Assembly (NCBI GenBank): GCA_003331585.1
Contig: QOPG01000007.1
Coordinates: forward strand, 1-64,000
Length of the DNA stretch: 64,000 nt
Direction: 5' to 3'
Source: Gammaproteobacteria bacterium
Lineage (GTDB): Bacteria; Pseudomonadota; Gammaproteobacteria; Steroidobacterales; Woeseiaceae
How positions within the stretch are numbered: position 1 is the first letter of the stretch; the number at the start of each line of letters is the position of its first letter. Position numbers and translations under genes: made by a program. Below are positions 1 through 64,000 of the stretch, piece after piece. The notes below the pieces were generated by a model. It saw only the letters and a program-made list of their open reading frames with translations. It made no database searches and was not told the origin of the DNA.

Positions 1-203
1 TTCATTAATATTGAGCGACGATACTTTAATTTTGTTAGGTGTCATGTTTTTGATAATAATTGGCTCAGAATTTTGTGTATTTGAACTTAAAAACAATTCA
101 TTTAATATATAGATAAGGCATTGTTTTTAATATAGAGATCAGATATTTTTTTCAAATTATAAGTTATACTAACTACATATGGCTCTTAATAGGAAATCGT
201 AGC
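1..203. other. Left-edge intergenic region, possible start of a divergent gene
   Basis: No convincing complete gene lies here. On the minus strand an open frame runs off the left edge, with a possible ATG at 45 giving 15 codons (MTPNKIKVSSLNINE). It has no clear ribosome binding site and is too short to assign. On the plus strand a TATACT-like -10 (about 164-170) and an AGGAAA ribosome binding site (about 190-195) precede the gene at 204. The region is AT-rich, so such motifs arise easily by chance. Confidence 0.25.
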
Positions 204-506
204 ATGCTAAATAGACTGATACATCATGCAAAGAGAGTTTTACCTATAATTCTTCTCATGGTCGCTTTTTTATGGTTTTCAGGAGAGTTTATAATGAGGT
301 CTCTGCCTCAAAATATAAGTCAAAACTTAGAAATTAATATAATTGATCCCATTAAAAATATAACTACCAGCTGTTCAAGTCTCGAAGAAGAAATAAAAAA
401 AGATCAAGAGTGTCGTTGGAGCTTGAGTTGTAGGTTATCAAGAAATGAGCAAGTTGCTTACGAGGAAAGAAAAATTAATTTTGAAAAGTTTTGTACAACT
501 GAATAA
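204..506 (+). CDS. Hypothetical single-pass membrane protein with Cys-rich tail
   Basis: A 100-residue protein I do not recognise. Residues about 10-32 form one hydrophobic segment (VLPIILLMVAFLWFSGEFIM), preceded by a basic Lys/Arg/His stretch, which predicts a membrane anchor with the rest outside the cytoplasm. The remaining roughly 65 residues are polar and carry four cysteines (TSC, QEC, LSC, KFC), so disulfides or metal binding are possible. An AGGAAA Shine-Dalgarno about 10 nt upstream supports the ATG. It lies 14 nt before the RDD gene on the same strand and is probably cotranscribed with it. Function unknown. Confidence 0.6.
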   Translation: MLNRLIHHAKRVLPIILLMVAFLWFSGEFIMRSLPQNISQNLEINIIDPIKNITTSCSSLEEEIKKDQECRWSLSCRLSRNEQVAYEERKINFEKFCTTE

Positions 507-520
507 TTTTAATCCGAATA

Positions 521-934
521 ATGTCAAATGTAAGCTTAAAAAGACGTTTTATATCAATCACTTATGACGCATTACTATTACTTTCACTTATATTTTTAGG
601 AACAATACCCTTTATTGCATTGAGAGCTGGAGAGGCTGTTGAAAGCAGCTCTATGAGTTACAAAGTAACTCTTGTTTTGATAGCTTATTTCTTTTTTGTT
701 GGTTTTTGGTTTTTATCCGGAAGAACACTAGGTATGCAGTCTTGGAGCCTTAGGTTGATTAATTATGACAACACAAAGCCAAGTTTTATGTCCTGTACGA
801 TAAGATTTATATCCTCCATAATTTCATGGATCCCAGCTGGCATGGGTTTTTGGTGGCAAATAATTGATAAAGAAAATCTGACTTGGCACGACAGAATCTC
901 AAAGACCAAATTACATTTAGAAGAAAAAAAATAA
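521..934 (+). CDS. RDD family membrane protein
   Basis: A 137-residue integral membrane protein. The Arg-containing start (KRRFISITYDALLLLSLIF) and the later D-x-x-S region near the C-terminus (TWHDRISKTKL) fit the RDD family, small membrane proteins named for conserved Arg and Asp residues. Three hydrophobic segments are visible, at about 14-33, 48-67 and 95-115. The middle part (SGRTLGMQSWSLRL) is typical of the family. Biochemical roles of RDD proteins are mostly unknown; transport or envelope functions have been suggested. Its stop codon directly abuts the stop of lptG on the opposite strand, leaving no spacer. RDD genes are often found near lptFG in gammaproteobacteria. Confidence 0.8.
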   Translation: MSNVSLKRRFISITYDALLLLSLIFLGTIPFIALRAGEAVESSSMSYKVTLVLIAYFFFVGFWFLSGRTLGMQSWSLRLINYDNTKPSFMSCTIRFISSIISWIPAGMGFWWQIIDKENLTWHDRISKTKLHLEEKK

Positions 935-2008
935 CTACCTGTATCGAATTCTTTTTAACCTTAAAATTGCAAATAAAAATAGTAGCAACGGAGGTGTCCA
1001 AGCAGTAATAATTGAATTAAACCCATATACTTGACCATAGTTAAACACCAGCTCTCTCAATAAAAAATACACTAGCCCTATGATCAAACCAATCGTCAAG
1101 CGAGTGCCAGTTCCAACTGAACGAAGAGATGAGTACACAAATGATAATGCCAGTATTGGCATTGTTAATATTGTTAATAGAGAAGAGACTCTCGACCATA
1201 ATTCAACTTCATATCTATTTGAAGAAAGATCGTTTTTATTCAGGTAATCAACATAACCTATAAGCTCCCTTACCGATAAGCTAATTGGCTTAACTAACGT
1301 TACTCCAAGCAAATCACTGTTCAACTCAAAAGTTTCATTAATTAAATCAACTGATGATCTCGAAACCTTATCGTCTTCAAATTTTGTTTCCCTGAAATTT
1401 TCTAAAACCCATTTTTCATTAGCATCTATGCCAGAATTTTCAGCTACAGCAATGGATTTTAGTGATTTATCGTCATTTAAATGGAACATATAAATGCTTC
1501 CGAAATCATAATCTGTATTGACTCTTTCTAGGTGAATTATAGTGTTCGCATCTTTTACCCAAACTGCATTTCCAAAATCAGCTTCATTTCCTATATATCT
1601 AGCTTCATCTCTCATATTTCTAGCATAGTAATCCAATGAAGGTCCAACAAACTCACCTAATAAAATCGAAAATAACGCAATAAAAAATCCGCTAATAGCA
1701 AGCATCTTAGCTAATTGTTTAATTGAAATTCCAGCGGAATGAATAATCACTAGCTCACTATTACTAGTAAGCATGCCGAGACAAAAGAGAGAACCTATTA
1801 ATATTGAAATTGGCAGCATCTCAAAAGTGAGTTGAGGTAATCTGAGTAAAGAAAATACAAATGCCTCAGTTACGCCAAAATTTCCTTGTAAGTTTCCAAG
1901 TTGACTAATAAATTCATACAACATTGTTATTGATAGTAATACTGCCATCACCAGAAAAACACTAACAAGAATGGACTTAATGATATATTTCGAGAGAATG
2001 GTGTTCAT
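935..2008 (-). CDS. lptG: LPS export ABC transporter permease LptG
   Basis: LptG is one of two inner-membrane permeases of the LptB2FG complex, which extracts lipopolysaccharide from the inner membrane and passes it to the LptC-A-D bridge. The 357-residue protein has the expected topology: three N-terminal membrane segments (about 8-33, 55-78, 98-120), a periplasmic beta-jellyroll domain (about 125-260) and three C-terminal segments ending near residue 350. It overlaps the end of lptF by an ATGA, so the two are translationally coupled and likely made in equal amounts. Length and order match the family. It is told from LptF by being second in the operon and by sequence pattern (TSNSELVIIHSAGIS). 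Confidence 0.93.
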   Translation of the reverse strand: MNTILSKYIIKSILVSVFLVMAVLLSITMLYEFISQLGNLQGNFGVTEAFVFSLLRLPQLTFEMLPISILIGSLFCLGMLTSNSELVIIHSAGISIKQLAKMLAISGFFIALFSILLGEFVGPSLDYYARNMRDEARYIGNEADFGNAVWVKDANTIIHLERVNTDYDFGSIYMFHLNDDKSLKSIAVAENSGIDANEKWVLENFRETKFEDDKVSRSSVDLINETFELNSDLLGVTLVKPISLSVRELIGYVDYLNKNDLSSNRYEVELWSRVSSLLTILTMPILALSFVYSSLRSVGTGTRLTIGLIIGLVYFLLRELVFNYGQVYGFNSIITAWTPPLLLFLFAILRLKRIRYR

Positions 2009-3102
2009 TTAAGAAAATTTACCCTGCTCAACCTTCTAAAATATCCATTTTTTTTCAGAAGCAACGCAACCAAAAAAACTAACATAAGCGCATGAATCCA
2101 CCATAGGCCAATACCCCTGGGTACAATACTATTTTCTAACCATGACTTTCCTGCCGAAAGAAGGTTATAGTAGATGATGAATATCAGAATACCAGAAAAT
2201 ATCTTACTAAATTGACCTTGCCTTGGTTCGCTCCTACTCATTGGTATGGCTATTAAAACTAAAACTAATGTTGAAATCGGTATACCAATACGCCAATGAA
2301 ATTCTGCATTTCTTTGAGAATCATCTGAAGTGATGAGCATATCAAAAGGAAGTGATTTTACATCAGTATTTACATCTCTTGTTTTTGGTAAAACATAAGG
2401 AATTCCATGCTCCTGAAATTCCATAATTAAATAATCTGTTGTTCCTGGGGTACCAATGTAACGCTTACCATTTTTTAAAACAAAAAATCTTTGATCTTCA
2501 TCCTCAATATCAATTTGATTTCCTTTTTCAGCTGTAACAACTTCTATTTCTCCTTCTGGTGTTATATATCTTAAAAAAACGTTCCTCAATTCATTAGATT
2601 CATTGATCTCTTCAGCATAGATAACTGTTCCAAGATTTTTGTCTACCACAAATCTTCCAGGTTCTATGCTACTGAGATCAAGTTTTCGCTTTGCTTCGTT
2701 ATTAATTTTATCTATTTTAAGTATAGATTTTGGGCCGACATCAATAGCGATCCATGAAGAAATAATTACCAGAGGGATGGTGAGCAAAATTATTGGGCGA
2801 AATATTCCAAAAGAGCTTACTTTACAAGCCATCATTGCTGACATTTCACTATTAGAATATAAACGACCCAATGCCATCAGAATAGATAAAAACAATCCAA
2901 TTGGAATTAAAATTGTTAAATACTGTAACCCGGAAAGAAGAATTAAATCCATAACAGCATCCTTGGGAAGCTTATCTTTTGCAACATCTCCAAGGATTCT
3001 AGCGAATTGATTAGTCAGAAGCACCGCAAGCAACGTAAGCATGACTATTAACCAAGTGTTAAATATTTCTCGAAAAATATATTTATCGATTATTCGAAAC
3101 AT
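2005..3102 (-). CDS. lptF: LPS export ABC transporter permease LptF
   Basis: Partner permease of LptG in the LptB2FG lipopolysaccharide exporter. The 365-residue protein shows the YjgP/YjgQ layout: N-terminal membrane helices at about 12-33, 57-76 and 100-120, a periplasmic domain at about 125-265, and three C-terminal helices at about 272-350. The stretch LYSNSEMSAMMACKVS after helix 2 is the family's conserved coupling region. It is first in the lptF-lptG pair and diverges from pepA across a 153-nt gap, the same arrangement as in Pseudomonas and Escherichia. Expression is probably driven from that gap. Confidence 0.93.
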   Translation of the reverse strand: MFRIIDKYIFREIFNTWLIVMLTLLAVLLTNQFARILGDVAKDKLPKDAVMDLILLSGLQYLTILIPIGLFLSILMALGRLYSNSEMSAMMACKVSSFGIFRPIILLTIPLVIISSWIAIDVGPKSILKIDKINNEAKRKLDLSSIEPGRFVVDKNLGTVIYAEEINESNELRNVFLRYITPEGEIEVVTAEKGNQIDIEDEDQRFFVLKNGKRYIGTPGTTDYLIMEFQEHGIPYVLPKTRDVNTDVKSLPFDMLITSDDSQRNAEFHWRIGIPISTLVLVLIAIPMSRSEPRQGQFSKIFSGILIFIIYYNLLSAGKSWLENSIVPRGIGLWWIHALMLVFLVALLLKKNGYFRRLSRVNFLK

Positions 3103-3255
3103 AAAATAGCTACTTTTGTATTATATTATCTGTCAAGTTAAATTATACTTTACAATAAAATAAGACTAACGTTTTTTGAATGAGTGTCAATCTCTATCAA
3201 AGACCCATCTCTTTAAAAATTAAAAAATTCTTTCGAAAAAAAAAGGCGAAAATTC
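3103..3255. promoter_or_regulatory. Divergent lptF / pepA intergenic region
   Basis: This 153-nt gap must hold the promoters of lptFG (minus) and of the pepA group (plus). On the minus strand two TATAAT matches and a TTGACA are present within about 60 nt of the lptF start, but no pair has ideal spacing. The best pair is TTAGTC-16 nt-TATAAT. On the plus strand an AAGGCG-like ribosome binding site precedes the pepA ATG. The composition is AT-rich, so the exact promoter is uncertain. Confidence 0.35.
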
Positions 3256-4752
3256 ATGAATTATGTAACTTCTCTTAAAAGCGCATCTGAGGTTAAAACA
3301 GACTGTCTAATTATCGGTGTATTCAATAAAAATAATTTAGGAATCGCTGCAAAAAATATAAATGATGTATCTGAAAACATTATAACCAAACTTTACAAAA
3401 GCGGTGATATCAATACAGCTATTGGGTCGACAAAAATCATTCATTCTGCAAAAAATATAAAAGCTGATAGATTGCTAATTGTTGGATTGGGTGATAAAGA
3501 TTCATTTGGGCGCGACGAATTTAGAAGGGTAAATCAAGCTGCAATGAATGCAATTAAAAACATTAAATTGTCTAATTTTGCAAATTATTTATTTCTTGAT
3601 GAAGCGCCAAATACCAAAGATTATTACAAAGGAAGGCACTTTATAGAGTCATACTTTTCTTCGATCTATCAATTCGATCAGTTAAAGACAGGGATTAAAA
3701 AAATAAACCCAATAATCAAAAAAATAATCATTGGCATATCGAGCAAAAATAACTCAGAAAAAGTTAAACTTGGTTGCACTCACGGGCAAGCTATCTCATT
3801 AGGTTCAAAAATTGCAAAAGACCTTGGAAATCTTCCCGCTAATGTTTGTACTCCAAGCTATCTTGCTAAAGAATCAAAAAAATTCGCTAAAATTTACAAA
3901 AAACTTTCTGTAAAAATACTTAATGAAAGTATGCTCAAAAAACTTAAAATGAATTCATTTCTATCTGTTACTGCTGGCTCCAAGGAACCAGCGAAATTAA
4001 TCGAGATGCACTACAAAGGGGCCAAAAATCAAAAATCTCATGTTCTCGTGGGAAAAGGAATAACATTTGATACAGGAGGAATATCGATCAAACCAAGCGC
4101 TGCAATGGATGAAATGAAGTATGACATGTGTGGCGCAGCAACAGTTATTGGAACAATCATAGCAATAGCCGAGATGAATCTTCCCGTAAATTTATCTGTT
4201 ATAGTTCCTGCTTGTGAGAATCGACCTAGCAGTACTGCAACATTACCGGGCGATATCGTTAAAAGCATGTCAGGTCAAACAATAGAGATTCTCAATACAG
4301 ATGCTGAAGGAAGGCTCGTGCTTTGCGATGCACTTACTTATGCGAGAAGATTTAAACCCAAATATATTGTTGATGTGGCAACACTCACCGGAGCATGTGT
4401 AATCGCTCTTGGGCATCACCGAACAGCCATAATGAGCAATAGTGATGAATTGAGTGATGAGTTAATGAATGCAGGCGACAAATCCAATGATTTATGCTGG
4501 AAGATGCCAATGGGTCGAGAGTATGAAATGCAACTTAATAGCAATTTTGCGGATATGGCGAACATCGGTGGCCGCTATGGTGGTTCAATCACAGCGGCAT
4601 GTTTTCTTGGTAAATTCACTAGAAATATGAAATGGGCGCATTTGGATATTGCAGGAACAGCTTGGACATCTGGAGCAAAAAAAGGAAGTACTGGAAGGCC
4701 TGTTCCATTATTAAGTCAATTTATTCTCAATCAAAGCTCAATTGATATCTAA
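3256..4752 (+). CDS. pepA: Leucyl (cytosol) aminopeptidase PepA
   Basis: M17 family metallo-aminopeptidase that removes N-terminal residues from peptides, using two metal ions in a hexamer; in enterobacteria PepA also binds DNA. The 498-residue length is normal. The C-terminal catalytic domain holds the metal and active-site motifs: VGKGITFDTGG around residue 265, MKYDMCGAA around 290 and the family signature NTDAEGRLVL around 350, with the Asp and Glu ligands intact. The N-terminal third is the less conserved macro-like domain. It is divergent from lptF and overlaps nothing; holC starts one nucleotide after its stop, as in many gammaproteobacteria. Confidence 0.95.
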   Translation: MNYVTSLKSASEVKTDCLIIGVFNKNNLGIAAKNINDVSENIITKLYKSGDINTAIGSTKIIHSAKNIKADRLLIVGLGDKDSFGRDEFRRVNQAAMNAIKNIKLSNFANYLFLDEAPNTKDYYKGRHFIESYFSSIYQFDQLKTGIKKINPIIKKIIIGISSKNNSEKVKLGCTHGQAISLGSKIAKDLGNLPANVCTPSYLAKESKKFAKIYKKLSVKILNESMLKKLKMNSFLSVTAGSKEPAKLIEMHYKGAKNQKSHVLVGKGITFDTGGISIKPSAAMDEMKYDMCGAATVIGTIIAIAEMNLPVNLSVIVPACENRPSSTATLPGDIVKSMSGQTIEILNTDAEGRLVLCDALTYARRFKPKYIVDVATLTGACVIALGHHRTAIMSNSDELSDELMNAGDKSNDLCWKMPMGREYEMQLNSNFADMANIGGRYGGSITAACFLGKFTRNMKWAHLDIAGTAWTSGAKKGSTGRPVPLLSQFILNQSSIDI

Positions 4753-4753
4753 T

Positions 4754-5182
4754 ATGAAAGAAGTCGATTTCTATATTCTGTCAAAAAACGACAAGAATTA
4801 TGTAAATCTTTTTGTATGCAAGCTATCCGAAAAAGCATACAACATGAGTAAATCAGTTATTATATTTACCTCCAATAAAGAGAAATCAGTCAAGCTAAGT
4901 GAAATGCTATGGAGTTTTAAAAAAGAGTGTTTTCTACCAAATGAAATAGAACCTTTTAATTGCAAAAATACAAAAAACTGTATATCCCTTATCTATAAAG
5001 AGAGCTCTTTGAGTATGTCTGATGTTTTAATAAACTATTCAGATGTAGCTCTTCCTGAGTTAAATAAAGCAACAAGAATATTGGAGATTGTTCAAAATAA
5101 TGAAATTGATAAAAGCAAAGCAAGACAAAAATATATAAAGTACAAAAAATCCGACTATCAGATACGATCTCATAATATTTAA
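4754..5182 (+). CDS. holC: DNA polymerase III chi subunit HolC
   Basis: Chi links the DNA polymerase III clamp loader (through psi) to single-stranded DNA-binding protein. I place the start at the ATG giving MKEVDFYIL, just after the pepA stop, rather than the upstream in-frame TTG inside pepA; this gives 142 residues, close to the E. coli length. The opening beta-strand (VDFYIL), the segment ending in a hydrophobic strand (SVIIFTSN), the LW-F region and the strand MSDVLINYSD fit the chi fold. The sequence is divergent and Lys-rich, so the call rests partly on the conserved pepA-holC-valS order. Confidence 0.8.
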   Translation: MKEVDFYILSKNDKNYVNLFVCKLSEKAYNMSKSVIIFTSNKEKSVKLSEMLWSFKKECFLPNEIEPFNCKNTKNCISLIYKESSLSMSDVLINYSDVALPELNKATRILEIVQNNEIDKSKARQKYIKYKKSDYQIRSHNI

Positions 5183-5203
5183 CCACGATAATATAACTAG
5201 AAC

Positions 5204-7975
5204 ATGAAAAAGAAATACGATCCCAATAGTTTTGAGCAGCATCATTATGAGCGCTGGGAAAAAAACAAATATTTTAAACCCAGTGGTCAAGGGGATCCAT
5301 TTTGTATTGTAATTCCACCACCTAACGTTACCGGTACTCTTCACATGGGTCATGCCTTCCAAGACACAATCATGGATACACTGACTCGTTATCACAGAAT
5401 GATGGGTTTCAAAAGTTTATGGCAGCCAGGTATGGATCATGCTGGAATAGCAACTCAAATGGTTGTAGAGCGACTTCTCAACTCAGAGGGAACATCAAGA
5501 CTCGATATATCGCGAGAAAAATTTGTAGATAGAGTTTGGAACTGGAAAGAAGAGTCCGGTGGAATCATTGCAAAACAACTAAGAAGAATGGGTGCATCTC
5601 TGGACTGGGATAGAGATTGTTTTACCATGGACGAACAACTAAGTGATGCAGTTTCAGAAGTCTTTATTCGTCTTTATGAAGAAGGATTAATATACAGAGG
5701 AAAAAGACTCGTTAACTGGGATCCAAAGCTTCATACTGCTTTGTCTGATCTAGAGGTATTAACCTCAGAAGAGGAAGTAAAATTATGGCATCTGTCTTAT
5801 CCAATAAAGAATGAAAAAAAATTCTTAATCGTTGCAACAACCAGACCTGAAACAATGTTCGGTGACACTGCTGTAGCAGTTAATCCGAATGATGATCGAT
5901 ATAAAGCCATTATCGGAAAAAAAGTAATTGTTCCAGTAATAAATAGGGAAATTCCGATTATTGCTGATGAATATGTTGACTCTGACTTTGGAAGTGGTTG
6001 TGTGAAAATCACTCCTGCCCATGATTTCAATGACTATGAAATTGGAAAAAAACATAAGCTAGTGATGATTAATATCTTTAATGAAAATGCTCAATTGAAT
6101 GAGAATGTACCTAAAGATTTTCAAGGATTAACAAGAGAAAAAGGACGTGAATGTCTATTGAAAGCATTAAGTGATCTCGGTTTTCTTAAAAAAACCGAAA
6201 ACCATATAAGCAAAATCCCAAGAGGTGATAGAAGCGGAGTGATAGTAGAGCCTTTCTTAACAAATCAATGGTATGTCGATATTGCACCATTAGCTAAGCC
6301 AGCTATTGATGCGGTAAAAAATAAAGAAATTAAATTTATCCCTGAAAATTGGTCAAAAACATATTTCGATTGGATGGAAAATATCCAAGATTGGTGTATT
6401 AGCAGACAATTATGGTGGGGTCATAGAATTCCAGCATGGTATGACAATGACAATAATATTTATGTTGGAAAAAATGAAGAAATCATTCGAAAAAAATATA
6501 AAATCGATAATAAAGTCAATCTCAAGCAAGATGAGGATGTTCTTGATACATGGTTTTCATCTGCTTTATGGCCTTTTAGTACGCAAGGCTGGCCAGATAA
6601 AACAGAGTCACTAAAGGCTTTCTATCCAGGTCAAGTTTTAGTCACAGGCTTTGATATCATATTTTTCTGGGTTGCCAGAATGATCATGATGGGCATAAAA
6701 TTTACTGGAAAAGTACCATTTAAAGAAGTTTATATTCACGGCTTAATTAGAGATCAAAATGGTCAAAAGATGTCTAAATCAAAAGGTAATGTTTTAGATC
6801 CCATAGATCTTATTGATGGAACCTCAATTAACGAGCTTCTAGATAAGCGCACTTCTGGATTAATGCAGGATCACTTGAAACCAGAAATTGAAAAAAATAC
6901 AAAAAAAGAGTTTCCAAATGGTATAGATGCGTTTGGAGCAGATTCATTAAGATTCACTTTTGCTTCACTGGCAACTACGGGAAGAGATATACGTTTTGAT
7001 ATGGGTAGAATTGAAGGTTATAAAAATTTCTGTAATAAATTATGGAATGCCGCGCACTATGTTATTGCTAATTCAGATGAAAACAAAGTTATCACTAAAA
7101 CTGATAAAATTACTTATAACTCGATCGATCTGTGGATAGAAACAGAATTGAATCAAACAATAAAAAAAGTACATCAAAACCTTAAGGACTATCGACTTGA
7201 TTTAGCTTCTCAAAATCTTTACGAATTCATCTGGCATCAATTTTGTGATTGGTATATTGAGTTCTCAAAAGCTGTACTTAAAGACAATTCATTTGATGAT
7301 AAAAAGAAACAAGCGACAAGAAATAGTCTTTTATTAACTCTTGAAACAATACTCAGGCTAGTCCACCCCATCATGCCTTTCATTACCGAGGAAATATGGC
7401 TTGATATAAGAAAAAAACTTGATCATGAGAGCGATACTATAATGCTGAGACCTTATCCCCTCTATGACAAAAAGAAAACTCACAAAAACGAGACTTCAGA
7501 AATAGAATGGATAAAGCTGTTTATCCTAGGAATAAGGCAAATAAGAGGTGAAATGAATATATCACCTGGATTAAATCTTGACATTATTGTTAAAAATAGC
7601 TCAAAAAAAGAAAAAGAAATAATTAAAAAATATATAAATTTGATAAAAACGACAGGAAAAATATGCTCAATCAATTATCTTGAGAAAGGAAAAGAGGAAC
7701 CTTTTTCATCAACAGCAATGCTTGGCGAAATTAAGATATTAGTCCCGCTAGAAAATCATGTTAATGTGAACGATGAAATCAAAAGACTCAATAAACAAGA
7801 AGCCAACTTAAGTAAAGAAATATTAATATCAGAGTCAAAACTGAAAAATAAGGGCTTTTTGGATAAAGCCCCTGCTCAAGTGGTAGAAAAAGAAAAAAGC
7901 CGTGTATTAGAAAAACAACAATTAATTCAAGAAATACAGAAACAAATAAGCAAACTTAAAAATACAAAAAATTAA
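5204..7975 (+). CDS. valS: Valine--tRNA ligase
   Basis: Class Ia synthetase charging tRNA-Val. The 923-residue protein has the Rossmann signature HMGH at residues 47-50 within PPPNVTGTLHMGHAF, the editing (CP1) domain at about 190-330 with a typical TTRPETMFGDTAVAVNP motif, the KMSKS loop (GQKMSKSKGN) near residue 522, an anticodon-binding domain at about 640-790, and the C-terminal coiled-coil arm (about 855-923), rich in Lys and Glu, that is characteristic of ValRS. It follows holC at 21 nt and precedes mfd. No anomalies seen. Confidence 0.97.
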   Translation: MKKKYDPNSFEQHHYERWEKNKYFKPSGQGDPFCIVIPPPNVTGTLHMGHAFQDTIMDTLTRYHRMMGFKSLWQPGMDHAGIATQMVVERLLNSEGTSRLDISREKFVDRVWNWKEESGGIIAKQLRRMGASLDWDRDCFTMDEQLSDAVSEVFIRLYEEGLIYRGKRLVNWDPKLHTALSDLEVLTSEEEVKLWHLSYPIKNEKKFLIVATTRPETMFGDTAVAVNPNDDRYKAIIGKKVIVPVINREIPIIADEYVDSDFGSGCVKITPAHDFNDYEIGKKHKLVMINIFNENAQLNENVPKDFQGLTREKGRECLLKALSDLGFLKKTENHISKIPRGDRSGVIVEPFLTNQWYVDIAPLAKPAIDAVKNKEIKFIPENWSKTYFDWMENIQDWCISRQLWWGHRIPAWYDNDNNIYVGKNEEIIRKKYKIDNKVNLKQDEDVLDTWFSSALWPFSTQGWPDKTESLKAFYPGQVLVTGFDIIFFWVARMIMMGIKFTGKVPFKEVYIHGLIRDQNGQKMSKSKGNVLDPIDLIDGTSINELLDKRTSGLMQDHLKPEIEKNTKKEFPNGIDAFGADSLRFTFASLATTGRDIRFDMGRIEGYKNFCNKLWNAAHYVIANSDENKVITKTDKITYNSIDLWIETELNQTIKKVHQNLKDYRLDLASQNLYEFIWHQFCDWYIEFSKAVLKDNSFDDKKKQATRNSLLLTLETILRLVHPIMPFITEEIWLDIRKKLDHESDTIMLRPYPLYDKKKTHKNETSEIEWIKLFILGIRQIRGEMNISPGLNLDIIVKNSSKKEKEIIKKYINLIKTTGKICSINYLEKGKEEPFSSTAMLGEIKILVPLENHVNVNDEIKRLNKQEANLSKEILISESKLKNKGFLDKAPAQVVEKEKSRVLEKQQLIQEIQKQISKLKNTKN

Positions 7976-8045
7976 TATACTCTCACCTCTTGTTTCTGGA
8001 ATTACGATAATTCTGAACTTTAAATAATTAATAAACACCTTGCTG

Positions 8046-11000
8046 ATGAATCAGAATCTATTAAAAAATAATAACTATTCGAATATACAGTCGATAGGAA
8101 GAGCGTCAGGCCCATCTCTTTCATTATTAATAAATGAGCTATCAAATGATTCAGATGAAACATTAATAGTTATCGCAGAAAACTCCAATCATGCAAATCA
8201 ACTTAAGTGCGAGATAGATTTCTTTAAAAATAAAGACACAAAAGTTGATTTATTTCCTGAATGGGAGACATTACCTTATGATAATTTCTCACCCCAAAAA
8301 GATATAGTTTCAGAGAGAATAAAAATATTATCAGATCAAAGTAGTCTCACAAAAAAAATAAAAATTATAACTCCATACTCTCTTCTGAACAGATTACCGC
8401 CAAAAGATTATCTTCTTAATAATTCCCTTTCATTGAAAGTTAGTCAGAATCTTAAATATGAGCAACTTTTAAAAATACTAATAGAAAAAGGTTACTCAAA
8501 AGTTAATCAGGTTGAGGAATATACTGAATTTTCAAGTAGAGGTTCATTAATTGATATTTTTCCAATGGGGTTTCCATCTCCTGCCAGAATTGAGATTTAT
8601 GATGATAAAATTGAATCCATAAAAATTTTTGATCCTAACACCCAGATATCTTTTAAAAATATCAAAGAAATTAAAATAATTGCTCCAAGAGAATATCCTT
8701 TGGATGCGAATTCAATTGAAGTTTTTCGAGGAAAATTCCGTGAATTATTCGAAGGTCAGCCCTCTAAGTCAAAAATATACCGCGACATCTCATCAGGAAT
8801 ATCGGCTGGAGGTGCTGAATATTTTTTACCATTATTTTTTGAATCAACAATAAACTTCTTAGATTATTTTTCTGATAAATCGAAAATTATTCTTCCTGAC
8901 AACCTCTCTAATCTAATGGAGGAATTATGGAATGAGATTATTGATAGATTTGAGTATTCATGCTCGTCAAACCAACAGCAATTATTATCGCCCGAAAAAG
9001 CATTTTTCGATTACAAAAATTTATTAAAAAAATTAAAAAGCTATAACAATATCTCTTACACCCAAAAATCTCTTACTCAAAATAAAAAAAATATAAATTT
9101 AGATACGAAATCTGTTCCAAGCCTAATGATTAATGTTTTACATAAAGAACCTTCTAAGGAACTTCTTAGATTTATTTCGAACTTTAAAGGAAAAATTCTT
9201 TTCACTGCTGAAAGTATCGGTAAAAGAGAAGCATTAACGGATTTTCTTGAAAATCTTGATATTAATGTCAGGTCAGTCAATTCTTGGTATGATTTTCTGT
9301 CATTAGATATTGGAATTACATCAACAGTAGCACCCTTTAGAGAAAGTGTAATTTTGATAACTCAAAATATTGCGATCATCTCATCGGATCAAATATTTAA
9401 AAAGAAACCTCGTCAACAAAAGAAAATTCTCAAAGAAAGAGACCCAGAGTTAATCATAAAACAATTGACAGATCTCTCGATTGGATCTCCTGTTGTTCAT
9501 ATAGTTTATGGTATCGGCAGATTTCAAGGTTTGATAAATTTAAAATTTGGTGAAGATAGTGAAGAATTTCTTCACCTTGAATATGCCGATAAAGATAAAC
9601 TTTATGTCCCCGTTCACTCGCTTGATCTAATCTCTAGATACACAGGATCATCTCCTGAAAATGCGCCAATTCATAAACTAGGAAGTGATCAATGGAGTCG
9701 TGTAAAGCTAAATGCAATAAAAAAAATAAGAGATGTAGCAGCAGAATTACTTGATATATACGCAAAAAGATCAATTAAAAAAGGATATAAATACATTTGG
9801 ACACAGGGTGATTATGAAAAATTTGAAAACGAATTTCCCTTCCAAACAACTGATGACCAAGAAAATGCAATTAATTCTATTTTAGGAGACTTTTCATCTC
9901 AAAAACCAATGGATAGAGTAATCTGTGGAGATGTTGGTTTTGGGAAAACAGAAGTTGCAATGAGGGCCACATTTATTGCTGCTCTTAACAGTAAGCAAAT
10001 AATAGTATTAGCTCCTACAACATTATTAGCAAATCAGCATGCCGCATCTTTTAAAGATCGATTTAAAAATTGGCCGATAAAGATTGAACTGATCTCTAGA
10101 TTTCAGAGTCAAAAAAAAGTATCTGCCATCAATGATCAAATAAAATCTGGAACTGTTGATATAGTTATCGGCACACACAGGGTTTTATCGCACTTAGATG
10201 TTTTCAAAAACCTTGGACTGGTGATAGTAGATGAAGAGCACCGTTTCGGTGTCAGGCATAAGGAGAAAATAAAAAATCTTAAAAATAATATCGATATTCT
10301 TACTTTAACTGCTACACCTATTCCAAGAACACTAAATATGGCCATGGGTGGCATTCGTGAGCTTTCCCTTATTACCACTCCACCATTAAATCGATTATCA
10401 ATTAAGACATTTGTGAGTATATGGGATGAAAATATCATAAGAGAAGCCTGTCAAAGAGAAATAAAACGTGGGGGTCAAATTTATTTCGTTCACAATAGAG
10501 TTGAAGATATAGAAAACATAAAATTAGCACTAAGTAAAATTGTTCCAGATGCCAAAATAAAGATTGGTCATGGAAAAATGCGTGAAAGCAAACTAGAAGA
10601 AATAATGCTTCAATTTTATAAAAATGATTTTAACATTTTGCTATGCACCACAATCATTGAAAGTGGTTTAGATATCCCAAATGCCAATACAATTATTATA
10701 AATCGAGCAGATAGATTGGGATTAGCGCAACTTCATCAACTAAGAGGTCGGGTTGGAAGATCTCATCATAGAGCCTATGCTTATCTTATATCTCCTCCAA
10801 AAAATTTAATTACAGCTGATGCAAATAAAAGGCTTGAAGCAATATGCAATTTAGAGGATCTTGGTTCAGGATTTATTCTCGCAACACATGATTTAGAAAT
10901 CAGAGGAGCTGGCGAACTTTTGGGTGATGAGCAAAGTGGTCAAATTCAACAGATAGGATTCTCACTTTATACAGATCTATTATCAAAAACAATTGAGGCG

Positions 11001-11474
11001 ATGAAACAACAAGGCAATGTGAATCTCGATGAGCCTTTTGAGGTAGGAGTTGATATTAATCTAAGAGTACCGTGCCTTCTTCCAGCTAACTATGTGCCTG
11101 ACGTACAGACACGTTTGATATTATATAAACGAATATCGATTGCAGATGAAAATGGGCTAAATGATATAAAAATTGAGATGATAGATCGCTTTGGTTTGAT
11201 TCCGAAAGAAACTGAATTTTTATTTAGAATTTCCCTACTCAAAAGATTAGCAAAAAAAATTGGTTTAAAAAAAATTAGTGCAAATAATCAAGGAGGTAGC
11301 ATTCATTTCGCTGATAATGTAAATATTGAAAATTCAACACTTATAAACCTTATAAATAGCAATGATATTTTTCAAATGAAAGGCCCTGTAAACCTTATCA
11401 TCAAAAAACCAACAAATTCACCTGAAGAAAGATTTGCTTTAATTGAAAATGTTCTTAATAGACTACTAATCTAA
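8046..11474 (+). CDS. mfd: Transcription-repair coupling factor Mfd
   Basis: Mfd removes RNA polymerase stalled at DNA lesions and recruits UvrA. I use the ATG at 8046 (1142 residues) rather than the TTG two codons upstream. Domains in order: UvrB-like D1/D2 (about 1-330, with FPEWETLPYD), the RNA polymerase-interacting domain (about 460-540, with GSPVVHIVYGIGRF), and the RecG-like translocase with Walker A GDVGFGKT near 628, DEEH near 728 and motif VI RGRVGRSHHRAYAY near 900. The C-terminal TRCF domain, which regulates UvrA binding, follows. Length is close to the E. coli protein (1148). It lies between valS and the CsiV-like gene. Confidence 0.97.
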   Translation: MNQNLLKNNNYSNIQSIGRASGPSLSLLINELSNDSDETLIVIAENSNHANQLKCEIDFFKNKDTKVDLFPEWETLPYDNFSPQKDIVSERIKILSDQSSLTKKIKIITPYSLLNRLPPKDYLLNNSLSLKVSQNLKYEQLLKILIEKGYSKVNQVEEYTEFSSRGSLIDIFPMGFPSPARIEIYDDKIESIKIFDPNTQISFKNIKEIKIIAPREYPLDANSIEVFRGKFRELFEGQPSKSKIYRDISSGISAGGAEYFLPLFFESTINFLDYFSDKSKIILPDNLSNLMEELWNEIIDRFEYSCSSNQQQLLSPEKAFFDYKNLLKKLKSYNNISYTQKSLTQNKKNINLDTKSVPSLMINVLHKEPSKELLRFISNFKGKILFTAESIGKREALTDFLENLDINVRSVNSWYDFLSLDIGITSTVAPFRESVILITQNIAIISSDQIFKKKPRQQKKILKERDPELIIKQLTDLSIGSPVVHIVYGIGRFQGLINLKFGEDSEEFLHLEYADKDKLYVPVHSLDLISRYTGSSPENAPIHKLGSDQWSRVKLNAIKKIRDVAAELLDIYAKRSIKKGYKYIWTQGDYEKFENEFPFQTTDDQENAINSILGDFSSQKPMDRVICGDVGFGKTEVAMRATFIAALNSKQIIVLAPTTLLANQHAASFKDRFKNWPIKIELISRFQSQKKVSAINDQIKSGTVDIVIGTHRVLSHLDVFKNLGLVIVDEEHRFGVRHKEKIKNLKNNIDILTLTATPIPRTLNMAMGGIRELSLITTPPLNRLSIKTFVSIWDENIIREACQREIKRGGQIYFVHNRVEDIENIKLALSKIVPDAKIKIGHGKMRESKLEEIMLQFYKNDFNILLCTTIIESGLDIPNANTIIINRADRLGLAQLHQLRGRVGRSHHRAYAYLISPPKNLITADANKRLEAICNLEDLGSGFILATHDLEIRGAGELLGDEQSGQIQQIGFSLYTDLLSKTIEAMKQQGNVNLDEPFEVGVDINLRVPCLLPANYVPDVQTRLILYKRISIADENGLNDIKIEMIDRFGLIPKETEFLFRISLLKRLAKKIGLKKISANNQGGSIHFADNVNIENSTLINLINSNDIFQMKGPVNLIIKKPTNSPEERFALIENVLNRLLI

Positions 11475-11546
11475 GTACTGATATTGTTATTTTCATATTT
11501 TTTTATTATTAAACGATTCGATCAGCAAAAAAATGTAACTTACAAT

Positions 11547-12977
11547 ATGATATATATATATTTTTTAAAATTTTTTTTTATATTTATTCCCAGTCTAACC
11601 TTAAATGCAACAGAGAAAATCACTGATTTACTGGTAGCAGACCATGAGATTGAAATCATTCTTTTTGAATACCTTGATGAAAGCTCAGTTGGTAGTGAAT
11701 TATTTACATCAAAAACCCAAGATGAAAAAATTACTGAGGCAACTGACTCAAACTATTTTGTCACTGAGGATATTTCTGAGCAATCAACTTTATCAATAAC
11801 AAATAATTTAGAAATAAATGAAATTCCAATCGAAAAAGAAATATTATTAAAATTAAAAAAAAATAATACATTAAAATTAAGATCTATTTATAACCGTCTA
11901 GAACGTTTGAGTGTTTATAACCCAATAATTTGGGCTGGATGGGAACAAATTTTATTAAATAAAGACAAAACACCAGACATTAAAATCAGAAGGATTAAAA
12001 ACACATTAGGTAACTTTTCTGGTATTTTTCAATTGTATAGAAGCCAAGGTGGAAAAATTAGATTGGCTATTAATATCAATATGAATAAGAAAAATGATTT
12101 GACTGATACTGAAGACTATAACAGTACTCCTAGTAATGAATCACTCAAGTCATCAGTTATCTATTCTATATATGATGATAAAGAGATTAGATATGATGAA
12201 ATAAGATATTTCGATCATCCAAAATTTGGCTTACTGGTTAAAGTCAATAAAAAAGATGAATCAAACATCCTGCCTGACTCAAATTTTGTAAAAATTACGC
12301 CGATGGAGGGTAATGTCTTAGAAAATATCACGAGAACATCGGACAGAGTTTATGTCTCCTCTATTGAAAGAGGTATTGTTGGACTCAGTAAAACAGGTAA
12401 ATATATTTCACTGACACTTAACAGGAATGGCGATTTTAAAATAAATATAAGCGATCAATTAGAAATTGATAGATTAAGCAAAAACGAATTAGGTATTGAT
12501 AGCTTTAAATACACCATTAATGATGGAAATAGAAAATTAAATAAAGAGCTTAGTATTAAAATTACAGGCATCAATGATCCGCCACTTTCTGAAAATAAAT
12601 TTATTATTATAGAGAATAACGACAATCTACCTTATTCATTCTCTGAAGAAGATTTTTTCTTTTATGATGCAGAAAATAAAGAGCTTGATCATATATTAAT
12701 AACAAAAATCTCTGAGGATATGGAGCTTTATGAAGATTATTCTTTCGCTTCCTGGTCTTTACGTGAGGGTATGATCTTGAATAAAAAAGAAATTAATTTT
12801 TTAAGGTACATGCCAATCAACATGAAAGATTACAGGTCATCTTTTTCCTTTTTGGTAAATGATGGAGAGAAATATAGCACCAATGAGTATGAATTTAACT
12901 TCACACATGAGCAAAATAATACAGGAAAGGAAGTTATAGAAAATAAAAATAAAAGTTTTATATATATCTTTGACTGA
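11547..12977 (+). CDS. CsiV-like secreted protein with added cadherin-like domains
   Basis: The ATG at 11547 gives 476 residues starting with a signal peptide (about 1-21, cleavage near LNA-TEK). Residues about 25-230 resemble the peptidoglycan-binding CsiV family: an opening strand (IEIILFEYLD), a WAGWEQILL segment, a GGKIRLAINI strand and the near-diagnostic YFDHPKFGLLVKV near 220. Beyond this, where CsiV proteins normally end, come about 240 more residues. These look like two cadherin/VCBS-type beta domains, with TINDGNRKLNKELSIKI followed by GINDPP near 342 and a second FLVNDGE near 437. The position directly after mfd is also that of csiV in other gammaproteobacteria. The CsiV call is good by context and motif; the fusion is unusual. 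Confidence 0.65.
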   Translation: MIYIYFLKFFFIFIPSLTLNATEKITDLLVADHEIEIILFEYLDESSVGSELFTSKTQDEKITEATDSNYFVTEDISEQSTLSITNNLEINEIPIEKEILLKLKKNNTLKLRSIYNRLERLSVYNPIIWAGWEQILLNKDKTPDIKIRRIKNTLGNFSGIFQLYRSQGGKIRLAININMNKKNDLTDTEDYNSTPSNESLKSSVIYSIYDDKEIRYDEIRYFDHPKFGLLVKVNKKDESNILPDSNFVKITPMEGNVLENITRTSDRVYVSSIERGIVGLSKTGKYISLTLNRNGDFKINISDQLEIDRLSKNELGIDSFKYTINDGNRKLNKELSIKITGINDPPLSENKFIIIENNDNLPYSFSEEDFFFYDAENKELDHILITKISEDMELYEDYSFASWSLREGMILNKKEINFLRYMPINMKDYRSSFSFLVNDGEKYSTNEYEFNFTHEQNNTGKEVIENKNKSFIYIFD

Positions 12978-12985
12978 TCAGAGGG

Positions 12986-14032
12986 TTATATTTCTAATTC
13001 AAATTCCGGATTCAAATTCAGTTTTTCTAAACTGCTTCTAGCTTCAATCCATTTTTCACTTCTAACTAATTCATCATTAGTATATGATTTTTTTCCTACA
13101 ATACTGGCAAGACGTGCCATTGATGTATAATTATTGTAATTTTTAGTCGAATGGATTATCTTTTTTGCATTCTCTCGATCATTACATACTAGCAACATAT
13201 CACATCCAGCTTTTAATGCTTTCATTGCGCACTTAGACGATCCGCCATATTTATCCAAAGCCTTCATCGTCAAATCATCACAGAAAACGACACCATTATA
13301 ATTAATTTGCTTTCTTAGATGATCTTTTATCCAATAATTAGAGATACTTGCAGGGTAATTATCAGCTTCACTAAATATAACATGAGACATCATTATTGCT
13401 GGCATAACTCTTTTTCTCGCTAAACATTCATAGGGATATATATCATCTAATAAAGCACTAAAATCTCTTCGATCAATTGGTAGATCAAGATGAGAATCTG
13501 TTGTTACAGCCCCATGACCAGGAAAATGCTTTGCAACAGGACTCATACCTGAACTTAGCATTCCCTTGGAATATTCATACGATAAACTTTCAACCACAAA
13601 TTTATTTTGATGAAAAGATCTATCCCCGATAACAGAACTCAAACCCCAATCTAAATCGACGCATGGAGAAAAACTTAGATCGATACCAATTGATCTCAAT
13701 TCCGATCCAATTAACCAACCTATTTTTCTAGAAAGATCTAAAGCTTCATCTTTTTTAATATCATATATTCTCCCGATTTGACGCATTGGAGGTATTAAAG
13801 TAAAAGCATCATGAAATCTCTGAACTCTCCCACCTTCATGGTCAACCGCAATTAGAAGTGATGGAGATTTTAATTCACGAATCTCATCCACTAGCTCAGT
13901 GATTTGTTTTAAAGATTCGTAATTTCTACTAAAAAGAATTATCCCTCCAACGTTCGGTTCACATAGAATTTTCTTATCGGCAGAAGTAAGTTCCTTGCCT
14001 TTTATATCAATCATTAAAAACCCACGAGCCAT
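12986..14032 (-). CDS. nagZ: Beta-N-acetylhexosaminidase NagZ
   Basis: Cytoplasmic glycoside hydrolase family 3 enzyme that removes GlcNAc from anhydro-muropeptides during peptidoglycan recycling. I chose the internal ATG at 14032 (MARGFLMIDI), which matches the usual NagZ start, over one 12 codons upstream; the protein is then 348 residues, against 341 in E. coli. The signature KHFPGHG followed by DSH lies near residues 164-178, and the catalytic Asp region (VVFCDDLTMKAL) lies near 250. It is last in the long minus-strand run and ends 8 nt from the convergent csiV-like stop. Confidence 0.94.
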   Translation of the reverse strand: MARGFLMIDIKGKELTSADKKILCEPNVGGIILFSRNYESLKQITELVDEIRELKSPSLLIAVDHEGGRVQRFHDAFTLIPPMRQIGRIYDIKKDEALDLSRKIGWLIGSELRSIGIDLSFSPCVDLDWGLSSVIGDRSFHQNKFVVESLSYEYSKGMLSSGMSPVAKHFPGHGAVTTDSHLDLPIDRRDFSALLDDIYPYECLARKRVMPAIMMSHVIFSEADNYPASISNYWIKDHLRKQINYNGVVFCDDLTMKALDKYGGSSKCAMKALKAGCDMLLVCNDRENAKKIIHSTKNYNNYTSMARLASIVGKKSYTNDELVRSEKWIEARSSLEKLNLNPEFELEI

Positions 14033-14129
14033 AGTTATAAGATTATGTTTGAAAAAAAATTGAATCAAGTTGGGATGTAATTTTGCAAGAAAAATTACCT
14101 AAATATATTATAAATTATTGATTTAAATA

Positions 14130-15440
14130 CTATTTATTAAAAACGGCAATAGATTCAACATGCGAGGTATGTGGAAACATATCGATTATTCCCGCAGCTG
14201 ATAAATCATATTTATATTGATTAACTAGAATATTAGCATCTCTTGCTAAAGTACCAGGATGACAAGAAACATATATAATTTTTTTAGGATTAAAATATTT
14301 TATATTATTAACAACATCCAAAGCACCATTTCTTGATGGATCTAGAATCAAACGATCGCATTGAAAATTCTTATAAGTATTATCAATTTTATTTAGATCT
14401 TTACATAAAAATTTCACATTATTGATGTTATTCAAATTCGCATTATGCTCACCTCTCTTGATAAGTGCATCAAGAAGCTCTATTCCAATAACTTCACTAA
14501 CATATTTCGCAACGGGTAATGTAAAGTTCCCAATACCACAAAACAAATCAATTACCTTATGATTTTCTCTTAATTCTAATAGCTCGATAACTTGAGCCAC
14601 CATTAATGAATTAATCACACCATTAACTTGAATGAAATCTGTAGAATCGAATTCATTGATAATATCGAATTTTGTATGAGAGTATCTAAGAGCTTCATCA
14701 GGGGATTTCGCGAATAATAATTTAACTGAATCCATTCCTCCTGTTTGTATCGATAATCTTAATTGATTCTGTTTTGCAAAACTGACTAGCTTCACCTTAT
14801 CATCATCACTCGGAGGTATTAATACTCGAAATACCAATTCCGTATCATTTTCTCCCACAGCTACTTCAATTTGAGGTATTTCTCTTCTAATTGATAATGA
14901 TTCAATGAGATTGCTCAAAGGTTTAATTAAGTTATTAACAGGCGGACTTAAAATTTCACAATTATTCATATCAACAACAAAAGGTGCAAATTTTTCTCTA
15001 AAACCAACTAAAACTCGGCCTTTTTTTTCAACATCCTTTACCGCTATACGTGCGCGTCTTCTGTAGTTCCATTCTCCATCATCATTATTAAAAATGGGTT
15101 TAAGCCATATAGAAGGGGTCACACTTCCTATTCGGGCAAGATTATCTCTTAATACACCTTCTTTGAGATCGCGCTGTGAGTTTGGACTCAGATGCTGAAG
15201 GGAGCAACCCCCACATTGATTATAGAACTGGCAGCGAGGATCAACCCTATCTTTGCTTCTCCTAATAACTTCGATTAATTCTGCTTCATCATAGTTACGT
15301 CTCTTTTTTCTTCTTATAAATTTAACTGTTTCTCCAATGATCGCTCCTCGAACAAAGACCTTTTTTCCCTCTGTACTGGCTATTCCTTTTCCATCATGTG
15401 TAGATGATAAAATTTCTGCAGTTTCGGTTTCATGCATCAT
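14130..15440 (-). CDS. rlmD: 23S rRNA (uracil-1939-C5)-methyltransferase RlmD
   Basis: Predicted to methylate U1939 of 23S rRNA with S-adenosylmethionine. The 436-residue protein has an N-terminal TRAM domain (about 5-65), a four-cysteine [4Fe-4S] motif (C near 78, CGGC near 84-87 and a later Cys near 163), an AdoMet-binding motif (VIDLFCGIGNFTLP near 298), and the catalytic-Cys region (YVSCHPGTLARD near 394), where His replaces the usual Asn of SCNP. The FeS cluster and TRAM domain favour RlmD over TrmA. RlmC is the main alternative. The upstream neighbour is the PolB-like exonuclease. Confidence 0.88.
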   Translation of the reverse strand: MMHETETAEILSSTHDGKGIASTEGKKVFVRGAIIGETVKFIRRKKRRNYDEAELIEVIRRSKDRVDPRCQFYNQCGGCSLQHLSPNSQRDLKEGVLRDNLARIGSVTPSIWLKPIFNNDDGEWNYRRRARIAVKDVEKKGRVLVGFREKFAPFVVDMNNCEILSPPVNNLIKPLSNLIESLSIRREIPQIEVAVGENDTELVFRVLIPPSDDDKVKLVSFAKQNQLRLSIQTGGMDSVKLLFAKSPDEALRYSHTKFDIINEFDSTDFIQVNGVINSLMVAQVIELLELRENHKVIDLFCGIGNFTLPVAKYVSEVIGIELLDALIKRGEHNANLNNINNVKFLCKDLNKIDNTYKNFQCDRLILDPSRNGALDVVNNIKYFNPKKIIYVSCHPGTLARDANILVNQYKYDLSAAGIIDMFPHTSHVESIAVFNK

Positions 15441-15461
15441 AAATAGTAGTTTATTGTTTTA

Positions 15462-16232
15462 TTATTCTTTCCAAGAAGATAAAAATTCGTCTAGGTGAGG
15501 TTTTTTTTCTGATCTTATTGCTTCTTTTACAATGGATAATTCCTTTTGTAATTGCAATTTATCAAGATTTCCACGCATATGCTCAAATGATAAATACACA
15601 AGAAAAGTATTTAATACATCTGTTTCACAATAGTTTCTTATTTCTTTTATTTTTCCTTCTAGCCAATATGGCCAAACTTTATCTCCGCTCATACCTAATT
15701 TTCCAGGAAAACCCAGCATGATAGCTATTTGATCAAGTGCTGCCCTTCCCTTTGGCTGATATCCTGATAAAACATCCATTAGATCAATATGCCTATTATG
15801 GAAACGACTTAAATAATTATTAAATTTAAAATTATTGTCAAGCGCGCCTGTATCCCAGTACTTTTGTGCCTGAATACCGTGCTTAAGGGCTCTATAATGT
15901 AGAACAGGTAAGTCAAAACCTGATCCATTCCATGTTAATAAAGTTGGTATATATTTTTCTACGCCATCAAAGAAGCGTTTTATAATCTCCAGTTCATCAG
16001 AAGATTGATCACCAAGACTCCATACTTTAAAAGATTCTCCCCTCCTTAATGCAACTGATATCGCAACTATTCGATGCTGACAAAGAGGAAGGAAATCAGA
16101 ATCCGTTTTTTGTTTATGTTTAAATAACATGGTATTACCGATATCTTTATCCGAAAGACCATTTAAATCATACATCTCTTTCCCGAATTCTGTATCAGGA
16201 ATGGTTTCAATGTCAAAAGCAAAACAATTCAT
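15462..16232 (-). CDS. PolB-type 3'-5' exonuclease (DEDDy)
   Basis: A stand-alone proofreading-like exonuclease of the predicted PolB exonuclease 2 family, 256 residues. All DEDDy motifs are visible: FAFDIETIPD (Asp and Glu) at residues 4-13, WNGSGFDLPVL near 97, and YCETD with the Tyr-x3-Asp pattern near 201. The DLMDVL segment near 149 is typical of this family. It probably trims or repairs DNA in the cytoplasm; no substrate has been firmly established for the family as far as I know. It lies 9 nt downstream of acpS. Confidence 0.85.
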   Translation of the reverse strand: MNCFAFDIETIPDTEFGKEMYDLNGLSDKDIGNTMLFKHKQKTDSDFLPLCQHRIVAISVALRRGESFKVWSLGDQSSDELEIIKRFFDGVEKYIPTLLTWNGSGFDLPVLHYRALKHGIQAQKYWDTGALDNNFKFNNYLSRFHNRHIDLMDVLSGYQPKGRAALDQIAIMLGFPGKLGMSGDKVWPYWLEGKIKEIRNYCETDVLNTFLVYLSFEHMRGNLDKLQLQKELSIVKEAIRSEKKPHLDEFLSSWKE

Positions 16233-16241
16233 AGATAAACC

Positions 16242-16622
16242 CTAGTTTTTTATTGCAATACAGAAAGCCATAACTAATCCCGCTTCATCTGATAAGCTTA
16301 TTTGAATATCATTTATATTTAATTTTTCGAGTTTTTTTAAACCTCTGTCAGAAAAAATAGTTATAGGTTTACCAGATTTTAAATTTTTTATGCCAACATC
16401 TTTAATCCAAATACCTTTCGAAAACCCTGTACCCATCGCCTTGACGATTGCCTCCTTGGCGGCAAATCGCATCCCCAAAAATCTTATTGGATTTTTATTT
16501 TTATAAAATAACTCTAGTTCCTCTGCCATCAATAACTTTTGTGCAAAATGATCTCCAAAACGATCAAATATTTTCTTTATTCTTGATAACTCAACAAGAT
16601 CTGTTCCAATCCCAAATATCAT
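16242..16622 (-). CDS. acpS: Holo-[acyl-carrier-protein] synthase
   Basis: AcpS transfers the 4'-phosphopantetheine arm from CoA to apo-ACP, which fatty acid and lipid A synthesis need. The 126-residue protein has the conserved start IFGIGTDLVEL, with the metal-binding Asp, and the FAAKEAIVKAMGTG motif near residue 54 with its catalytic Glu. It follows pdxJ by 13 nt, the standard gammaproteobacterial order, and supplies the ACP used by LpxA, LpxD and FabZ encoded further along this window. Confidence 0.95.
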   Translation of the reverse strand: MIFGIGTDLVELSRIKKIFDRFGDHFAQKLLMAEELELFYKNKNPIRFLGMRFAAKEAIVKAMGTGFSKGIWIKDVGIKNLKSGKPITIFSDRGLKKLEKLNINDIQISLSDEAGLVMAFCIAIKN

Positions 16623-16635
16623 TTATATAAACCCT

Positions 16636-17373
16636 TCAGCCTCTGGCATTTATAATCAACTTGATCATCTCTTGAATTGCTCGCTTTAATCCAACAATAG
16701 AAGCATAAGATATGATCGAATGACCAATATTTAGTTCAATTATTTCATTTATCTTTGCAACTGGCACTACGTTCTCATAATTTAAACCATGTCCAGCATG
16801 GACAATCAAACCTTTTTCACTGGCATATTTCGCCGAATCAATAATTTTTTTTAACTCAAGTTCCTCTCTTTCCATCGGAGCATCAGCATAGGCGCCAGTA
16901 TGAAGCTCTATTACAGGTACACCAGTCTCCAGTGCCGCATCTATTTGATTAAAATCAGGATCAATAAATAAAGAAACTCTAATTTTGGAATTTGCTAGCT
17001 GCTCATAGGCATCTTTAATAAAATCGAATTGGCCTATAACATCTAAACCACCTTCAGTCGTCAGCTCCTCTCTTTTTTCCGGTACAAAACAGCAATCTTG
17101 AGGTTTAAGATCACAGGCAATTTCTATCATTTCGCTGGTGATTGCTAACTCTAAATTAAGGTGTGTTTTCATGGTTGAAGAATATTTATAAATATCTTCT
17201 TTTTGTATATGTCTTCTATCTTCTCTTAAATGCATTGTAATACTATCTGCCCCTGATTCTTCAGCTAATAATGCAGCTTCAACTGGACATGGATAACCTA
17301 CTCCTCTCGCTTCTCTTAAAGTTGCTATATGATCAACATTTACACCGAGGTTAAGTTTATTTTTATTTATCAT
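16636..17373 (-). CDS. pdxJ: Pyridoxine 5'-phosphate synthase PdxJ
   Basis: TIM-barrel enzyme that condenses 1-deoxy-D-xylulose 5-phosphate with 3-amino-2-oxopropyl phosphate to make pyridoxine 5'-phosphate. At 245 residues it matches the family. Conserved motifs are LGVNVDHIATLREARG at the N-terminus, DSITMHLREDRRHI near 40, a Glu-Leu-His-Thr-Gly segment near 155 and the phosphate-binding NIGHSII near 218. It overlaps the end of recO by 11 nt. Because PdxJ uses DXP, a Dxs-type enzyme should exist in the genome even if the MEP pathway is altered. Confidence 0.96.
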   Translation of the reverse strand: MINKNKLNLGVNVDHIATLREARGVGYPCPVEAALLAEESGADSITMHLREDRRHIQKEDIYKYSSTMKTHLNLELAITSEMIEIACDLKPQDCCFVPEKREELTTEGGLDVIGQFDFIKDAYEQLANSKIRVSLFIDPDFNQIDAALETGVPVIELHTGAYADAPMEREELELKKIIDSAKYASEKGLIVHAGHGLNYENVVPVAKINEIIELNIGHSIISYASIVGLKRAIQEMIKLIINARG

Positions 17374-18088
17374 ATTTTCTTAATTCCTCAAGTACCTTTC
17401 TGGTTTTTAGTATTTTTCCATCAAGATGAAATGCTATCGTATTTCGTAACAATCTATTTGCAGATTTTAAAACATTTTTTGATTGAAAGCCCTTAAGTTT
17501 TATCAATTGAATTTCATCTCCATGAAAAATCATTAAACCAGTCTTTTTTTTTGTTTTTTCAAAACCAAGCCCTGGGCTGTATTCATATAAATTCGATGCT
17601 TCAAGGGGGTCTCCGGTAATATATTCTGAGTCTAAATTAATCTCGTACCCAATGAGTTTTAATAAATCAATCTCAAAATTACGTAGGATAGGTGCAATAT
17701 TATTTGTTTTGCTTAGCTCAATGATTGTTGATGTATATAAATCAAAAATCTCATTTTGTGAATCATCTTTATGTAGCAGCTTAATAATCAATTCGTTTAG
17801 ATAATAGCCAGACAGTAATGAATCACCAAATAATAAAATCGGGTTCCCATCAACTTCAATATCAATGAGTGTTCCCAAATTAGAGTTTGAGATCCAAGAA
17901 ACAGATAGAGGCGAAAATGGTCGAAGTAATCCTCTAAATTTGGATTTAGCAGACCGGGCCCCTTTTGCAATGAGAGAAATTCTTCCAAATTCTTTTGTGA
18001 AAACATCAATAATATTACTGGTTTCTCTATACGGGCGATGATGAAGAATCCAGCAGGACTGATTTTGTATTCTTTTTTTGTTAATCAT
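17363..18088 (-). CDS. recO: DNA repair protein RecO
   Basis: RecO works with RecR (and RecF) to load RecA onto SSB-coated DNA and to anneal strands. The 241-residue protein shows the N-terminal OB-fold (about 8-85): CWILHHRPYRETSNIIDVFT, then GRISLIAKGARSAKS and FRGLLRPFSPLSVSW. The helical C-terminal half includes LKLIGYEINLD. No zinc-binding cysteine cluster is visible, as in E. coli RecO. It follows era by 9 nt and overlaps pdxJ, giving the usual rnc-era-recO-pdxJ-acpS order. Confidence 0.93.
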   Translation of the reverse strand: MINKKRIQNQSCWILHHRPYRETSNIIDVFTKEFGRISLIAKGARSAKSKFRGLLRPFSPLSVSWISNSNLGTLIDIEVDGNPILLFGDSLLSGYYLNELIIKLLHKDDSQNEIFDLYTSTIIELSKTNNIAPILRNFEIDLLKLIGYEINLDSEYITGDPLEASNLYEYSPGLGFEKTKKKTGLMIFHGDEIQLIKLKGFQSKNVLKSANRLLRNTIAFHLDGKILKTRKVLEELRKYDK

Positions 18089-18097
18089 ATTTGGAGT

Positions 18098-19018
18098 TTA
18101 TATTTCAAAACCCATACTAATCAGCTCTTTTTTACTATCAGCCCAATTACTTTTAACTTTTACCCATAAATTAAGATGAATATTTTTCTTAAAGTAATTT
18201 TTAAGATCGAGTCTGGCGCTAGTACCTATTTTTTTTAAGGTCGATCCATCTTTTCCAACGACAATTCCTTTCTGACCATTTTTTTCTACCCAAATCATGG
18301 CATCAATTCTTATTTGTTTTGTTTCCTCGCTAAATTTATCAATTTCAACCGAAAGTCCATAAGGGATTTCTTGATTCATTTGAAGAATCAATTTTTCTCT
18401 TATTTTTTCTGAGGCTATGAAGATTCTGCTTCGATCGGTAATCATCTCTGACTCATATAATTGGGGTGAATTTGGTAAATATTTTGGAATGATACTGAGC
18501 AAAGATTTAAGCGAGTCACGATTTTTTGCCATAATTGGTATTACTTCAGAAAACTCATACTTGTTTGATAAGGTTGAAATTAATTCTAATAATTTATCTT
18601 TCGGATGAATTAAATCTATTTTATTTAATAATAAAATAGACGGCGATCTGGCATTTTTTAATTGATTTAAAACAACCTCATCTTCCTCGCTCCAGTATGA
18701 CGAGTCACACACAAATAAATTTAAATTTGTATCCATGATGGCGTTTATTGCTGTCTTGTTCATGACTCTATTAATGGCTTTTTTTTCATTAATATGAATT
18801 CCTGGAGTGTCAATAAAAATTGCCTGATATTCTGGCATAGTATAGATTCCCAAAATACGATTTCTTGTTGTTTGGGGTTTTCTTGTGACTATACTGATAT
18901 TGTTTCTAAGAATACTATTAACCAAAGTGGATTTACCCACATTAGGTCTGCCAACTATCGACACAAAACCGCATTTAAAAAGTTTATTTTTTGAGTTCTG
19001 AGTCATTATACTTTTCAA
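18098..19018 (-). CDS. era: GTPase Era
   Basis: Essential GTPase that binds the 3' end of 16S rRNA and aids 30S maturation. The 306 residues hold G1 GRPNVGKST near 23-31, G3 DTPGIH near 74, G4 NKID near 132, and the C-terminal KH domain with the signature VGKDGSTLKKIG near 258-270. The start at 19018 overlaps the end of rnc by 35 nt; another in-frame ATG at 19006 would shorten the overlap and may be the real start. Era and RNase III act in the same rRNA pathway, which fits their coupling. Confidence 0.96.
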   Translation of the reverse strand: MKSIMTQNSKNKLFKCGFVSIVGRPNVGKSTLVNSILRNNISIVTRKPQTTRNRILGIYTMPEYQAIFIDTPGIHINEKKAINRVMNKTAINAIMDTNLNLFVCDSSYWSEEDEVVLNQLKNARSPSILLLNKIDLIHPKDKLLELISTLSNKYEFSEVIPIMAKNRDSLKSLLSIIPKYLPNSPQLYESEMITDRSRIFIASEKIREKLILQMNQEIPYGLSVEIDKFSEETKQIRIDAMIWVEKNGQKGIVVGKDGSTLKKIGTSARLDLKNYFKKNIHLNLWVKVKSNWADSKKELISMGFEI

Positions 19019-19673
19019 TCATTAAAGCTGCTGCATGCTGTTCAGCTTTTCTTATGGATATCCCCTCACCCTCAGTTATTAAATTACGATCCATTACACT
19101 GCATTTTACATAGAATTTTTGCAGATGATCCTGACCGGTTATATTGGCGATTGAATACTCAGGAAGATTCATACTTTCTTTTTGTATGATTTCTTGTAGT
19201 CTTGTTTTCGAATCTTTTAATTGATCCATTGATGGCAATTTCGATAAAACATCCTTATATAATTCTTGAATAACACTAAAAGTATTTTCAAATCCGGAAT
19301 CAAGATAAATTGCGCCTAAAAGCGCTTCCAATGTATCTGAAAGTACTGAACACCTATGTCTAGTTCCACTCTTGTTTTCTCCAGCGCCAACATGAATATG
19401 ATTAGAAAGATTAATATTTTTCGCGATCTGACATAGGGTTGACTCTTTTACTAGATATGCTCTTAATCGAGTCAAGTCTCCTTCATTTAAGAGTGATTTT
19501 TCTCTATATATTAGATCTGAAATTATAATACTAAGAATTGCGTCACCAAGAAATTCAAGTCTTTCATTATTTTTTGACGAAAGACTTCTATGCGTAAGAG
19601 CCAGTGCAAGTAATGCTTCGTCATTAAATTTATAATTTAAACTCTTGTTTATCCACTTAATTGTCTCTTTCAC
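18984..19673 (-). CDS. rnc: Ribonuclease III
   Basis: RNase III cuts double-stranded RNA, including rRNA precursors. The 229-residue protein has the catalytic signature RLEFLGDAIL near residues 38-47, the second acidic site DTLEALLGAIYLD near 113-125, and a C-terminal double-stranded RNA-binding domain (about 155-225, ending GISIRKAEQHAAALMIEKY). It sits between lepB (24 nt upstream) and era. In E. coli RNase III cuts its own leader; no leader structure was resolved here. Confidence 0.96.
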   Translation of the reverse strand: MKETIKWINKSLNYKFNDEALLALALTHRSLSSKNNERLEFLGDAILSIIISDLIYREKSLLNEGDLTRLRAYLVKESTLCQIAKNINLSNHIHVGAGENKSGTRHRCSVLSDTLEALLGAIYLDSGFENTFSVIQELYKDVLSKLPSMDQLKDSKTRLQEIIQKESMNLPEYSIANITGQDHLQKFYVKCSVMDRNLITEGEGISIRKAEQHAAALMIEKYNDSELKK

Positions 19674-19697
19674 ATAAAAACCTTAAGAATTTTACAT

Positions 19698-20456
19698 TTA
19701 CTGAATTTTACGTCCAATACGCTTAACATCTGGCCACTCAAGTCCATCCATATGCATCCATATTCTTGCTGCTTTTCCAACTAAATACTTTTTATTAATT
19801 GAACCAATAAATCTGCTATCCCGACTATTATCTCGATTGTCACCCATCATGAAATAACTGTCATCAGGAACCTCGTAATACCCTTCACCAACACTAAACC
19901 CTGAATCAGAAGTAAGTATGGTATGATTATTGCCATCAATATTTTCTATGAATTGTGGTTTTAATTCGTGCATTGGATTCAAGTCATCTCTGATCATACC
20001 CACGTCAACTCCATTTATGGTTAACCTATGATTCTGGTAAATTATTCTATCTCCTGGAATACCTATGACTCGTTTTATATAGTTAATACTTGGATCAGAA
20101 GGGAGTCTAAATACTGCAACATCGCCTCTTTTTGGGTCACTGACATCAAATATTTTTTTTTCAATAACAGGTAACCTCAAACCATATGAATATTTTTTTA
20201 CAAAAATAAAATCGCCGACTAAGAGGGTCGGCTTCATAGAGCCAGAAGGTATCCTGAATGGCTCAAAAACGAATGATCTAATTACAACCACTAATAAAAG
20301 TACCGGAAAGAATCCATATGAGTATTCCAATATAGTTTTCTTAAGGCCTGATTCTTCAGCATTATTATTTTTTTTCTTTTTCCAGTAGATGATGTCTGTG
20401 AGTATAAAAATACCACTTATAGTTGTTAGTGTTACCAATATTAATGCCAAATTCAT
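19698..20456 (-). CDS. lepB: Signal peptidase I (LepB)
   Basis: Inner-membrane serine/lysine-dyad protease that cleaves signal peptides of exported proteins. The 252-residue protein has two N-terminal membrane segments (about 2-22 and 47-66), the catalytic Ser in [15 protein letters not shown] (about residue 75), the catalytic Lys in [11 protein letters not shown] (about residue 130), and box [12 protein letters not shown] near 205. It overlaps lepA by ATGA, giving translational coupling, and is the likely processor of BamA, Skp and the CsiV-like protein encoded nearby. Confidence 0.96.
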
Positions 20457-22261
20457 TTTTTCTTTCCTGGATTGTTATCAACACTCAAAATAGTGAGAAA
20501 AGCTTCCTGTGGTATCTCTACTGAGCCAATTTGCTTCATTCTTTTTTTTCCTGCTTTTTGTTTTTCAAGCAATTTTCTTTTTCGAGAAACATCGCCACCA
20601 TAACATTTTGCAGTAACGTTCTTTCTCAGTGCCTTAACTGTACTTCTTGCAATAATTTGGCCGCCAATTGCCGCTTGAATTGCTACATCAAACATTTGTC
20701 TTGGTATCAATTTTCTCATTTTCTCAACTATCTCTCTACCTCGATAAGTAGAACTATCTCTATGCATAATCAGTGAGAGCGCATCAACTCGCTCGCTATT
20801 TATAAGTATATCCACTCTTACTAGTGGAGCGGCTTGAAATCTCAAGAACTGATAATCATAAGAGGCAAACCCTCTACTTACTGACTTTAATTTATCAAAG
20901 AAATCCATCACAACTTCTGCAAGTGGCATCTCATAATCCAATGAGACTTGATTACCCAAATATCGAATATTTTTTTGCACGCCTCTTTTTTCTATGCATA
21001 ACTTTATCACAGAACCCACATGATCTTGAGGAACGAGAATAGAGGCCAAAATTATTGGTTCTCTTAATTCATAAATTTCATTCAAAGGTGGAAGTTTCGC
21101 AGGATTATCGACAAATAAGATTTCATTTTTATTATTAGTGACTTCAAAAATTACAGTTGGTGCAGTTGTAATTAAATCGAGATTATATTCTCTTTCCAAT
21201 CGTTCTTGCACAATCTCCAAGTGAAGCATTCCAAGAAAACCGCACCTAAAACCAAATCCAAGAGCTGCGGATGTTTCAGGCTCAAAATTTAGTGCGGCAT
21301 CATTTAGACGAAGTTTTTTTAATGCCTCTCTAAAATTTTCATAATCATCAGAACTGACTGGAAATAATCCTGCAAACACTCTTGGTTGTACTTGTTTAAA
21401 ATCAGGTAATGGATGTTCGCATGGGTTAGAGCTTGACGTTAATGTATCTCCCACTGGCGCTCCATCAATATCTTTTATTCCAGCTATAACAAAACCTACC
21501 TCACCAGTCTTAAGCTCATCTTTATGAAACATTTTTGGAGTAAAACATCCGACTTTATCAACTTCGTGAGATCGTCCAGTTGACATTACATGTATCTTGC
21601 TATTTTTTTTCAGAACTCCATTGACTATCCTTACAAGTGATACAACTCCGACATAATTATCAAACCATGAATCTATTATTAATGCTTGAAGAGGTTGTTT
21701 TGCATCACCCTTGGGAGGAGGTATTATATTCACCAGTTCTTCGAGTAATACATCAACTCCTTCACCGGTTTTAGCACTGACAAGAGCGGCATTTTTTGCA
21801 TCTATCCCAATAACATCCTCGATTTCATTTATTACATTTTTTGAATCAGCTGCTGGCAAATCAATCTTGTTAAGCACTGGCAGTACTTCGAGGTCCTGGT
21901 CTATTGCCGTGATACAGTTCGCGACACTCTGTGCCTCTACACCTTGAGCTGCGTCAACTACTAATAAAGCACCTTCACACGCCGCTAATGACCTTGATAC
22001 CTCATAAGAAAAATCCACATGTCCTGGTGTATCAATAAAATTCAACTGATATTCATTGCCATTTCTTGCCTTATAATTAAGAGATACGCTTTGAGCTTTA
22101 ATTGTTATACCTCGCTCTCTCTCAATATCCATTGAATCTAAGACTTGATCAGACATCTCTCTGTCCTGTAAACCGCCGCATATTTGAATAAATCGATCCG
22201 CCAAAGTTGATTTACCATGGTCTATATGGGCAATTATTGAAAAATTTCTAATATTATTCAC
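20453..22261 (-). CDS. lepA: Elongation factor 4 (LepA)
   Basis: Ribosome-associated translational GTPase, thought to aid initiation or subunit assembly and recovery under stress. The 602 residues match the family length. G1 is [10 protein letters not shown] at about 11-20, G3 DTPGHVDF near 77, G4 NKIDLP near 131, and the LepA-specific C-terminal domain ends with [17 protein letters not shown] and IPQEAFL. It heads lepA-lepB-rnc-era and lies 51 nt downstream of the glutaredoxin-like gene. Confidence 0.97.
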
Positions 22262-22312
22262 AAGGATTTATCTCAAAAGTTCTCTCGCTGTTATTTGTAA
22301 GTTTTAAGAATC

Positions 22313-22558
22313 TCATTGATTAAAACTCTCTAATACTTGCTCTGTTATATCCTTATTAAAGAAATGTTTGAATATCTCCTTGTCATTAAATGTTACTACA
22401 GGAATATCAGCATGATACTTATTTAATAAATCTTTAGAAGACTCAATGTCAATTATTTCTATTTTTGCACGTGAATTAAGAAATTCGATTAGCTGTTCAA
22501 TCAATTCTTCACATAAATGACATCCACGCTTGGAATAAACATAAAATTTTGGGTACAT
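22313..22558 (-). CDS. Glutaredoxin-like protein (DUF836 type)
   Basis: An 81-residue thioredoxin-fold protein with a redox motif CHLC at residues 13-16 (SKRGCHLCEE), a cis-Pro site (DIPVVTFND near 51) and a short C-terminal helix. The pattern fits the DUF836/glutaredoxin-like family found in many proteobacteria. It may act as a small thiol-disulfide oxidoreductase; the partner is unknown. It lies 9 nt after sdhE at the end of the sdh operon and before lepA, so it could be cotranscribed with the succinate dehydrogenase genes. Confidence 0.8.
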   Translation of the reverse strand: MYPKFYVYSKRGCHLCEELIEQLIEFLNSRAKIEIIDIESSKDLLNKYHADIPVVTFNDKEIFKHFFNKDITEQVLESFNQ

Positions 22559-22567
22559 TGAAATTCT

Positions 22568-22807
22568 CTATAATTTTGTTTTTTTTATTTTACCAACCAT
22601 TTCATTGATCAGAGGAACGTCGGACTGATATGGGGTTAACAAAAGTTTTACGAGCTCGGGATCACTTAATTCTAAAAGCTCATTAAAGGCAATTTTTTCT
22701 TTATCAGATGTCTCTTGATATTTATTTTCAAGATAACTGGATAATAGTTCATCCAGCTCTCGCATTCCTCGTCTGCATTGCCAACGAATCTTAGAAATTG
22801 ATGTCAT
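22568..22807 (-). CDS. sdhE: FAD assembly factor SdhE
   Basis: Small helical protein that helps covalent FAD attachment to SdhA (and FrdA). I start at the ATG at 22807 (79 residues), one codon after a GTG. The hallmark RGM..LD motif is present (WQCRRGMRELDELLSSYL, about residues 9-26), followed by the typical LLELSDPEL helix. It lies 16 nt after sdhB, so it is made together with its client. Together with the SdhAF4-like gene at the front, the sdh run carries two assembly factors. Confidence 0.92.
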   Translation of the reverse strand: MTSISKIRWQCRRGMRELDELLSSYLENKYQETSDKEKIAFNELLELSDPELVKLLLTPYQSDVPLINEMVGKIKKTKL

Positions 22808-22823
22808 CACTCATACCCCTAAA

Positions 22824-23606
22824 CTAAGTATGTCTTTCAATCAACATTTTCTTGGTATTAGCTATAGCTTCAGCAGGATTTAATCCTTTTGGACAGGTAT
22901 TGGTGCAATTCATGATCGTATGACACCTGTATAGTCGAAACGAATCCTCAATTTCATCTAATCTTTCATTTTTAGCATCATCTCTACTATCTACCAACCA
23001 CCTATATGATGCAAGAAGTGCTGCAGGGCCAAGATATCGATCGCTGTTCCACCAATAACTCGGACAGCTCGTTGAGCAACAAGCACAGAGGATGCATGCT
23101 GCCGGATCGTCTATTTTTTCCTGGTCTTCTTTCGATTGAATTCGCTCACTATTTTCTGGCGGAAGACTTTTATTTTGGAGCCATGGTTTTATTGAAGCAT
23201 ATTGCTCATAAAAATGAGTGAGATCTGGAACTAAATCCTTTATAACAGGCATATGAGGTAATGGATAGATCTTTGTGTTTCCTATAATACTGGAAGCTGA
23301 GATCGTACATGCAAGCGTGTTGCTTCCATTTATATTCATCGAACAAGACCCACAAATACCCTCCCTACATGACCTCCTGAAGGTTAATGTTGGATCAATT
23401 TCGTTTTTAATTTTTATAAGTACATCCAATACCATGGGACCACAATTATCCATATCGATATCGAAAGTATCCATTCTTGGGTTTTTATCTAAATCAGGAT
23501 CATATCTATAAATGACATATCTTCTAACATTAGTTGCATCATTTGGAGCATCAAAATGCTTTCCTTTTTTTATCCTCGAATTGATTGGTAATCTGAATTC
23601 AGCCAT
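22824..23606 (-). CDS. sdhB: Succinate dehydrogenase iron-sulfur subunit
   Basis: SdhB passes electrons from FAD to quinone through three iron-sulfur clusters. I choose the ATG at 23606 ([15 protein letters not shown]), 7 nt after sdhA, because it matches the usual SdhB start; the upstream in-frame codon at 23654 would overlap sdhA by 41 nt. The protein is 260 residues. The plant-type [2Fe-2S] motif [16 protein letters not shown] lies near 75-90. The [4Fe-4S] and [3Fe-4S] Cys sets are [12 protein letters not shown] near 166-177 and [17 protein letters not shown] near 223. Confidence 0.96.
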
Positions 23607-23613
23607 ATCGCTC

Positions 23614-25398
23614 TCAATAAACTCTTGCTTTTGGTGGAATAGATTCAACTTCATTAGTCATTGTTTCTTGATGAACCGGTCTGTAAGTAAAATTAACTTG
23701 ACCAGGACCGTCAATCCAACACAATGTATGAACCATCCAATTCTTATCATCTCTATCAGTAAAATCGTCCCTGGAATGCGCGCCTCGACTCTCTTTTCTG
23801 TTCTCGGCGGATTCTATGGTCGCAATCGAATTTAGAAGTAGATTCTCAAGCTCCATTGTTTCGATTAAATCCGTATTCCATATGAGGGATTTATCAGCAA
23901 CTGAAATATCATTAAATTTTTCGAATGATTTTCTCATTAATAAAACACCTTCACTTAATGATTCTCCCGATCGAAATACTGCAGCGTATGTTTGCATGAT
24001 CTTTTGCATTTCTAATCTTAATACAGAAGTAGATACAGAACCTTTTGAATATCTCAATTTATCCAGTCTAGAAATGCTATTTAGACCGGCATCCTTAGGT
24101 AAATTGGGAAGTGAGTTTTTCTTCTTTAAATCCTTAATACAAAACTTTGCCGCAGCACGACCAAAGACAACTAAATCAAGAAGAGAATTCGATCCTAGTC
24201 TGTTAGCTCCATGAACTGAAACACAACCAGCTTCACCAACCGCCATTAAGCCAGGAACAACTTCTTCTGAATTCTGATTGTTCATTGTGATTACTTCGCC
24301 ATTGTAATTTGTTGGTATACCACCCATATTATAATGAACGGTAGGTAAGACCGGAATAGGCTCTTTTGTTACATCAACATTAGCAAAAACTTGAGCTGAT
24401 TCTGCGATCCCAGGTAATCTTTCATTTATCACTTCAGGACCCAAATGCTCAAGATGAAGAAAAATATGATCTTTTTCAGGGCCCACACCGCGTCCTTCTT
24501 GGATTTCAATGGTCATCGATCTACTGACCACGTCACGAGAGGCTAAGTCTTTTGCATTAGGAGCATACCTTTCCATAAATCTCTCACCATTTGAATTTGT
24601 GAGATAGCCTCCCTCTCCTCTTGCACCCTCTGTGATCAACATACCTGCACCATATATACCAGTTGGGTGAAATTGAACAAACTCCATATCTTGTATAGGT
24701 AACCCAGCTCTCATAACCATTGCATTCCCATCTCCAGTGCAGGTATGTGCAGAGGTACAAGAGAAATATGATCTTCCATATCCTCCTGTCGCCAAAATAA
24801 CTTTATGCGATCTAAAGCGATGTAATTTCCCTGTTGCCATTTCAATAGCCACTATCCCGTGACATACACCATCTTTCATTATCAAATCTATAGCAAAATA
24901 TTCTATGAAAAATTCAGCAGAATGCTTAAGTGATTGTTGATAAAGAGTATGAAGCATGGCATGACCAGTTCTGTCAGCAGCAGCGCATGTCCTTTGCGCG
25001 ATTCCTTCCCCATAATGTGTTGTCATCCCACCAAATGGACGTTGATATATAAGACCATCTTCAGTTCTAGAAAAGGGAACACCATAATGCTCTAGTTCAA
25101 TGACAGCATCTGGAGCTTCCTTGCACATATACTCTATTGCGTCTTGATCTCCGAGCCAGTCTCCACCTTTAACAGTATCGTACATATGCCATCGCCAATC
25201 ATCTTCACCCATATTTCCAAGAGCAGCACTAATGCCACCCTGTGCTGCAACAGTGTGACTTCTAGTAGGAAAAACTTTAGTTATACAGGCTGTTTTGAGC
25301 CCAACTTCTGATAATCCAAAGGTAGCCCTTAGTCCAGCACCTCCAGCACCGAGAACAACAACATCATAATCATGATCAATAAACTCATAATCACTCAT
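23614..25398 (-). CDS. sdhA: Succinate dehydrogenase flavoprotein subunit
   Basis: Oxidises succinate to fumarate with covalently bound FAD. The ATG at 25398 ([10 protein letters not shown]) overlaps the sdhD stop by ATGA and gives 594 residues. FAD-binding [10 protein letters not shown] lies at 14-23. The covalent FAD His is His48 in [11 protein letters not shown]. The catalytic region contains [21 protein letters not shown] near 250, with the active-site Arg nearby. The C-terminal half is the helical domain. It is told from fumarate reductase by the sdhCDAB order and the two-protein membrane anchor. Confidence 0.97.
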
Positions 25399-25781
25399 TT
25401 TAATGATCCTATTTTTATCCAAATTAATGATATAACTATAAATAAAGAAAGAAACATATGAAGCGCCTTATTTATTTTTAGTAACCTATTCCTCGCACTC
25501 ATTTGATGAATATAATCTTCAATTATAACTTCCAAACCAAGTGACGAGTGGTAAGTCATCGATAGGCCTAAGATTAACAACATGAATAAATTCAATAAAT
25601 CTGAGGCCCAGATTTTTAACTGATAGTACTCAAAGGATTGAATCGCAGATATATTAAAAAATACCCATAAGCTTAGAACTACCATCATCACTGCTGTCAG
25701 TCTTTGGTGCCACCAATGCTCAGAGGCCCCATCGACCAACTTATTTCTTTTAAATAAACTTAGAAATGAATAAATCTTCAT
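25395..25781 (-). CDS. sdhD: Succinate dehydrogenase membrane anchor SdhD
   Basis: Second membrane anchor of complex II. The ATG at 25781 overlaps the sdhC stop by ATGA and gives 128 residues. Three membrane helices are visible (about 28-48, 60-80 and 100-125). The segment [16 protein letters not shown] near residue 20 carries the Trp-His-Arg residues common in SdhD near the quinone and heme, and [16 protein letters not shown] near 80 supplies the likely heme-ligand His and an acidic pair typical of the family. Confidence 0.92.
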
Positions 25782-26152
25782 AGATATAACCAAAAAATAC
25801 TTGTCAATAACAAACTACAAAACACTACAATTCTTGCTGATATTTCGACTCTCTCTCTATCGAATCCTCTTCCTGTATCCCAATAGAGATGCCTTAACCC
25901 ATTACAAAAATGCAAAAAAAATGCAAATGTCCAAACTACTAGTAAAAACCTACCAATCCAATTAGAAAATATATAGACAAAAAAAGTGAAATATTGTTCG
26001 CCAAAAGCAATTGCAAATAACCAAACAGAGAATATTATTAATCCTACCGACAAACTCACACCAGTTGCCCTATGTAAGATCGAGAGAATCATTGTGAGGG
26101 GCCAACGGTAAATAGTCAGATGCGGAGATAGTGGTCTGGTTCTATTTGACAT
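25778..26152 (-). CDS. sdhC: Succinate dehydrogenase cytochrome b556 subunit SdhC
   Basis: First membrane anchor and heme-binding subunit of complex II. The 124-residue protein has the signature RPLSPHLTIYRWPL near the N-terminus, SILHRATGVSLS near residues 24-35 (quinone-site Ser and Arg) and HFCNGLRHLYWDTG near 81-94, with the heme-ligand His. Three membrane helices are seen. It is separated by 47 nt from the SdhAF4-like gene upstream and may have its own promoter there, though I could not fix one. Confidence 0.95.
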   Translation of the reverse strand: MSNRTRPLSPHLTIYRWPLTMILSILHRATGVSLSVGLIIFSVWLFAIAFGEQYFTFFVYIFSNWIGRFLLVVWTFAFFLHFCNGLRHLYWDTGRGFDRERVEISARIVVFCSLLLTSIFWLYL

Positions 26153-26199
26153 TGTAAATAGTTATATTGTTTTTATGCTATATATGTTTAGGCAAATAC

Positions 26200-26379
26200 T
26201 TAAAAATCAATACATCTCCCGTCTTTTTCCCAATCACCATATCTCGATGGATCCAATCCTCCGCGTCCTCCAATTTCTTTCTTGATCTTGGAATTATCTC
26301 TTTTTCTTTTAGTTACTTCTTTTTGATTTTCTAGAGACTTTGTTTTAATTTTTTTGATATTTTTGATATCTTTTTTCAT
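26200..26379 (-). CDS. Small SdhAF4-like (DUF1674) protein
   Basis: A 59-residue open frame with a very basic N-terminal half and a conserved C-terminal block, GGRGGLDPSRYGDWEKDGRC, ending IDF and stop. That block matches the DUF1674/SdhAF4 pattern (GG..GPEPTRYGDWE..GR..DF), found in alphaproteobacteria and in the mitochondrial succinate dehydrogenase assembly factor 4, which binds flavinated SdhA. It lies directly upstream of sdhC in the same direction and diverges from ygfZ, so position supports a role with complex II. The start ATG at 26379 is the only in-frame one of suitable length. Family call from motif and context; function here is inferred. Confidence 0.82.
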   Translation of the reverse strand: MKKDIKNIKKIKTKSLENQKEVTKRKRDNSKIKKEIGGRGGLDPSRYGDWEKDGRCIDF

Positions 26380-26443
26380 AGTATAATTATGCCAGATAAA
26401 GGTTGATTTTGGATATAATAATTGGAATTTTTAGGACAGAATT

Positions 26444-27280
26444 ATGAGTGAAAAATTATTTGATATAGTAACTGTCAAAGGAAATGATCACTTGGATTTT
26501 CTGCAAGGCCAGATCACACAAAATATTGAAAAATTAACTGCAGGAACACTTCATTACTCAGCAATTTGTAATCCAAAAGGACGAGTTATCTTAACCTGTC
26601 ATATCTTTCCGCTTAAAAATAGAGTGGGTATTGTTATTCCAGTTTCAATGACTGATATTCTGATATCAAGATTAAGTAGTTTTATTCTAAGATCAGATGT
26701 AACAATCGAGAAATTAGATACATCAACCTCGCTCTGTATAGATTCCAATGAATTAGATTCTGATCTTTCTGTTTTCAAAGATAATTATCATGATGTCTCA
26801 GGCTCATCCTTCTTTACGTCAAGGAAACTTAGTAATTCTAATTTCACTGAAGTTTATACTAACCTCAATAATAAAAACATTCAAAAAAGAGCGATTGAAG
26901 CTATTGAGTGGAAAAGATTAAGAATAATCGAAAATATTGTTGATATTACACAAGAGAATACTGAAAGATATACACCTCATATGCTTAATCTAGATCTTAA
27001 TAATGGTGTCTGCTTCAACAAAGGTTGTTACGTTGGTCAAGAAATCGTTGCAAGAACAGAACACATTGGCAAGGTAAAAAGAAGATTAATTTTATATAAA
27101 CTAAGTTCCAAAAATATAACAGTCGACGAAAAATTATATCTAAATGATAAGGATTCCAATGCTCATATATTATCAATTTCTGGAGACAGATTAGCAGCGA
27201 TTATCAACACAGATTTTTCAAATCAGGAATTATCATATAAAAACGGAATTGCTAAACCATTAACAAACCCCTTCAAATAA
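26444..27280 (+). CDS. ygfZ: tRNA-modifying / Fe-S maintenance protein YgfZ
   Basis: Folate-binding, GcvT-like protein needed for activity of some Fe-S enzymes such as the tRNA methylthiotransferase MiaB. The 278-residue protein has the defining K-G-C-[FY]-x-G-Q-E motif (FNKGCYVGQEIVAR) near residues 190-203. The N-terminal part includes the typical FLQGQITQNI and YSAICNPKGRVI. A ribosome binding site (AGGA) sits upstream. In E. coli ygfZ also lies next to sdhE (ygfY), so the neighbourhood of the sdh genes is partly conserved. It ends 3 nt from the convergent lysS stop. Confidence 0.94.
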   Translation: MSEKLFDIVTVKGNDHLDFLQGQITQNIEKLTAGTLHYSAICNPKGRVILTCHIFPLKNRVGIVIPVSMTDILISRLSSFILRSDVTIEKLDTSTSLCIDSNELDSDLSVFKDNYHDVSGSSFFTSRKLSNSNFTEVYTNLNNKNIQKRAIEAIEWKRLRIIENIVDITQENTERYTPHMLNLDLNNGVCFNKGCYVGQEIVARTEHIGKVKRRLILYKLSSKNITVDEKLYLNDKDSNAHILSISGDRLAAIINTDFSNQELSYKNGIAKPLTNPFK

Positions 27281-27283
27281 AAT

Positions 27284-28789
27284 TTATTCGAACTTCTCCT
27301 GCCTCATATATGGAAATAATAAGACATCTCGTATCGATACTGAATTTGTAAACAACATTACTAAGCGATCAATTCCAATTCCTAGTCCTGCGGTTGGCGG
27401 TAAACCATACTCTAGTGCTCTAATATAATCATGGTCAAATGACATGGCTTCATCATCACCAGCATTCGATTTTTCCACCTGATCAAGAAAACGTTGAGAT
27501 TGATCTTCTGGATCATTTAATTCTGAAAATCCATTAGCTAATTCACGACCAAGAGCGAAAAACTCAAAACGATCAGTAATAAATGAATCATTATCATTTC
27601 TTCTTGATAACGGTGAGACTTCTGTAGGATACGCATAAATAAATGTAGGTTCTAATAATTTAGATTCGCATGTCTTCTCAAAAATTTCTGCTTGAAGCTT
27701 TCCGGCTTGGTATGAATTTTCAATTTTAATATTTAGTTTTTTTGAATAATTTTTTAAGTACTCAAAATCACGAATATTTTTTTTATCTATATCTGGATTA
27801 TGCTCTATTATAGATTGCTCCATTGTTAATCTTCTGTAAGGTCCTTTTAAATTAATCTCCTGATCTTGATATATTATTGTATCTGAATTAAATATTTCAC
27901 TTGATATTTCACTCATTAAATCTTCAATTAACTTCATAAAATCTTCATAATCAGCATAAGCCTCATATAACTCTAGCATTGTAAATTCTGGGTTATGTTG
28001 TGTTGAGACGCCCTCATTCCTGAAATTTCTATTTATTTCATAAACTTTTTCATACCCTCCAACAACCAATCGTTTGAGAAATAATTCTGGCGCAATCCTA
28101 AGATATAATTTCATATCAAGTGTATTATGATGAGTCTCAAATGGCCGAGCTACTGCACCACCAGGAACCGAGTGCATCATTGGCGTTTCTACTTCCAAAA
28201 AAGCTCTTGAATCCATAAATTTTCTTATAATTGAAATAATTTTTGATCGAGATTCAAAAACGAGCCTACTTTCTTCATTCATAATTAAATCAACATATCT
28301 TTGACGATATCTCGTTTCTTGGTCAGAGAGACCATGAAATTTTTCTGGCAAAGGTCTTAAAGATTTTGTTAATAACTGAGAATTATCAGCTAGCACAGTT
28401 AATTCATTTGTATTGGTTTTAAACAGAACACCTGAAACCCCAATAATGTCTCCTACATCCCATTTTTTAAATTCTTGATACAAACCATCTGGAAGTCTAT
28501 CTCTTTCAAATCTTATCTGTATTTGATTGCTCACGTCTTGTAATTTGACGAAACTTGCTTTGCCCATAACTCTCTTTGCCATGACCCTGCCAGCCACCGA
28601 TGCTTTGATTTGTTTTTTCTCGAGTTGTTCCTTAGTTGAAGCATCATAGTTATTGTGAAGCTCATCTGCGTAAATTGTTCTTCTGAATTGATTTGGAAAA
28701 GCATTCCCTCTGTCTTTTAAAAGAGAAAGCTTTTTTCGTCTCTCTTTTATTAGATCATTCTCATTTATATTATTTTTTTGGTTTGACAC
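27284..28789 (-). CDS. lysS: Lysine--tRNA ligase (class II)
   Basis: Charges tRNA-Lys. The 501-residue protein has the N-terminal OB-fold anticodon domain (about 55-155, with GRVMAKRVMGKASFVKLQD), class II motif 1 around 175-200, motif 2 FRNEGVSTQHNPEFTMLELY near 260-280, and motif 3 GLGIGIDRLVMLF near 470. It begins immediately after the prfB stop, forming the recJ-prfB-lysS operon known from E. coli. Confidence 0.97.
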   Translation of the reverse strand: MSNQKNNINENDLIKERRKKLSLLKDRGNAFPNQFRRTIYADELHNNYDASTKEQLEKKQIKASVAGRVMAKRVMGKASFVKLQDVSNQIQIRFERDRLPDGLYQEFKKWDVGDIIGVSGVLFKTNTNELTVLADNSQLLTKSLRPLPEKFHGLSDQETRYRQRYVDLIMNEESRLVFESRSKIISIIRKFMDSRAFLEVETPMMHSVPGGAVARPFETHHNTLDMKLYLRIAPELFLKRLVVGGYEKVYEINRNFRNEGVSTQHNPEFTMLELYEAYADYEDFMKLIEDLMSEISSEIFNSDTIIYQDQEINLKGPYRRLTMEQSIIEHNPDIDKKNIRDFEYLKNYSKKLNIKIENSYQAGKLQAEIFEKTCESKLLEPTFIYAYPTEVSPLSRRNDNDSFITDRFEFFALGRELANGFSELNDPEDQSQRFLDQVEKSNAGDDEAMSFDHDYIRALEYGLPPTAGLGIGIDRLVMLFTNSVSIRDVLLFPYMRQEKFE

Positions 28790-29888
28790 TTAAAGCCCCT
28801 GTTTTAAACTTGCTTCTATAAATTTATCAAGATCGCCATCGAGAACTGACTGCGTGTTTCCAATTTCAATTCCTGTTCTTAGATCTTTTATCCTACTTTG
28901 ATCAAGAACATATGACCTTATTTGACTTCCCCATCCAACATCAGCCTTGCCATCCTCAATATCAGAGGAAACCGATTTCTTTTTTTGTAATTCTAACTCA
29001 TACAGTTTTGCTTTCAATTGCTTCATTGCTGTTGCTTTATTTTTATGCTGAGATCTATCATTTTGACATTGAACAACAACATTAGTTGGAATATGAGTAA
29101 TCCTCACAGCTGATTCAGTTCGATTGACGTGCTGACCTCCTGCGCCACTTGCTCTGTATACATCTATTCTAAGATCAGAAGGGTTGATATTAATTTCAAT
29201 ACTGTCGTCTACCTCTGGCATCACAAAGACTGACGCAAATGAGGTGTGGCGTTTATTTCCAGAATCAAAAGGCGATTTCCTAACCAATCTGTGCACACCT
29301 GTTTCTGTCCTTAACCATCCGTATGCATAATCGCCTGAAACTCTAATAGTTGCGCTTTTTAAGCCTGCCACATCACCGGAAGAAATCTCAATTATTTCAA
29401 CTTTGAACTCATGAGACTCTGCCCATTTTAAATACATTCTCAATAGCATTTCCGCCCAATCTTGCGCTTCTGTTCCTCCCGCACCTGACTGAATATCCAA
29501 ATAAGTATCACATGGATCCATTTCATGACTGAACATCCTTGTAAATTCAAGCTGTTCTATTTTATGATTTAATTTCTTAGCCTCAAGCTCTATCTCAATT
29601 TGCGTTTCTTTATCGTTTTCATTCTTAGCAAGTAATAACAACTCTAAAAGATCGGAACATGAATTATTAGCTTCATCTAGAGACTGAATAATTGCTTCCA
29701 GTTTTGCTCTTTCCTTACTTAATAGTCTGGCTTTTACTGTATCGGCCCAAACATCTGGATTCTCAAGTTCTCGAATAACCTCATTTAATCTCTCTGACTT
29801 AGATTCATAGTCAAAGATACCCCCTAAGCGATTTTTCTCGCTCAGATATTAATTGAATATATAATTCTAAATTATTGATTTCATTCAT
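28790..29888 (-). CDS. prfB: Peptide chain release factor 2, with programmed +1 frameshift
   Basis: RF2 releases nascent protein at UGA and UAA. The gene starts at the ATG at 29888. After 25 codons the frame meets TGA at 29811-29813 within the canonical shift signal; a +1 shift at CTT-T continues into the main frame and gives 365 residues, exactly the E. coli length. The anticodon-like tripeptide SPF falls at 205-207 and the catalytic GGQ at 250-252, the standard positions. Reading only the long main frame would wrongly start the protein at 29641 and lose 82 residues. It lies between recJ (9-nt gap) and lysS (no gap). Confidence 0.96.
29810..29825 (-). promoter_or_regulatory. prfB programmed +1 frameshift signal
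   Basis: On the minus strand the bases read AGGGGGTATCTTTGAC: a Shine-Dalgarno-like AGGGGG, a short spacer, the slippery CTT, the in-frame TGA stop and a following C. This is the known autoregulatory site. Slow termination at UGA when RF2 is scarce lets the ribosome slip +1 and make more RF2. The frame arithmetic (29888 to 29813 is 25 codons; 29812 down is in frame with the rest) agrees. Confidence 0.96.
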
Positions 29889-29897
29889 TTTAATAAA

Positions 29898-31604
29898 CTA
29901 ATATTGTAATATATGATCAACGACTAATTGTTCAGTAATTTTTCCACGAAATTCATTAACATCTAATTTGTAAATAAAACCTATTGCTTCTCTTGTTATT
30001 ATATTTTGTTGATTAAATGCTATTGCATCTATTATTTTTTTTCCATCAACCGGTTGAACTTGCATTTTTAGATGATATCCACCCACTACTCTCTGATCAT
30101 GAATATGGAATTTACCATGAAATTTTGGTTCCTCAAACCCGGTCCCCCAAGGTCCAAATTCTTGTATTCTATTAGCAAGATTAAGACTTAACTGATCTGG
30201 CAGTAACAGTCCATCTGTTTGAATATCACCTGTATAATTATAATCAGGATATATTAAATCTATGTGCTGTGAAACAGATGCTCTAAAAGAGTTGTAGTCG
30301 ACTTCATTAATCGAAAGCCCTGCAGCCATAGCATGACCACCAAATTTTATTATTAGATTAGGGTTTTCATTTGAAATGGACTCCAAGAGGTCTCTAATAT
30401 GAATTCCGCTGACGGATCGACCAGAGCCTTTGAGTGTATCATTATCATCATATGCGAAGGCAAATACCGGCCGGTTATATTCCTCTTTGAGCTTAGATGC
30501 TATTAAACCTACTAACCCTTGGTGCCAATTTTTATCATAAACACAAATACATGAGGACAGTTCATTTTTTTTAAATTTTTTAACATAATTTGATGCTTCA
30601 TCACTCATCTTTTTTTGTATTTCTTTTCTTTTTGTATTTGTGCTTATCAATAGGTCGCTGAATTTGTTAGCTTTTTCTTTATCATCTGTTAACAGGCATT
30701 CTATTCCGATAGAAATATCATCTAATCTACCTGAGGCATTGATTTTTGGAGCAATGGAAAAACCTAAATCCTGACTTGTTAGCTTTTTATAATTTTTACC
30801 AGATTTTTCAATTAACGACTGTATCCCTTTAACGCAATCACCGTTTCTAATTATTTTAAGGCCTCTATCAACTAAGACTCTATTATTGAAATCAAGTTTA
30901 ACAACATCAGCAATTGTTCCAAGTGCAACTAAATCCAAAAATTTAAGAGGAATTTTTCTGGCATTGCTCATCCCTTGCCTCTCAAGCTCTTTTGCTAATC
31001 CAGCCATTAGATAAAACGCAACTCCAATACCAGCAAGATGAGGACTTTTAAATTTACTATCAAATAAGTTGGGGTTCAAAATTACATTTGCATTTGGAAG
31101 TGACTGTCCTGGTAGATGATGATCTGTCACCAAAACGTCAATCCCAAGTTTTCGCGCCTCATCTATTCCTTTAAAACTCGAAATTCCATTATCAACAGTT
31201 ACTATTAATTTTGGGTTCCTTTTTTTTGCTTCGTCTACTACGCTAGGAGTCAGTCCATACCCATCTTTCATTCTATTGGGTACAATGTAGCTGAAATTCT
31301 CAAAACCAAACTCACCTAAGCATCTTATCAAGAGACTGACACTGGTTGCGCCATCAACATCATAGTCCCCAACAATCACAATCTTATCTTTCTTATATTT
31401 TAGAAGAATTTCTATGGCTTCATCTACGTTATTCAAAGAACTAATTGGTGCTAAAGAGCTTAATTTATATGAGATTTGCTTTTTATTTGTGATACCCCTT
31501 GATGACAATATCCTGGAAATAACGGGACCAAAGTCTGCTAGATCAGGATGCAGATTAAACTCTCTTTCTGTTATTTTATTTTGTATGAGATTATTATTTT
31601 TCAT
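29898..31604 (-). CDS. recJ: Single-stranded-DNA 5'-3' exonuclease RecJ
   Basis: RecJ degrades single-stranded DNA 5' to 3' in recombination and mismatch repair. The ATG at 31604 follows AGGA and gives 568 residues; an upstream in-frame TTG is less likely. DHH-family motifs are visible: VIVGDYDVDGATS near 67-79, VTVDNG near 136, VTDHHLPG near 159-166 and the DHHA1 GGHAMAAGLS near 430-439. It is followed by prfB and lysS as in E. coli. Confidence 0.95.
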   Translation of the reverse strand: MKNNNLIQNKITEREFNLHPDLADFGPVISRILSSRGITNKKQISYKLSSLAPISSLNNVDEAIEILLKYKKDKIVIVGDYDVDGATSVSLLIRCLGEFGFENFSYIVPNRMKDGYGLTPSVVDEAKKRNPKLIVTVDNGISSFKGIDEARKLGIDVLVTDHHLPGQSLPNANVILNPNLFDSKFKSPHLAGIGVAFYLMAGLAKELERQGMSNARKIPLKFLDLVALGTIADVVKLDFNNRVLVDRGLKIIRNGDCVKGIQSLIEKSGKNYKKLTSQDLGFSIAPKINASGRLDDISIGIECLLTDDKEKANKFSDLLISTNTKRKEIQKKMSDEASNYVKKFKKNELSSCICVYDKNWHQGLVGLIASKLKEEYNRPVFAFAYDDNDTLKGSGRSVSGIHIRDLLESISNENPNLIIKFGGHAMAAGLSINEVDYNSFRASVSQHIDLIYPDYNYTGDIQTDGLLLPDQLSLNLANRIQEFGPWGTGFEEPKFHGKFHIHDQRVVGGYHLKMQVQPVDGKKIIDAIAFNQQNIITREAIGFIYKLDVNEFRGKITEQLVVDHILQY

Positions 31605-31721
31605 TTTTCCTATGAAATAATTAAATATTGATGACAAAGAACAAGCAGTAGATAATAAACATATTAACAGTGTTTATGGTTTCATTAATCACATTTATTT
31701 TAAATTATATTTTCAAAAGAA

Positions 31722-32090
31722 ATGCAATTCTCAAAAGAAAAAAATCTAGATACATCAATCAGGTCTGTCGAAAGCGGAAGGATTTTAGTCGGTGAAGAAT
31801 ATATTTCTCATTCCCTCGTACTCAATGCTGATGAAATTATTGGTAGATGGATGGGCCCTAATGCAGACCATACCTCGTTCGATCAAATCAAATATATTTT
31901 AGAAAAAGAACCGGATGTAATTATTTTTGGCACAGGAGATAAATCTGTTATACCTCAGAGAAACCTTGTGTTTGATCTAGCTAAGAAAAATATTGGCATT
32001 GAAGTAATGACCTCTACCGCTGCTGCTAAAACATTCAATATCCTTATCTCTGAAGGTAGAAATCCAGTAGCAATAATAATAATTGACTGA
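31722..32090 (+). CDS. Mth938-domain protein (NDUFAF3-like)
   Basis: A 122-residue single-domain protein of the Mth938/DUF498 family. Recognisable features are a strand-rich N-terminus, DVIIFGTGDKSVIP near residues 66-79, and the conserved IEVMTSTAAAKTFNILISEG near 93-112. Human NDUFAF3, of the same family, assists complex I assembly; bacterial members are uncharacterised but are often near export or respiratory genes. The gene stands alone between recJ and the convergent nlpD (4 nt between stops). The family call is firm; function is inferred. Confidence 0.85.
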   Translation: MQFSKEKNLDTSIRSVESGRILVGEEYISHSLVLNADEIIGRWMGPNADHTSFDQIKYILEKEPDVIIFGTGDKSVIPQRNLVFDLAKKNIGIEVMTSTAAAKTFNILISEGRNPVAIIIID

Positions 32091-32094
32091 TTTA

Positions 32095-32784
32095 CTAGAT
32101 TGATGGAATTACTTTCATTGGATCTATAGGGTCGCCGGACTGTCTGATCTCAAAGTATAATTGAGGAGATTTAGTGGGTCCAAGGCCCATCGTTGCAATT
32201 TGTTGACCTTGCTTAACAAAATCACCAGAATTAACCTGAATTGCCTCATTGTAGCCATAAGCACTGAGAAAGACGTCATTATGTTTAACGATAACCAGCT
32301 GACCAAAACCAGAAAGGCCATTCCCTGCATATACTACCTCTCCATCTGATGAGGCAGTGACTGCTTGACCAAGAATACCATCAAAAAGAATTCCGCTTGA
32401 AGTCGATGATTTCTTTTTAAACTTTTTTATAACATTTCCATTCGTAGGTGGTCTCCACTTCGCATCACTTTGTATTACTCTTTTCTTGGCAATCTTTGTT
32501 TTTTTCTGGGTTGGTGGACTCAGTGATTCAGTTGATCTTATATTTTTGGGTGATGAGAGTTTTAGTATCTGACCTGGATATATAAGCTCTTTGTCTGAAA
32601 TCTTATTCCATGCAATTAAATCTTGAGGATTTATTCCGTATCTCCATGCGATGAAATATAGGGTTTCACCGTATCTAACAAAATGCCTTTTTTCTTCTGA
32701 AAGCTCCAAACGAGGATGCATGCAACCAGATATGAAAGTGATTAATAATATTACAAAAAAAACAGATTTTTTAAATATATTCAT
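32095..32784 (-). CDS. nlpD: LysM / degenerate LytM lipoprotein NlpD
   Basis: Outer-membrane lipoprotein that activates the amidase AmiC for septal peptidoglycan splitting. The lipoprotein signal ends ISGC at residue 21. A LysM domain follows (about 34-77, with YGETLYFIAWRYGI and IYPGQILKL), then a linker rich in Lys and Ser, and a LytM/M23 domain (about 125-229). The zinc-ligand His residues of active M23 peptidases are absent (FLSAYGYNEAI where active enzymes carry HxH), as in NlpD. At 229 residues it is shorter than E. coli NlpD (379). It follows yqaA, pcm and surE, but no rpoS follows it. Confidence 0.9.
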   Translation of the reverse strand: MNIFKKSVFFVILLITFISGCMHPRLELSEEKRHFVRYGETLYFIAWRYGINPQDLIAWNKISDKELIYPGQILKLSSPKNIRSTESLSPPTQKKTKIAKKRVIQSDAKWRPPTNGNVIKKFKKKSSTSSGILFDGILGQAVTASSDGEVVYAGNGLSGFGQLVIVKHNDVFLSAYGYNEAIQVNSGDFVKQGQQIATMGLGPTKSPQLYFEIRQSGDPIDPMKVIPSI

Positions 32785-32790
32785 ATTTAT

Positions 32791-33342
32791 TTAAGAGAAT
32801 TTCCAAAAATACAAAAAAATCATAAATATGATAAATATTATAGACCAACCGATTCTATTTATATATTTCTCAATCATATTCTTTATATTTTCTCCGCCAA
32901 AATATATCAAAAAAGCAATAAGGAAAAATCTTGCCCCTCTTCCGATAACAGAAAATAAAATAAATCCAAAGAGGTTGATCCCAGTCATACCTGCTGCAAT
33001 GGTAAATATTTTGTATGGTATTGGTGAGAATCCAGCCAATAAAATTGCCCACATACCCCATTTGGAAAACCAAATTTTGGAATTTTCATACGAATTCCAA
33101 TAGACGCTCTCTTTTAACCATGGTTCAACTGAATCGAATATAAAGTAACCTATCAGATACCCAAGGATCCCACCGAGAACTGAGCTTATAGTTGTTATTA
33201 AGGCCAGAAACCATATTTTATCTTGCCTTGCCAGAGATATAGGAATGAGCATAACATCGGGTGGAATTGGAAAAAATGAAGATTCCGCAAAACTCAAAGC
33301 GCATAAATAACGATGCGCGGACGGTTTTTTTGACCAAAACAT
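32791..33342 (-). CDS. YqaA/DedA-type membrane protein
   Basis: A 183-residue SNARE-associated/VTT-domain membrane protein like YqaA. The conserved motif SFAESSFFPIPPDVMLIP near residues 17-34 and a glycine-rich GGILGYLIGYFIFD near 57-70 are typical. Four or five hydrophobic segments follow. DedA-superfamily proteins are linked to lipid-carrier scrambling, such as undecaprenyl phosphate recycling, and to membrane homeostasis; the exact role of YqaA is not established. The start lacks about 20 residues present in many homologues. It sits between pcm and nlpD, as in some Pseudomonas relatives. Confidence 0.85.
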   Translation of the reverse strand: MFWSKKPSAHRYLCALSFAESSFFPIPPDVMLIPISLARQDKIWFLALITTISSVLGGILGYLIGYFIFDSVEPWLKESVYWNSYENSKIWFSKWGMWAILLAGFSPIPYKIFTIAAGMTGINLFGFILFSVIGRGARFFLIAFLIYFGGENIKNMIEKYINRIGWSIIFIIFMIFLYFWKFS

Positions 33343-33386
33343 TATTTTTTTATAAAGAAAATCAAAAATATTTATTCACCTTCTAG

Positions 33387-34064
33387 TTATTTTTTAAGTT
33401 TTTTTCCTTTTATAAGTGGCACAAAACTCACTGCGCCAAGCTTCTTGTACTCAAATTTCTCCTTACATCTTTTTACATTAATTAACTCCTGCTTTCCCTC
33501 CGGTCCCATTGGCATAACAAGAGTTCCATTAATAGCTAATTGTTGCATTAATTTTTCAGGGACCTCAGCGGCTGCGGCTGTTACAATTATTCCATCATAA
33601 GGGCCATATTTCTTCCATCCATTCCAACCATCATCATGGAGATAACTAACATTATAGATGCCTATTGATCTGAGTCTTTTTTTACTTTTAATTAAAAGAT
33701 CTTTGATACGCTCAACGCTGAATATCTTATCAAATAAAAGGGATAAAATTGCAGTTTGATAACCGCATCCTGTCCCTATTTCTAAAATTTTTCCTCCCTG
33801 AACATGCTTTAATAACTCTTCCGTCATTCTTGCTACAATGAACGGCTGACTGATAGTTTGACCATATCCTATTGGTAGTGCTGTATCCTCATAAGCTCGA
33901 CTTGCGAGCGCTTCATCTACGAAGATATGTCGAGGTATTACTCTAATCTTATCTAAAACATCTAATGATTTTATACCCTGATCTTCTAATCTCTTTGCAA
34001 GACGATTACGAGTTCGATCTGACGTCATACCAATTCCCCGTTTATCATCGTAATTATTTGTCAT
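33387..34064 (-). CDS. pcm: Protein-L-isoaspartate O-methyltransferase
   Basis: Repairs isoaspartyl residues in aged proteins using AdoMet. I take the ATG at 34064, which overlaps the surE stop as ATGA, giving 225 residues; a later ATG (GMTSDRTRNRL) is an alternative. Motifs include the substrate site ALPIGYGQTISQPFIVARM near 63-80, AdoMet motif I ILEIGTGCGYQTAIL near 95, and DGIIVTAAAAEVP near 158. The surE-pcm-nlpD linkage is classical. Confidence 0.95.
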   Translation of the reverse strand: MTNNYDDKRGIGMTSDRTRNRLAKRLEDQGIKSLDVLDKIRVIPRHIFVDEALASRAYEDTALPIGYGQTISQPFIVARMTEELLKHVQGGKILEIGTGCGYQTAILSLLFDKIFSVERIKDLLIKSKKRLRSIGIYNVSYLHDDGWNGWKKYGPYDGIIVTAAAAEVPEKLMQQLAINGTLVMPMGPEGKQELINVKRCKEKFEYKKLGAVSFVPLIKGKKLKK

Positions 34065-34804
34065 TTTGACAACCAAGTCTTTGTATCATTTAAAACTGAA
34101 CTAAAAGTCATATCAATATGAATTGGAGTTACAGATATAGAGTGATTTGATACTGCATGAAAGTCAGTTCCTGGACCTGCATCATTCGCGATACCTGGTA
34201 ATCCAATCTGATATATGGATCTATTGTCATTAATAGTTTGCTTTTTCACGGGTATTGAGCGTTGTCTGTTACCTAATCTTGTTCCTTTGTATCCATTGAG
34301 TTCCTCGAATTTTTTGGCCGGTACATTTACATTCAATATAGTATCTGAAGGTAAATTAGACTGATTAATCCTTTTAACGATATCGACAGTCACTTTTGAA
34401 GCAACTTTATAATCACTTGTATTTTTACCTAAAGAAGATACTGCTATTGATGGCATATCAAGAACTCTTCCCTCAATTGCCGCAGCGACAGTTCCAGAGT
34501 AAAGAACATCTTCTCCGAGATTCGCGCCATGATTTACACCAGATATAACAATGTCGGGCGTCACATCTAATATACCTGATAGACCGAGATAAACCGTGTC
34601 TGCTGGTGTTCCATCGACAACGAATACATCATGAGACACCTTTAGAACTTCTAAATTTTTTCGAAGTGATAAAGAGCTACTCGACCCTGAGTGATTTTCT
34701 TTTGGCGCAAACATAATTACTCTGGCTATTTTTTTTAGAGACTTGAAAAGAATATTTATTCCTTCCGCTCTATAACCATCATCATTACTCAATAAAATAA
34801 TCAT
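34061..34804 (-). CDS. surE: 5'/3'-nucleotidase SurE
   Basis: Metal-dependent survival-protein nucleotidase. The 247-residue protein begins with the metal-binding ILLSNDDGYRAEGI (Asp8-Asp9), followed by MFAPKENHSGSSSSLSL near 36-52 and the GVNHGANLGEDVLYSGTVAAA segment near 87-107, all characteristic. It is the first gene of surE-pcm-yqaA-nlpD and diverges from the Smr gene across 75 nt. In E. coli truD overlaps its start; here truD is not present. Confidence 0.96.
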   Translation of the reverse strand: MIILLSNDDGYRAEGINILFKSLKKIARVIMFAPKENHSGSSSSLSLRKNLEVLKVSHDVFVVDGTPADTVYLGLSGILDVTPDIVISGVNHGANLGEDVLYSGTVAAAIEGRVLDMPSIAVSSLGKNTSDYKVASKVTVDIVKRINQSNLPSDTILNVNVPAKKFEELNGYKGTRLGNRQRSIPVKKQTINDNRSIYQIGLPGIANDAGPGTDFHAVSNHSISVTPIHIDMTFSSVLNDTKTWLSK

Positions 34805-34879
34805 TTGATAAATTAAACTTCTAAATTAAGCTATTTGTAAATAAAATGAATTCACATAGATAAAAACACAATTACGACA

Positions 34880-35440
34880 ATGAATACAAAAGATAAAGAT
34901 AGTTCAAGTATATCATCAGAAGATCGAGAATTATTTCGAAATGCGGTTAAAAACTCAATACCAATAAAAAAAAGCAATTTGAGAGTTAATTTTAAAAGTA
35001 AACCAAAAGCAAGAGCAAATCAAACTAGGAAAGATGAAGAAGAAGTCTTGATTGAGACTCTTCAAGGGGGTATCGAAAATCAAGAAAAATCAACTTCTCA
35101 ATTTTTGGAATTTCATAGGAGTGGTTTAAGTAAAAAAGTTATTAGGAAACTTCAAAAGGGATCGTATAGCATTCAAGCCGAAATAGATCTCCATGGAATG
35201 ACCGTTAATAATGCAAATGAAGAGCTTAAATCATTTGTTAATAGTTGCGTATTACACAATTATACATGTGTCAGAGTCATACATGGTAAAGGATTAGGCT
35301 CTGGAGACAGAGGGCCTGTCCTGAAATACGAAGTCACTAGATTATTAAAAAAATGGAAACAAGTTTTAGCTTTTGTCTCTGCAAGGCAGGCTGATGGAGG
35401 GACAGGTGCACTTTATGTTCTTCTGAGAAATAGCAAATAA
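34880..35440 (+). CDS. Smr-domain protein
   Basis: A 186-residue protein with a charged, probably disordered N-terminal half (about 1-85, Lys- and Ser-rich) and a C-terminal Smr domain (about 95-186). The domain shows the signature IDLHGMTVNNANEEL near 98, VIHGKGLGSGDRGPVLK near 131 and the closing GGTGALYVLLR. Smr domains related to MutS2 have nuclease activity; bacterial SmrB cleaves mRNA at collided ribosomes. The HGKG..SG pattern looks closer to the SmrA (YdaL) branch. It occupies the ftsB-surE slot in reversed orientation and ends 4 nt from ftsB. Confidence 0.88.
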   Translation: MNTKDKDSSSISSEDRELFRNAVKNSIPIKKSNLRVNFKSKPKARANQTRKDEEEVLIETLQGGIENQEKSTSQFLEFHRSGLSKKVIRKLQKGSYSIQAEIDLHGMTVNNANEELKSFVNSCVLHNYTCVRVIHGKGLGSGDRGPVLKYEVTRLLKKWKQVLAFVSARQADGGTGALYVLLRNSK

Positions 35441-35444
35441 ATAT

Positions 35445-35723
35445 TTAATCAACAATAAAATAAAAAACCTCATTTTTTCCGATATACCCAAGATCATTCC
35501 TTGCTCTTTCCTCAATTGATTCTTTTCGCTCCCTTAGATTTGTGATTTCTGCGATTAAGTTTTCATTCCTTACTTCAAGATTTCTGTTCTGACCGACTTG
35601 CTTAATAATCTGAGATGAAAGAAAACGATTTTTTTGATACCCATCCTCAGAGAGCCATATCTGATAATTAAGAAATAATGTTAAGACAAATACGAATAAA
35701 ATCATCCATCTAATATTCTCCAT
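35445..35723 (-). CDS. ftsB: Cell division protein FtsB
   Basis: Bitopic divisome protein that forms a complex with FtsL and FtsQ and helps activate septal synthesis. The 92-residue protein has one N-terminal membrane helix (about 6-24), a coiled-coil region (about 28-72, with EVRNENLIAEITNLRERKES) and a C-terminal segment containing RNDLGYIGKNEVFY, the usual FtsB end motif. It is downstream of eno by 16 nt; the eno-ftsB pair is widely conserved. IspD, normally next, is absent. Confidence 0.92.
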   Translation of the reverse strand: MENIRWMILFVFVLTLFLNYQIWLSEDGYQKNRFLSSQIIKQVGQNRNLEVRNENLIAEITNLRERKESIEERARNDLGYIGKNEVFYFIVD

Positions 35724-35739
35724 GAAATTATTTCCTATA

Positions 35740-37020
35740 TTAAATTAATGGAACTGAAAAAGCCTCATCAGGTTTATAAAATGCATTATCTCCAAGATAT
35801 TCTTCAATCCGAAGTAATTGATTGTATTTTGATATTCGATCTGACCTTGATAATGATCCAGTTTTAATTTGAGTTGCCCTAGTTCCTACAGCAATATCGG
35901 AGATTGTTGAATCAGATGTTTCTCCAGATCTGTGAGAGATAATGGCTGAATATTCAGAAGCAATAGCTAAATCAATTGCGTTAATTGTTTCTGATATGGT
36001 CCCTATTTGATTAGGCTTAATAAGAATTGAGTTAGCAATTTCATCTTTAATTCCTTTTTGAAGAATTTTGGTGTTCGTAACAAAAAGATCATCACCGACT
36101 AGTTGGATCCGCTCCCCTAACGCACCTGACAGAATAGACCATCCTTCCCAGTCAGATTCATCCATTCCATCCTCTATGGATATGATCGGATATGAATCAA
36201 CTAAATCTTTCAGAAAGTCACTGAATCCCGAAGCATCAAATCTTAATCCCTCGGAATCGAGGTAATAATGACCCTCTCTGTAAAACTCACTGCTTGCGAC
36301 GTCCAAAGCTAGAAGAATATCTTTTTTCTCTTTTAAACCTGATATTCTTATTGCTTCAGAAATTGTATCGAGAGCTTCTCTGTTTGATTTTAAATTTGGT
36401 GCAAATCCACCTTCATCTCCAACAGCTGTATTAAGTGATTGTTTTTTTAGAACGCTCTTCAATGCATGAAAAACTTCTACTCCATATCTAAGCGATTCTC
36501 TGAATGATGATGCGCCAACTGGGATAATCATAAATTCTTGAATATCAATACTATTATCAGCGTGCGCACCTCCATTGATGATATTCATCATTGGGATTGG
36601 CATATTGCTGCCGTCACCAAAATATCTAAATAAAGGAATATTTTTCGATCTAGAGCAAGCTTTAGAAAAGGCCATCGAGACAGCAAGTATTGAATTAGCA
36701 CCCAGATTACTCTTATTTGGTGTTCCATCTAATTTGATTAAAATTTGATCTAGTTCTTTTTGATTATTAAAATTTGAATTTAGTAACTCTTTACTAATTA
36801 TTTTATTTACGTTGTCAACGGCATTTAAAACCCCTTGACCAAGATATCTCTCTATATTGCCATCTCTGAGTTCTACAGCCTCTCGACTTCCAGTCGATGC
36901 TCCAGACGGAACAGCAGCTCGGCCGAAACTCCCATCACTTAGAAATATTTCTGCCTCAATTGTTGGGTTACCTCTTGAGTCAATGATTTCTCGCCCTTGA
37001 ATTTTTGTTATTGTAAACAT
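35740..37020 (-). CDS. eno: Enolase
   Basis: Glycolytic enzyme interconverting 2-phosphoglycerate and phosphoenolpyruvate, and a degradosome component in some gammaproteobacteria. The 426 residues are typical. Motifs: [15 protein letters not shown] near 40-55, [18 protein letters not shown] near 150-167 with catalytic His, [10 protein letters not shown] near 202-211, IKPNQIGT near 335 with the catalytic Lys, and SHRSGETSD near 364-372. It lies between kdsA and ftsB. Confidence 0.97.
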
Positions 37021-37059
37021 TAAGATTTATTTTTTAATGAAAATTTAAATTTTTTGTAT

Positions 37060-37896
37060 TTAATAATACTGATCTTCTATGAAATCTTTTGTTTTTACAG
37101 CACTATCAATTTGAAGAAGAGTTTCGAGTAGATCATGCATCTGCTTTAATGGCCAGGAATTAGGACCATCACTTAGAGCTTTATTGGGATTACTGTGTGT
37201 CTCCATAAATAAACCAGAAACTCCTGAAGCTATCGCAGCTCTGGCAAGAACAGGTATGAATTCTCGAGCACCGCCTGATTTTATCCCTTTACTCCCAGGT
37301 AATTGAACAGAGTGAGTAGCATCAAAAACAACCGGACAACCTGTTTTCCTCAAAATAGCCAAGCTCCTCATATCCGATACAAGATTGTTATAACCAAATG
37401 TAAATCCTCTCTCGCATACCAGGATTTTCTTATTACCCGTTGATTTTGCCTTATCAACTACATTTTGCATCTCTTCAGGTGACAAAAATTGTCCTTTTTT
37501 AATACTGACTGGCTTTCCTTGTTTTGCAACATTTAAAATAAAATTTGTTTGTCTGCACAAAAATGATGGAGTTTGCAGGACATCTACAACATCAGCTACT
37601 TCATTTATGGGTGAGTCTTCGTGAACATCAGTAATAACTGGTATATCTAATTGAGATTTTACCTCAGACAATATTCTTAAGCCTTCTTCAATACCTGGTC
37701 CTCTATAACTTGATATGGAGCTTCTGTTCGCTTTATCGAAAGACGATTTATAGATAAATGGTATATTGAGTTTATTAGTTATGTTTTTAAGCTCTCCTGC
37801 AGTATCGATGGCTGATTGTTCGCTCTCAACCACACAATTACCAGACATTAAAAAAAAGGGATTATTATTTGATACTTTAAAATTGATTAAATTCAT
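37060..37896 (-). CDS. kdsA: 3-deoxy-D-manno-octulosonate 8-phosphate synthase
   Basis: Makes KDO 8-phosphate from arabinose 5-phosphate and phosphoenolpyruvate for the LPS inner core. At 278 residues it is of standard length. Conserved elements are the [11 protein letters not shown] motif near 50-60, the VKKGQF-like [13 protein letters not shown] near 132-144, [17 protein letters not shown] near 163-179 and [10 protein letters not shown] near 196. It starts directly after pyrG. It shares the operon with eno, which can supply PEP. Confidence 0.96.
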
Positions 37897-39735
<1,839 letters not shown>

Positions 39736-41064
39736 TTAGTCATTTAACTCAGGTTTTTTATGCCAGTTTATTTTATAACCATTAGATTTTGAAAACTTTT
39801 CCGCAATCCAAAAATTACCCACACTGACAACTTCATTCTCATAAAAAAATAACGGGATCCTGTTTCTCATCCAAGGATAGATTTTATTCTCTTGGAATAG
39901 TTTTTTGAGTTTATAATGATGCTTCTTTCCAGCAGGTTTAATTATCTCGCCTCCAACTCTGAAAGATAGCTTTAAACCGTTCTTGGCTATTCTTGGATCT
40001 ATTCCCGTATCTTTTGATTTATTTAGTGAAATAGAACCCATTCCATAATCCAAATCAATAGTTTTATTTGGAAATAAATTCAATAATTCATTATTTTGTC
40101 TAGGTAGCTGGGGAATGATATATATTTTTTTTCTGTAGTGATAAATATCAGCATCCGGGAATTTTATAAATTTATTTTCTTCTCTCTTTATTATAAATCT
40201 TAATGCTTTTATTCCATCCATCAGTTGTTTGTATGAGGGATTTTTTAAATTCTTCATTCTCAATATGAATCTGATTAGATTTCTTTGCCTATTACCAGAT
40301 AATTTAATAAATTGTTCTGAATCAATATATTTTTCATTACCTATATTGAAGAGGTCTATTTTGGCAATATCCTCTGATCTCTCACTTGCTTCAAGTGCGA
40401 GCGACGTTACTTTGGAAAATCTTTTATTTATTGATGGCCATCTTTTTTCTAACTGAGGGATAATTTTATTTCTAAGAAAATTTCTATCGAATGTATTGTC
40501 CTTATTTGAAAAATCTTCTATCCATTCAAGATTTTTTATTTTTGCATAATTAATAAGTTCAGCCTTCGAATACCCAAGAAAAGGTCTAAGAAGCATGCCA
40601 CCAGCAAATATTCTTATAGGCTTAATTCCTGATAATCCATCAACTCCGCTTCCTCTTAATACACTGAGAAGTAATGTTTCTGCCTGGTCGTCTTTATGAT
40701 GAGCAGTCAAAAGCCAGTCATTTGACTCTATATATTTGCTTAGTACCTTATATCTTTGATCTCTCATCTCACATTCAGTTCCTTTGCCTGATTTTTTTTC
40801 AATTTGAATCTTTTCAGAGATGAGTTTTACTCCATATACTTTCGCTGTATCAATACAAAATTTTTCCCATTCACTCGATAGATGGTGTTGTTGGTGATTG
40901 ATATGAATAGCTACAATAGGAATGTTTAAATTAATTCTAGTAAGTGAGTAAAGCAGAACTGTTGAGTCCAACCCGCCACTATAAGCTACGATAATTTTTT
41001 TCGGATGATTGGCCTGATCTAGGTAATGATTAAAAAAATCATTTAAGTCATCTGTATTAAACAT
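39736..41064 (-). CDS. tilS: tRNA(Ile)-lysidine synthase TilS
   Basis: Converts C34 of the AUA-reading tRNA-Ile to lysidine. The 442-residue protein has the PP-loop IVAYSGGLDSTVLLYSL near residues 24-40, HINHQQHHLSSEW near 55, the AHHKDDQAETLLLSVLRGSGVDGL segment near 119-142, and a C-terminal domain with FRVGGE near 371 typical of the long gammaproteobacterial form. It lies between accA (16 nt) and the pyrG leader. Confidence 0.95.
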   Translation of the reverse strand: MFNTDDLNDFFNHYLDQANHPKKIIVAYSGGLDSTVLLYSLTRINLNIPIVAIHINHQQHHLSSEWEKFCIDTAKVYGVKLISEKIQIEKKSGKGTECEMRDQRYKVLSKYIESNDWLLTAHHKDDQAETLLLSVLRGSGVDGLSGIKPIRIFAGGMLLRPFLGYSKAELINYAKIKNLEWIEDFSNKDNTFDRNFLRNKIIPQLEKRWPSINKRFSKVTSLALEASERSEDIAKIDLFNIGNEKYIDSEQFIKLSGNRQRNLIRFILRMKNLKNPSYKQLMDGIKALRFIIKREENKFIKFPDADIYHYRKKIYIIPQLPRQNNELLNLFPNKTIDLDYGMGSISLNKSKDTGIDPRIAKNGLKLSFRVGGEIIKPAGKKHHYKLKKLFQENKIYPWMRNRIPLFFYENEVVSVGNFWIAEKFSKSNGYKINWHKKPELND

Positions 41065-41080
41065 ACAATATAGTCACAAA

Positions 41081-42040
41081 CTAAACTTGTGTGTATTCCC
41101 CATAAGCTGCAATCTTTTTTTGACGCATAGAAACTAATGATTTTTCGTCAAATTCATTCAAATTATTAAGATTTTTAAGCAGCCTGAGTTTCAATTTATC
41201 AGCCATACCTTCAAAATCTCTATGAGCTCCACCTAATGGCTCTCCTATAACCTCATCAATCAGCGAAAATTTTTTCAATTTTTCTGCAGTAATGTGCATC
41301 GCACCTGCAGCCTTTTCAGCCATATTTGAATCTTTCCATAATATTGATGCGCATCCTTCAGGGGAGATAACAGAATATATACTATATTCAAGCATCAATA
41401 ATTTATCAGAAACACCTATTGCGAGCGCCCCTCCTGAACCGCCTTCGCCGATAATGACAGAAATAATAGGAGTAGATATTTTTGACATTTCAAGTAAATT
41501 TTTTGCGATTGCCTCACTTTGTCCTCGCTCTTCAGCTCCAAGTCCTGGATATGCTCCAGGAGTATCAATAAAAGAAATTATTGGCAGATTAAATTTTTCT
41601 GCTAATTTCATTAATCTTAAAGATTTTCTGTAGCCTTCAGGTTTAGGCATGCCATAATTTCGCCTAACTCTCTCTTTTGTATCGCGACCTTTTTGATGGC
41701 CTATCATTAAAACAGGAATATCATCTAATCTACCAATCCCTCCAATGATAGCAGTATCATCGGAAAACATTCTATCGCCGTGAAGCTCAACAAAATCTTT
41801 AAAAATATGCGAAACATAATCTAGGGAATATGGTCTCATTGGGTGACGAGAGATCTGTGCTACCTGCCAATCAGAAAGTTTTTTATATATATTTTCTGTA
41901 ATTGCTTTATTTTCTTTTAACAAACGCATTCTTTCTCGTTTGATATTTTCCTTTGAATCATCAATATATTTGAGCTCTTCTAATCTTGCCTCTATTTCAG
42001 CAATTGGTTTTTCAAATTCAAGAAATTTAGAATCAATCAT
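41081..42040 (-). CDS. accA: Acetyl-CoA carboxylase carboxyltransferase subunit alpha
   Basis: With AccD, transfers the carboxyl group from biotin to acetyl-CoA, making malonyl-CoA for fatty acid synthesis. The 319-residue length is standard. Visible motifs: the coiled N-terminal helix (about 1-60), [12 protein letters not shown] near 83, [20 protein letters not shown] near 130, [21 protein letters not shown] near 178 and [15 protein letters not shown] near 217. It follows dnaE by 43 nt, as in E. coli. Confidence 0.97.
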
Positions 42041-42083
42041 AATTTTATTATTTAAGTATTTTTAATTTCATAAGATGTTAATT

Positions 42084-45000
42084 TTAATAGCTAAAATTAA
42101 ATGAATCTCTTCCGATTATTGACGATAAGTTTTTACGGAGTTCGCTGGTTGGATTCACATTCCAATCATCCCCGAGATTGACTCTTCCTTTAGCAGATTC
42201 ATTCTCATAATTTATTGCTACTTGGCAATTTCCATTGTCAGTCATTTTTAAAATATGTCTAATTCTATCAAGAATATCAGAATCACTATACTTACCATTC
42301 AATTGTATAGTAAGTAATTTTGCTTTTTCAGTTATGACATCATCAATAAATCTAACTTTGTCGGCGTTAATTTGCCATGAAGATGAAAATTCATCAAATC
42401 TCAACTTTCCTTCAACTATTATAATTTTATCTTTCTTTAAAAACTCTTTATTTTGAAAAAAACTGTCACTAAAAAATACCGTATCAATCCTGGCAGTATC
42501 ATCATCGAGAATAACAGTGATCCTATTTCCTCGTTTTTTTATATCCGCTATCAATCCAGCAACTTTTATTTCTTTCTGTTTATATTGAAACTTTTTTTCT
42601 GTCCTATTTGGAGGTTCTTGACTGCAGACTTCTTTCAATGAACTACCTGTTAGGAAGTAGGAGTCGCTCTTAATAGAATGAAATGGATGTCCTGTTAAAT
42701 AAAGGCCAAGCGATTCTTTTTCCTTTTTAAGAAAAATGCTTTCTTCCCATTCTTGCATATTTTCTTCTAATAATACCTCTTCGACAGAACTATCAACTAT
42801 CCCAAACATATCTCCTTGGCCTGCTGCTGAATCTCTTGCTGATTGATCTGCACCTTTAATTGCATCCGCCAATTTTATAGTGAGTAATTTTCTAGTCATC
42901 TTAAACTCATCCATGGAGCCACTCTTTATCAGAGCCTCTAGTACTCTACGATTAATCTTTTCTGCGCCCATTCTTTTGCAAAAATTATTCAAGTTATCGA
43001 AGGGTCCGTTAGATTCTCTCTCAGTAATAATTGATTCAACAGTAGACTTGCCAACACCCTTTATTGCCCCTAGACCGTAAAGTATCTCTTTATCATTCAG
43101 TACCATAAACTCATAAAGAGAATTATTAATTGAGGGCTTTGAAATTTCTATCTCATGATTCGAACAATCATCTTTAATCATTATTAACCTATCGGTATTA
43201 TCAATTTCAGCAGTCATAACTGCTGCCAAAAAATAGGAGGTATGATGTGCCTTTAAATATGCGGTTTGATAAGAAATTAATGCATACGCCGCCGAATGAG
43301 ATTTGTTAAACCCATAACCTGCAAATTTTTCCATTAAGTCAAAAATATATGATGCTGTTCTCTCAGAAACCTCTCTGTTCTTAGATCCTTCTATAAAAAT
43401 TTGGCGCTGTTTTGCCATTTCATCAATCTTCTTTTTTCCCATGGCTCTTCTCAGGATATCAGCACTTCCAAGAGAGTATCCAGCAAGGACTTGAGCTATT
43501 TGCATAACTTGCTCTTGATACAAGATAACTCCATATGTTTCCTCGAGGATAGATTTTAGTTTCGGGTGAAAATAATCAATATTTATATTATTTTGATGCT
43601 TCCTGTTAATAAAATCATCCACCATGCCTGACTGGAGTGGTCCTGGCCTGAATAAAGCGACAAGGGCAATAAGATCTTCAAATTGATCAGGTTGCATTCT
43701 TTTTATTAGATCCCTCATACCCGTTGATTCAAGCTGAAAAACGGCTGTTGTCTTGCAAGACCTTAATAGGTCAAATGTTTTCTTATCAGTCAAAGGAATT
43801 TCATGTATTGTGAGATTTTCATCTTGAGCAGCTTTGTTAACTAACTCTATTGTTAGATCAATAATGGTCAGTGTCCTTAAACCCAAAAAATCAAATTTTA
43901 CTAGGCCAGCTGCCTCTACATCGTCTTTGTCAAACTGAGTTACCACATTTAATTGATCTTCTTCACAATAAAGCGGCGTAAAATCAGTAAGATTTTCTGG
44001 GGCAATTACAACTCCACCTGCATGTTTACCTGCATTTCTAACAAGACCTTCAAGTGATTTTGCAAGATTGATAATCGCTTCAATTTCTTCATCCTGAGAA
44101 TACATTCTTCTTAGCTCTTCATCCTGCGCAATTGCTTTATCGAGAGTCATACCCACCTCAAAAGGTATTTGTTTGGCAATTTTATCCACAAAGCCATAAG
44201 GCTGATCTAAAACTCTTCCAACATCCCTGATAACGGCTCTTGCTGCCATAGTTCCGTATGTAATAATCTGAGAAACTTTCTCACTCCCATACTTTTGAGA
44301 TACATAATCAATAACTCTATCTCTTCCATCCATACAGAAATCAATATCAAAATCCGGCATTGATACTCTCTCTTGATTTAAAAATCTCTCAAATAAGAGC
44401 CCATATTCCAGGGGATCAATATCAGTAATCCCAAGCGAATAAGCCACAAGTGATCCAGCACCAGAACCCCTTCCTGGTCCAACTGGTATCTTGTTGGCTT
44501 TAGCCCATTCAATGAAATCAGAGACAATAAGGAAATAGCTAGCAAAACCCATTTTATTTATAACATTTAGTTCTTTTTTTAACCGGTTTTCATAAACTAA
44601 TGTTTGGTTATTTTTTTGTTGATCAATTTTTCTTTTAAGTATTAAATTTAAACCATCATTAGATTTTTTTTCTAAAAAATCCTCAGCTGATCCTTTGTTA
44701 GGTATAGGAAAGATTGGCAAGTATGATTTGCCCAAATTCAGCTTTAAATTACACCTCTTTGCTATCTCTATAGAATTTGATAATGCTTCCGGGATATCAG
44801 AAAAAAGTGAAGCGATTTCCGAACTCGTTTTTAGATATTGTTGCTTATTATATATCCTAGGCCTTTTGAGATCTGATAGGATTGTTCCATCGTGAATACA
44901 CACTCTAGCCTCATGAGAATCAAAATCATTTTCTGATATAAATCTGACATCATTTGATGCAACGACAGGGGTAGAAAAATCATTTGCTAGAAATAGTGCC

Positions 45001-45551
45001 TGCTGAATGTAGTCCTCCTCAAATGCTCTATTTGTTCTTGTTAGTTCTATGTAAAAACGATCATCAAATAACTGCATCCATGTATCAAGCAAATTTGCTG
45101 CCAAATCGTGATGATCATTGATAAGCGCTCTTCCTATATCACCATTTATTCCAGCAGACAAAGCAATTAACCCACTGCAATTAGCTTTATTGAGCCATTC
45201 TTTATGTATTCTTGGCCCATGACGTGTTTGTCCTTCCAGCCAACTTTTTGTAATCAGTTGTGTGAGATTTTTATAACCATCATTATTTGCGCACAAAAGA
45301 ATAATATTATTGTGTCTTGACTCATCGTCAGGATCAGCAATAAATAAATCACAACCGATAATTGGTTTAATCCCATAATTAATAGCTTGACGATAAAATT
45401 TTACCATACCGAATACGTTATTTTGATCTGTGAGAGTTACAGCAGGAAAATTATTAGTAGCACACTCTTGCATCAAATTGGGAATACGTATTGTACTATC
45501 CATAATTGAGTATTGTGTATGTATATTAAGATGTACAAAACTATGATTCAT
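42084..45551 (-). CDS. dnaE: DNA polymerase III subunit alpha
   Basis: Replicative polymerase, 1155 residues from the ATG at 45551 (an upstream TTG adds six residues). Domain order: PHP domain (FVHLNIHTQYSIMDS at the N-terminus), palm with the catalytic Asp pair in MPDFDIDFCMDGRDRV near 397-410, thumb and fingers, the helix-hairpin-helix region near 830-870, and the OB-fold (about 985-1060) before the tau-binding C-terminus. The sequence is uninterrupted, with no intein. It lies between rnhB and accA. Confidence 0.97.
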   Translation of the reverse strand: MNHSFVHLNIHTQYSIMDSTIRIPNLMQECATNNFPAVTLTDQNNVFGMVKFYRQAINYGIKPIIGCDLFIADPDDESRHNNIILLCANNDGYKNLTQLITKSWLEGQTRHGPRIHKEWLNKANCSGLIALSAGINGDIGRALINDHHDLAANLLDTWMQLFDDRFYIELTRTNRAFEEDYIQQALFLANDFSTPVVASNDVRFISENDFDSHEARVCIHDGTILSDLKRPRIYNKQQYLKTSSEIASLFSDIPEALSNSIEIAKRCNLKLNLGKSYLPIFPIPNKGSAEDFLEKKSNDGLNLILKRKIDQQKNNQTLVYENRLKKELNVINKMGFASYFLIVSDFIEWAKANKIPVGPGRGSGAGSLVAYSLGITDIDPLEYGLLFERFLNQERVSMPDFDIDFCMDGRDRVIDYVSQKYGSEKVSQIITYGTMAARAVIRDVGRVLDQPYGFVDKIAKQIPFEVGMTLDKAIAQDEELRRMYSQDEEIEAIINLAKSLEGLVRNAGKHAGGVVIAPENLTDFTPLYCEEDQLNVVTQFDKDDVEAAGLVKFDFLGLRTLTIIDLTIELVNKAAQDENLTIHEIPLTDKKTFDLLRSCKTTAVFQLESTGMRDLIKRMQPDQFEDLIALVALFRPGPLQSGMVDDFINRKHQNNINIDYFHPKLKSILEETYGVILYQEQVMQIAQVLAGYSLGSADILRRAMGKKKIDEMAKQRQIFIEGSKNREVSERTASYIFDLMEKFAGYGFNKSHSAAYALISYQTAYLKAHHTSYFLAAVMTAEIDNTDRLIMIKDDCSNHEIEISKPSINNSLYEFMVLNDKEILYGLGAIKGVGKSTVESIITERESNGPFDNLNNFCKRMGAEKINRRVLEALIKSGSMDEFKMTRKLLTIKLADAIKGADQSARDSAAGQGDMFGIVDSSVEEVLLEENMQEWEESIFLKKEKESLGLYLTGHPFHSIKSDSYFLTGSSLKEVCSQEPPNRTEKKFQYKQKEIKVAGLIADIKKRGNRITVILDDDTARIDTVFFSDSFFQNKEFLKKDKIIIVEGKLRFDEFSSSWQINADKVRFIDDVITEKAKLLTIQLNGKYSDSDILDRIRHILKMTDNGNCQVAINYENESAKGRVNLGDDWNVNPTSELRKNLSSIIGRDSFNFSY

Positions 45552-45646
45552 GAGTATTTTGTTATCCAAAAATAGGTTGAATATATTAACTATAATTATT
45601 AAGTTACATTACCAAATAATATTTATTCATCAAGTAACATTTAATC

Positions 45647-46219
45647 TTATACGAAAGGTTTAAATGTCAGCCTATGAATAGGGCAAGGTCCCAAGATGTG
45701 GATAGCTTGTAAATGTTGTTTTGTGCCATAACCTTTGTGACTAGAGAAGAAATAACCAGGATAAACTTTGTCAAGATTGATCATTAAGTTATCTCTATAG
45801 ACTTTTGCAATAATTGAGGCTGCACTAATTTCAGCTACCGTGCCATCTCCCCCTATTACAGATCGACCTTTTATACTCATGCCAAAAAAATCCAAATCTG
45901 GAATCTTATTACCATCCACTGAAACTGATGATGGATATACTCCTAGATTTAATATACTTCTTCGCATTGCAAGCATTGTTGCCTGAAGAATATTTATAGA
46001 ATCAATCTCCGATGCATCTGAATAAGAAATTGCCCACGTTATTGCCTTACAAAAAATCTCATCAGAAATTATTTTTCTTTTGGTATTAGTGATTTTTTTT
46101 GAATCATCGAGATCTGAAGGAATGCAATTATTGTCCAGAATAACCGCAGCGGCTACCACAGGACCAGCAATAGTTCCTCTTCCAACCTCATCGATACCTG
46201 CTATTAATTTATTTACCAT
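45647..46219 (-). CDS. rnhB: Ribonuclease HII
   Basis: Removes ribonucleotides and RNA from RNA-DNA hybrids. The 190-residue protein has the DEDD catalytic residues: Asp-Glu in IAGIDEVGRGTIAGPVVAAAV near residues 7-27, Asp in VSVDGNKIPDL near 99, and the C-terminal SSHKGYGTKQHL near 155-166. Its start overlaps the end of lpxB by 11 nt, so the two are coupled; the lpxB-rnhB-dnaE order is the enterobacterial one. Confidence 0.96.
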   Translation of the reverse strand: MVNKLIAGIDEVGRGTIAGPVVAAAVILDNNCIPSDLDDSKKITNTKRKIISDEIFCKAITWAISYSDASEIDSINILQATMLAMRRSILNLGVYPSSVSVDGNKIPDLDFFGMSIKGRSVIGGDGTVAEISAASIIAKVYRDNLMINLDKVYPGYFFSSHKGYGTKQHLQAIHILGPCPIHRLTFKPFV

Positions 46220-47339
46220 AGAGTTTTAACACCTCGGCAGCCGCAAGACGATTTGCATTCCGAGATAACATCTCTCTAATTCTAGTGTACTTTGGCGTGA
46301 TGTAATCGCTATATTCCTGATTATTAAGAATATTAAAAATTGCTTTGTATAATTTATGCTCATCCAAGTTATTTTGGATGTATTCTGGAATTATTTGATC
46401 ATCAAGTAGAATATTTGGCAACGTAAAATATTTTGTTTTAACTAAAATATTTAAAAAAAAGTAAGATAAGGATGATACTTTATATGCAGCAACTGCCGGT
46501 CGGCTTAATAAGGCAGCCTCTAATACTGACGTACCCGACGAAGCCAAAACCACATCAGATGCAATCATGCATTCATGCGAGTTTCCCTCAATTACCAGAA
46601 AGTGCTCATTCATACACTCTTTATCTATTATTTTTTTGAATTCGATACTTAAATCTCCCGAGGCCATTGGAGCTATAAAAAAAATATCATCTTGGTTTTT
46701 TGTAAATAATTTTGCTGTCTTTACAAAAAATGAACCCAATCTTAATACCTCATTCTTTCTACTTCCAGGTAATACAGCAATTAGATTATTTGCACTGATA
46801 TTAAATTTTTTTCTCATATCAATTTTTTTAATTTGGTGTGGCATACTCTCTGCGAGTGGGTGCCCAACGTATTTTGCAGAAATATTATGTTCTCTGTAAA
46901 TACTTTCTTCGAATGGAAGTATGCATAAAATTTTATCTACAGCTTTTTTTATTTTTTTAATTCTATTTTTTCGCCAAGCCCAAATAGAAGGTGAAACATA
47001 GTGCAATGTTTTTATGCCTATTTTTTTTAGCTGTATCTCAAGATCAATATTGAATTCAGGGGCATCCACACCGATAAAAACGTCTGGAGGACTGTCTACC
47101 CATCTCTTGATTATATCTCTTCTTAATAATAATAATCTCGGTAATGCTTTTAATGGTTCGAATATCCCCATCATAGAAAGTTCTTCAGAAGAAGCCCATT
47201 CTTCGCCCCCGAGTTTGATCAATTTTGGCCCTAATATTCCTTCAAACTTTATCTGAGGATAAGTTTTTTTTAACTCTTGAATTAAACCAGCGCCTAATTC
47301 ATCTCCAGATTTTTCTCCAACAACGATACCAATGCGCAT
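46209..47339 (-). CDS. lpxB: Lipid-A-disaccharide synthase
   Basis: GT19 glycosyltransferase that joins lipid X to UDP-2,3-diacylglucosamine, making lipid A disaccharide. The 376-residue protein has the N-terminal GEKSGDELGAGLI (SGE.SGD-type signature), FIGVDAPEFN near 90, HYVSPSIWAWRKNR near 112-125 and the sugar-nucleotide region AVLPGSRKNEVLRL near 188. It starts 3 nt after lpxA. This block thus provides LpxD, LpxA and LpxB in one operon. Confidence 0.96.
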   Translation of the reverse strand: MRIGIVVGEKSGDELGAGLIQELKKTYPQIKFEGILGPKLIKLGGEEWASSEELSMMGIFEPLKALPRLLLLRRDIIKRWVDSPPDVFIGVDAPEFNIDLEIQLKKIGIKTLHYVSPSIWAWRKNRIKKIKKAVDKILCILPFEESIYREHNISAKYVGHPLAESMPHQIKKIDMRKKFNISANNLIAVLPGSRKNEVLRLGSFFVKTAKLFTKNQDDIFFIAPMASGDLSIEFKKIIDKECMNEHFLVIEGNSHECMIASDVVLASSGTSVLEAALLSRPAVAAYKVSSLSYFFLNILVKTKYFTLPNILLDDQIIPEYIQNNLDEHKLYKAIFNILNNQEYSDYITPKYTRIREMLSRNANRLAAAEVLKLYGK

Positions 47340-47342
47340 GAA

Positions 47343-48116
47343 TTATCTTATGATCCCTCTTTCAGAGGATAATTGAAGTGAGTCAAGAAGAATTTTTAAC
47401 TCAGGTTGATCCTTAGAAAGAACTTCTATCTCAGTAATTGAGCTACTTAACTTTAAATCTTTTCGATAGAGAATTCGATAAGCGTTTTTTATATTCTTTA
47501 TTTGACCAGAGGTAAAATCTCTTCTCTTTAAACCTTCAATATTGACACCTCTTGGTCTTATCGGTTGACCTTCTGCCATAATATAAGCTGGAATGTCTTT
47601 TGTTGTGAGTGTATTCATTCCAATGAAGCTGTGAGCACCTATTTTTGTGAATTGATGAGCTCCAGTAAAACCTCCAAATATAGCCCAGTCACCGACTTCA
47701 ACATGTCCAGCTAGGGTTGCATTATTCGCAAATATTGCATTATTCCCAATTACACAATCATGAGCTATGTGAACGTACGCCATAATCCAATTATTATTAC
47801 CAATGGATGTCTTGTATTTATCTTGGGAAGTTCCACGATTTATTGTGCAGTACTCTCTTATTGTATTTTTATCTCCAATTTCTAAAGATGTTAATTCATT
47901 ATTATATTTTTTATCCTGTGGATCGCCCCCAATTGCATTAAAAGAAAATATTTTATTATCTCGACCAACTTTTGTCGGCCCCTCAATTAATACATGATTT
48001 GCTATAATTGTTCCATCACCGATTTCAACGTTATCACCAATAATTGAATAAGCTCCGATAGAGACATTTGATCCAATTATTGCTTTCTTGGATATTATTG
48101 CAGTTTTGTGAATCAT
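47343..48116 (-). CDS. lpxA: UDP-N-acetylglucosamine acyltransferase
   Basis: First step of lipid A synthesis: transfers a 3-hydroxyacyl chain from ACP to UDP-GlcNAc. The 257-residue protein shows the left-handed beta-helix hexapeptide repeats (VSIGAYSIIGDNVEIGDGT and onward), the catalytic His region (AHDCVIGN and GAHQFTKIGAHSFIG near 140-155), and a helical C-terminus starting near 190. It overlaps the end of fabZ by ATGA. Confidence 0.96.
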   Translation of the reverse strand: MIHKTAIISKKAIIGSNVSIGAYSIIGDNVEIGDGTIIANHVLIEGPTKVGRDNKIFSFNAIGGDPQDKKYNNELTSLEIGDKNTIREYCTINRGTSQDKYKTSIGNNNWIMAYVHIAHDCVIGNNAIFANNATLAGHVEVGDWAIFGGFTGAHQFTKIGAHSFIGMNTLTTKDIPAYIMAEGQPIRPRGVNIEGLKRRDFTSGQIKNIKNAYRILYRKDLKLSSSITEIEVLSKDQPELKILLDSLQLSSERGIIR

Positions 48117-48565
48117 AACCTTATATCACTAGGAGCACACATTATTGTTGCGCTTACAGAAGTTTTACCTCTTACTTCAGCGATACACCCATATCTCCAC
48201 ATCCCTTTAATAATTCTATGGACATTTACAGTAAATTTAATATTGTCCCCAGGATGAATAGGAAATCGAAAACGAGCTTTTTCAACGCCAACTAAATAAT
48301 AAATTGGTTTTGGTTTTATATCCCCTACTGTTAAATGACCCAGCACCCCTCCAGCTTGAGCCATTGCTTCTATTATTATGACACCTGGAACAATTGGCTG
48401 GCCAGGAAAGTGTCCTTTAAAATATGGTTCATCTAAATTAATATCTTTTTCTGCAATAATTGATACCCCTAAATCGTAATCAACTATTCTATCTATATGC
48501 AAAAAAGGATCTCGATGAGGAAGAAGCTCCATTATCTCATCTCTATTTAAGGTTTTTTTAGTCAT
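48113..48565 (-). CDS. fabZ: 3-hydroxyacyl-ACP dehydratase FabZ
   Basis: Hot-dog fold dehydratase that forms trans-2-enoyl-ACP. The 150-residue protein has MELLPHRDPFLHIDRI near residues 12-27, the catalytic His and Glu region FKGHFPGQPIVPGVIIIEAMAQAGG near 49-73, and the closing C-terminal strands. Its coupling to lpxA fits the shared 3-hydroxyacyl-ACP pool, which links phospholipid and lipid A synthesis. It starts 23 nt after lpxD. Confidence 0.96.
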   Translation of the reverse strand: MTKKTLNRDEIMELLPHRDPFLHIDRIVDYDLGVSIIAEKDINLDEPYFKGHFPGQPIVPGVIIIEAMAQAGGVLGHLTVGDIKPKPIYYLVGVEKARFRFPIHPGDNIKFTVNVHRIIKGMWRYGCIAEVRGKTSVSATIMCAPSDIRL

Positions 48566-48588
48566 TATTATATAGCAATAATTTTAAT

Positions 48589-49566
48589 TTATTTCTTGGC
48601 TGATAATTTAAATTTTGCCACAAATTTTTTCCAGATTTGATCTTCCTCAAAAGGAATAGATCCTGAATAAATACCTGGTTTTTTTATATTTTTTGTTACC
48701 ACAGCCGCGCCATTTATCCTAACATCATCACAAATCTCTATATGACCAACTATACCAACTTGACCAGCGATCATGCACCTCTCTCCTATAGATGAACTCC
48801 CTGCAATTGCGGTGGATGATGCAATTGCAGTATGTGCCCCTATTTTTGTATTGTGACCAATTTGTATCAAGTTATCTAGCTTTACTCCATCACTAATTGT
48901 TGTGCTATCCAATGACCCTCGATCAATAGTTGTATTTGAGCCAATCTCAACATCATTACCTATTACAACATCCCCAATCTGATTAATCTTTTTCCAGCCT
49001 TTTTTAGTTTTAACATTACCGAAACCATCTGCGCCAATCACTGCACCTGGATGTATTGTAGTTCTTTTCCCTATTTTTACTGAATTAACTATTGTGCTAC
49101 TGGCAATAAGCCTTGTATCTCGATCAATAGAAATATTGCCATCAATAATACAACCTGGGCCAATATATACAGATTCACCTATCGATACATTACCCTTAAT
49201 TGATGACATTGGGCCAACATACGTTGAACTTGGTATTGATATATCCTTTCCTATAAAAGCATATTTTGAAATCTCAGGTTTAAATTTTGGAATGGGATGC
49301 AATAACTCCACAATAATGGAGTATAAATAATATGGATCTGCACTTATTAGTGCATTTGTTGGGCAAGAATCAATGAATTTCTTATTAATTATTACTGCTG
49401 AAGCTTTCGTTTCTTTGAGTTGATTCAAATACGATTCATTTGTTAGAAAAGATATTGAACCTTTTGAAGCTGAAATTAATGAAGCAACACCCAGAATCTC
49501 TATATCTGGATCGCCTACTAAATCACATCCATATTTAGCTGCCAAATCCCCCAGAGTATAGGTCAA
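48589..49566 (-). CDS. lpxD: UDP-3-O-acylglucosamine N-acyltransferase
   Basis: Third lipid A enzyme; adds the N-linked 3-hydroxyacyl chain. The 325-residue protein has the N-terminal uridine-binding domain (about 1-100: TLGDLAAKYGCDLVGDPDIEI), left-handed beta-helix repeats (about 105-290) with the catalytic His in QIGHNTKIGAHTAIA near 230-244 and GADGFGNVKTKKGWKKI near 178-195, and a short C-terminal helix. It lies 42 nt downstream of skp. Confidence 0.96.
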   Translation of the reverse strand: MTYTLGDLAAKYGCDLVGDPDIEILGVASLISASKGSISFLTNESYLNQLKETKASAVIINKKFIDSCPTNALISADPYYLYSIIVELLHPIPKFKPEISKYAFIGKDISIPSSTYVGPMSSIKGNVSIGESVYIGPGCIIDGNISIDRDTRLIASSTIVNSVKIGKRTTIHPGAVIGADGFGNVKTKKGWKKINQIGDVVIGNDVEIGSNTTIDRGSLDSTTISDGVKLDNLIQIGHNTKIGAHTAIASSTAIAGSSSIGERCMIAGQVGIVGHIEICDDVRINGAAVVTKNIKKPGIYSGSIPFEEDQIWKKFVAKFKLSAKK

Positions 49567-49608
49567 TTGGTCCTCCTTATTTTCAGAGAAATTAGGAATT
49601 TTTAAATT

Positions 49609-50130
49609 TTACTCGCTATCTTCAAATTCACTTTGCAAAGATTCTAAGATTTGAGATGTAATATTAACTGAAGTGCTTGCATAAATGACACCGTCCGCTA
49701 AAACCATATCAAAATCGTTGTTCTGCGCATACACGTTAACTACTTCCAACAATGTTCTTTGAAGTTTACCTATTTCTTCGTTTCTTCTTAGGTTGAAATC
49801 TTCTTGGAGTTCAGTGCCTAATCTATTCACATCACGCTGTAATTCGCGAAAATCTTTTTCCGCATTGGATCTTTCTGTAGCTCCCATTACGGCAGCATCT
49901 TTTTGAATTTTTTCAGCTAACTCTTCGAATTCTTTTTGCTTTGCAAGTGCTTCTCTTTGCCTAGGCTGAAATTCATCTTGAAGTGATTCCATAACTTGCC
50001 TAAATTGTGGAGAACTTTCCATTAAAGCTTGAAAGTTTACTACTCCTATTTTTTGCTCTTGGGCAAAAATTATAGACGAGAATAATAATAATAATAAAAA
50101 ACCAAATGACTGCTTAAATAAAAATTTCAT
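49609..50130 (-). CDS. skp: Periplasmic OmpH-family chaperone Skp
   Basis: Trimeric periplasmic chaperone for outer-membrane proteins. I start at the ATG at 50130 (MKFLFKQSF; 173 residues), preceded by GGAAAG, rather than four codons upstream. A signal peptide (about 1-24, ending IFAQEQ) is followed by KIGVVNFQALMESSPQFRQ, the family start, and long coiled-coil tentacles rich in Gln, Glu and Arg (about 45-130). It follows bamA by 17 nt, and the two act on the same clients. Confidence 0.92.
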   Translation of the reverse strand: MKFLFKQSFGFLLLLLFSSIIFAQEQKIGVVNFQALMESSPQFRQVMESLQDEFQPRQREALAKQKEFEELAEKIQKDAAVMGATERSNAEKDFRELQRDVNRLGTELQEDFNLRRNEEIGKLQRTLLEVVNVYAQNNDFDMVLADGVIYASTSVNITSQILESLQSEFEDSE

Positions 50131-50147
50131 AATACTTTCCACTCTGT

Positions 50148-52532
50148 TTAAAATGACTGTCCGATAGAAAATTGAAATCTTTCAATTTCATCCTTATAGA
50201 ACCTTTCACTCCCCTCATAATGATTCAGCGGGTATGCGTAACTAAATCTAAATAGCCCCATTGGAGCCATCCATTGTACTGCCACCCCAATTGATCTTTT
50301 TAGATCCCCAAAAGAGGTTTCATATTCTACAGGATCTCCAAGTTTATCAAAGAAAACGACTTCACCGGTATTAAAAACATTACCAATATCATAAAAAATA
50401 CTAGCTCTTGCACTTCTTGTAAATTTTTCTGGCATTGGAATTATAAGCTCAAGTTGACTAGCAACCAAAACATTTCCTCCATAAGGCCTGCCTCTTGAGT
50501 CTCTTGGGCCGAGCCAAGACTCTTTAAAACCTCTTGTAGATTTTGGTCCACCGCTATGAAATTGCTTAAATGGAGGTAATGCTGATGTGACTCCAAGAGC
50601 CTCTCCATACCCCAATTGCGCGTTCCATAACCCAACCCACCTTCCGAACAAAGGTTGATATCTTGTTAAATTATATCTTGTCGTCCAGTATTCTACCTCA
50701 CTTCCTGGGAAAGTATATGTTGCAAATAATTGATGCCTAGTGCCTCTATCAGGGAAAATTGTCCTGTTTCTACTATCAAATATCCATCCAGCGAGAATTT
50801 CAAAGTTTGCAAATTTAGTACCAAAGAATCCGTTTCCAGCTTCAAAGGGATCCCCATTGTTTTGAACCCAATCTATTGCTTGAGAAGTGCTATATATAGA
50901 AGATAACATTTCAACACTACTCATATTCATACCTAAACTAACAGATTGGTATTCGCCCAATGGATATCCATAATCAATTGTAGCGCCGCCACTTGTTGTA
51001 GATAGAGCGGATGCTGCCGATGTGAATTGTTTATAATCACGGTAATTAATAGATGAAGTCCTTCTAACTCCATTCATAGTAGTATAATAATCCGTATGAG
51101 ACATCGTTGCTTGTTTCATATACTTACTTGAATTTAAATTTATTGCTACACGCTCTCCTGTCCCAAGAAAGTTTGTGTGCGTGATACTTGCATTTACATT
51201 AAGTTTAAAGAAATCTGAATATCCAATTCCGCCACTAAATTGACCTGGCATTCGATATTTTAGGTCGAAATCAACATCTACTTGGTCAGGGCTTCCTTCG
51301 ACAGGATTATTCTCTACTTCAACTTCCTCGATAAATGGCAATCTTTGCAATCTGATCTTTGATCTATCAATCAGAAGATTTGAAACAACCGTTCCTTCCG
51401 ATTGACGAACCTCTCTCCTGAATACTTCGTCATCCACCTCAGTAATTCCATTGAAATTTATTCGTCTTACATAAACACGATTTCCAGGGTCAATATAAAA
51501 CGTTACGGCCACTTCTTTGTTTTCATAATCAATTTGTGGGACCGGTTCAATATTCGCATTAGCGTAACCGTCCTCACCTAATCTAAAAGACATCAATTCA
51601 GCGGATGAAGTTAATGATTGAAGGTTAAACATATCTCCAGATTTAGCAAATACCAGTTGGTCCAACTCCTCATCAGGAACAACATCATTACCCACTAATT
51701 TTATATCAGAAATATTATATCTCGTCCCTTCATGGATATTAATTGTGACAAACATATCTTTTTTGTTTGGAGAGATTGCAATTTGACTAGACTCAACCCT
51801 GAAATCAGCATAACCCCTATCCATGTAAAAAGATCTCAGTTTTTCTAAGTCTCCCGTCATAGCCTCCTTTGAATATCTATCATCATTTCTTATCCATGAT
51901 AGCCAATTCGCTGTATCCAGCTCAAAACCTTCTCGAATTTCATTCTCAGGAAAACTATAATTTCCAATGATATTCACCTGTCGAATTTTAGCTCTATCAC
52001 CCTCTTTGACCTCTATACTTAACCTTACAGTATTATTTGGAGTCTCTTTCACGTCAGTATCGATTCTAACGCCGTATTTTCCTCGATCATAATATTGTTC
52101 TCGAAGAAAGGAGGTTAATCTATCCAAAACAGATCTATCGAATGTTCTTCCTCTAGTCATGCCAATATTTCTTAGAGACACCATAAGATCTTCTGTTTTT
52201 ATATCTTTGTTACCATCAATAGAAAATGACTCAATTGATGGTCTTTCTTTTATCACAATTACCAGTGTATTATCTTCTCTTTTCATCTCGATATCATCGA
52301 ATAAACCTTCGCGATATAATGATCTAATTGATTCTTGAATCCTTATTTCATCAATAGAATCGCCAACGTTTATAGGAAGATAATTAAAAACAGTACCCTC
52401 AGAGATCCGACGTAACCCCTCAACTCTCATATCTTTCACCACAAATTCCTCTGCTAGCGCAGAATGAAAGCACAATGAAATTAGAAAGAATTTCAGTAAA
52501 CTTGGTTTTGATATGAGAGATTTTAATTTCAT
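50148..52532 (-). CDS. bamA: Outer membrane protein assembly factor BamA
   Basis: Core of the BAM complex that folds beta-barrel proteins into the outer membrane. The 794-residue protein has a signal peptide (about 1-27, ending SALAEE), five POTRA domains (about 30-425) and a 16-strand barrel (about 430-794). The conserved loop-6 motif appears as STRGF near 689, and the last residue is the usual C-terminal Phe (FSIGQSF). It lies between rseP and skp, and E. coli has the same order. Confidence 0.97.
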   Translation of the reverse strand: MKLKSLISKPSLLKFFLISLCFHSALAEEFVVKDMRVEGLRRISEGTVFNYLPINVGDSIDEIRIQESIRSLYREGLFDDIEMKREDNTLVIVIKERPSIESFSIDGNKDIKTEDLMVSLRNIGMTRGRTFDRSVLDRLTSFLREQYYDRGKYGVRIDTDVKETPNNTVRLSIEVKEGDRAKIRQVNIIGNYSFPENEIREGFELDTANWLSWIRNDDRYSKEAMTGDLEKLRSFYMDRGYADFRVESSQIAISPNKKDMFVTINIHEGTRYNISDIKLVGNDVVPDEELDQLVFAKSGDMFNLQSLTSSAELMSFRLGEDGYANANIEPVPQIDYENKEVAVTFYIDPGNRVYVRRINFNGITEVDDEVFRREVRQSEGTVVSNLLIDRSKIRLQRLPFIEEVEVENNPVEGSPDQVDVDFDLKYRMPGQFSGGIGYSDFFKLNVNASITHTNFLGTGERVAINLNSSKYMKQATMSHTDYYTTMNGVRRTSSINYRDYKQFTSAASALSTTSGGATIDYGYPLGEYQSVSLGMNMSSVEMLSSIYSTSQAIDWVQNNGDPFEAGNGFFGTKFANFEILAGWIFDSRNRTIFPDRGTRHQLFATYTFPGSEVEYWTTRYNLTRYQPLFGRWVGLWNAQLGYGEALGVTSALPPFKQFHSGGPKSTRGFKESWLGPRDSRGRPYGGNVLVASQLELIIPMPEKFTRSARASIFYDIGNVFNTGEVVFFDKLGDPVEYETSFGDLKRSIGVAVQWMAPMGLFRFSYAYPLNHYEGSERFYKDEIERFQFSIGQSF

Positions 52533-52553
52533 TTGGGTCTATTTTAATTCAGT

Positions 52554-53906
52554 TCAACTAAATAAGTCATTATAAAAAGCGATACTCATTAAGAGCATGA
52601 TTGCCATTATACCGAATTGTTGTGATAGCTGTTCAATTCTTGGCGAAAGCGGTGATCCTTTTAATGATTCAAAAACGAATTGAATGATTTGACCGCCATC
52701 AAGCATAGGGATTGGAAATAAATTTATAACGCCCAAACTGATACTAATTAGAGCCAAAAATTTTAAAAATTGATTAAATCCTGCATTTACCGAAATGCCT
52801 GCATATTTTGCAATACTGAATGGTCCGCTAATATTTTTAGTAGAAACATCTCCACTTATCATTTTGAAAAGCATAGTGACTGTAAATCCTGCAGTGGACC
52901 ATGTCTGTGAAATTGATTTATTAAGTGAATCAGATAAGTCCAATCTGTTAATATACCAATAATTTTCATAATCTCTCAGGAAAGCAACTCCAAGAAATCC
53001 TCTATTACTGTTTTCATTGCCCTGATCAAGAGTAATATCTTCACTCATCAGAACTCCATTTCTAATGTATTCAAGAGAGATTTTTTGACTAGGTCGCTCA
53101 GAGATAATATTTATAATTTCTTGAATAGATCTGGTATTGATGCTGTTAACAGAGACTATGCGATCTCCTTTCATTAGATTGGATTTATCAGCTGGACTAT
53201 CATATACAATTTCACTAATAACAGGAGGTGGTTGCCAAGGATAAAACCCCAGTCCAGAAAACAAACTTCCTGGCTCTGTTAGGTATGCGGTTTCTTCTTT
53301 GATCGAAAAAGTAAGTACTTTCTCATAAGAATCGTCTCTTTTGATGCCTAGATCAAAATCTTTCTTATCAACAAGTGTTTTAAGTAAAGAAGTTACTGCT
53401 GTTTCCCAGTCTTCAATCTTCTTATCATCAATTGAAATAATCTCATCACCATATTTTATACCCGCACTATAAGCATATGAATTTTCTACAACTTCCCCAA
53501 TTATTGGCTTCATAGTAGGAATGCCGTTAGAAAAAACAATAAAATAAGCCAAAATTGCAAATATGAAGTTGAACATCGGGCCAGCAAATAATATTGCTAT
53601 TTTTACAAGTAAAGATTGTTGATTGAAAGCCCTACCATCTTCCTTAGGTTCAATCTCTCCATTGCGCCCATCTAGAAACTGTACATACCCTCCAAGAGGA
53701 ATTAGAGATAAACGAAATTCTGTTTTATCCCCTATTTTTGATTGATAAGAATAAATTGATCTCCCAAAACCAATTGAAAACTTCAATACTTTGACATTAA
53801 ATAATTTTCCAACAATAAAATGACCATATTCATGAACTGTAACCAATACCCCAATCGCGATAATAAAAGCTGCTAAATTTGTTAATATTGTATTAATAGA
53901 AGTCAT
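52554..53906 (-). CDS. rseP: Site-2 protease RseP
   Basis: Inner-membrane zinc metalloprotease that cleaves anti-sigma factor RseA and clears signal peptides. The 450-residue protein has the zinc motif HEYGH in VTVHEYGHFIVGKLF near 23-37, two PDZ domains (about 125-205 and 210-300), and the second metal motif NLFPIPMLDGG near 394-404. Four membrane segments are expected. In E. coli and Pseudomonas dxr is found close by; here rseP follows cdsA directly with 23 nt. Confidence 0.95.
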   Translation of the reverse strand: MTSINTILTNLAAFIIAIGVLVTVHEYGHFIVGKLFNVKVLKFSIGFGRSIYSYQSKIGDKTEFRLSLIPLGGYVQFLDGRNGEIEPKEDGRAFNQQSLLVKIAILFAGPMFNFIFAILAYFIVFSNGIPTMKPIIGEVVENSYAYSAGIKYGDEIISIDDKKIEDWETAVTSLLKTLVDKKDFDLGIKRDDSYEKVLTFSIKEETAYLTEPGSLFSGLGFYPWQPPPVISEIVYDSPADKSNLMKGDRIVSVNSINTRSIQEIINIISERPSQKISLEYIRNGVLMSEDITLDQGNENSNRGFLGVAFLRDYENYWYINRLDLSDSLNKSISQTWSTAGFTVTMLFKMISGDVSTKNISGPFSIAKYAGISVNAGFNQFLKFLALISISLGVINLFPIPMLDGGQIIQFVFESLKGSPLSPRIEQLSQQFGIMAIMLLMSIAFYNDLFS

Positions 53907-53929
53907 AATTATTTTTTTTCTTTATCAAT

Positions 53930-54718
53930 TTAAAACAGAAAATAAATGCAACCTAAAGCAAAGAGTGGTGCAGAAGAAATAATACTGTCTATTCTATCCA
54001 AAAAACCGCCATGTCCGGGTAAAATTTTTCCAGTATCTTTTTGATTTGAGTTTCTTTTAAACATACTCACGGTTAAATCACCGACAACAGATATCAAGCC
54101 GAGAGAAATTGAGAAGAAAGCAAACATAATTGCATCAAAATAAATTATTTTGGATATTAAGAATGACAGCATTATTGTAGATACTAAACCACCAATTAAC
54201 CCTTCCCATGTCTTGTTTGGGCTTATGGATTTAGCTAATTTGATTTTACCGAATTTTTTTCCAGTAAAGTACGCTCCTATATCCATCGCCCAGATCAGAC
54301 ATAAAAATGCAAATAAATATTGACTGGAAAAGAGGTATATCCAATCGAGAGCAATATAGCCTGTGATTAAAGATGCATAACCGAAGCCAATAGGTATAAA
54401 GTTTTTATATCGAATTGGGTAAAAAAATAACAAAATCAGGCAAAACAACCAAAACAGTAGCGACAAGTTAAAGAATATAAACATATGCTCGATTGTGAAA
54501 TTATTTGCTTGATAATAACAACCCAGTAAGAAAAAAATAACTGTATTTGCTAAACATAAAAATCGATTAGTTTCTTTGATTAAATTAAACCATTCCCAGG
54601 CAGCAATCATGAAGACTGTAGCAATAATTAATCTGAATACATATTCCTCAAATAACGACATTGTTATCAAAAGAAATGCCAATCCAATAACACCAGTTTT
54701 GATTCTTTCTTTTAACAT
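53930..54718 (-). CDS. cdsA: Phosphatidate cytidylyltransferase
   Basis: Makes CDP-diacylglycerol from phosphatidate and CTP, feeding phospholipid synthesis. The 262-residue membrane protein has about seven hydrophobic helices and the CdsA signature SVVGDLTVSMFKRNSNQKD plus LPGHGGFLDRIDS near 212-245 (Asp and Lys positions conserved). An earlier SPNKTWEGLIGG lies near 165. It overlaps uppS by 7 nt. Consistent with the uppS-cdsA-rseP order. Confidence 0.95.
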   Translation of the reverse strand: MLKERIKTGVIGLAFLLITMSLFEEYVFRLIIATVFMIAAWEWFNLIKETNRFLCLANTVIFFLLGCYYQANNFTIEHMFIFFNLSLLFWLFCLILLFFYPIRYKNFIPIGFGYASLITGYIALDWIYLFSSQYLFAFLCLIWAMDIGAYFTGKKFGKIKLAKSISPNKTWEGLIGGLVSTIMLSFLISKIIYFDAIMFAFFSISLGLISVVGDLTVSMFKRNSNQKDTGKILPGHGGFLDRIDSIISSAPLFALGCIYFLF

Positions 54719-55425
54719 GATTTTGTAGACACACCGAAGCGTCTTTTGCGACTGGCGAAGAATTCAAGTGCGCGCTCAAATTCATTTTTATCAAAGTCTG
54801 GCCATAAACAATCACAGAAATATAGTTCTGAGTATGCAATATTCCATAACAAGAAATTCGATATTCTCTTTTCACCGCCTGTTCTTATGAGTAAGTCTGG
54901 ATCTGGAGCATCTTTTAATTGAAGAAACTTTGAGAAAGTGATCTCATCTATATCTTCTTTGGTTAACATACCTTTTTCAAGTTCATGAAAAATATTTGTA
55001 ACTGCATTAACAATATCCCATTTCGCACCATAAGCCAGCGCAACATAGAGCTTCAATCCATTGTTATTTTTTGTGATTGACTCTGCATTATTTATTTTTG
55101 TAATTAGCTTGTCTTTTAGATTCTTTCGATCTCCAATAAACCTAATCCTTACATTATTTTCGTTCAGTTCATCTATTTCTTTTTCTAGAGTTTCTAAAAA
55201 TAAACGCATTAGTAATTCTACTTCCTTAGAAGGTCTTCCCCAATTTTCAGTGCTGAAAGCATAGAGTGTCAGATATTTTACACCAATTGAACTTGCTTCT
55301 TTGACGATGTTCTTGGCAGAACTTGCACCCTGCTGGTGACCGTATCTTCGGCTTTTATTGAGATTTTTTGCCCACCTTCCATTTCCATCCATAATTATGG
55401 CTATGTGTTCTGGTTTTATTTTCAT
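54712..55425 (-). CDS. uppS: Isoprenyl (undecaprenyl diphosphate) synthase UppS
   Basis: Cis-prenyltransferase that makes the C55 lipid carrier for peptidoglycan and LPS from FPP and IPP. The 237-residue protein has the Asp-bearing motif IAIIMDGNGRWAK near 8-20, GHQQGA near 30 and LTLYAFSTENWGRP near 52-65, and the C-terminal DPDLLIRTGGEKRISNFLLW near 186-205. It starts 17 nt after frr. Its IPP must come from a pathway whose dxr gene is not at the usual site here. Confidence 0.96.
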   Translation of the reverse strand: MKIKPEHIAIIMDGNGRWAKNLNKSRRYGHQQGASSAKNIVKEASSIGVKYLTLYAFSTENWGRPSKEVELLMRLFLETLEKEIDELNENNVRIRFIGDRKNLKDKLITKINNAESITKNNNGLKLYVALAYGAKWDIVNAVTNIFHELEKGMLTKEDIDEITFSKFLQLKDAPDPDLLIRTGGEKRISNFLLWNIAYSELYFCDCLWPDFDKNEFERALEFFASRKRRFGVSTKSC

Positions 55426-55442
55426 AATTTTTAATAAAAAAA

Positions 55443-56000
55443 TTAAATTACCATCAAATCATCTTCTTTAGTGGAAACAATCTTATCAACCTCATTCACG
55501 TACTTATCAGTAAGCGATTGGATTAACTCTTGCCCTTTTCTTTCTTCATCTTCCCCAATCATTTTTTCTGACAACAACTCTTTAATATCTCCTAAAGAGT
55601 CTCTCCTGATATTTCTTATTGATATTTTAGATTGCTCTCCATCTTGTTTTACTACACGAATCAAATCCTTTCTTCTTTCTTCTGTAAGTGGAGGTAAAGG
55701 TATCCTTATTATCATTCCGGCAGTAGTTGGATTTAGCCCAAGATCGGAACTCATTATTGCTTTCTCAACTATTTGAACCATATCTTTTTCCCATGGAGTT
55801 ATTTTTAAAGTTCTTGAATCTTCAATTCCAATATTAGCAACCTGATTCAGTGGAACGTTAGAACCATAATAATCAATAGAAATTTGATCGAGAAGTGATG
55901 TGTTTGCACGTCCAGTTCTTATTTTAGTTAAATTCTTTTGTAATGAACTGACACTTTTTTTCATTCTATTCTCTGCTTCTATTTGAATGTCATTAATCAT
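55443..56000 (-). CDS. frr: Ribosome recycling factor
   Basis: Splits post-termination ribosomes together with EF-G. The 185-residue protein has the three-helix bundle start MKKSVSSLQKNLTKIRTGRAN near 13-33 (Arg of RTGRA conserved), the second domain with YYGSNVPLNQVANI and ITPWEKDMV near 75, and the C-terminal helix PPLTEERRKDLIRVVKQ near 103-120. It follows pyrH by 19 nt. Confidence 0.97.
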   Translation of the reverse strand: MINDIQIEAENRMKKSVSSLQKNLTKIRTGRANTSLLDQISIDYYGSNVPLNQVANIGIEDSRTLKITPWEKDMVQIVEKAIMSSDLGLNPTTAGMIIRIPLPPLTEERRKDLIRVVKQDGEQSKISIRNIRRDSLGDIKELLSEKMIGEDEERKGQELIQSLTDKYVNEVDKIVSTKEDDLMVI

Positions 56001-56019
56001 TTAAATTCTCCGATAAGTT

Positions 56020-56739
56020 TTATTTCACAGAAGTCCCGACAGATTTATCTGTCATAGCATTTACTAAAGTATTTGATTTCAATAAATTAAAGACGCGTAA
56101 TGGTAAGTTATTATCTCTGCACATAACAATGGCTGTTGCATCCATCACTTTTAATTTATCTGTAAGAACCCTGTCAAATGATATTTCTTTAAATAAATTT
56201 GCTTCATTATTACTTTTTGGATCAGAATCATAAATACCATCAACCATCGTCGCTTTGAGAAGAACTTCTGCCCCAATTTCAATAGCTCTAAGGCTTGCAG
56301 CAGAATCAGTTGTAAAAAATGGATTTCCTGTTCCAGCAGCTAAAATTATAATTCTACCTTTTTCAAGATGTCTTACAGCTCTTCTTCTAATATAATCCTC
56401 GCAGACTTCGTGTATTTTTATTGCTGACATTACCCGCGCTTCCGCGTTCATTGATTCAAGAGCATCTTGAATTGCAAGGGCATTCATAACTGTTGCGAGC
56501 ATACCCATATAATCCCCAGTAACACGATCCATTCCTGCACCAGCCAAACCTGCTCCACGGAATATATTCCCACCTCCAATTACAACCGCAACCTCAATTC
56601 CTAGATTTTTTACTTGGATTAATTCATCTGCGATACGCTTGATTACTGAAGGTTCTATACCATATTCAAGGTTACCCATAAGGGCTTCACCGCTTAGTTT
56701 GACGAGTATTCTTTTATATAGTGTTTGTGATTTTTCCAT
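56020..56739 (-). CDS. pyrH: Uridylate kinase
   Basis: UMP kinase of the amino-acid kinase fold. The 239-residue protein shows [12 protein letters not shown] near 11-22, [13 protein letters not shown] near 50-62, the [15 protein letters not shown] segment near 71-86 and a nucleotide-binding [12 protein letters not shown] near 162-173. It lies 104 nt downstream of tsf, with no clear terminator or promoter in that gap, and continues to frr as in most proteobacteria. Confidence 0.97.
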
Positions 56740-56843
56740 TATATAAGCCTCACTTATCTATTTATCAGTAAATATGACTAAGATAGTAACTTATTAATGG
56801 TATTAGGTTGAAATTAATTATTAAATCCTTCCTGGGATATTAA
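56740..56843. other. tsf-pyrH spacer without a clear signal
   Basis: In E. coli a terminator and new promoter separate tsf and pyrH. Here the AT-rich 104-nt gap shows no strong hairpin with a T run, and no promoter pair with good spacing. Transcription may simply continue, or a weak promoter may be present. Confidence 0.3.
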
Positions 56844-57719
56844 TTACGAATCACCTTTTATTTGTTTCATAACTTCATCAGCAAAATTTTCTTCTTTTTT
56901 CTCTATTCCTTCACCTACTTCGTATCTTATAAAGCTTTGAACTTTTGCTTCTGATTGATCCAAAAGGTCTCTAATTGATATATCCGGATCTTTTATAAAA
57001 GATTGCCCTAGAAGAGTAATTTCTTTGAAAAACTTTTTCATTCTTCCTTCGACCATTTTTTCAATAATTTCAGGAGGTTTACCCGAAGAAGATGCCTGTT
57101 CAAGAAAAATTCTTTTCTCTCTAGAGACGAGATCCTCAGGAACATCTTCCTCATCCAGACAAACAGGATTAGACGCGGCAATATGCATGGCTATGTCTTT
57201 TGCAAGATCAGGTTCTGATTTATCCAAAGAAACAATTACACCAATTCTTGATCCATGTGAATATTCACCAATATTGATGGCTTGGTGAATTTTATCAAAA
57301 CGACGTATTGAAATATTTTCCCCAATCTTCGATATCAAGTTAGTCCTTGCCTCTTCTACACTGACGTCATCAGAGAGCTTTAAATCATTCAAAGAATTTA
57401 TGTCAGATATTTCGTTCTGGAGAAGAACATCTGCAATAGAATTTGCAAAATCTGTGAAGTTTGAGTCGTTTGCAGCGAAATCTGTTTCAGAGTTGATCTC
57501 CACAATGACTGCATTTTCCAAATTATTTTTAATTACAATTTTTCCTTCGGCAGCAACGCGTTTAGCTTTCTTTTCTGCCTTTGCTTGCCCAGAAGTTCTT
57601 AAGAGCTCTATTGCTGAATCGATATTACCATTTGATTCTTGAAGTGCTTTTTTGCATTCCATCATTCCTGCCCCTGTTCTCTCGCGAAGCTCTTTTACCA
57701 TTGATGCTGAAATTGACAT
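56844..57719 (-). CDS. tsf: Elongation factor Ts
   Basis: Nucleotide exchange factor for EF-Tu. The 291-residue protein opens with the family motif MVKELRERTGAGMMECKKAL (residues 7-26) inside the UBA-like domain, followed by EINSETDFAANDSNF near 72-86 (TDFVA-type motif) and the dimerisation and C-terminal domains. It follows rpsB by 42 nt. No anomalies seen. Confidence 0.97.
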   Translation of the reverse strand: MSISASMVKELRERTGAGMMECKKALQESNGNIDSAIELLRTSGQAKAEKKAKRVAAEGKIVIKNNLENAVIVEINSETDFAANDSNFTDFANSIADVLLQNEISDINSLNDLKLSDDVSVEEARTNLISKIGENISIRRFDKIHQAINIGEYSHGSRIGVIVSLDKSEPDLAKDIAMHIAASNPVCLDEEDVPEDLVSREKRIFLEQASSSGKPPEIIEKMVEGRMKKFFKEITLLGQSFIKDPDISIRDLLDQSEAKVQSFIRYEVGEGIEKKEENFADEVMKQIKGDS

Positions 57720-57761
57720 ATCTCTTACCTATTTAACTTAAAAAATTTTTAAATTATACGA

Positions 57762-58838
57762 TTACTTTTTCTTTGTTACTTTCTTCTTAGCTACTTTCTT
57801 CTTAGCTACTTTCTTCTTAGCTACTTTCTTCTTAGCTACTTTCTTCTTAGCTACTTTCTTCTTAGCTACTTGTAATTCTTCTGTTTTAGAGGCATCTTTT
57901 TTTGATTCATCTTCATTTAGCTCTTGATTAGAAATAATCGGCTCATTATTAGAATCATTATTATCCATATCTTTAATTTTATTATCTTTGGATAACTTTA
58001 TATCTTCATCTGCAAGCTTCTTGTTTATGGATGTGATTTTTTTCTTTTTTGTTGTGACTTTTTTCGCTAACTCTTTTTGAGCTTTTGTTTTTTTTGTCGG
58101 TTTACCGTGCTCATCAAGTTCAATGAACTCATCATCACCGATCTCTACAGCAGGAATAGACTCTTTTCCTTCAATGACAGCTTCAGAAACAAAACTAGAA
58201 TAGAGCTTAATTGCTTTCATCGCATCGTCATTTCCGGGAATGATATAATCAACTAAGTCTGGTGAACAATTCGAATCTACAATTGCTACAACAGGAATAC
58301 CTAATTTTTTTGCTTCCTTTATAGAAATTTCTTCATGGTTTACATCGATCACAAAGAGGGCATCTGGAATAGAATTCATTTCCTTTATCCCACCTAAACT
58401 TTTTTCAAGCTTCTCAGATTCTCTCGTTAAACCTAGTATTTCTTTTTTTGTTAATCCATCAAAACCACCCTCTTCTGACATTTGGTCAAGATTTTTCAAT
58501 CTTTTAACGGACTGCTTTATTGTTTTGAAATTGGTTAACATTCCGCCAAGCCAACGGTGATTTACATATGGCATACCACATCTTTCAGCTTCAGCTTTGA
58601 TAGTTTCTCTAGCTGCACGTTTGGTTCCAACAAAAAGTATTTTTCCCCCATCAGCTATTATTGCTTTGACAAAGTCATAAGCTTCTTTTGCCATTGGGAG
58701 ACTTTTTTCTAAATTAATGATGTGAATTTTGTTGCGTGATCCAAAGATATAAGGAGCCATTTTTGGGTTCCAGTACCTTGTTTGATGTCCAAAATGAACA
58801 CCCGCCTCAAGCATTTGGCGCATAGATATTTCTTTCAT
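57762..58838 (-). CDS. rpsB: 30S ribosomal protein S2 with long lysine-rich tail
   Basis: S2 (uS2) binds the head-body junction of the 30S subunit and is the anchor for S1. Residues 1-230 are a normal S2: [28 protein letters not shown] start, [13 protein letters not shown] near 69, [13 protein letters not shown] near 93 and [21 protein letters not shown] near 188-207. Beyond about residue 230, where S2 usually ends (241 in E. coli), the protein continues to 358: first a mixed acidic and Lys-rich stretch, then six identical VAKKK units and one VTKKK just before the stop. The extension resembles histone H1-like tails; a role in rRNA binding is inference. Confidence 0.96.
57780..57869 (-). repeat. 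15-bp tandem repeat in the 3' end of rpsB
   Basis: Six perfect copies of a 15-bp unit lie in a row; each reads GTAGCTAAGAAGAAA on the minus strand and encodes VAKKK. A seventh, degenerate unit (57765-57779, VTKKK) precedes the stop. Perfect identity, including synonymous positions, points to recent slippage or recombination, so copy number is likely to vary between strains. The repeat does not break the frame because 15 is a multiple of 3. Confidence 0.97.
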
Positions 58839-58957
58839 ATTTTTCTCCGGGTTATTCCTCCGTTTACCCCAACATAAAACTCAATATTTATATTAAGCAC
58901 CCTTTATGGTGTGTCGATAAACGTGCGATTTTATTTAATTTCATACTTAAAAAGCGT
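58839..58957 (-). promoter_or_regulatory. Candidate rpsB leader (possible S2 autoregulation)
   Basis: About 115 nt separate the predicted transcription start from the rpsB ATG. The leader has GGAGG at 58857-58861, closed by GGGT (58866-58869) and ACCC (58849-58852), plus a second ribosome binding site CGGAG right before the ATG. A short CACC/GGTG hairpin precedes them. In gammaproteobacteria rpsB is known to be repressed by S2 through its leader; whether these elements are the S2 target is inferred from position only. Confidence 0.35.
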
Positions 58958-58961
58958 GTGT

Positions 58962-58990
58962 TTTATATCATAACCTTGCGTTATGAACAA
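58962..58990 (-). promoter_or_regulatory. Predicted rpsB-tsf promoter
   Basis: On the minus strand TTGTTC (58985-58990) and TATAAA (58962-58967) are separated by exactly 17 nt, an ideal sigma-70 spacing. The spacer contains the inverted repeat ATAAC-gcaag-GTTAT (58970-58984), which could be an operator or chance. This position fits the strongly expressed rpsB-tsf operon and is the best promoter in the window. Confidence 0.6.
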
Positions 58991-59100
58991 CATTTAATGG
59001 TGAATTTTCACTGCCAAATAACTATAAAGAAAAAAGTTAAGGTAATTTTTACAATCTTCATTAAAATGTTGTATGAATTATTTTACTAAGAAGCGCCGGA

Positions 59101-59865
59101 ATGACAATACCGATAAAAAATCCTGATGAACAAAATAAAATGAGAATTGCTGGAAGACTTGCTGCAGATGCTCTTGATATGATTGAAGAATTCGTTCAAC
59201 CGGGAATAAGTACTGCTGAATTAGATAGAATCTGCCATGATTTCATCACTAATGAACAAGGGGCAATTCCAGCACCCCTAAATTATCGTGGTTTTCCAAA
59301 ATCAATATGTACATCAATTAATCATGTTGTATGCCATGGAATTCCAGGTGATAGAGTTCTAAAAACTGGTGATTCTCTTAACATTGATATAACGGTTATC
59401 AAAGATGGTTTCCATGGTGACACCAGCAGAATGTTTTTCGCTGGCAAGCCCTCTGTAATCGCAAAAAGATTATCTGATGTTGCCTATGAGAGTATGTGGT
59501 TAGGTATTGAACAGTTATGTCATGGAAAATATCTCGGTGATGTAGGTCATGCAATTCAATCGTATGCAGAAAAAAATAGGTTTTCGGTAGTAAGAGAATT
59601 TTGCGGTCATGGGATAGGTAGATATTTTCATGAGGATCCACAAGTTCTTCATTACGGTAAAGCAGGTACTGGTATCGAGCTTAAATCAGGAATGACTCTT
59701 ACAATCGAGCCAATGATTAATTCAGGAAAAAGTGATATTAAAATTTTACCCGATGGATGGACAGTTGTTACAAAAGATCATGGATTATCCGCACAATGGG
59801 AGCATACAGTTCTGATAACAGATGATGGATATGAAGTTTTAACTCTAGGTAAAAATCACAGATAA
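59101..59865 (+). CDS. map: Methionine aminopeptidase, type I
   Basis: Removes N-terminal Met from new proteins with a dimetal centre. The 254-residue protein shows MRIAGRLAADALDMI near 12-26, HGIPGDRVLKTGD near 79-91, the metal ligands Asp in NIDITVIKDGFHGDTSRMF near 94-112, His in CGHGIGRYFHEDP near 168-180 and Glu in LTIEPMINSG near 200-210 and QWEHTV near 233. It is divergent from rpsB, as in E. coli; the 262-nt gap between them serves both genes. Confidence 0.96.
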   Translation: MTIPIKNPDEQNKMRIAGRLAADALDMIEEFVQPGISTAELDRICHDFITNEQGAIPAPLNYRGFPKSICTSINHVVCHGIPGDRVLKTGDSLNIDITVIKDGFHGDTSRMFFAGKPSVIAKRLSDVAYESMWLGIEQLCHGKYLGDVGHAIQSYAEKNRFSVVREFCGHGIGRYFHEDPQVLHYGKAGTGIELKSGMTLTIEPMINSGKSDIKILPDGWTVVTKDHGLSAQWEHTVLITDDGYEVLTLGKNHR

Positions 59866-59889
59866 TACCGCACCTAATAGGAAAACTGA

Positions 59890-60255
59890 ATGATAAAAAT
59901 CTATGGTATTCAAAACTGTGATTCTTGCAAAAAAACACAAAAATGGTTCTTCAATGAAAGCATTAATATTAATTTTCATGATTATCGTTTAGATGGAATA
60001 AATAAAGAAATACTTATGTATTTCAATAGTTTTTGTGATCTAGTTAAAATTATAAATAAAAGAAGTACCTCCTGGAGGCTTTTACCAAAAAATATAAGAG
60101 ATAATATTAACGCAACTAACATTATTGAATTATTAATCAAAACTCCGACGCTTATTAAACGTCCCGTGATTATTCATGAGAAAAATTTTTTTATTGGTTT
60201 TCAAGAAGAAGAATTAAAAAAAATATTTACGCAAACCAACAATTTGGAATTATAA
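59890..60255 (+). CDS. ArsC/Spx-family reductase (YffB-like)
   Basis: A 121-residue thioredoxin-like protein of the ArsC family. The N-terminus IYGIQNCDSCKKTQKWF carries a CDSC pair (residues 10-13). The family region TSWRLLPKN near 60 and a Lys-Arg-Pro segment (TLIKRPVIIHEKNFFIGF near 91-108) follow. It is probably the YffB type, which occurs next to dapE in E. coli. YffB has only one Cys at this motif, whereas the two here resemble Spx or ArsC-like redox proteins, so substrate and role are uncertain. It precedes dsbB by 10 nt. Confidence 0.8.
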   Translation: MIKIYGIQNCDSCKKTQKWFFNESININFHDYRLDGINKEILMYFNSFCDLVKIINKRSTSWRLLPKNIRDNINATNIIELLIKTPTLIKRPVIIHEKNFFIGFQEEELKKIFTQTNNLEL

Positions 60256-60265
60256 TCCAGTTATT

Positions 60266-60760
60266 ATGATTTATAATTCTCGTTCATTGTATTTTCTTGG
60301 ATTCTTGGCGTGCACAGGTATGATGTCTTACGCTCTTTATGCAGAATATATTCTTCATTTAATACCGTGCCCACTTTGTGTCCTTCAGAGACTTGCTGTC
60401 TCTCTTACAGGTGTTATCTTCTTAATTGCATCGATACATAATCCAAGGAAAAATACAAAAATTCTGTACACGATTATAATTGGATTGTCCTCTCTAGGTG
60501 GAGCATCTATTGCTGGATGGCATGTTTATTTACAAAATCTACCGATCGATCAAATCCCAAGTTGTGGCCCAGGATTTGATTACCTTGTTGGAAATTTTCC
60601 ATTAGGAGAAGCTTTACTAATAATTTTTAGTGGATCCGGTGAATGCGCTACTATAGATTGGAGTTTTGTATACTTATCTATGCCTTCATGGGTATTTTTA
60701 TCTTGCATGATGCTATTTGCTCTGAATTTATTTACTCAAATAAATTCATCAAACAAATAA
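60266..60760 (+). CDS. dsbB: Disulfide bond formation protein DsbB
   Basis: Inner-membrane oxidase that reoxidises DsbA and passes electrons to quinone. The 164-residue protein has four membrane helices (about 8-28, 42-62, 70-88 and 140-160), the first redox pair CPLC near 36-39 (IPCPLCVLQRL), and the second periplasmic cysteines around SCGPGFDYL near 99 and GECATIDW near 126. Its last 12 nt overlap the convergent end of dapE. It supports disulfides in periplasmic proteins such as the Cys-rich protein at 204. Confidence 0.94.
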   Translation: MIYNSRSLYFLGFLACTGMMSYALYAEYILHLIPCPLCVLQRLAVSLTGVIFLIASIHNPRKNTKILYTIIIGLSSLGGASIAGWHVYLQNLPIDQIPSCGPGFDYLVGNFPLGEALLIIFSGSGECATIDWSFVYLSMPSWVFLSCMMLFALNLFTQINSSNK

Positions 60761-61885
60761 ATCTTTCATAATTTTATAATAAATTTTTGACAATTTCGGT
60801 GTATCTTCAGTAGGTACACGTTCATTAACTTTATGAATTGTTTCATTTATTGAGCCTAGCTCTATAATTTCGGGTACATAGGGTGCGATAAATCTTCCGT
60901 CAGATGTGCCACCACCAGTAGATAATTTGGGATTTTTAGAACACTCCTTTCTTATGACATTCTGAGCAATCTCAATTAAGCGTCCCTTCTTTGATAAAAA
61001 TGGAATACCCGATTCCTTCCATTTTAACTCACAGTCGATATCATGGCTCGATACAATCTTTAAAATAGTGTTTTTTATGCTCTCATAATCCCATAGATTG
61101 TTGAAACGAACATTAAAAACTAACTCAACTTCACCAGGAATGACATTAATCCCTCTATTACTGCTATTGATATCAACTATCTCAAAATTCGTGGGAGGAA
61201 AAAAATCATTCCCTTGATCCCATTCAATTTCATTTAGATCACTGATAATCGGACTTATCATTTTAAATGGATTTTTTGCTAGATGCGGGTAAGCAACATG
61301 CCCTTGACAACCAATAATCTTAATGAATCCAGTTAGAGACCCCCTTCTTCCAATTTTTATTGTATCTCCGAGTAGTTTCTCACTAGATGGCTCACCCACA
61401 ATACACCAATCTATTTTTTGACCTCTTTTTATAAGTTCTTTAATAACTTTTTTTGTTCCATTTATTGCTGGTCCTTCTTCGTCACTCGTTATTAAAAAAG
61501 CTATGGAACCACAAAATGACTCTTTATTCGACAGAAATTTCTCCACCGCTGTAACCATCGCCGCTAAACCAGATTTCATATCTGCCGCTCCTCGACCATA
61601 TATAAAACCATTTCGTTCGGTCGATAAGAATGGATTTGAACCCCATTCATCAATTGGGCCAGGAGGAACAACATCTGTATGACCCAGAAAGCAGAGAGTT
61701 GGACCATCTGTGCTTTTCAATAATGCCCATAAGTTTTTTACTTCGCCAAAATTAATTTTTTCGCATTCAAAACCTATCGCTTCAAGTCGATTTAATATTA
61801 TATCCTGACAACCATTATCGTCTGGTGTAATTGATTTGCATTCTATGAGTTTTGATAGAAGAATATTTGAGGGATCATTTATCAT
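60749..61885 (-). CDS. dapE: Succinyl-diaminopimelate desuccinylase DapE
   Basis: M20 metallohydrolase of the lysine and diaminopimelate pathway. The 378-residue protein has the metal sites FLGHTDVVPPG near 66-76, GAADMKSGLAAM near 100, catalytic Glu in TSDEEGPAINGT near 134-145, ligand Glu in VGEPSSEKLLGD near 163-174 and TSGGTSDGRFIAPY near 323-336. It is told from other M20 proteins by these motifs and by the neighbourhood. It shares a 12-nt overlap with dsbB on the opposite strand. Confidence 0.94.
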   Translation of the reverse strand: MINDPSNILLSKLIECKSITPDDNGCQDIILNRLEAIGFECEKINFGEVKNLWALLKSTDGPTLCFLGHTDVVPPGPIDEWGSNPFLSTERNGFIYGRGAADMKSGLAAMVTAVEKFLSNKESFCGSIAFLITSDEEGPAINGTKKVIKELIKRGQKIDWCIVGEPSSEKLLGDTIKIGRRGSLTGFIKIIGCQGHVAYPHLAKNPFKMISPIISDLNEIEWDQGNDFFPPTNFEIVDINSSNRGINVIPGEVELVFNVRFNNLWDYESIKNTILKIVSSHDIDCELKWKESGIPFLSKKGRLIEIAQNVIRKECSKNPKLSTGGGTSDGRFIAPYVPEIIELGSINETIHKVNERVPTEDTPKLSKIYYKIMKDLFV

Positions 61886-61896
61886 TTTATACTTAG

Positions 61897-62577
61897 CTAT
61901 TTTGTAGCTTTTGATGCCACCTTATTTCTTATGTAATCTATGGTCAATTCTTCAGGCTTGATGCTTAGATCATCTGAATAATATTTTTTTCCTAGCTTAA
62001 GTAAAAAAGAAGCATTAGGGTAAATAATATTTTCCTTTATGGGTCGAATTTTAAATCGACCATTTAGAGCCTCTAAATAAGAATTAGATGCATTGCCGGT
62101 AACTGCAATTTCTAGATCGTTATCAATAATTTTATCGAATTTTGATTGAAGCTGAATTGGGGTGGAAGTTTTTAAGTTTTTTTGATTGTCTAATTGATAT
62201 TTTCCAATAAAAATCTCATCCATCCTTGCATCTTGAACGACAATAATATTTTCTAAATTATTTTTCTGCATAGCTTCATAAGCGATAGCTTCCATTGAAG
62301 AGATCGGAATAAGATTTATTTCGCCAGCAAAAGCTATACCCTGAGCCACAGCTGCAGCAATTCTGGTGCCAACGAAAGAGCCTGGACCAACACCCAATAT
62401 TATTGCATCCAAATCATTTATAACCGCGCCAGAATTTTCCAAAAGTTTCTGAATCGTCGGAAGAAGTGTATTTGTATGGCTTTTTGGTTCTATTAAATGA
62501 GAACTATACTCTTGATGCGCTATCTGAAGACAGACAGAACAAGCAGCTGATGATGTATCTAATGCTAATAAATTCAT
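61897..62577 (-). CDS. tsaB: tRNA threonylcarbamoyladenosine biosynthesis protein TsaB
   Basis: TsaB partners TsaD (and TsaE) in forming t6A37 in ANN-decoding tRNAs. The ATG at 62577 gives 226 residues and starts MNLLALDTSSAACSVCL, the ASKHA nucleotide-site start; an upstream codon would overlap yoaA by 41 nt. GVGPGSFVGTRIAAAVAQG near 66-84 and SSMEAIAYEAM near 93 are typical. It is 10 nt downstream of yoaA, as in E. coli. Confidence 0.94.
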   Translation of the reverse strand: MNLLALDTSSAACSVCLQIAHQEYSSHLIEPKSHTNTLLPTIQKLLENSGAVINDLDAIILGVGPGSFVGTRIAAAVAQGIAFAGEINLIPISSMEAIAYEAMQKNNLENIIVVQDARMDEIFIGKYQLDNQKNLKTSTPIQLQSKFDKIIDNDLEIAVTGNASNSYLEALNGRFKIRPIKENIIYPNASFLLKLGKKYYSDDLSIKPEELTIDYIRNKVASKATK

Positions 62578-62587
62578 AAATAAAAAC

Positions 62588-64000
62588 TCATTGCTTGGAA
62601 TCATGATTATTAGTTTGATGAGACTCAAGGAATTGATTTATTTTATCCCTATCATCGGTAAATTTCATTGGAGCTAAGCTTTTTTTGAAAACTGTTCCAT
62701 AACTCTTATTCTGAATACGGTTATCGCAAATCACAATCAAACCATAATCATTTTGATCTCTCAGTAACCTTCCCACTCCTTGTTTAAGAGACAAAACCGC
62801 AGTAGGTAATTGATGCTCAATAAAACCATTCCCACCATGCTGTTTTATATGCTCAAGTCTCGCCATCATAAGGGGATCTGCAGGAGATTTAAACGGTAAT
62901 TTATCAATTATAACCATTTTTAAAGCCGCCCCTCTAACATCGACACCTTCCCAGAAACTCTTTGTTCCAAGCAGTATTCCTTTTCCATCCTCTCTGAATT
63001 TCATAAGTAACTCTTCTCTCGAGGAATCGCCCTGCGAGAGAAGCACTCTTTTTTTTATAATTTTCTTATTTTTACTGAACCATCTTTTTGCTTCGTATAA
63101 TGACTTATTACTTGTGAAAAGAAAAAAAACTCCTCCTTCTATTAGATTAAGTAACTTGCTTGTATTTTTTAGCATCTCTTTGGTAAATTCACGATTAGAT
63201 GTATCAGGTAGATCTTTCGGTAAATAAATAAGAGCATTTTTATCTGTGGTATAGGGGCTTGGATAATTCGATTCAAGAGTATTTTTCAGGCCGATTCGAT
63301 CTTTAAAATGGGTAAAATCATTATCAATTGCAATGGTTGCTGAAGTAAATATCCAAGCCTGATGCGACATATCAAATTGATGGCAAAGCCTGTTACCTAT
63401 ATCGAGTGGTGTAATATTTAATCTGATTGATCTTGATGTCACTTCAATCCATCTCAAGCCATCCTCAAGAAATGGGTCAATAATAGAATTCAACCGAAAA
63501 TAATACTTCTCTAAAGTTTCTGACATGACCCCAAGTGATTCATCTTTACCTACAATGCTGGCCAAAGATTTGGCAACTTCTCTCATTGCAAGACAAAGAT
63601 CACTGATTGGTTTATTTAATTGTGATTCAATTTCATGAAATTCATAACGCCCCTCTTTTTTTGGTGAACTAATAACAAATTTCTTTAAATTTTTTGATAA
63701 ATTATCTATCGATTTTATAGTTTTTGCCTCATTTAGCACTATAGCTTTAAGGAGTAGCTCTTTAATAAATCTCTCAATTTCGATAGTACCTATACTTTTT
63801 CCAAAAAACTGAGTCGCAATATCAGGAATCTGGTGCGCCTCATCTATTATGATCACTTCCGCTTCAGGAAGAAAGTCAGAAAATCCCTCCTCTTTCATTG
63901 CTATATCTGCAAATAGTAAGTGATGATTTATTACAGAAAGATCTGTTTTTTGCGCCAGTTTCCTTGCCTTGAAAAAATAACATTGATCGTAACTTGGGCT
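62588..64000 (-). CDS. yoaA: DinG-family helicase YoaA, 5' end cut by window edge
   Basis: XPD/DinG-type superfamily 2 helicase; E. coli YoaA works with HolC in repair. The frame stays open to the right edge, so the protein is partial: 470 residues are visible, and the Met codon at 63898 is internal. Visible are a Cys with FFKARKLAQ (likely the end of the Fe-S cluster region), VINHHLLFAD, the DEAH box (IIDEAHQIPD) and C-terminal helicase motifs with GTKSFWEGVDVRG and the motif VI region KQGVGRLLRDQNDYG. The Walker A end lies outside. Position next to tsaB supports YoaA over DinG. Confidence 0.9.
   Translation of the reverse strand, partial: SPSYDQCYFFKARKLAQKTDLSVINHHLLFADIAMKEEGFSDFLPEAEVIIIDEAHQIPDIATQFFGKSIGTIEIERFIKELLLKAIVLNEAKTIKSIDNLSKNLKKFVISSPKKEGRYEFHEIESQLNKPISDLCLAMREVAKSLASIVGKDESLGVMSETLEKYYFRLNSIIDPFLEDGLRWIEVTSRSIRLNITPLDIGNRLCHQFDMSHQAWIFTSATIAIDNDFTHFKDRIGLKNTLESNYPSPYTTDKNALIYLPKDLPDTSNREFTKEMLKNTSKLLNLIEGGVFFLFTSNKSLYEAKRWFSKNKKIIKKRVLLSQGDSSREELLMKFREDGKGILLGTKSFWEGVDVRGAALKMVIIDKLPFKSPADPLMMARLEHIKQHGGNGFIEHQLPTAVLSLKQGVGRLLRDQNDYGLIVICDNRIQNKSYGTVFKKSLAPMKFTDDRDKINQFLESHQTNNHDSKQ

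Follow-up and report, generated by a model that had tools for sequence, protein, structure and literature searches.

The window, a 64,000-nucleotide stretch of Woeseiaceae DNA (contig QOPG01000007.1), encodes a CsiV protein with added C-terminal modules, an architecture that is new and that is conserved within one genus of this family. The interpretation we favour, with moderate confidence, is that CsiV was remodelled in this genus and that the added part acts as a periplasmic beta-sandwich arm, for extension or docking, in the PBP1A-LpoA-CsiV system and not as a surface adhesin. In the CsiV and LpoA literature that we searched, no paper title describes a fusion of CsiV with cadherin-like domains; titles retrieved for CsiV together with cadherin seem to use the same letters in unrelated senses.

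The csiV gene and its added modules

The features of the locus are as follows (coordinates within the window).

8040..11474, + strand: mfd, upstream neighbour with conserved synteny (ORF list)
11484..11546, + strand: possible N-terminal extension from an in-frame TTG, an alternative csiV start (the ORF list gives 11484..12977)
11547..12977, + strand: csiV-cadherin fusion gene, 476 aa from the ATG at 11547
11547..11609, + strand: probable signal peptide, hydrophobic start, ..LTLNA (by eye from the sequence)
11643..12251, + strand: CsiV domain, residues 33-235 (PF10972, E 4.2e-17)
12207..12230, + strand: YFDHPKFG signature, residues 221-228 (alignment A2)
12285..12584, + strand: added domain 1, VCBS-type, about residues 247-346, boundaries approximate (TIGR01965 at residues 281-347)
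12585..12917, + strand: added domain 2, probably a cadherin/CSPG-like beta sandwich, about residues 347-457 (predicted structure, fold comparison)
12986..14068, - strand: convergent downstream neighbour (ORF list), by its sequence putatively nagZ

The reading frame at 11547-12977 is open and intact, without internal stops. Translation of csiV may begin at the TTG at 11484 in place of the ATG at 11547; the n-region that this TTG would provide (IKRF) is similar to the start of two relatives (L007, L008), and the codon sits just past mfd. The product is an authentic CsiV, as the first-pass annotation had supposed from a sequence signature: the PF10972 profile matches residues 33-235 with 63.3 bits against a cut-off of 27.4 and is covered from position 22 to 229 of 230, and YFDHP and the G of the signature are invariant across all 12 rows of alignment A2. 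In the parts of PMC4063736 that deal with Vibrio cholerae, CsiV is described as a periplasmic protein that binds peptidoglycan and LpoA, supports PBP1A and is needed for its function. A CsiV-mCherry fusion is functional according to the same parts of that source, which indicates that an added domain on CsiV can be tolerated. The precise role of CsiV and the partner of the LpoA N-terminal domain are called open questions in PMC4632607 and PMC4111904.

Past the YFDHP signature the window protein continues for 248 residues. For domain 1 the evidence comes from profiles: TIGR01965 (VCBS) scores 25.7 bits on the whole protein and 27.0 bits on the tail alone (cut-off 15.5), and the tandem-95 model (tand_rpt_95, NF012211) matches one stretch with 32-33 bits and an E-value of about 1e-7 to 4e-8, below its whole-protein cut-off of 90 bits, which applies to several repeats. 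Both models match all eight genus tails scanned, with best E-values of 1.1e-8 and 1.9e-8, respectively. The Pfam cadherin-like models (Cadherin_4, Cadherin_5; Big_9) all remained below cut-off on the window tail; the best Cadherin_4 match among the eight genus members has an E-value of 6.3e-6, and Cadherin_3 weakly matches domain 2 in five of the eight (best E 0.0039). A profile built from the eight tails matches a single solved protein, 6xi1, whose chain contains four such repeats (whole-sequence E 5.9e-16).

The full-length structure model (12 rows, mean pLDDT 59.5) is fairly confident for the CsiV core and confident for residues ~340-457, with domain 1 mostly below 50; in a model of the tail alone (8 rows, mean pLDDT 62.9) domain 2 is again confident and domain 1 again poor, so that the fold of domain 1 rests on sequence. 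One continuous unrelated fold, the outcome that had been named as evidence against a fusion, is not supported, as the CsiV part and domain 2 form separate confident blocks. Domain 2, with pLDDT values mostly of 75-96, was assigned by fold comparison, its sequence matches all falling below cut-off. Foldseek matches include cadherin EC pairs, the top matches being fucoidan hydrolases with low TM-scores, and VIA-align, in rows that leave out the CsiV part, gives Z-scores of 7.2-7.4 to the CSPG4 fragment 7ml7 and 7.3 to protocadherin 6oae. PAD N-terminal domains score higher (Z 8.2-8.7), and a cadherin/CSPG-like identity of the modelled domain 2 is therefore likely, not proven. Of the two VCBS/cadherin-type domains proposed at first, one is thus borne out by a profile match above cut-off (TIGR01965), and the other is carried by fold comparison with the Pfam cadherin models below cut-off.

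Distribution of the tail and selection acting on it

The fusion extends over nearly the full length in eight of the nine genomes of the genus; the other seven proteins are 41-46% identical to the window protein, and each of the eight has 248-265 residues past the signature. These are small-genome Woeseiaceae (1.1-2.0 Mb), with which seven named records of the fusion agree; the isolate names of some genus records look like those of single-cell genomes. In the ninth genome (G007, 65% complete) the fusion was not found, and a search with Mfd matched, at 39%, only a portion of a 700-aa frame that we take to be RecG. Since this leaves G007 with no true Mfd match, the csiV locus is probably missing from this assembly.

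In the genomes covered, the full-length tail was not found outside the genus. A search with the window protein matched 98 of 107 genomes of the family; in other genera the matches stop at or before about residue 265, the one exception being a match to the tail alone in a 1945-aa frame. At the level of the order, PF10972 matched in 243 of 296 genomes, and CsiV stops 10-44 residues past YFDHP in 69 of the 70 non-genus genomes whose C-terminus was inspected, which confirms that CsiV usually ends soon after this signature. These 70 comprise 46 represented among the 52 loci L009-L060, 20 whose listed frames were long and four others; an unrelated tail of another kind could occur beyond them. Five named loci read besides these 70 (L068-L072; L068 appears to be the same as genome G018) have tails of 9-32 residues. 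The sole exception among the 70 is G094, whose tail of 162 residues is unrelated by eye and occurs alongside an LpoA frame of 663 aa. In this small-genome member of the Woeseiaceae, a long ELEDYELEDH-type repeated stretch also lies ahead of the CsiV core (G094:C7; L125:746-2116, minus strand).

The tail profile found some match in 15 of the 296 order genomes, at full length in genus members only, and in 47 of 369 genomes of the class, at full length in the window genome only; the remaining matches are partial and mostly lie inside large repeat ORFs of up to 11485 aa. No CsiV signature was seen by regular expression in 29 loci (L137-L165), and no relative was found in viral contigs.

Purifying selection acts on the tail about as strongly as on the CsiV part: Nei-Gojobori omega for five pairs is 0.12-0.24 in the tail and 0.19-0.34 in the CsiV part, the two pairs that include the window protein being rough (dS >1.5) and a sixth pair (L063/L064) giving no omega with a dS of 0. 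Many residues are invariant across the eight tails. With omega well below 1 the tail is constrained and very likely functional.

The window genome contains a single csiV match, with mfd upstream as in most relatives (an mfd match is present in 83 of 95 csiV loci scanned, some of which are cut short). In the window, csiV stops 9 bases short of the convergent nagZ; in named relatives this interval holds other genes. None of these appeared cadherin-like by eye in five named relatives, and we therefore rejected a derivation of the tail from the next gene of the relatives. A possible source is present in two genomes of the genus, G003 and G007, which carry cadherin-like ORFs of 767-1941 aa.

LpoA and PBP1A in the genus and the order

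LpoA was found in 106 of the 107 family genomes. In all nine genus genomes it lacks the N-terminal domain of about 200 residues that other Woeseiaceae keep: the frames measure 416-437 aa, the profile (PF04348) matches only from position 218-219 of 563, and the lipobox cysteine is 38-39 residues away from the C-domain, versus 241-242 in four of six Woeseiaceae comparators (for the other two, L111 and L114, the spacing pattern gave no match; their LpoA frames are 750 and 673 aa). Elsewhere in the family LpoA frames are mostly 630-770 aa with an early start of the match. There are a few partial cases; the match begins at 419 in G085 (195-aa frame) and at 456 in G057 (151-aa frame), both apparently fragments. 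The genus proteins (L102, G000:C1:86059-87102, and L103-L110) are LpoA without the TPR-like domain that keep lipobox and C-domain. The PBP1A ODD domain (PF17092), at which LpoA docks, is present in eight of the nine genus genomes, the one miss being 52% complete (G005). Retention of the ODD domain, loss of the LpoA N-terminal domain and gain of the CsiV tail together suggest that the PBP1A-LpoA-CsiV pathway is present but rebuilt in this genus.

Across the order, the changes in LpoA and CsiV coincide on one branch only, which amounts to one event of each. We rechecked 80 of the 116 order genomes with a weak or no listed LpoA match, and about 28 of these 80 have short LpoA frames with matches from near 198-221; two or more of these frames lie close to the end of a contig. 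Lipobox spacing could be read in five of nine additional LpoA loci (L170, L179 and L181 gave no pattern match, L180 has no lipobox); in these five genomes (G227, G243, G221, G234, G186) the cysteine lies 38-47 residues ahead of the domain, and CsiV has plain tails of 13-30 residues. Because short LpoA occurs with plain CsiV elsewhere, loss of the LpoA N-terminal domain does not need the CsiV tail, and a strict one-to-one rule between the two is rejected. Several families of the order thus have members in which LpoA consists of the C-domain with a short linker. A separate observation concerns family f13, with small genomes of 1.1-1.6 Mb, for which neither LpoA nor CsiV is among the matches listed; this suggests loss of the whole pathway.

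Possible roles of the tail and comparison with known systems

The CsiV C-terminus would have gained a VCBS-type and probably a cadherin/CSPG-like domain in this one small-genome genus. The tail may then act as a stiff periplasmic extension or as a docking surface within the PBP1A-LpoA-CsiV assembly, and it may substitute for the lost N-terminal domain of LpoA by giving reach or a surface for binding; calcium at the joint of the modules could stiffen it. The sections of PMC4111904 on E. coli LpoA describe the N-terminal domain as about 70 Å long and not binding PBP1A, and state that its partner is unknown. A tentative and rather doubtful extension of our favoured reading is a handover, in which the reach or scaffolding once provided by the lost N-terminal domain of LpoA passed to a similarly sized cadherin-like rod acquired by CsiV. 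If so, the activator of PBP1A would now be a two-protein assembly. The genus is a natural variant for asking what the N-terminal domain of LpoA is for, periplasmic reach or scaffolding, and modules of adhesin type are here used on a regulator of wall synthesis.

A less likely but plausible alternative is that the tail serves as an unspecific spacer or stabilizing module acquired from a large cadherin/VCBS adhesin during a rearrangement between csiV and nagZ, CsiV itself being normal and the shortening of LpoA an independent result of streamlining. The partial tail matches, most of them in the large repeat ORFs mentioned above, the other, by eye not cadherin-like, genes between csiV and nagZ in named relatives, the genome sizes of 1.1-2.0 Mb and the origin of short LpoA beside plain CsiV elsewhere are all in line with this scenario. 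However, CsiV-like constraint and many invariant residues in eight tails exceed what a mere spacer would need.

Surface adhesins often contain VCBS and cadherin-like modules. The first-pass annotation had suggested a protein that ties the cell wall to surface or calcium-dependent structures, and partial tail matches in large ORFs would fit a tether between envelope and surface or a Ca2+-dependent adhesin, as would six residues that are invariant in the fusion proteins (N343, D344, D369, D374, E376, D439) and that, by motif logic, we presume could bind Ca2+ as candidate ligands. Yet an adhesin would usually be longer than two modules, csiV has retained its conserved position next to mfd, the genomic evidence leads to the PBP1A-LpoA-CsiV pathway, and CsiV is periplasmic in Vibrio in the parts of PMC4063736 that treat its location; we thus regard a surface role as improbable and unsupported. 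Finally, although the window comes from a draft genome with 81% completeness, a false join of two genes during assembly or gene calling can safely be dismissed, and so can a fusion in decay, as the same junction occurs in eight independent genomes, the other proteins being 41-46% identical to that of the window, with no internal stops and omega well below 1.

Compared with CsiV of V. cholerae (VC1887, PF10972), the window protein shares the hydrophobic N-terminus, the CsiV domain and YFDHP near the end of that domain, and the genome likewise encodes LpoA and PBP1A, but it continues for about 240 further residues, made up of VCBS/cadherin-like modules. LpoA of the genus agrees with E. coli LpoA (PF04348) in lipobox and C-domain in all nine genomes and differs from it in lacking the N-terminal TPR-like domain. 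Domain 1 resembles the repeats of VCBS/tandem-95 adhesins of the BapA/Bap/LapF type (TIGR01965, NF012211) in sequence (GKYISLTLNRNGDF ... TINDGN ... ITGINDPP); in contrast to these giant repeat adhesins, a single VCBS-type module is placed on a CsiV protein of 476 aa. The predicted domain 2 probably resembles CSPG4 and protocadherin repeats (7ml7, 6oae) in fold by VIA-align, while sequence identity to them is low and a Z-score of about 7 can mean a mere common arrangement.
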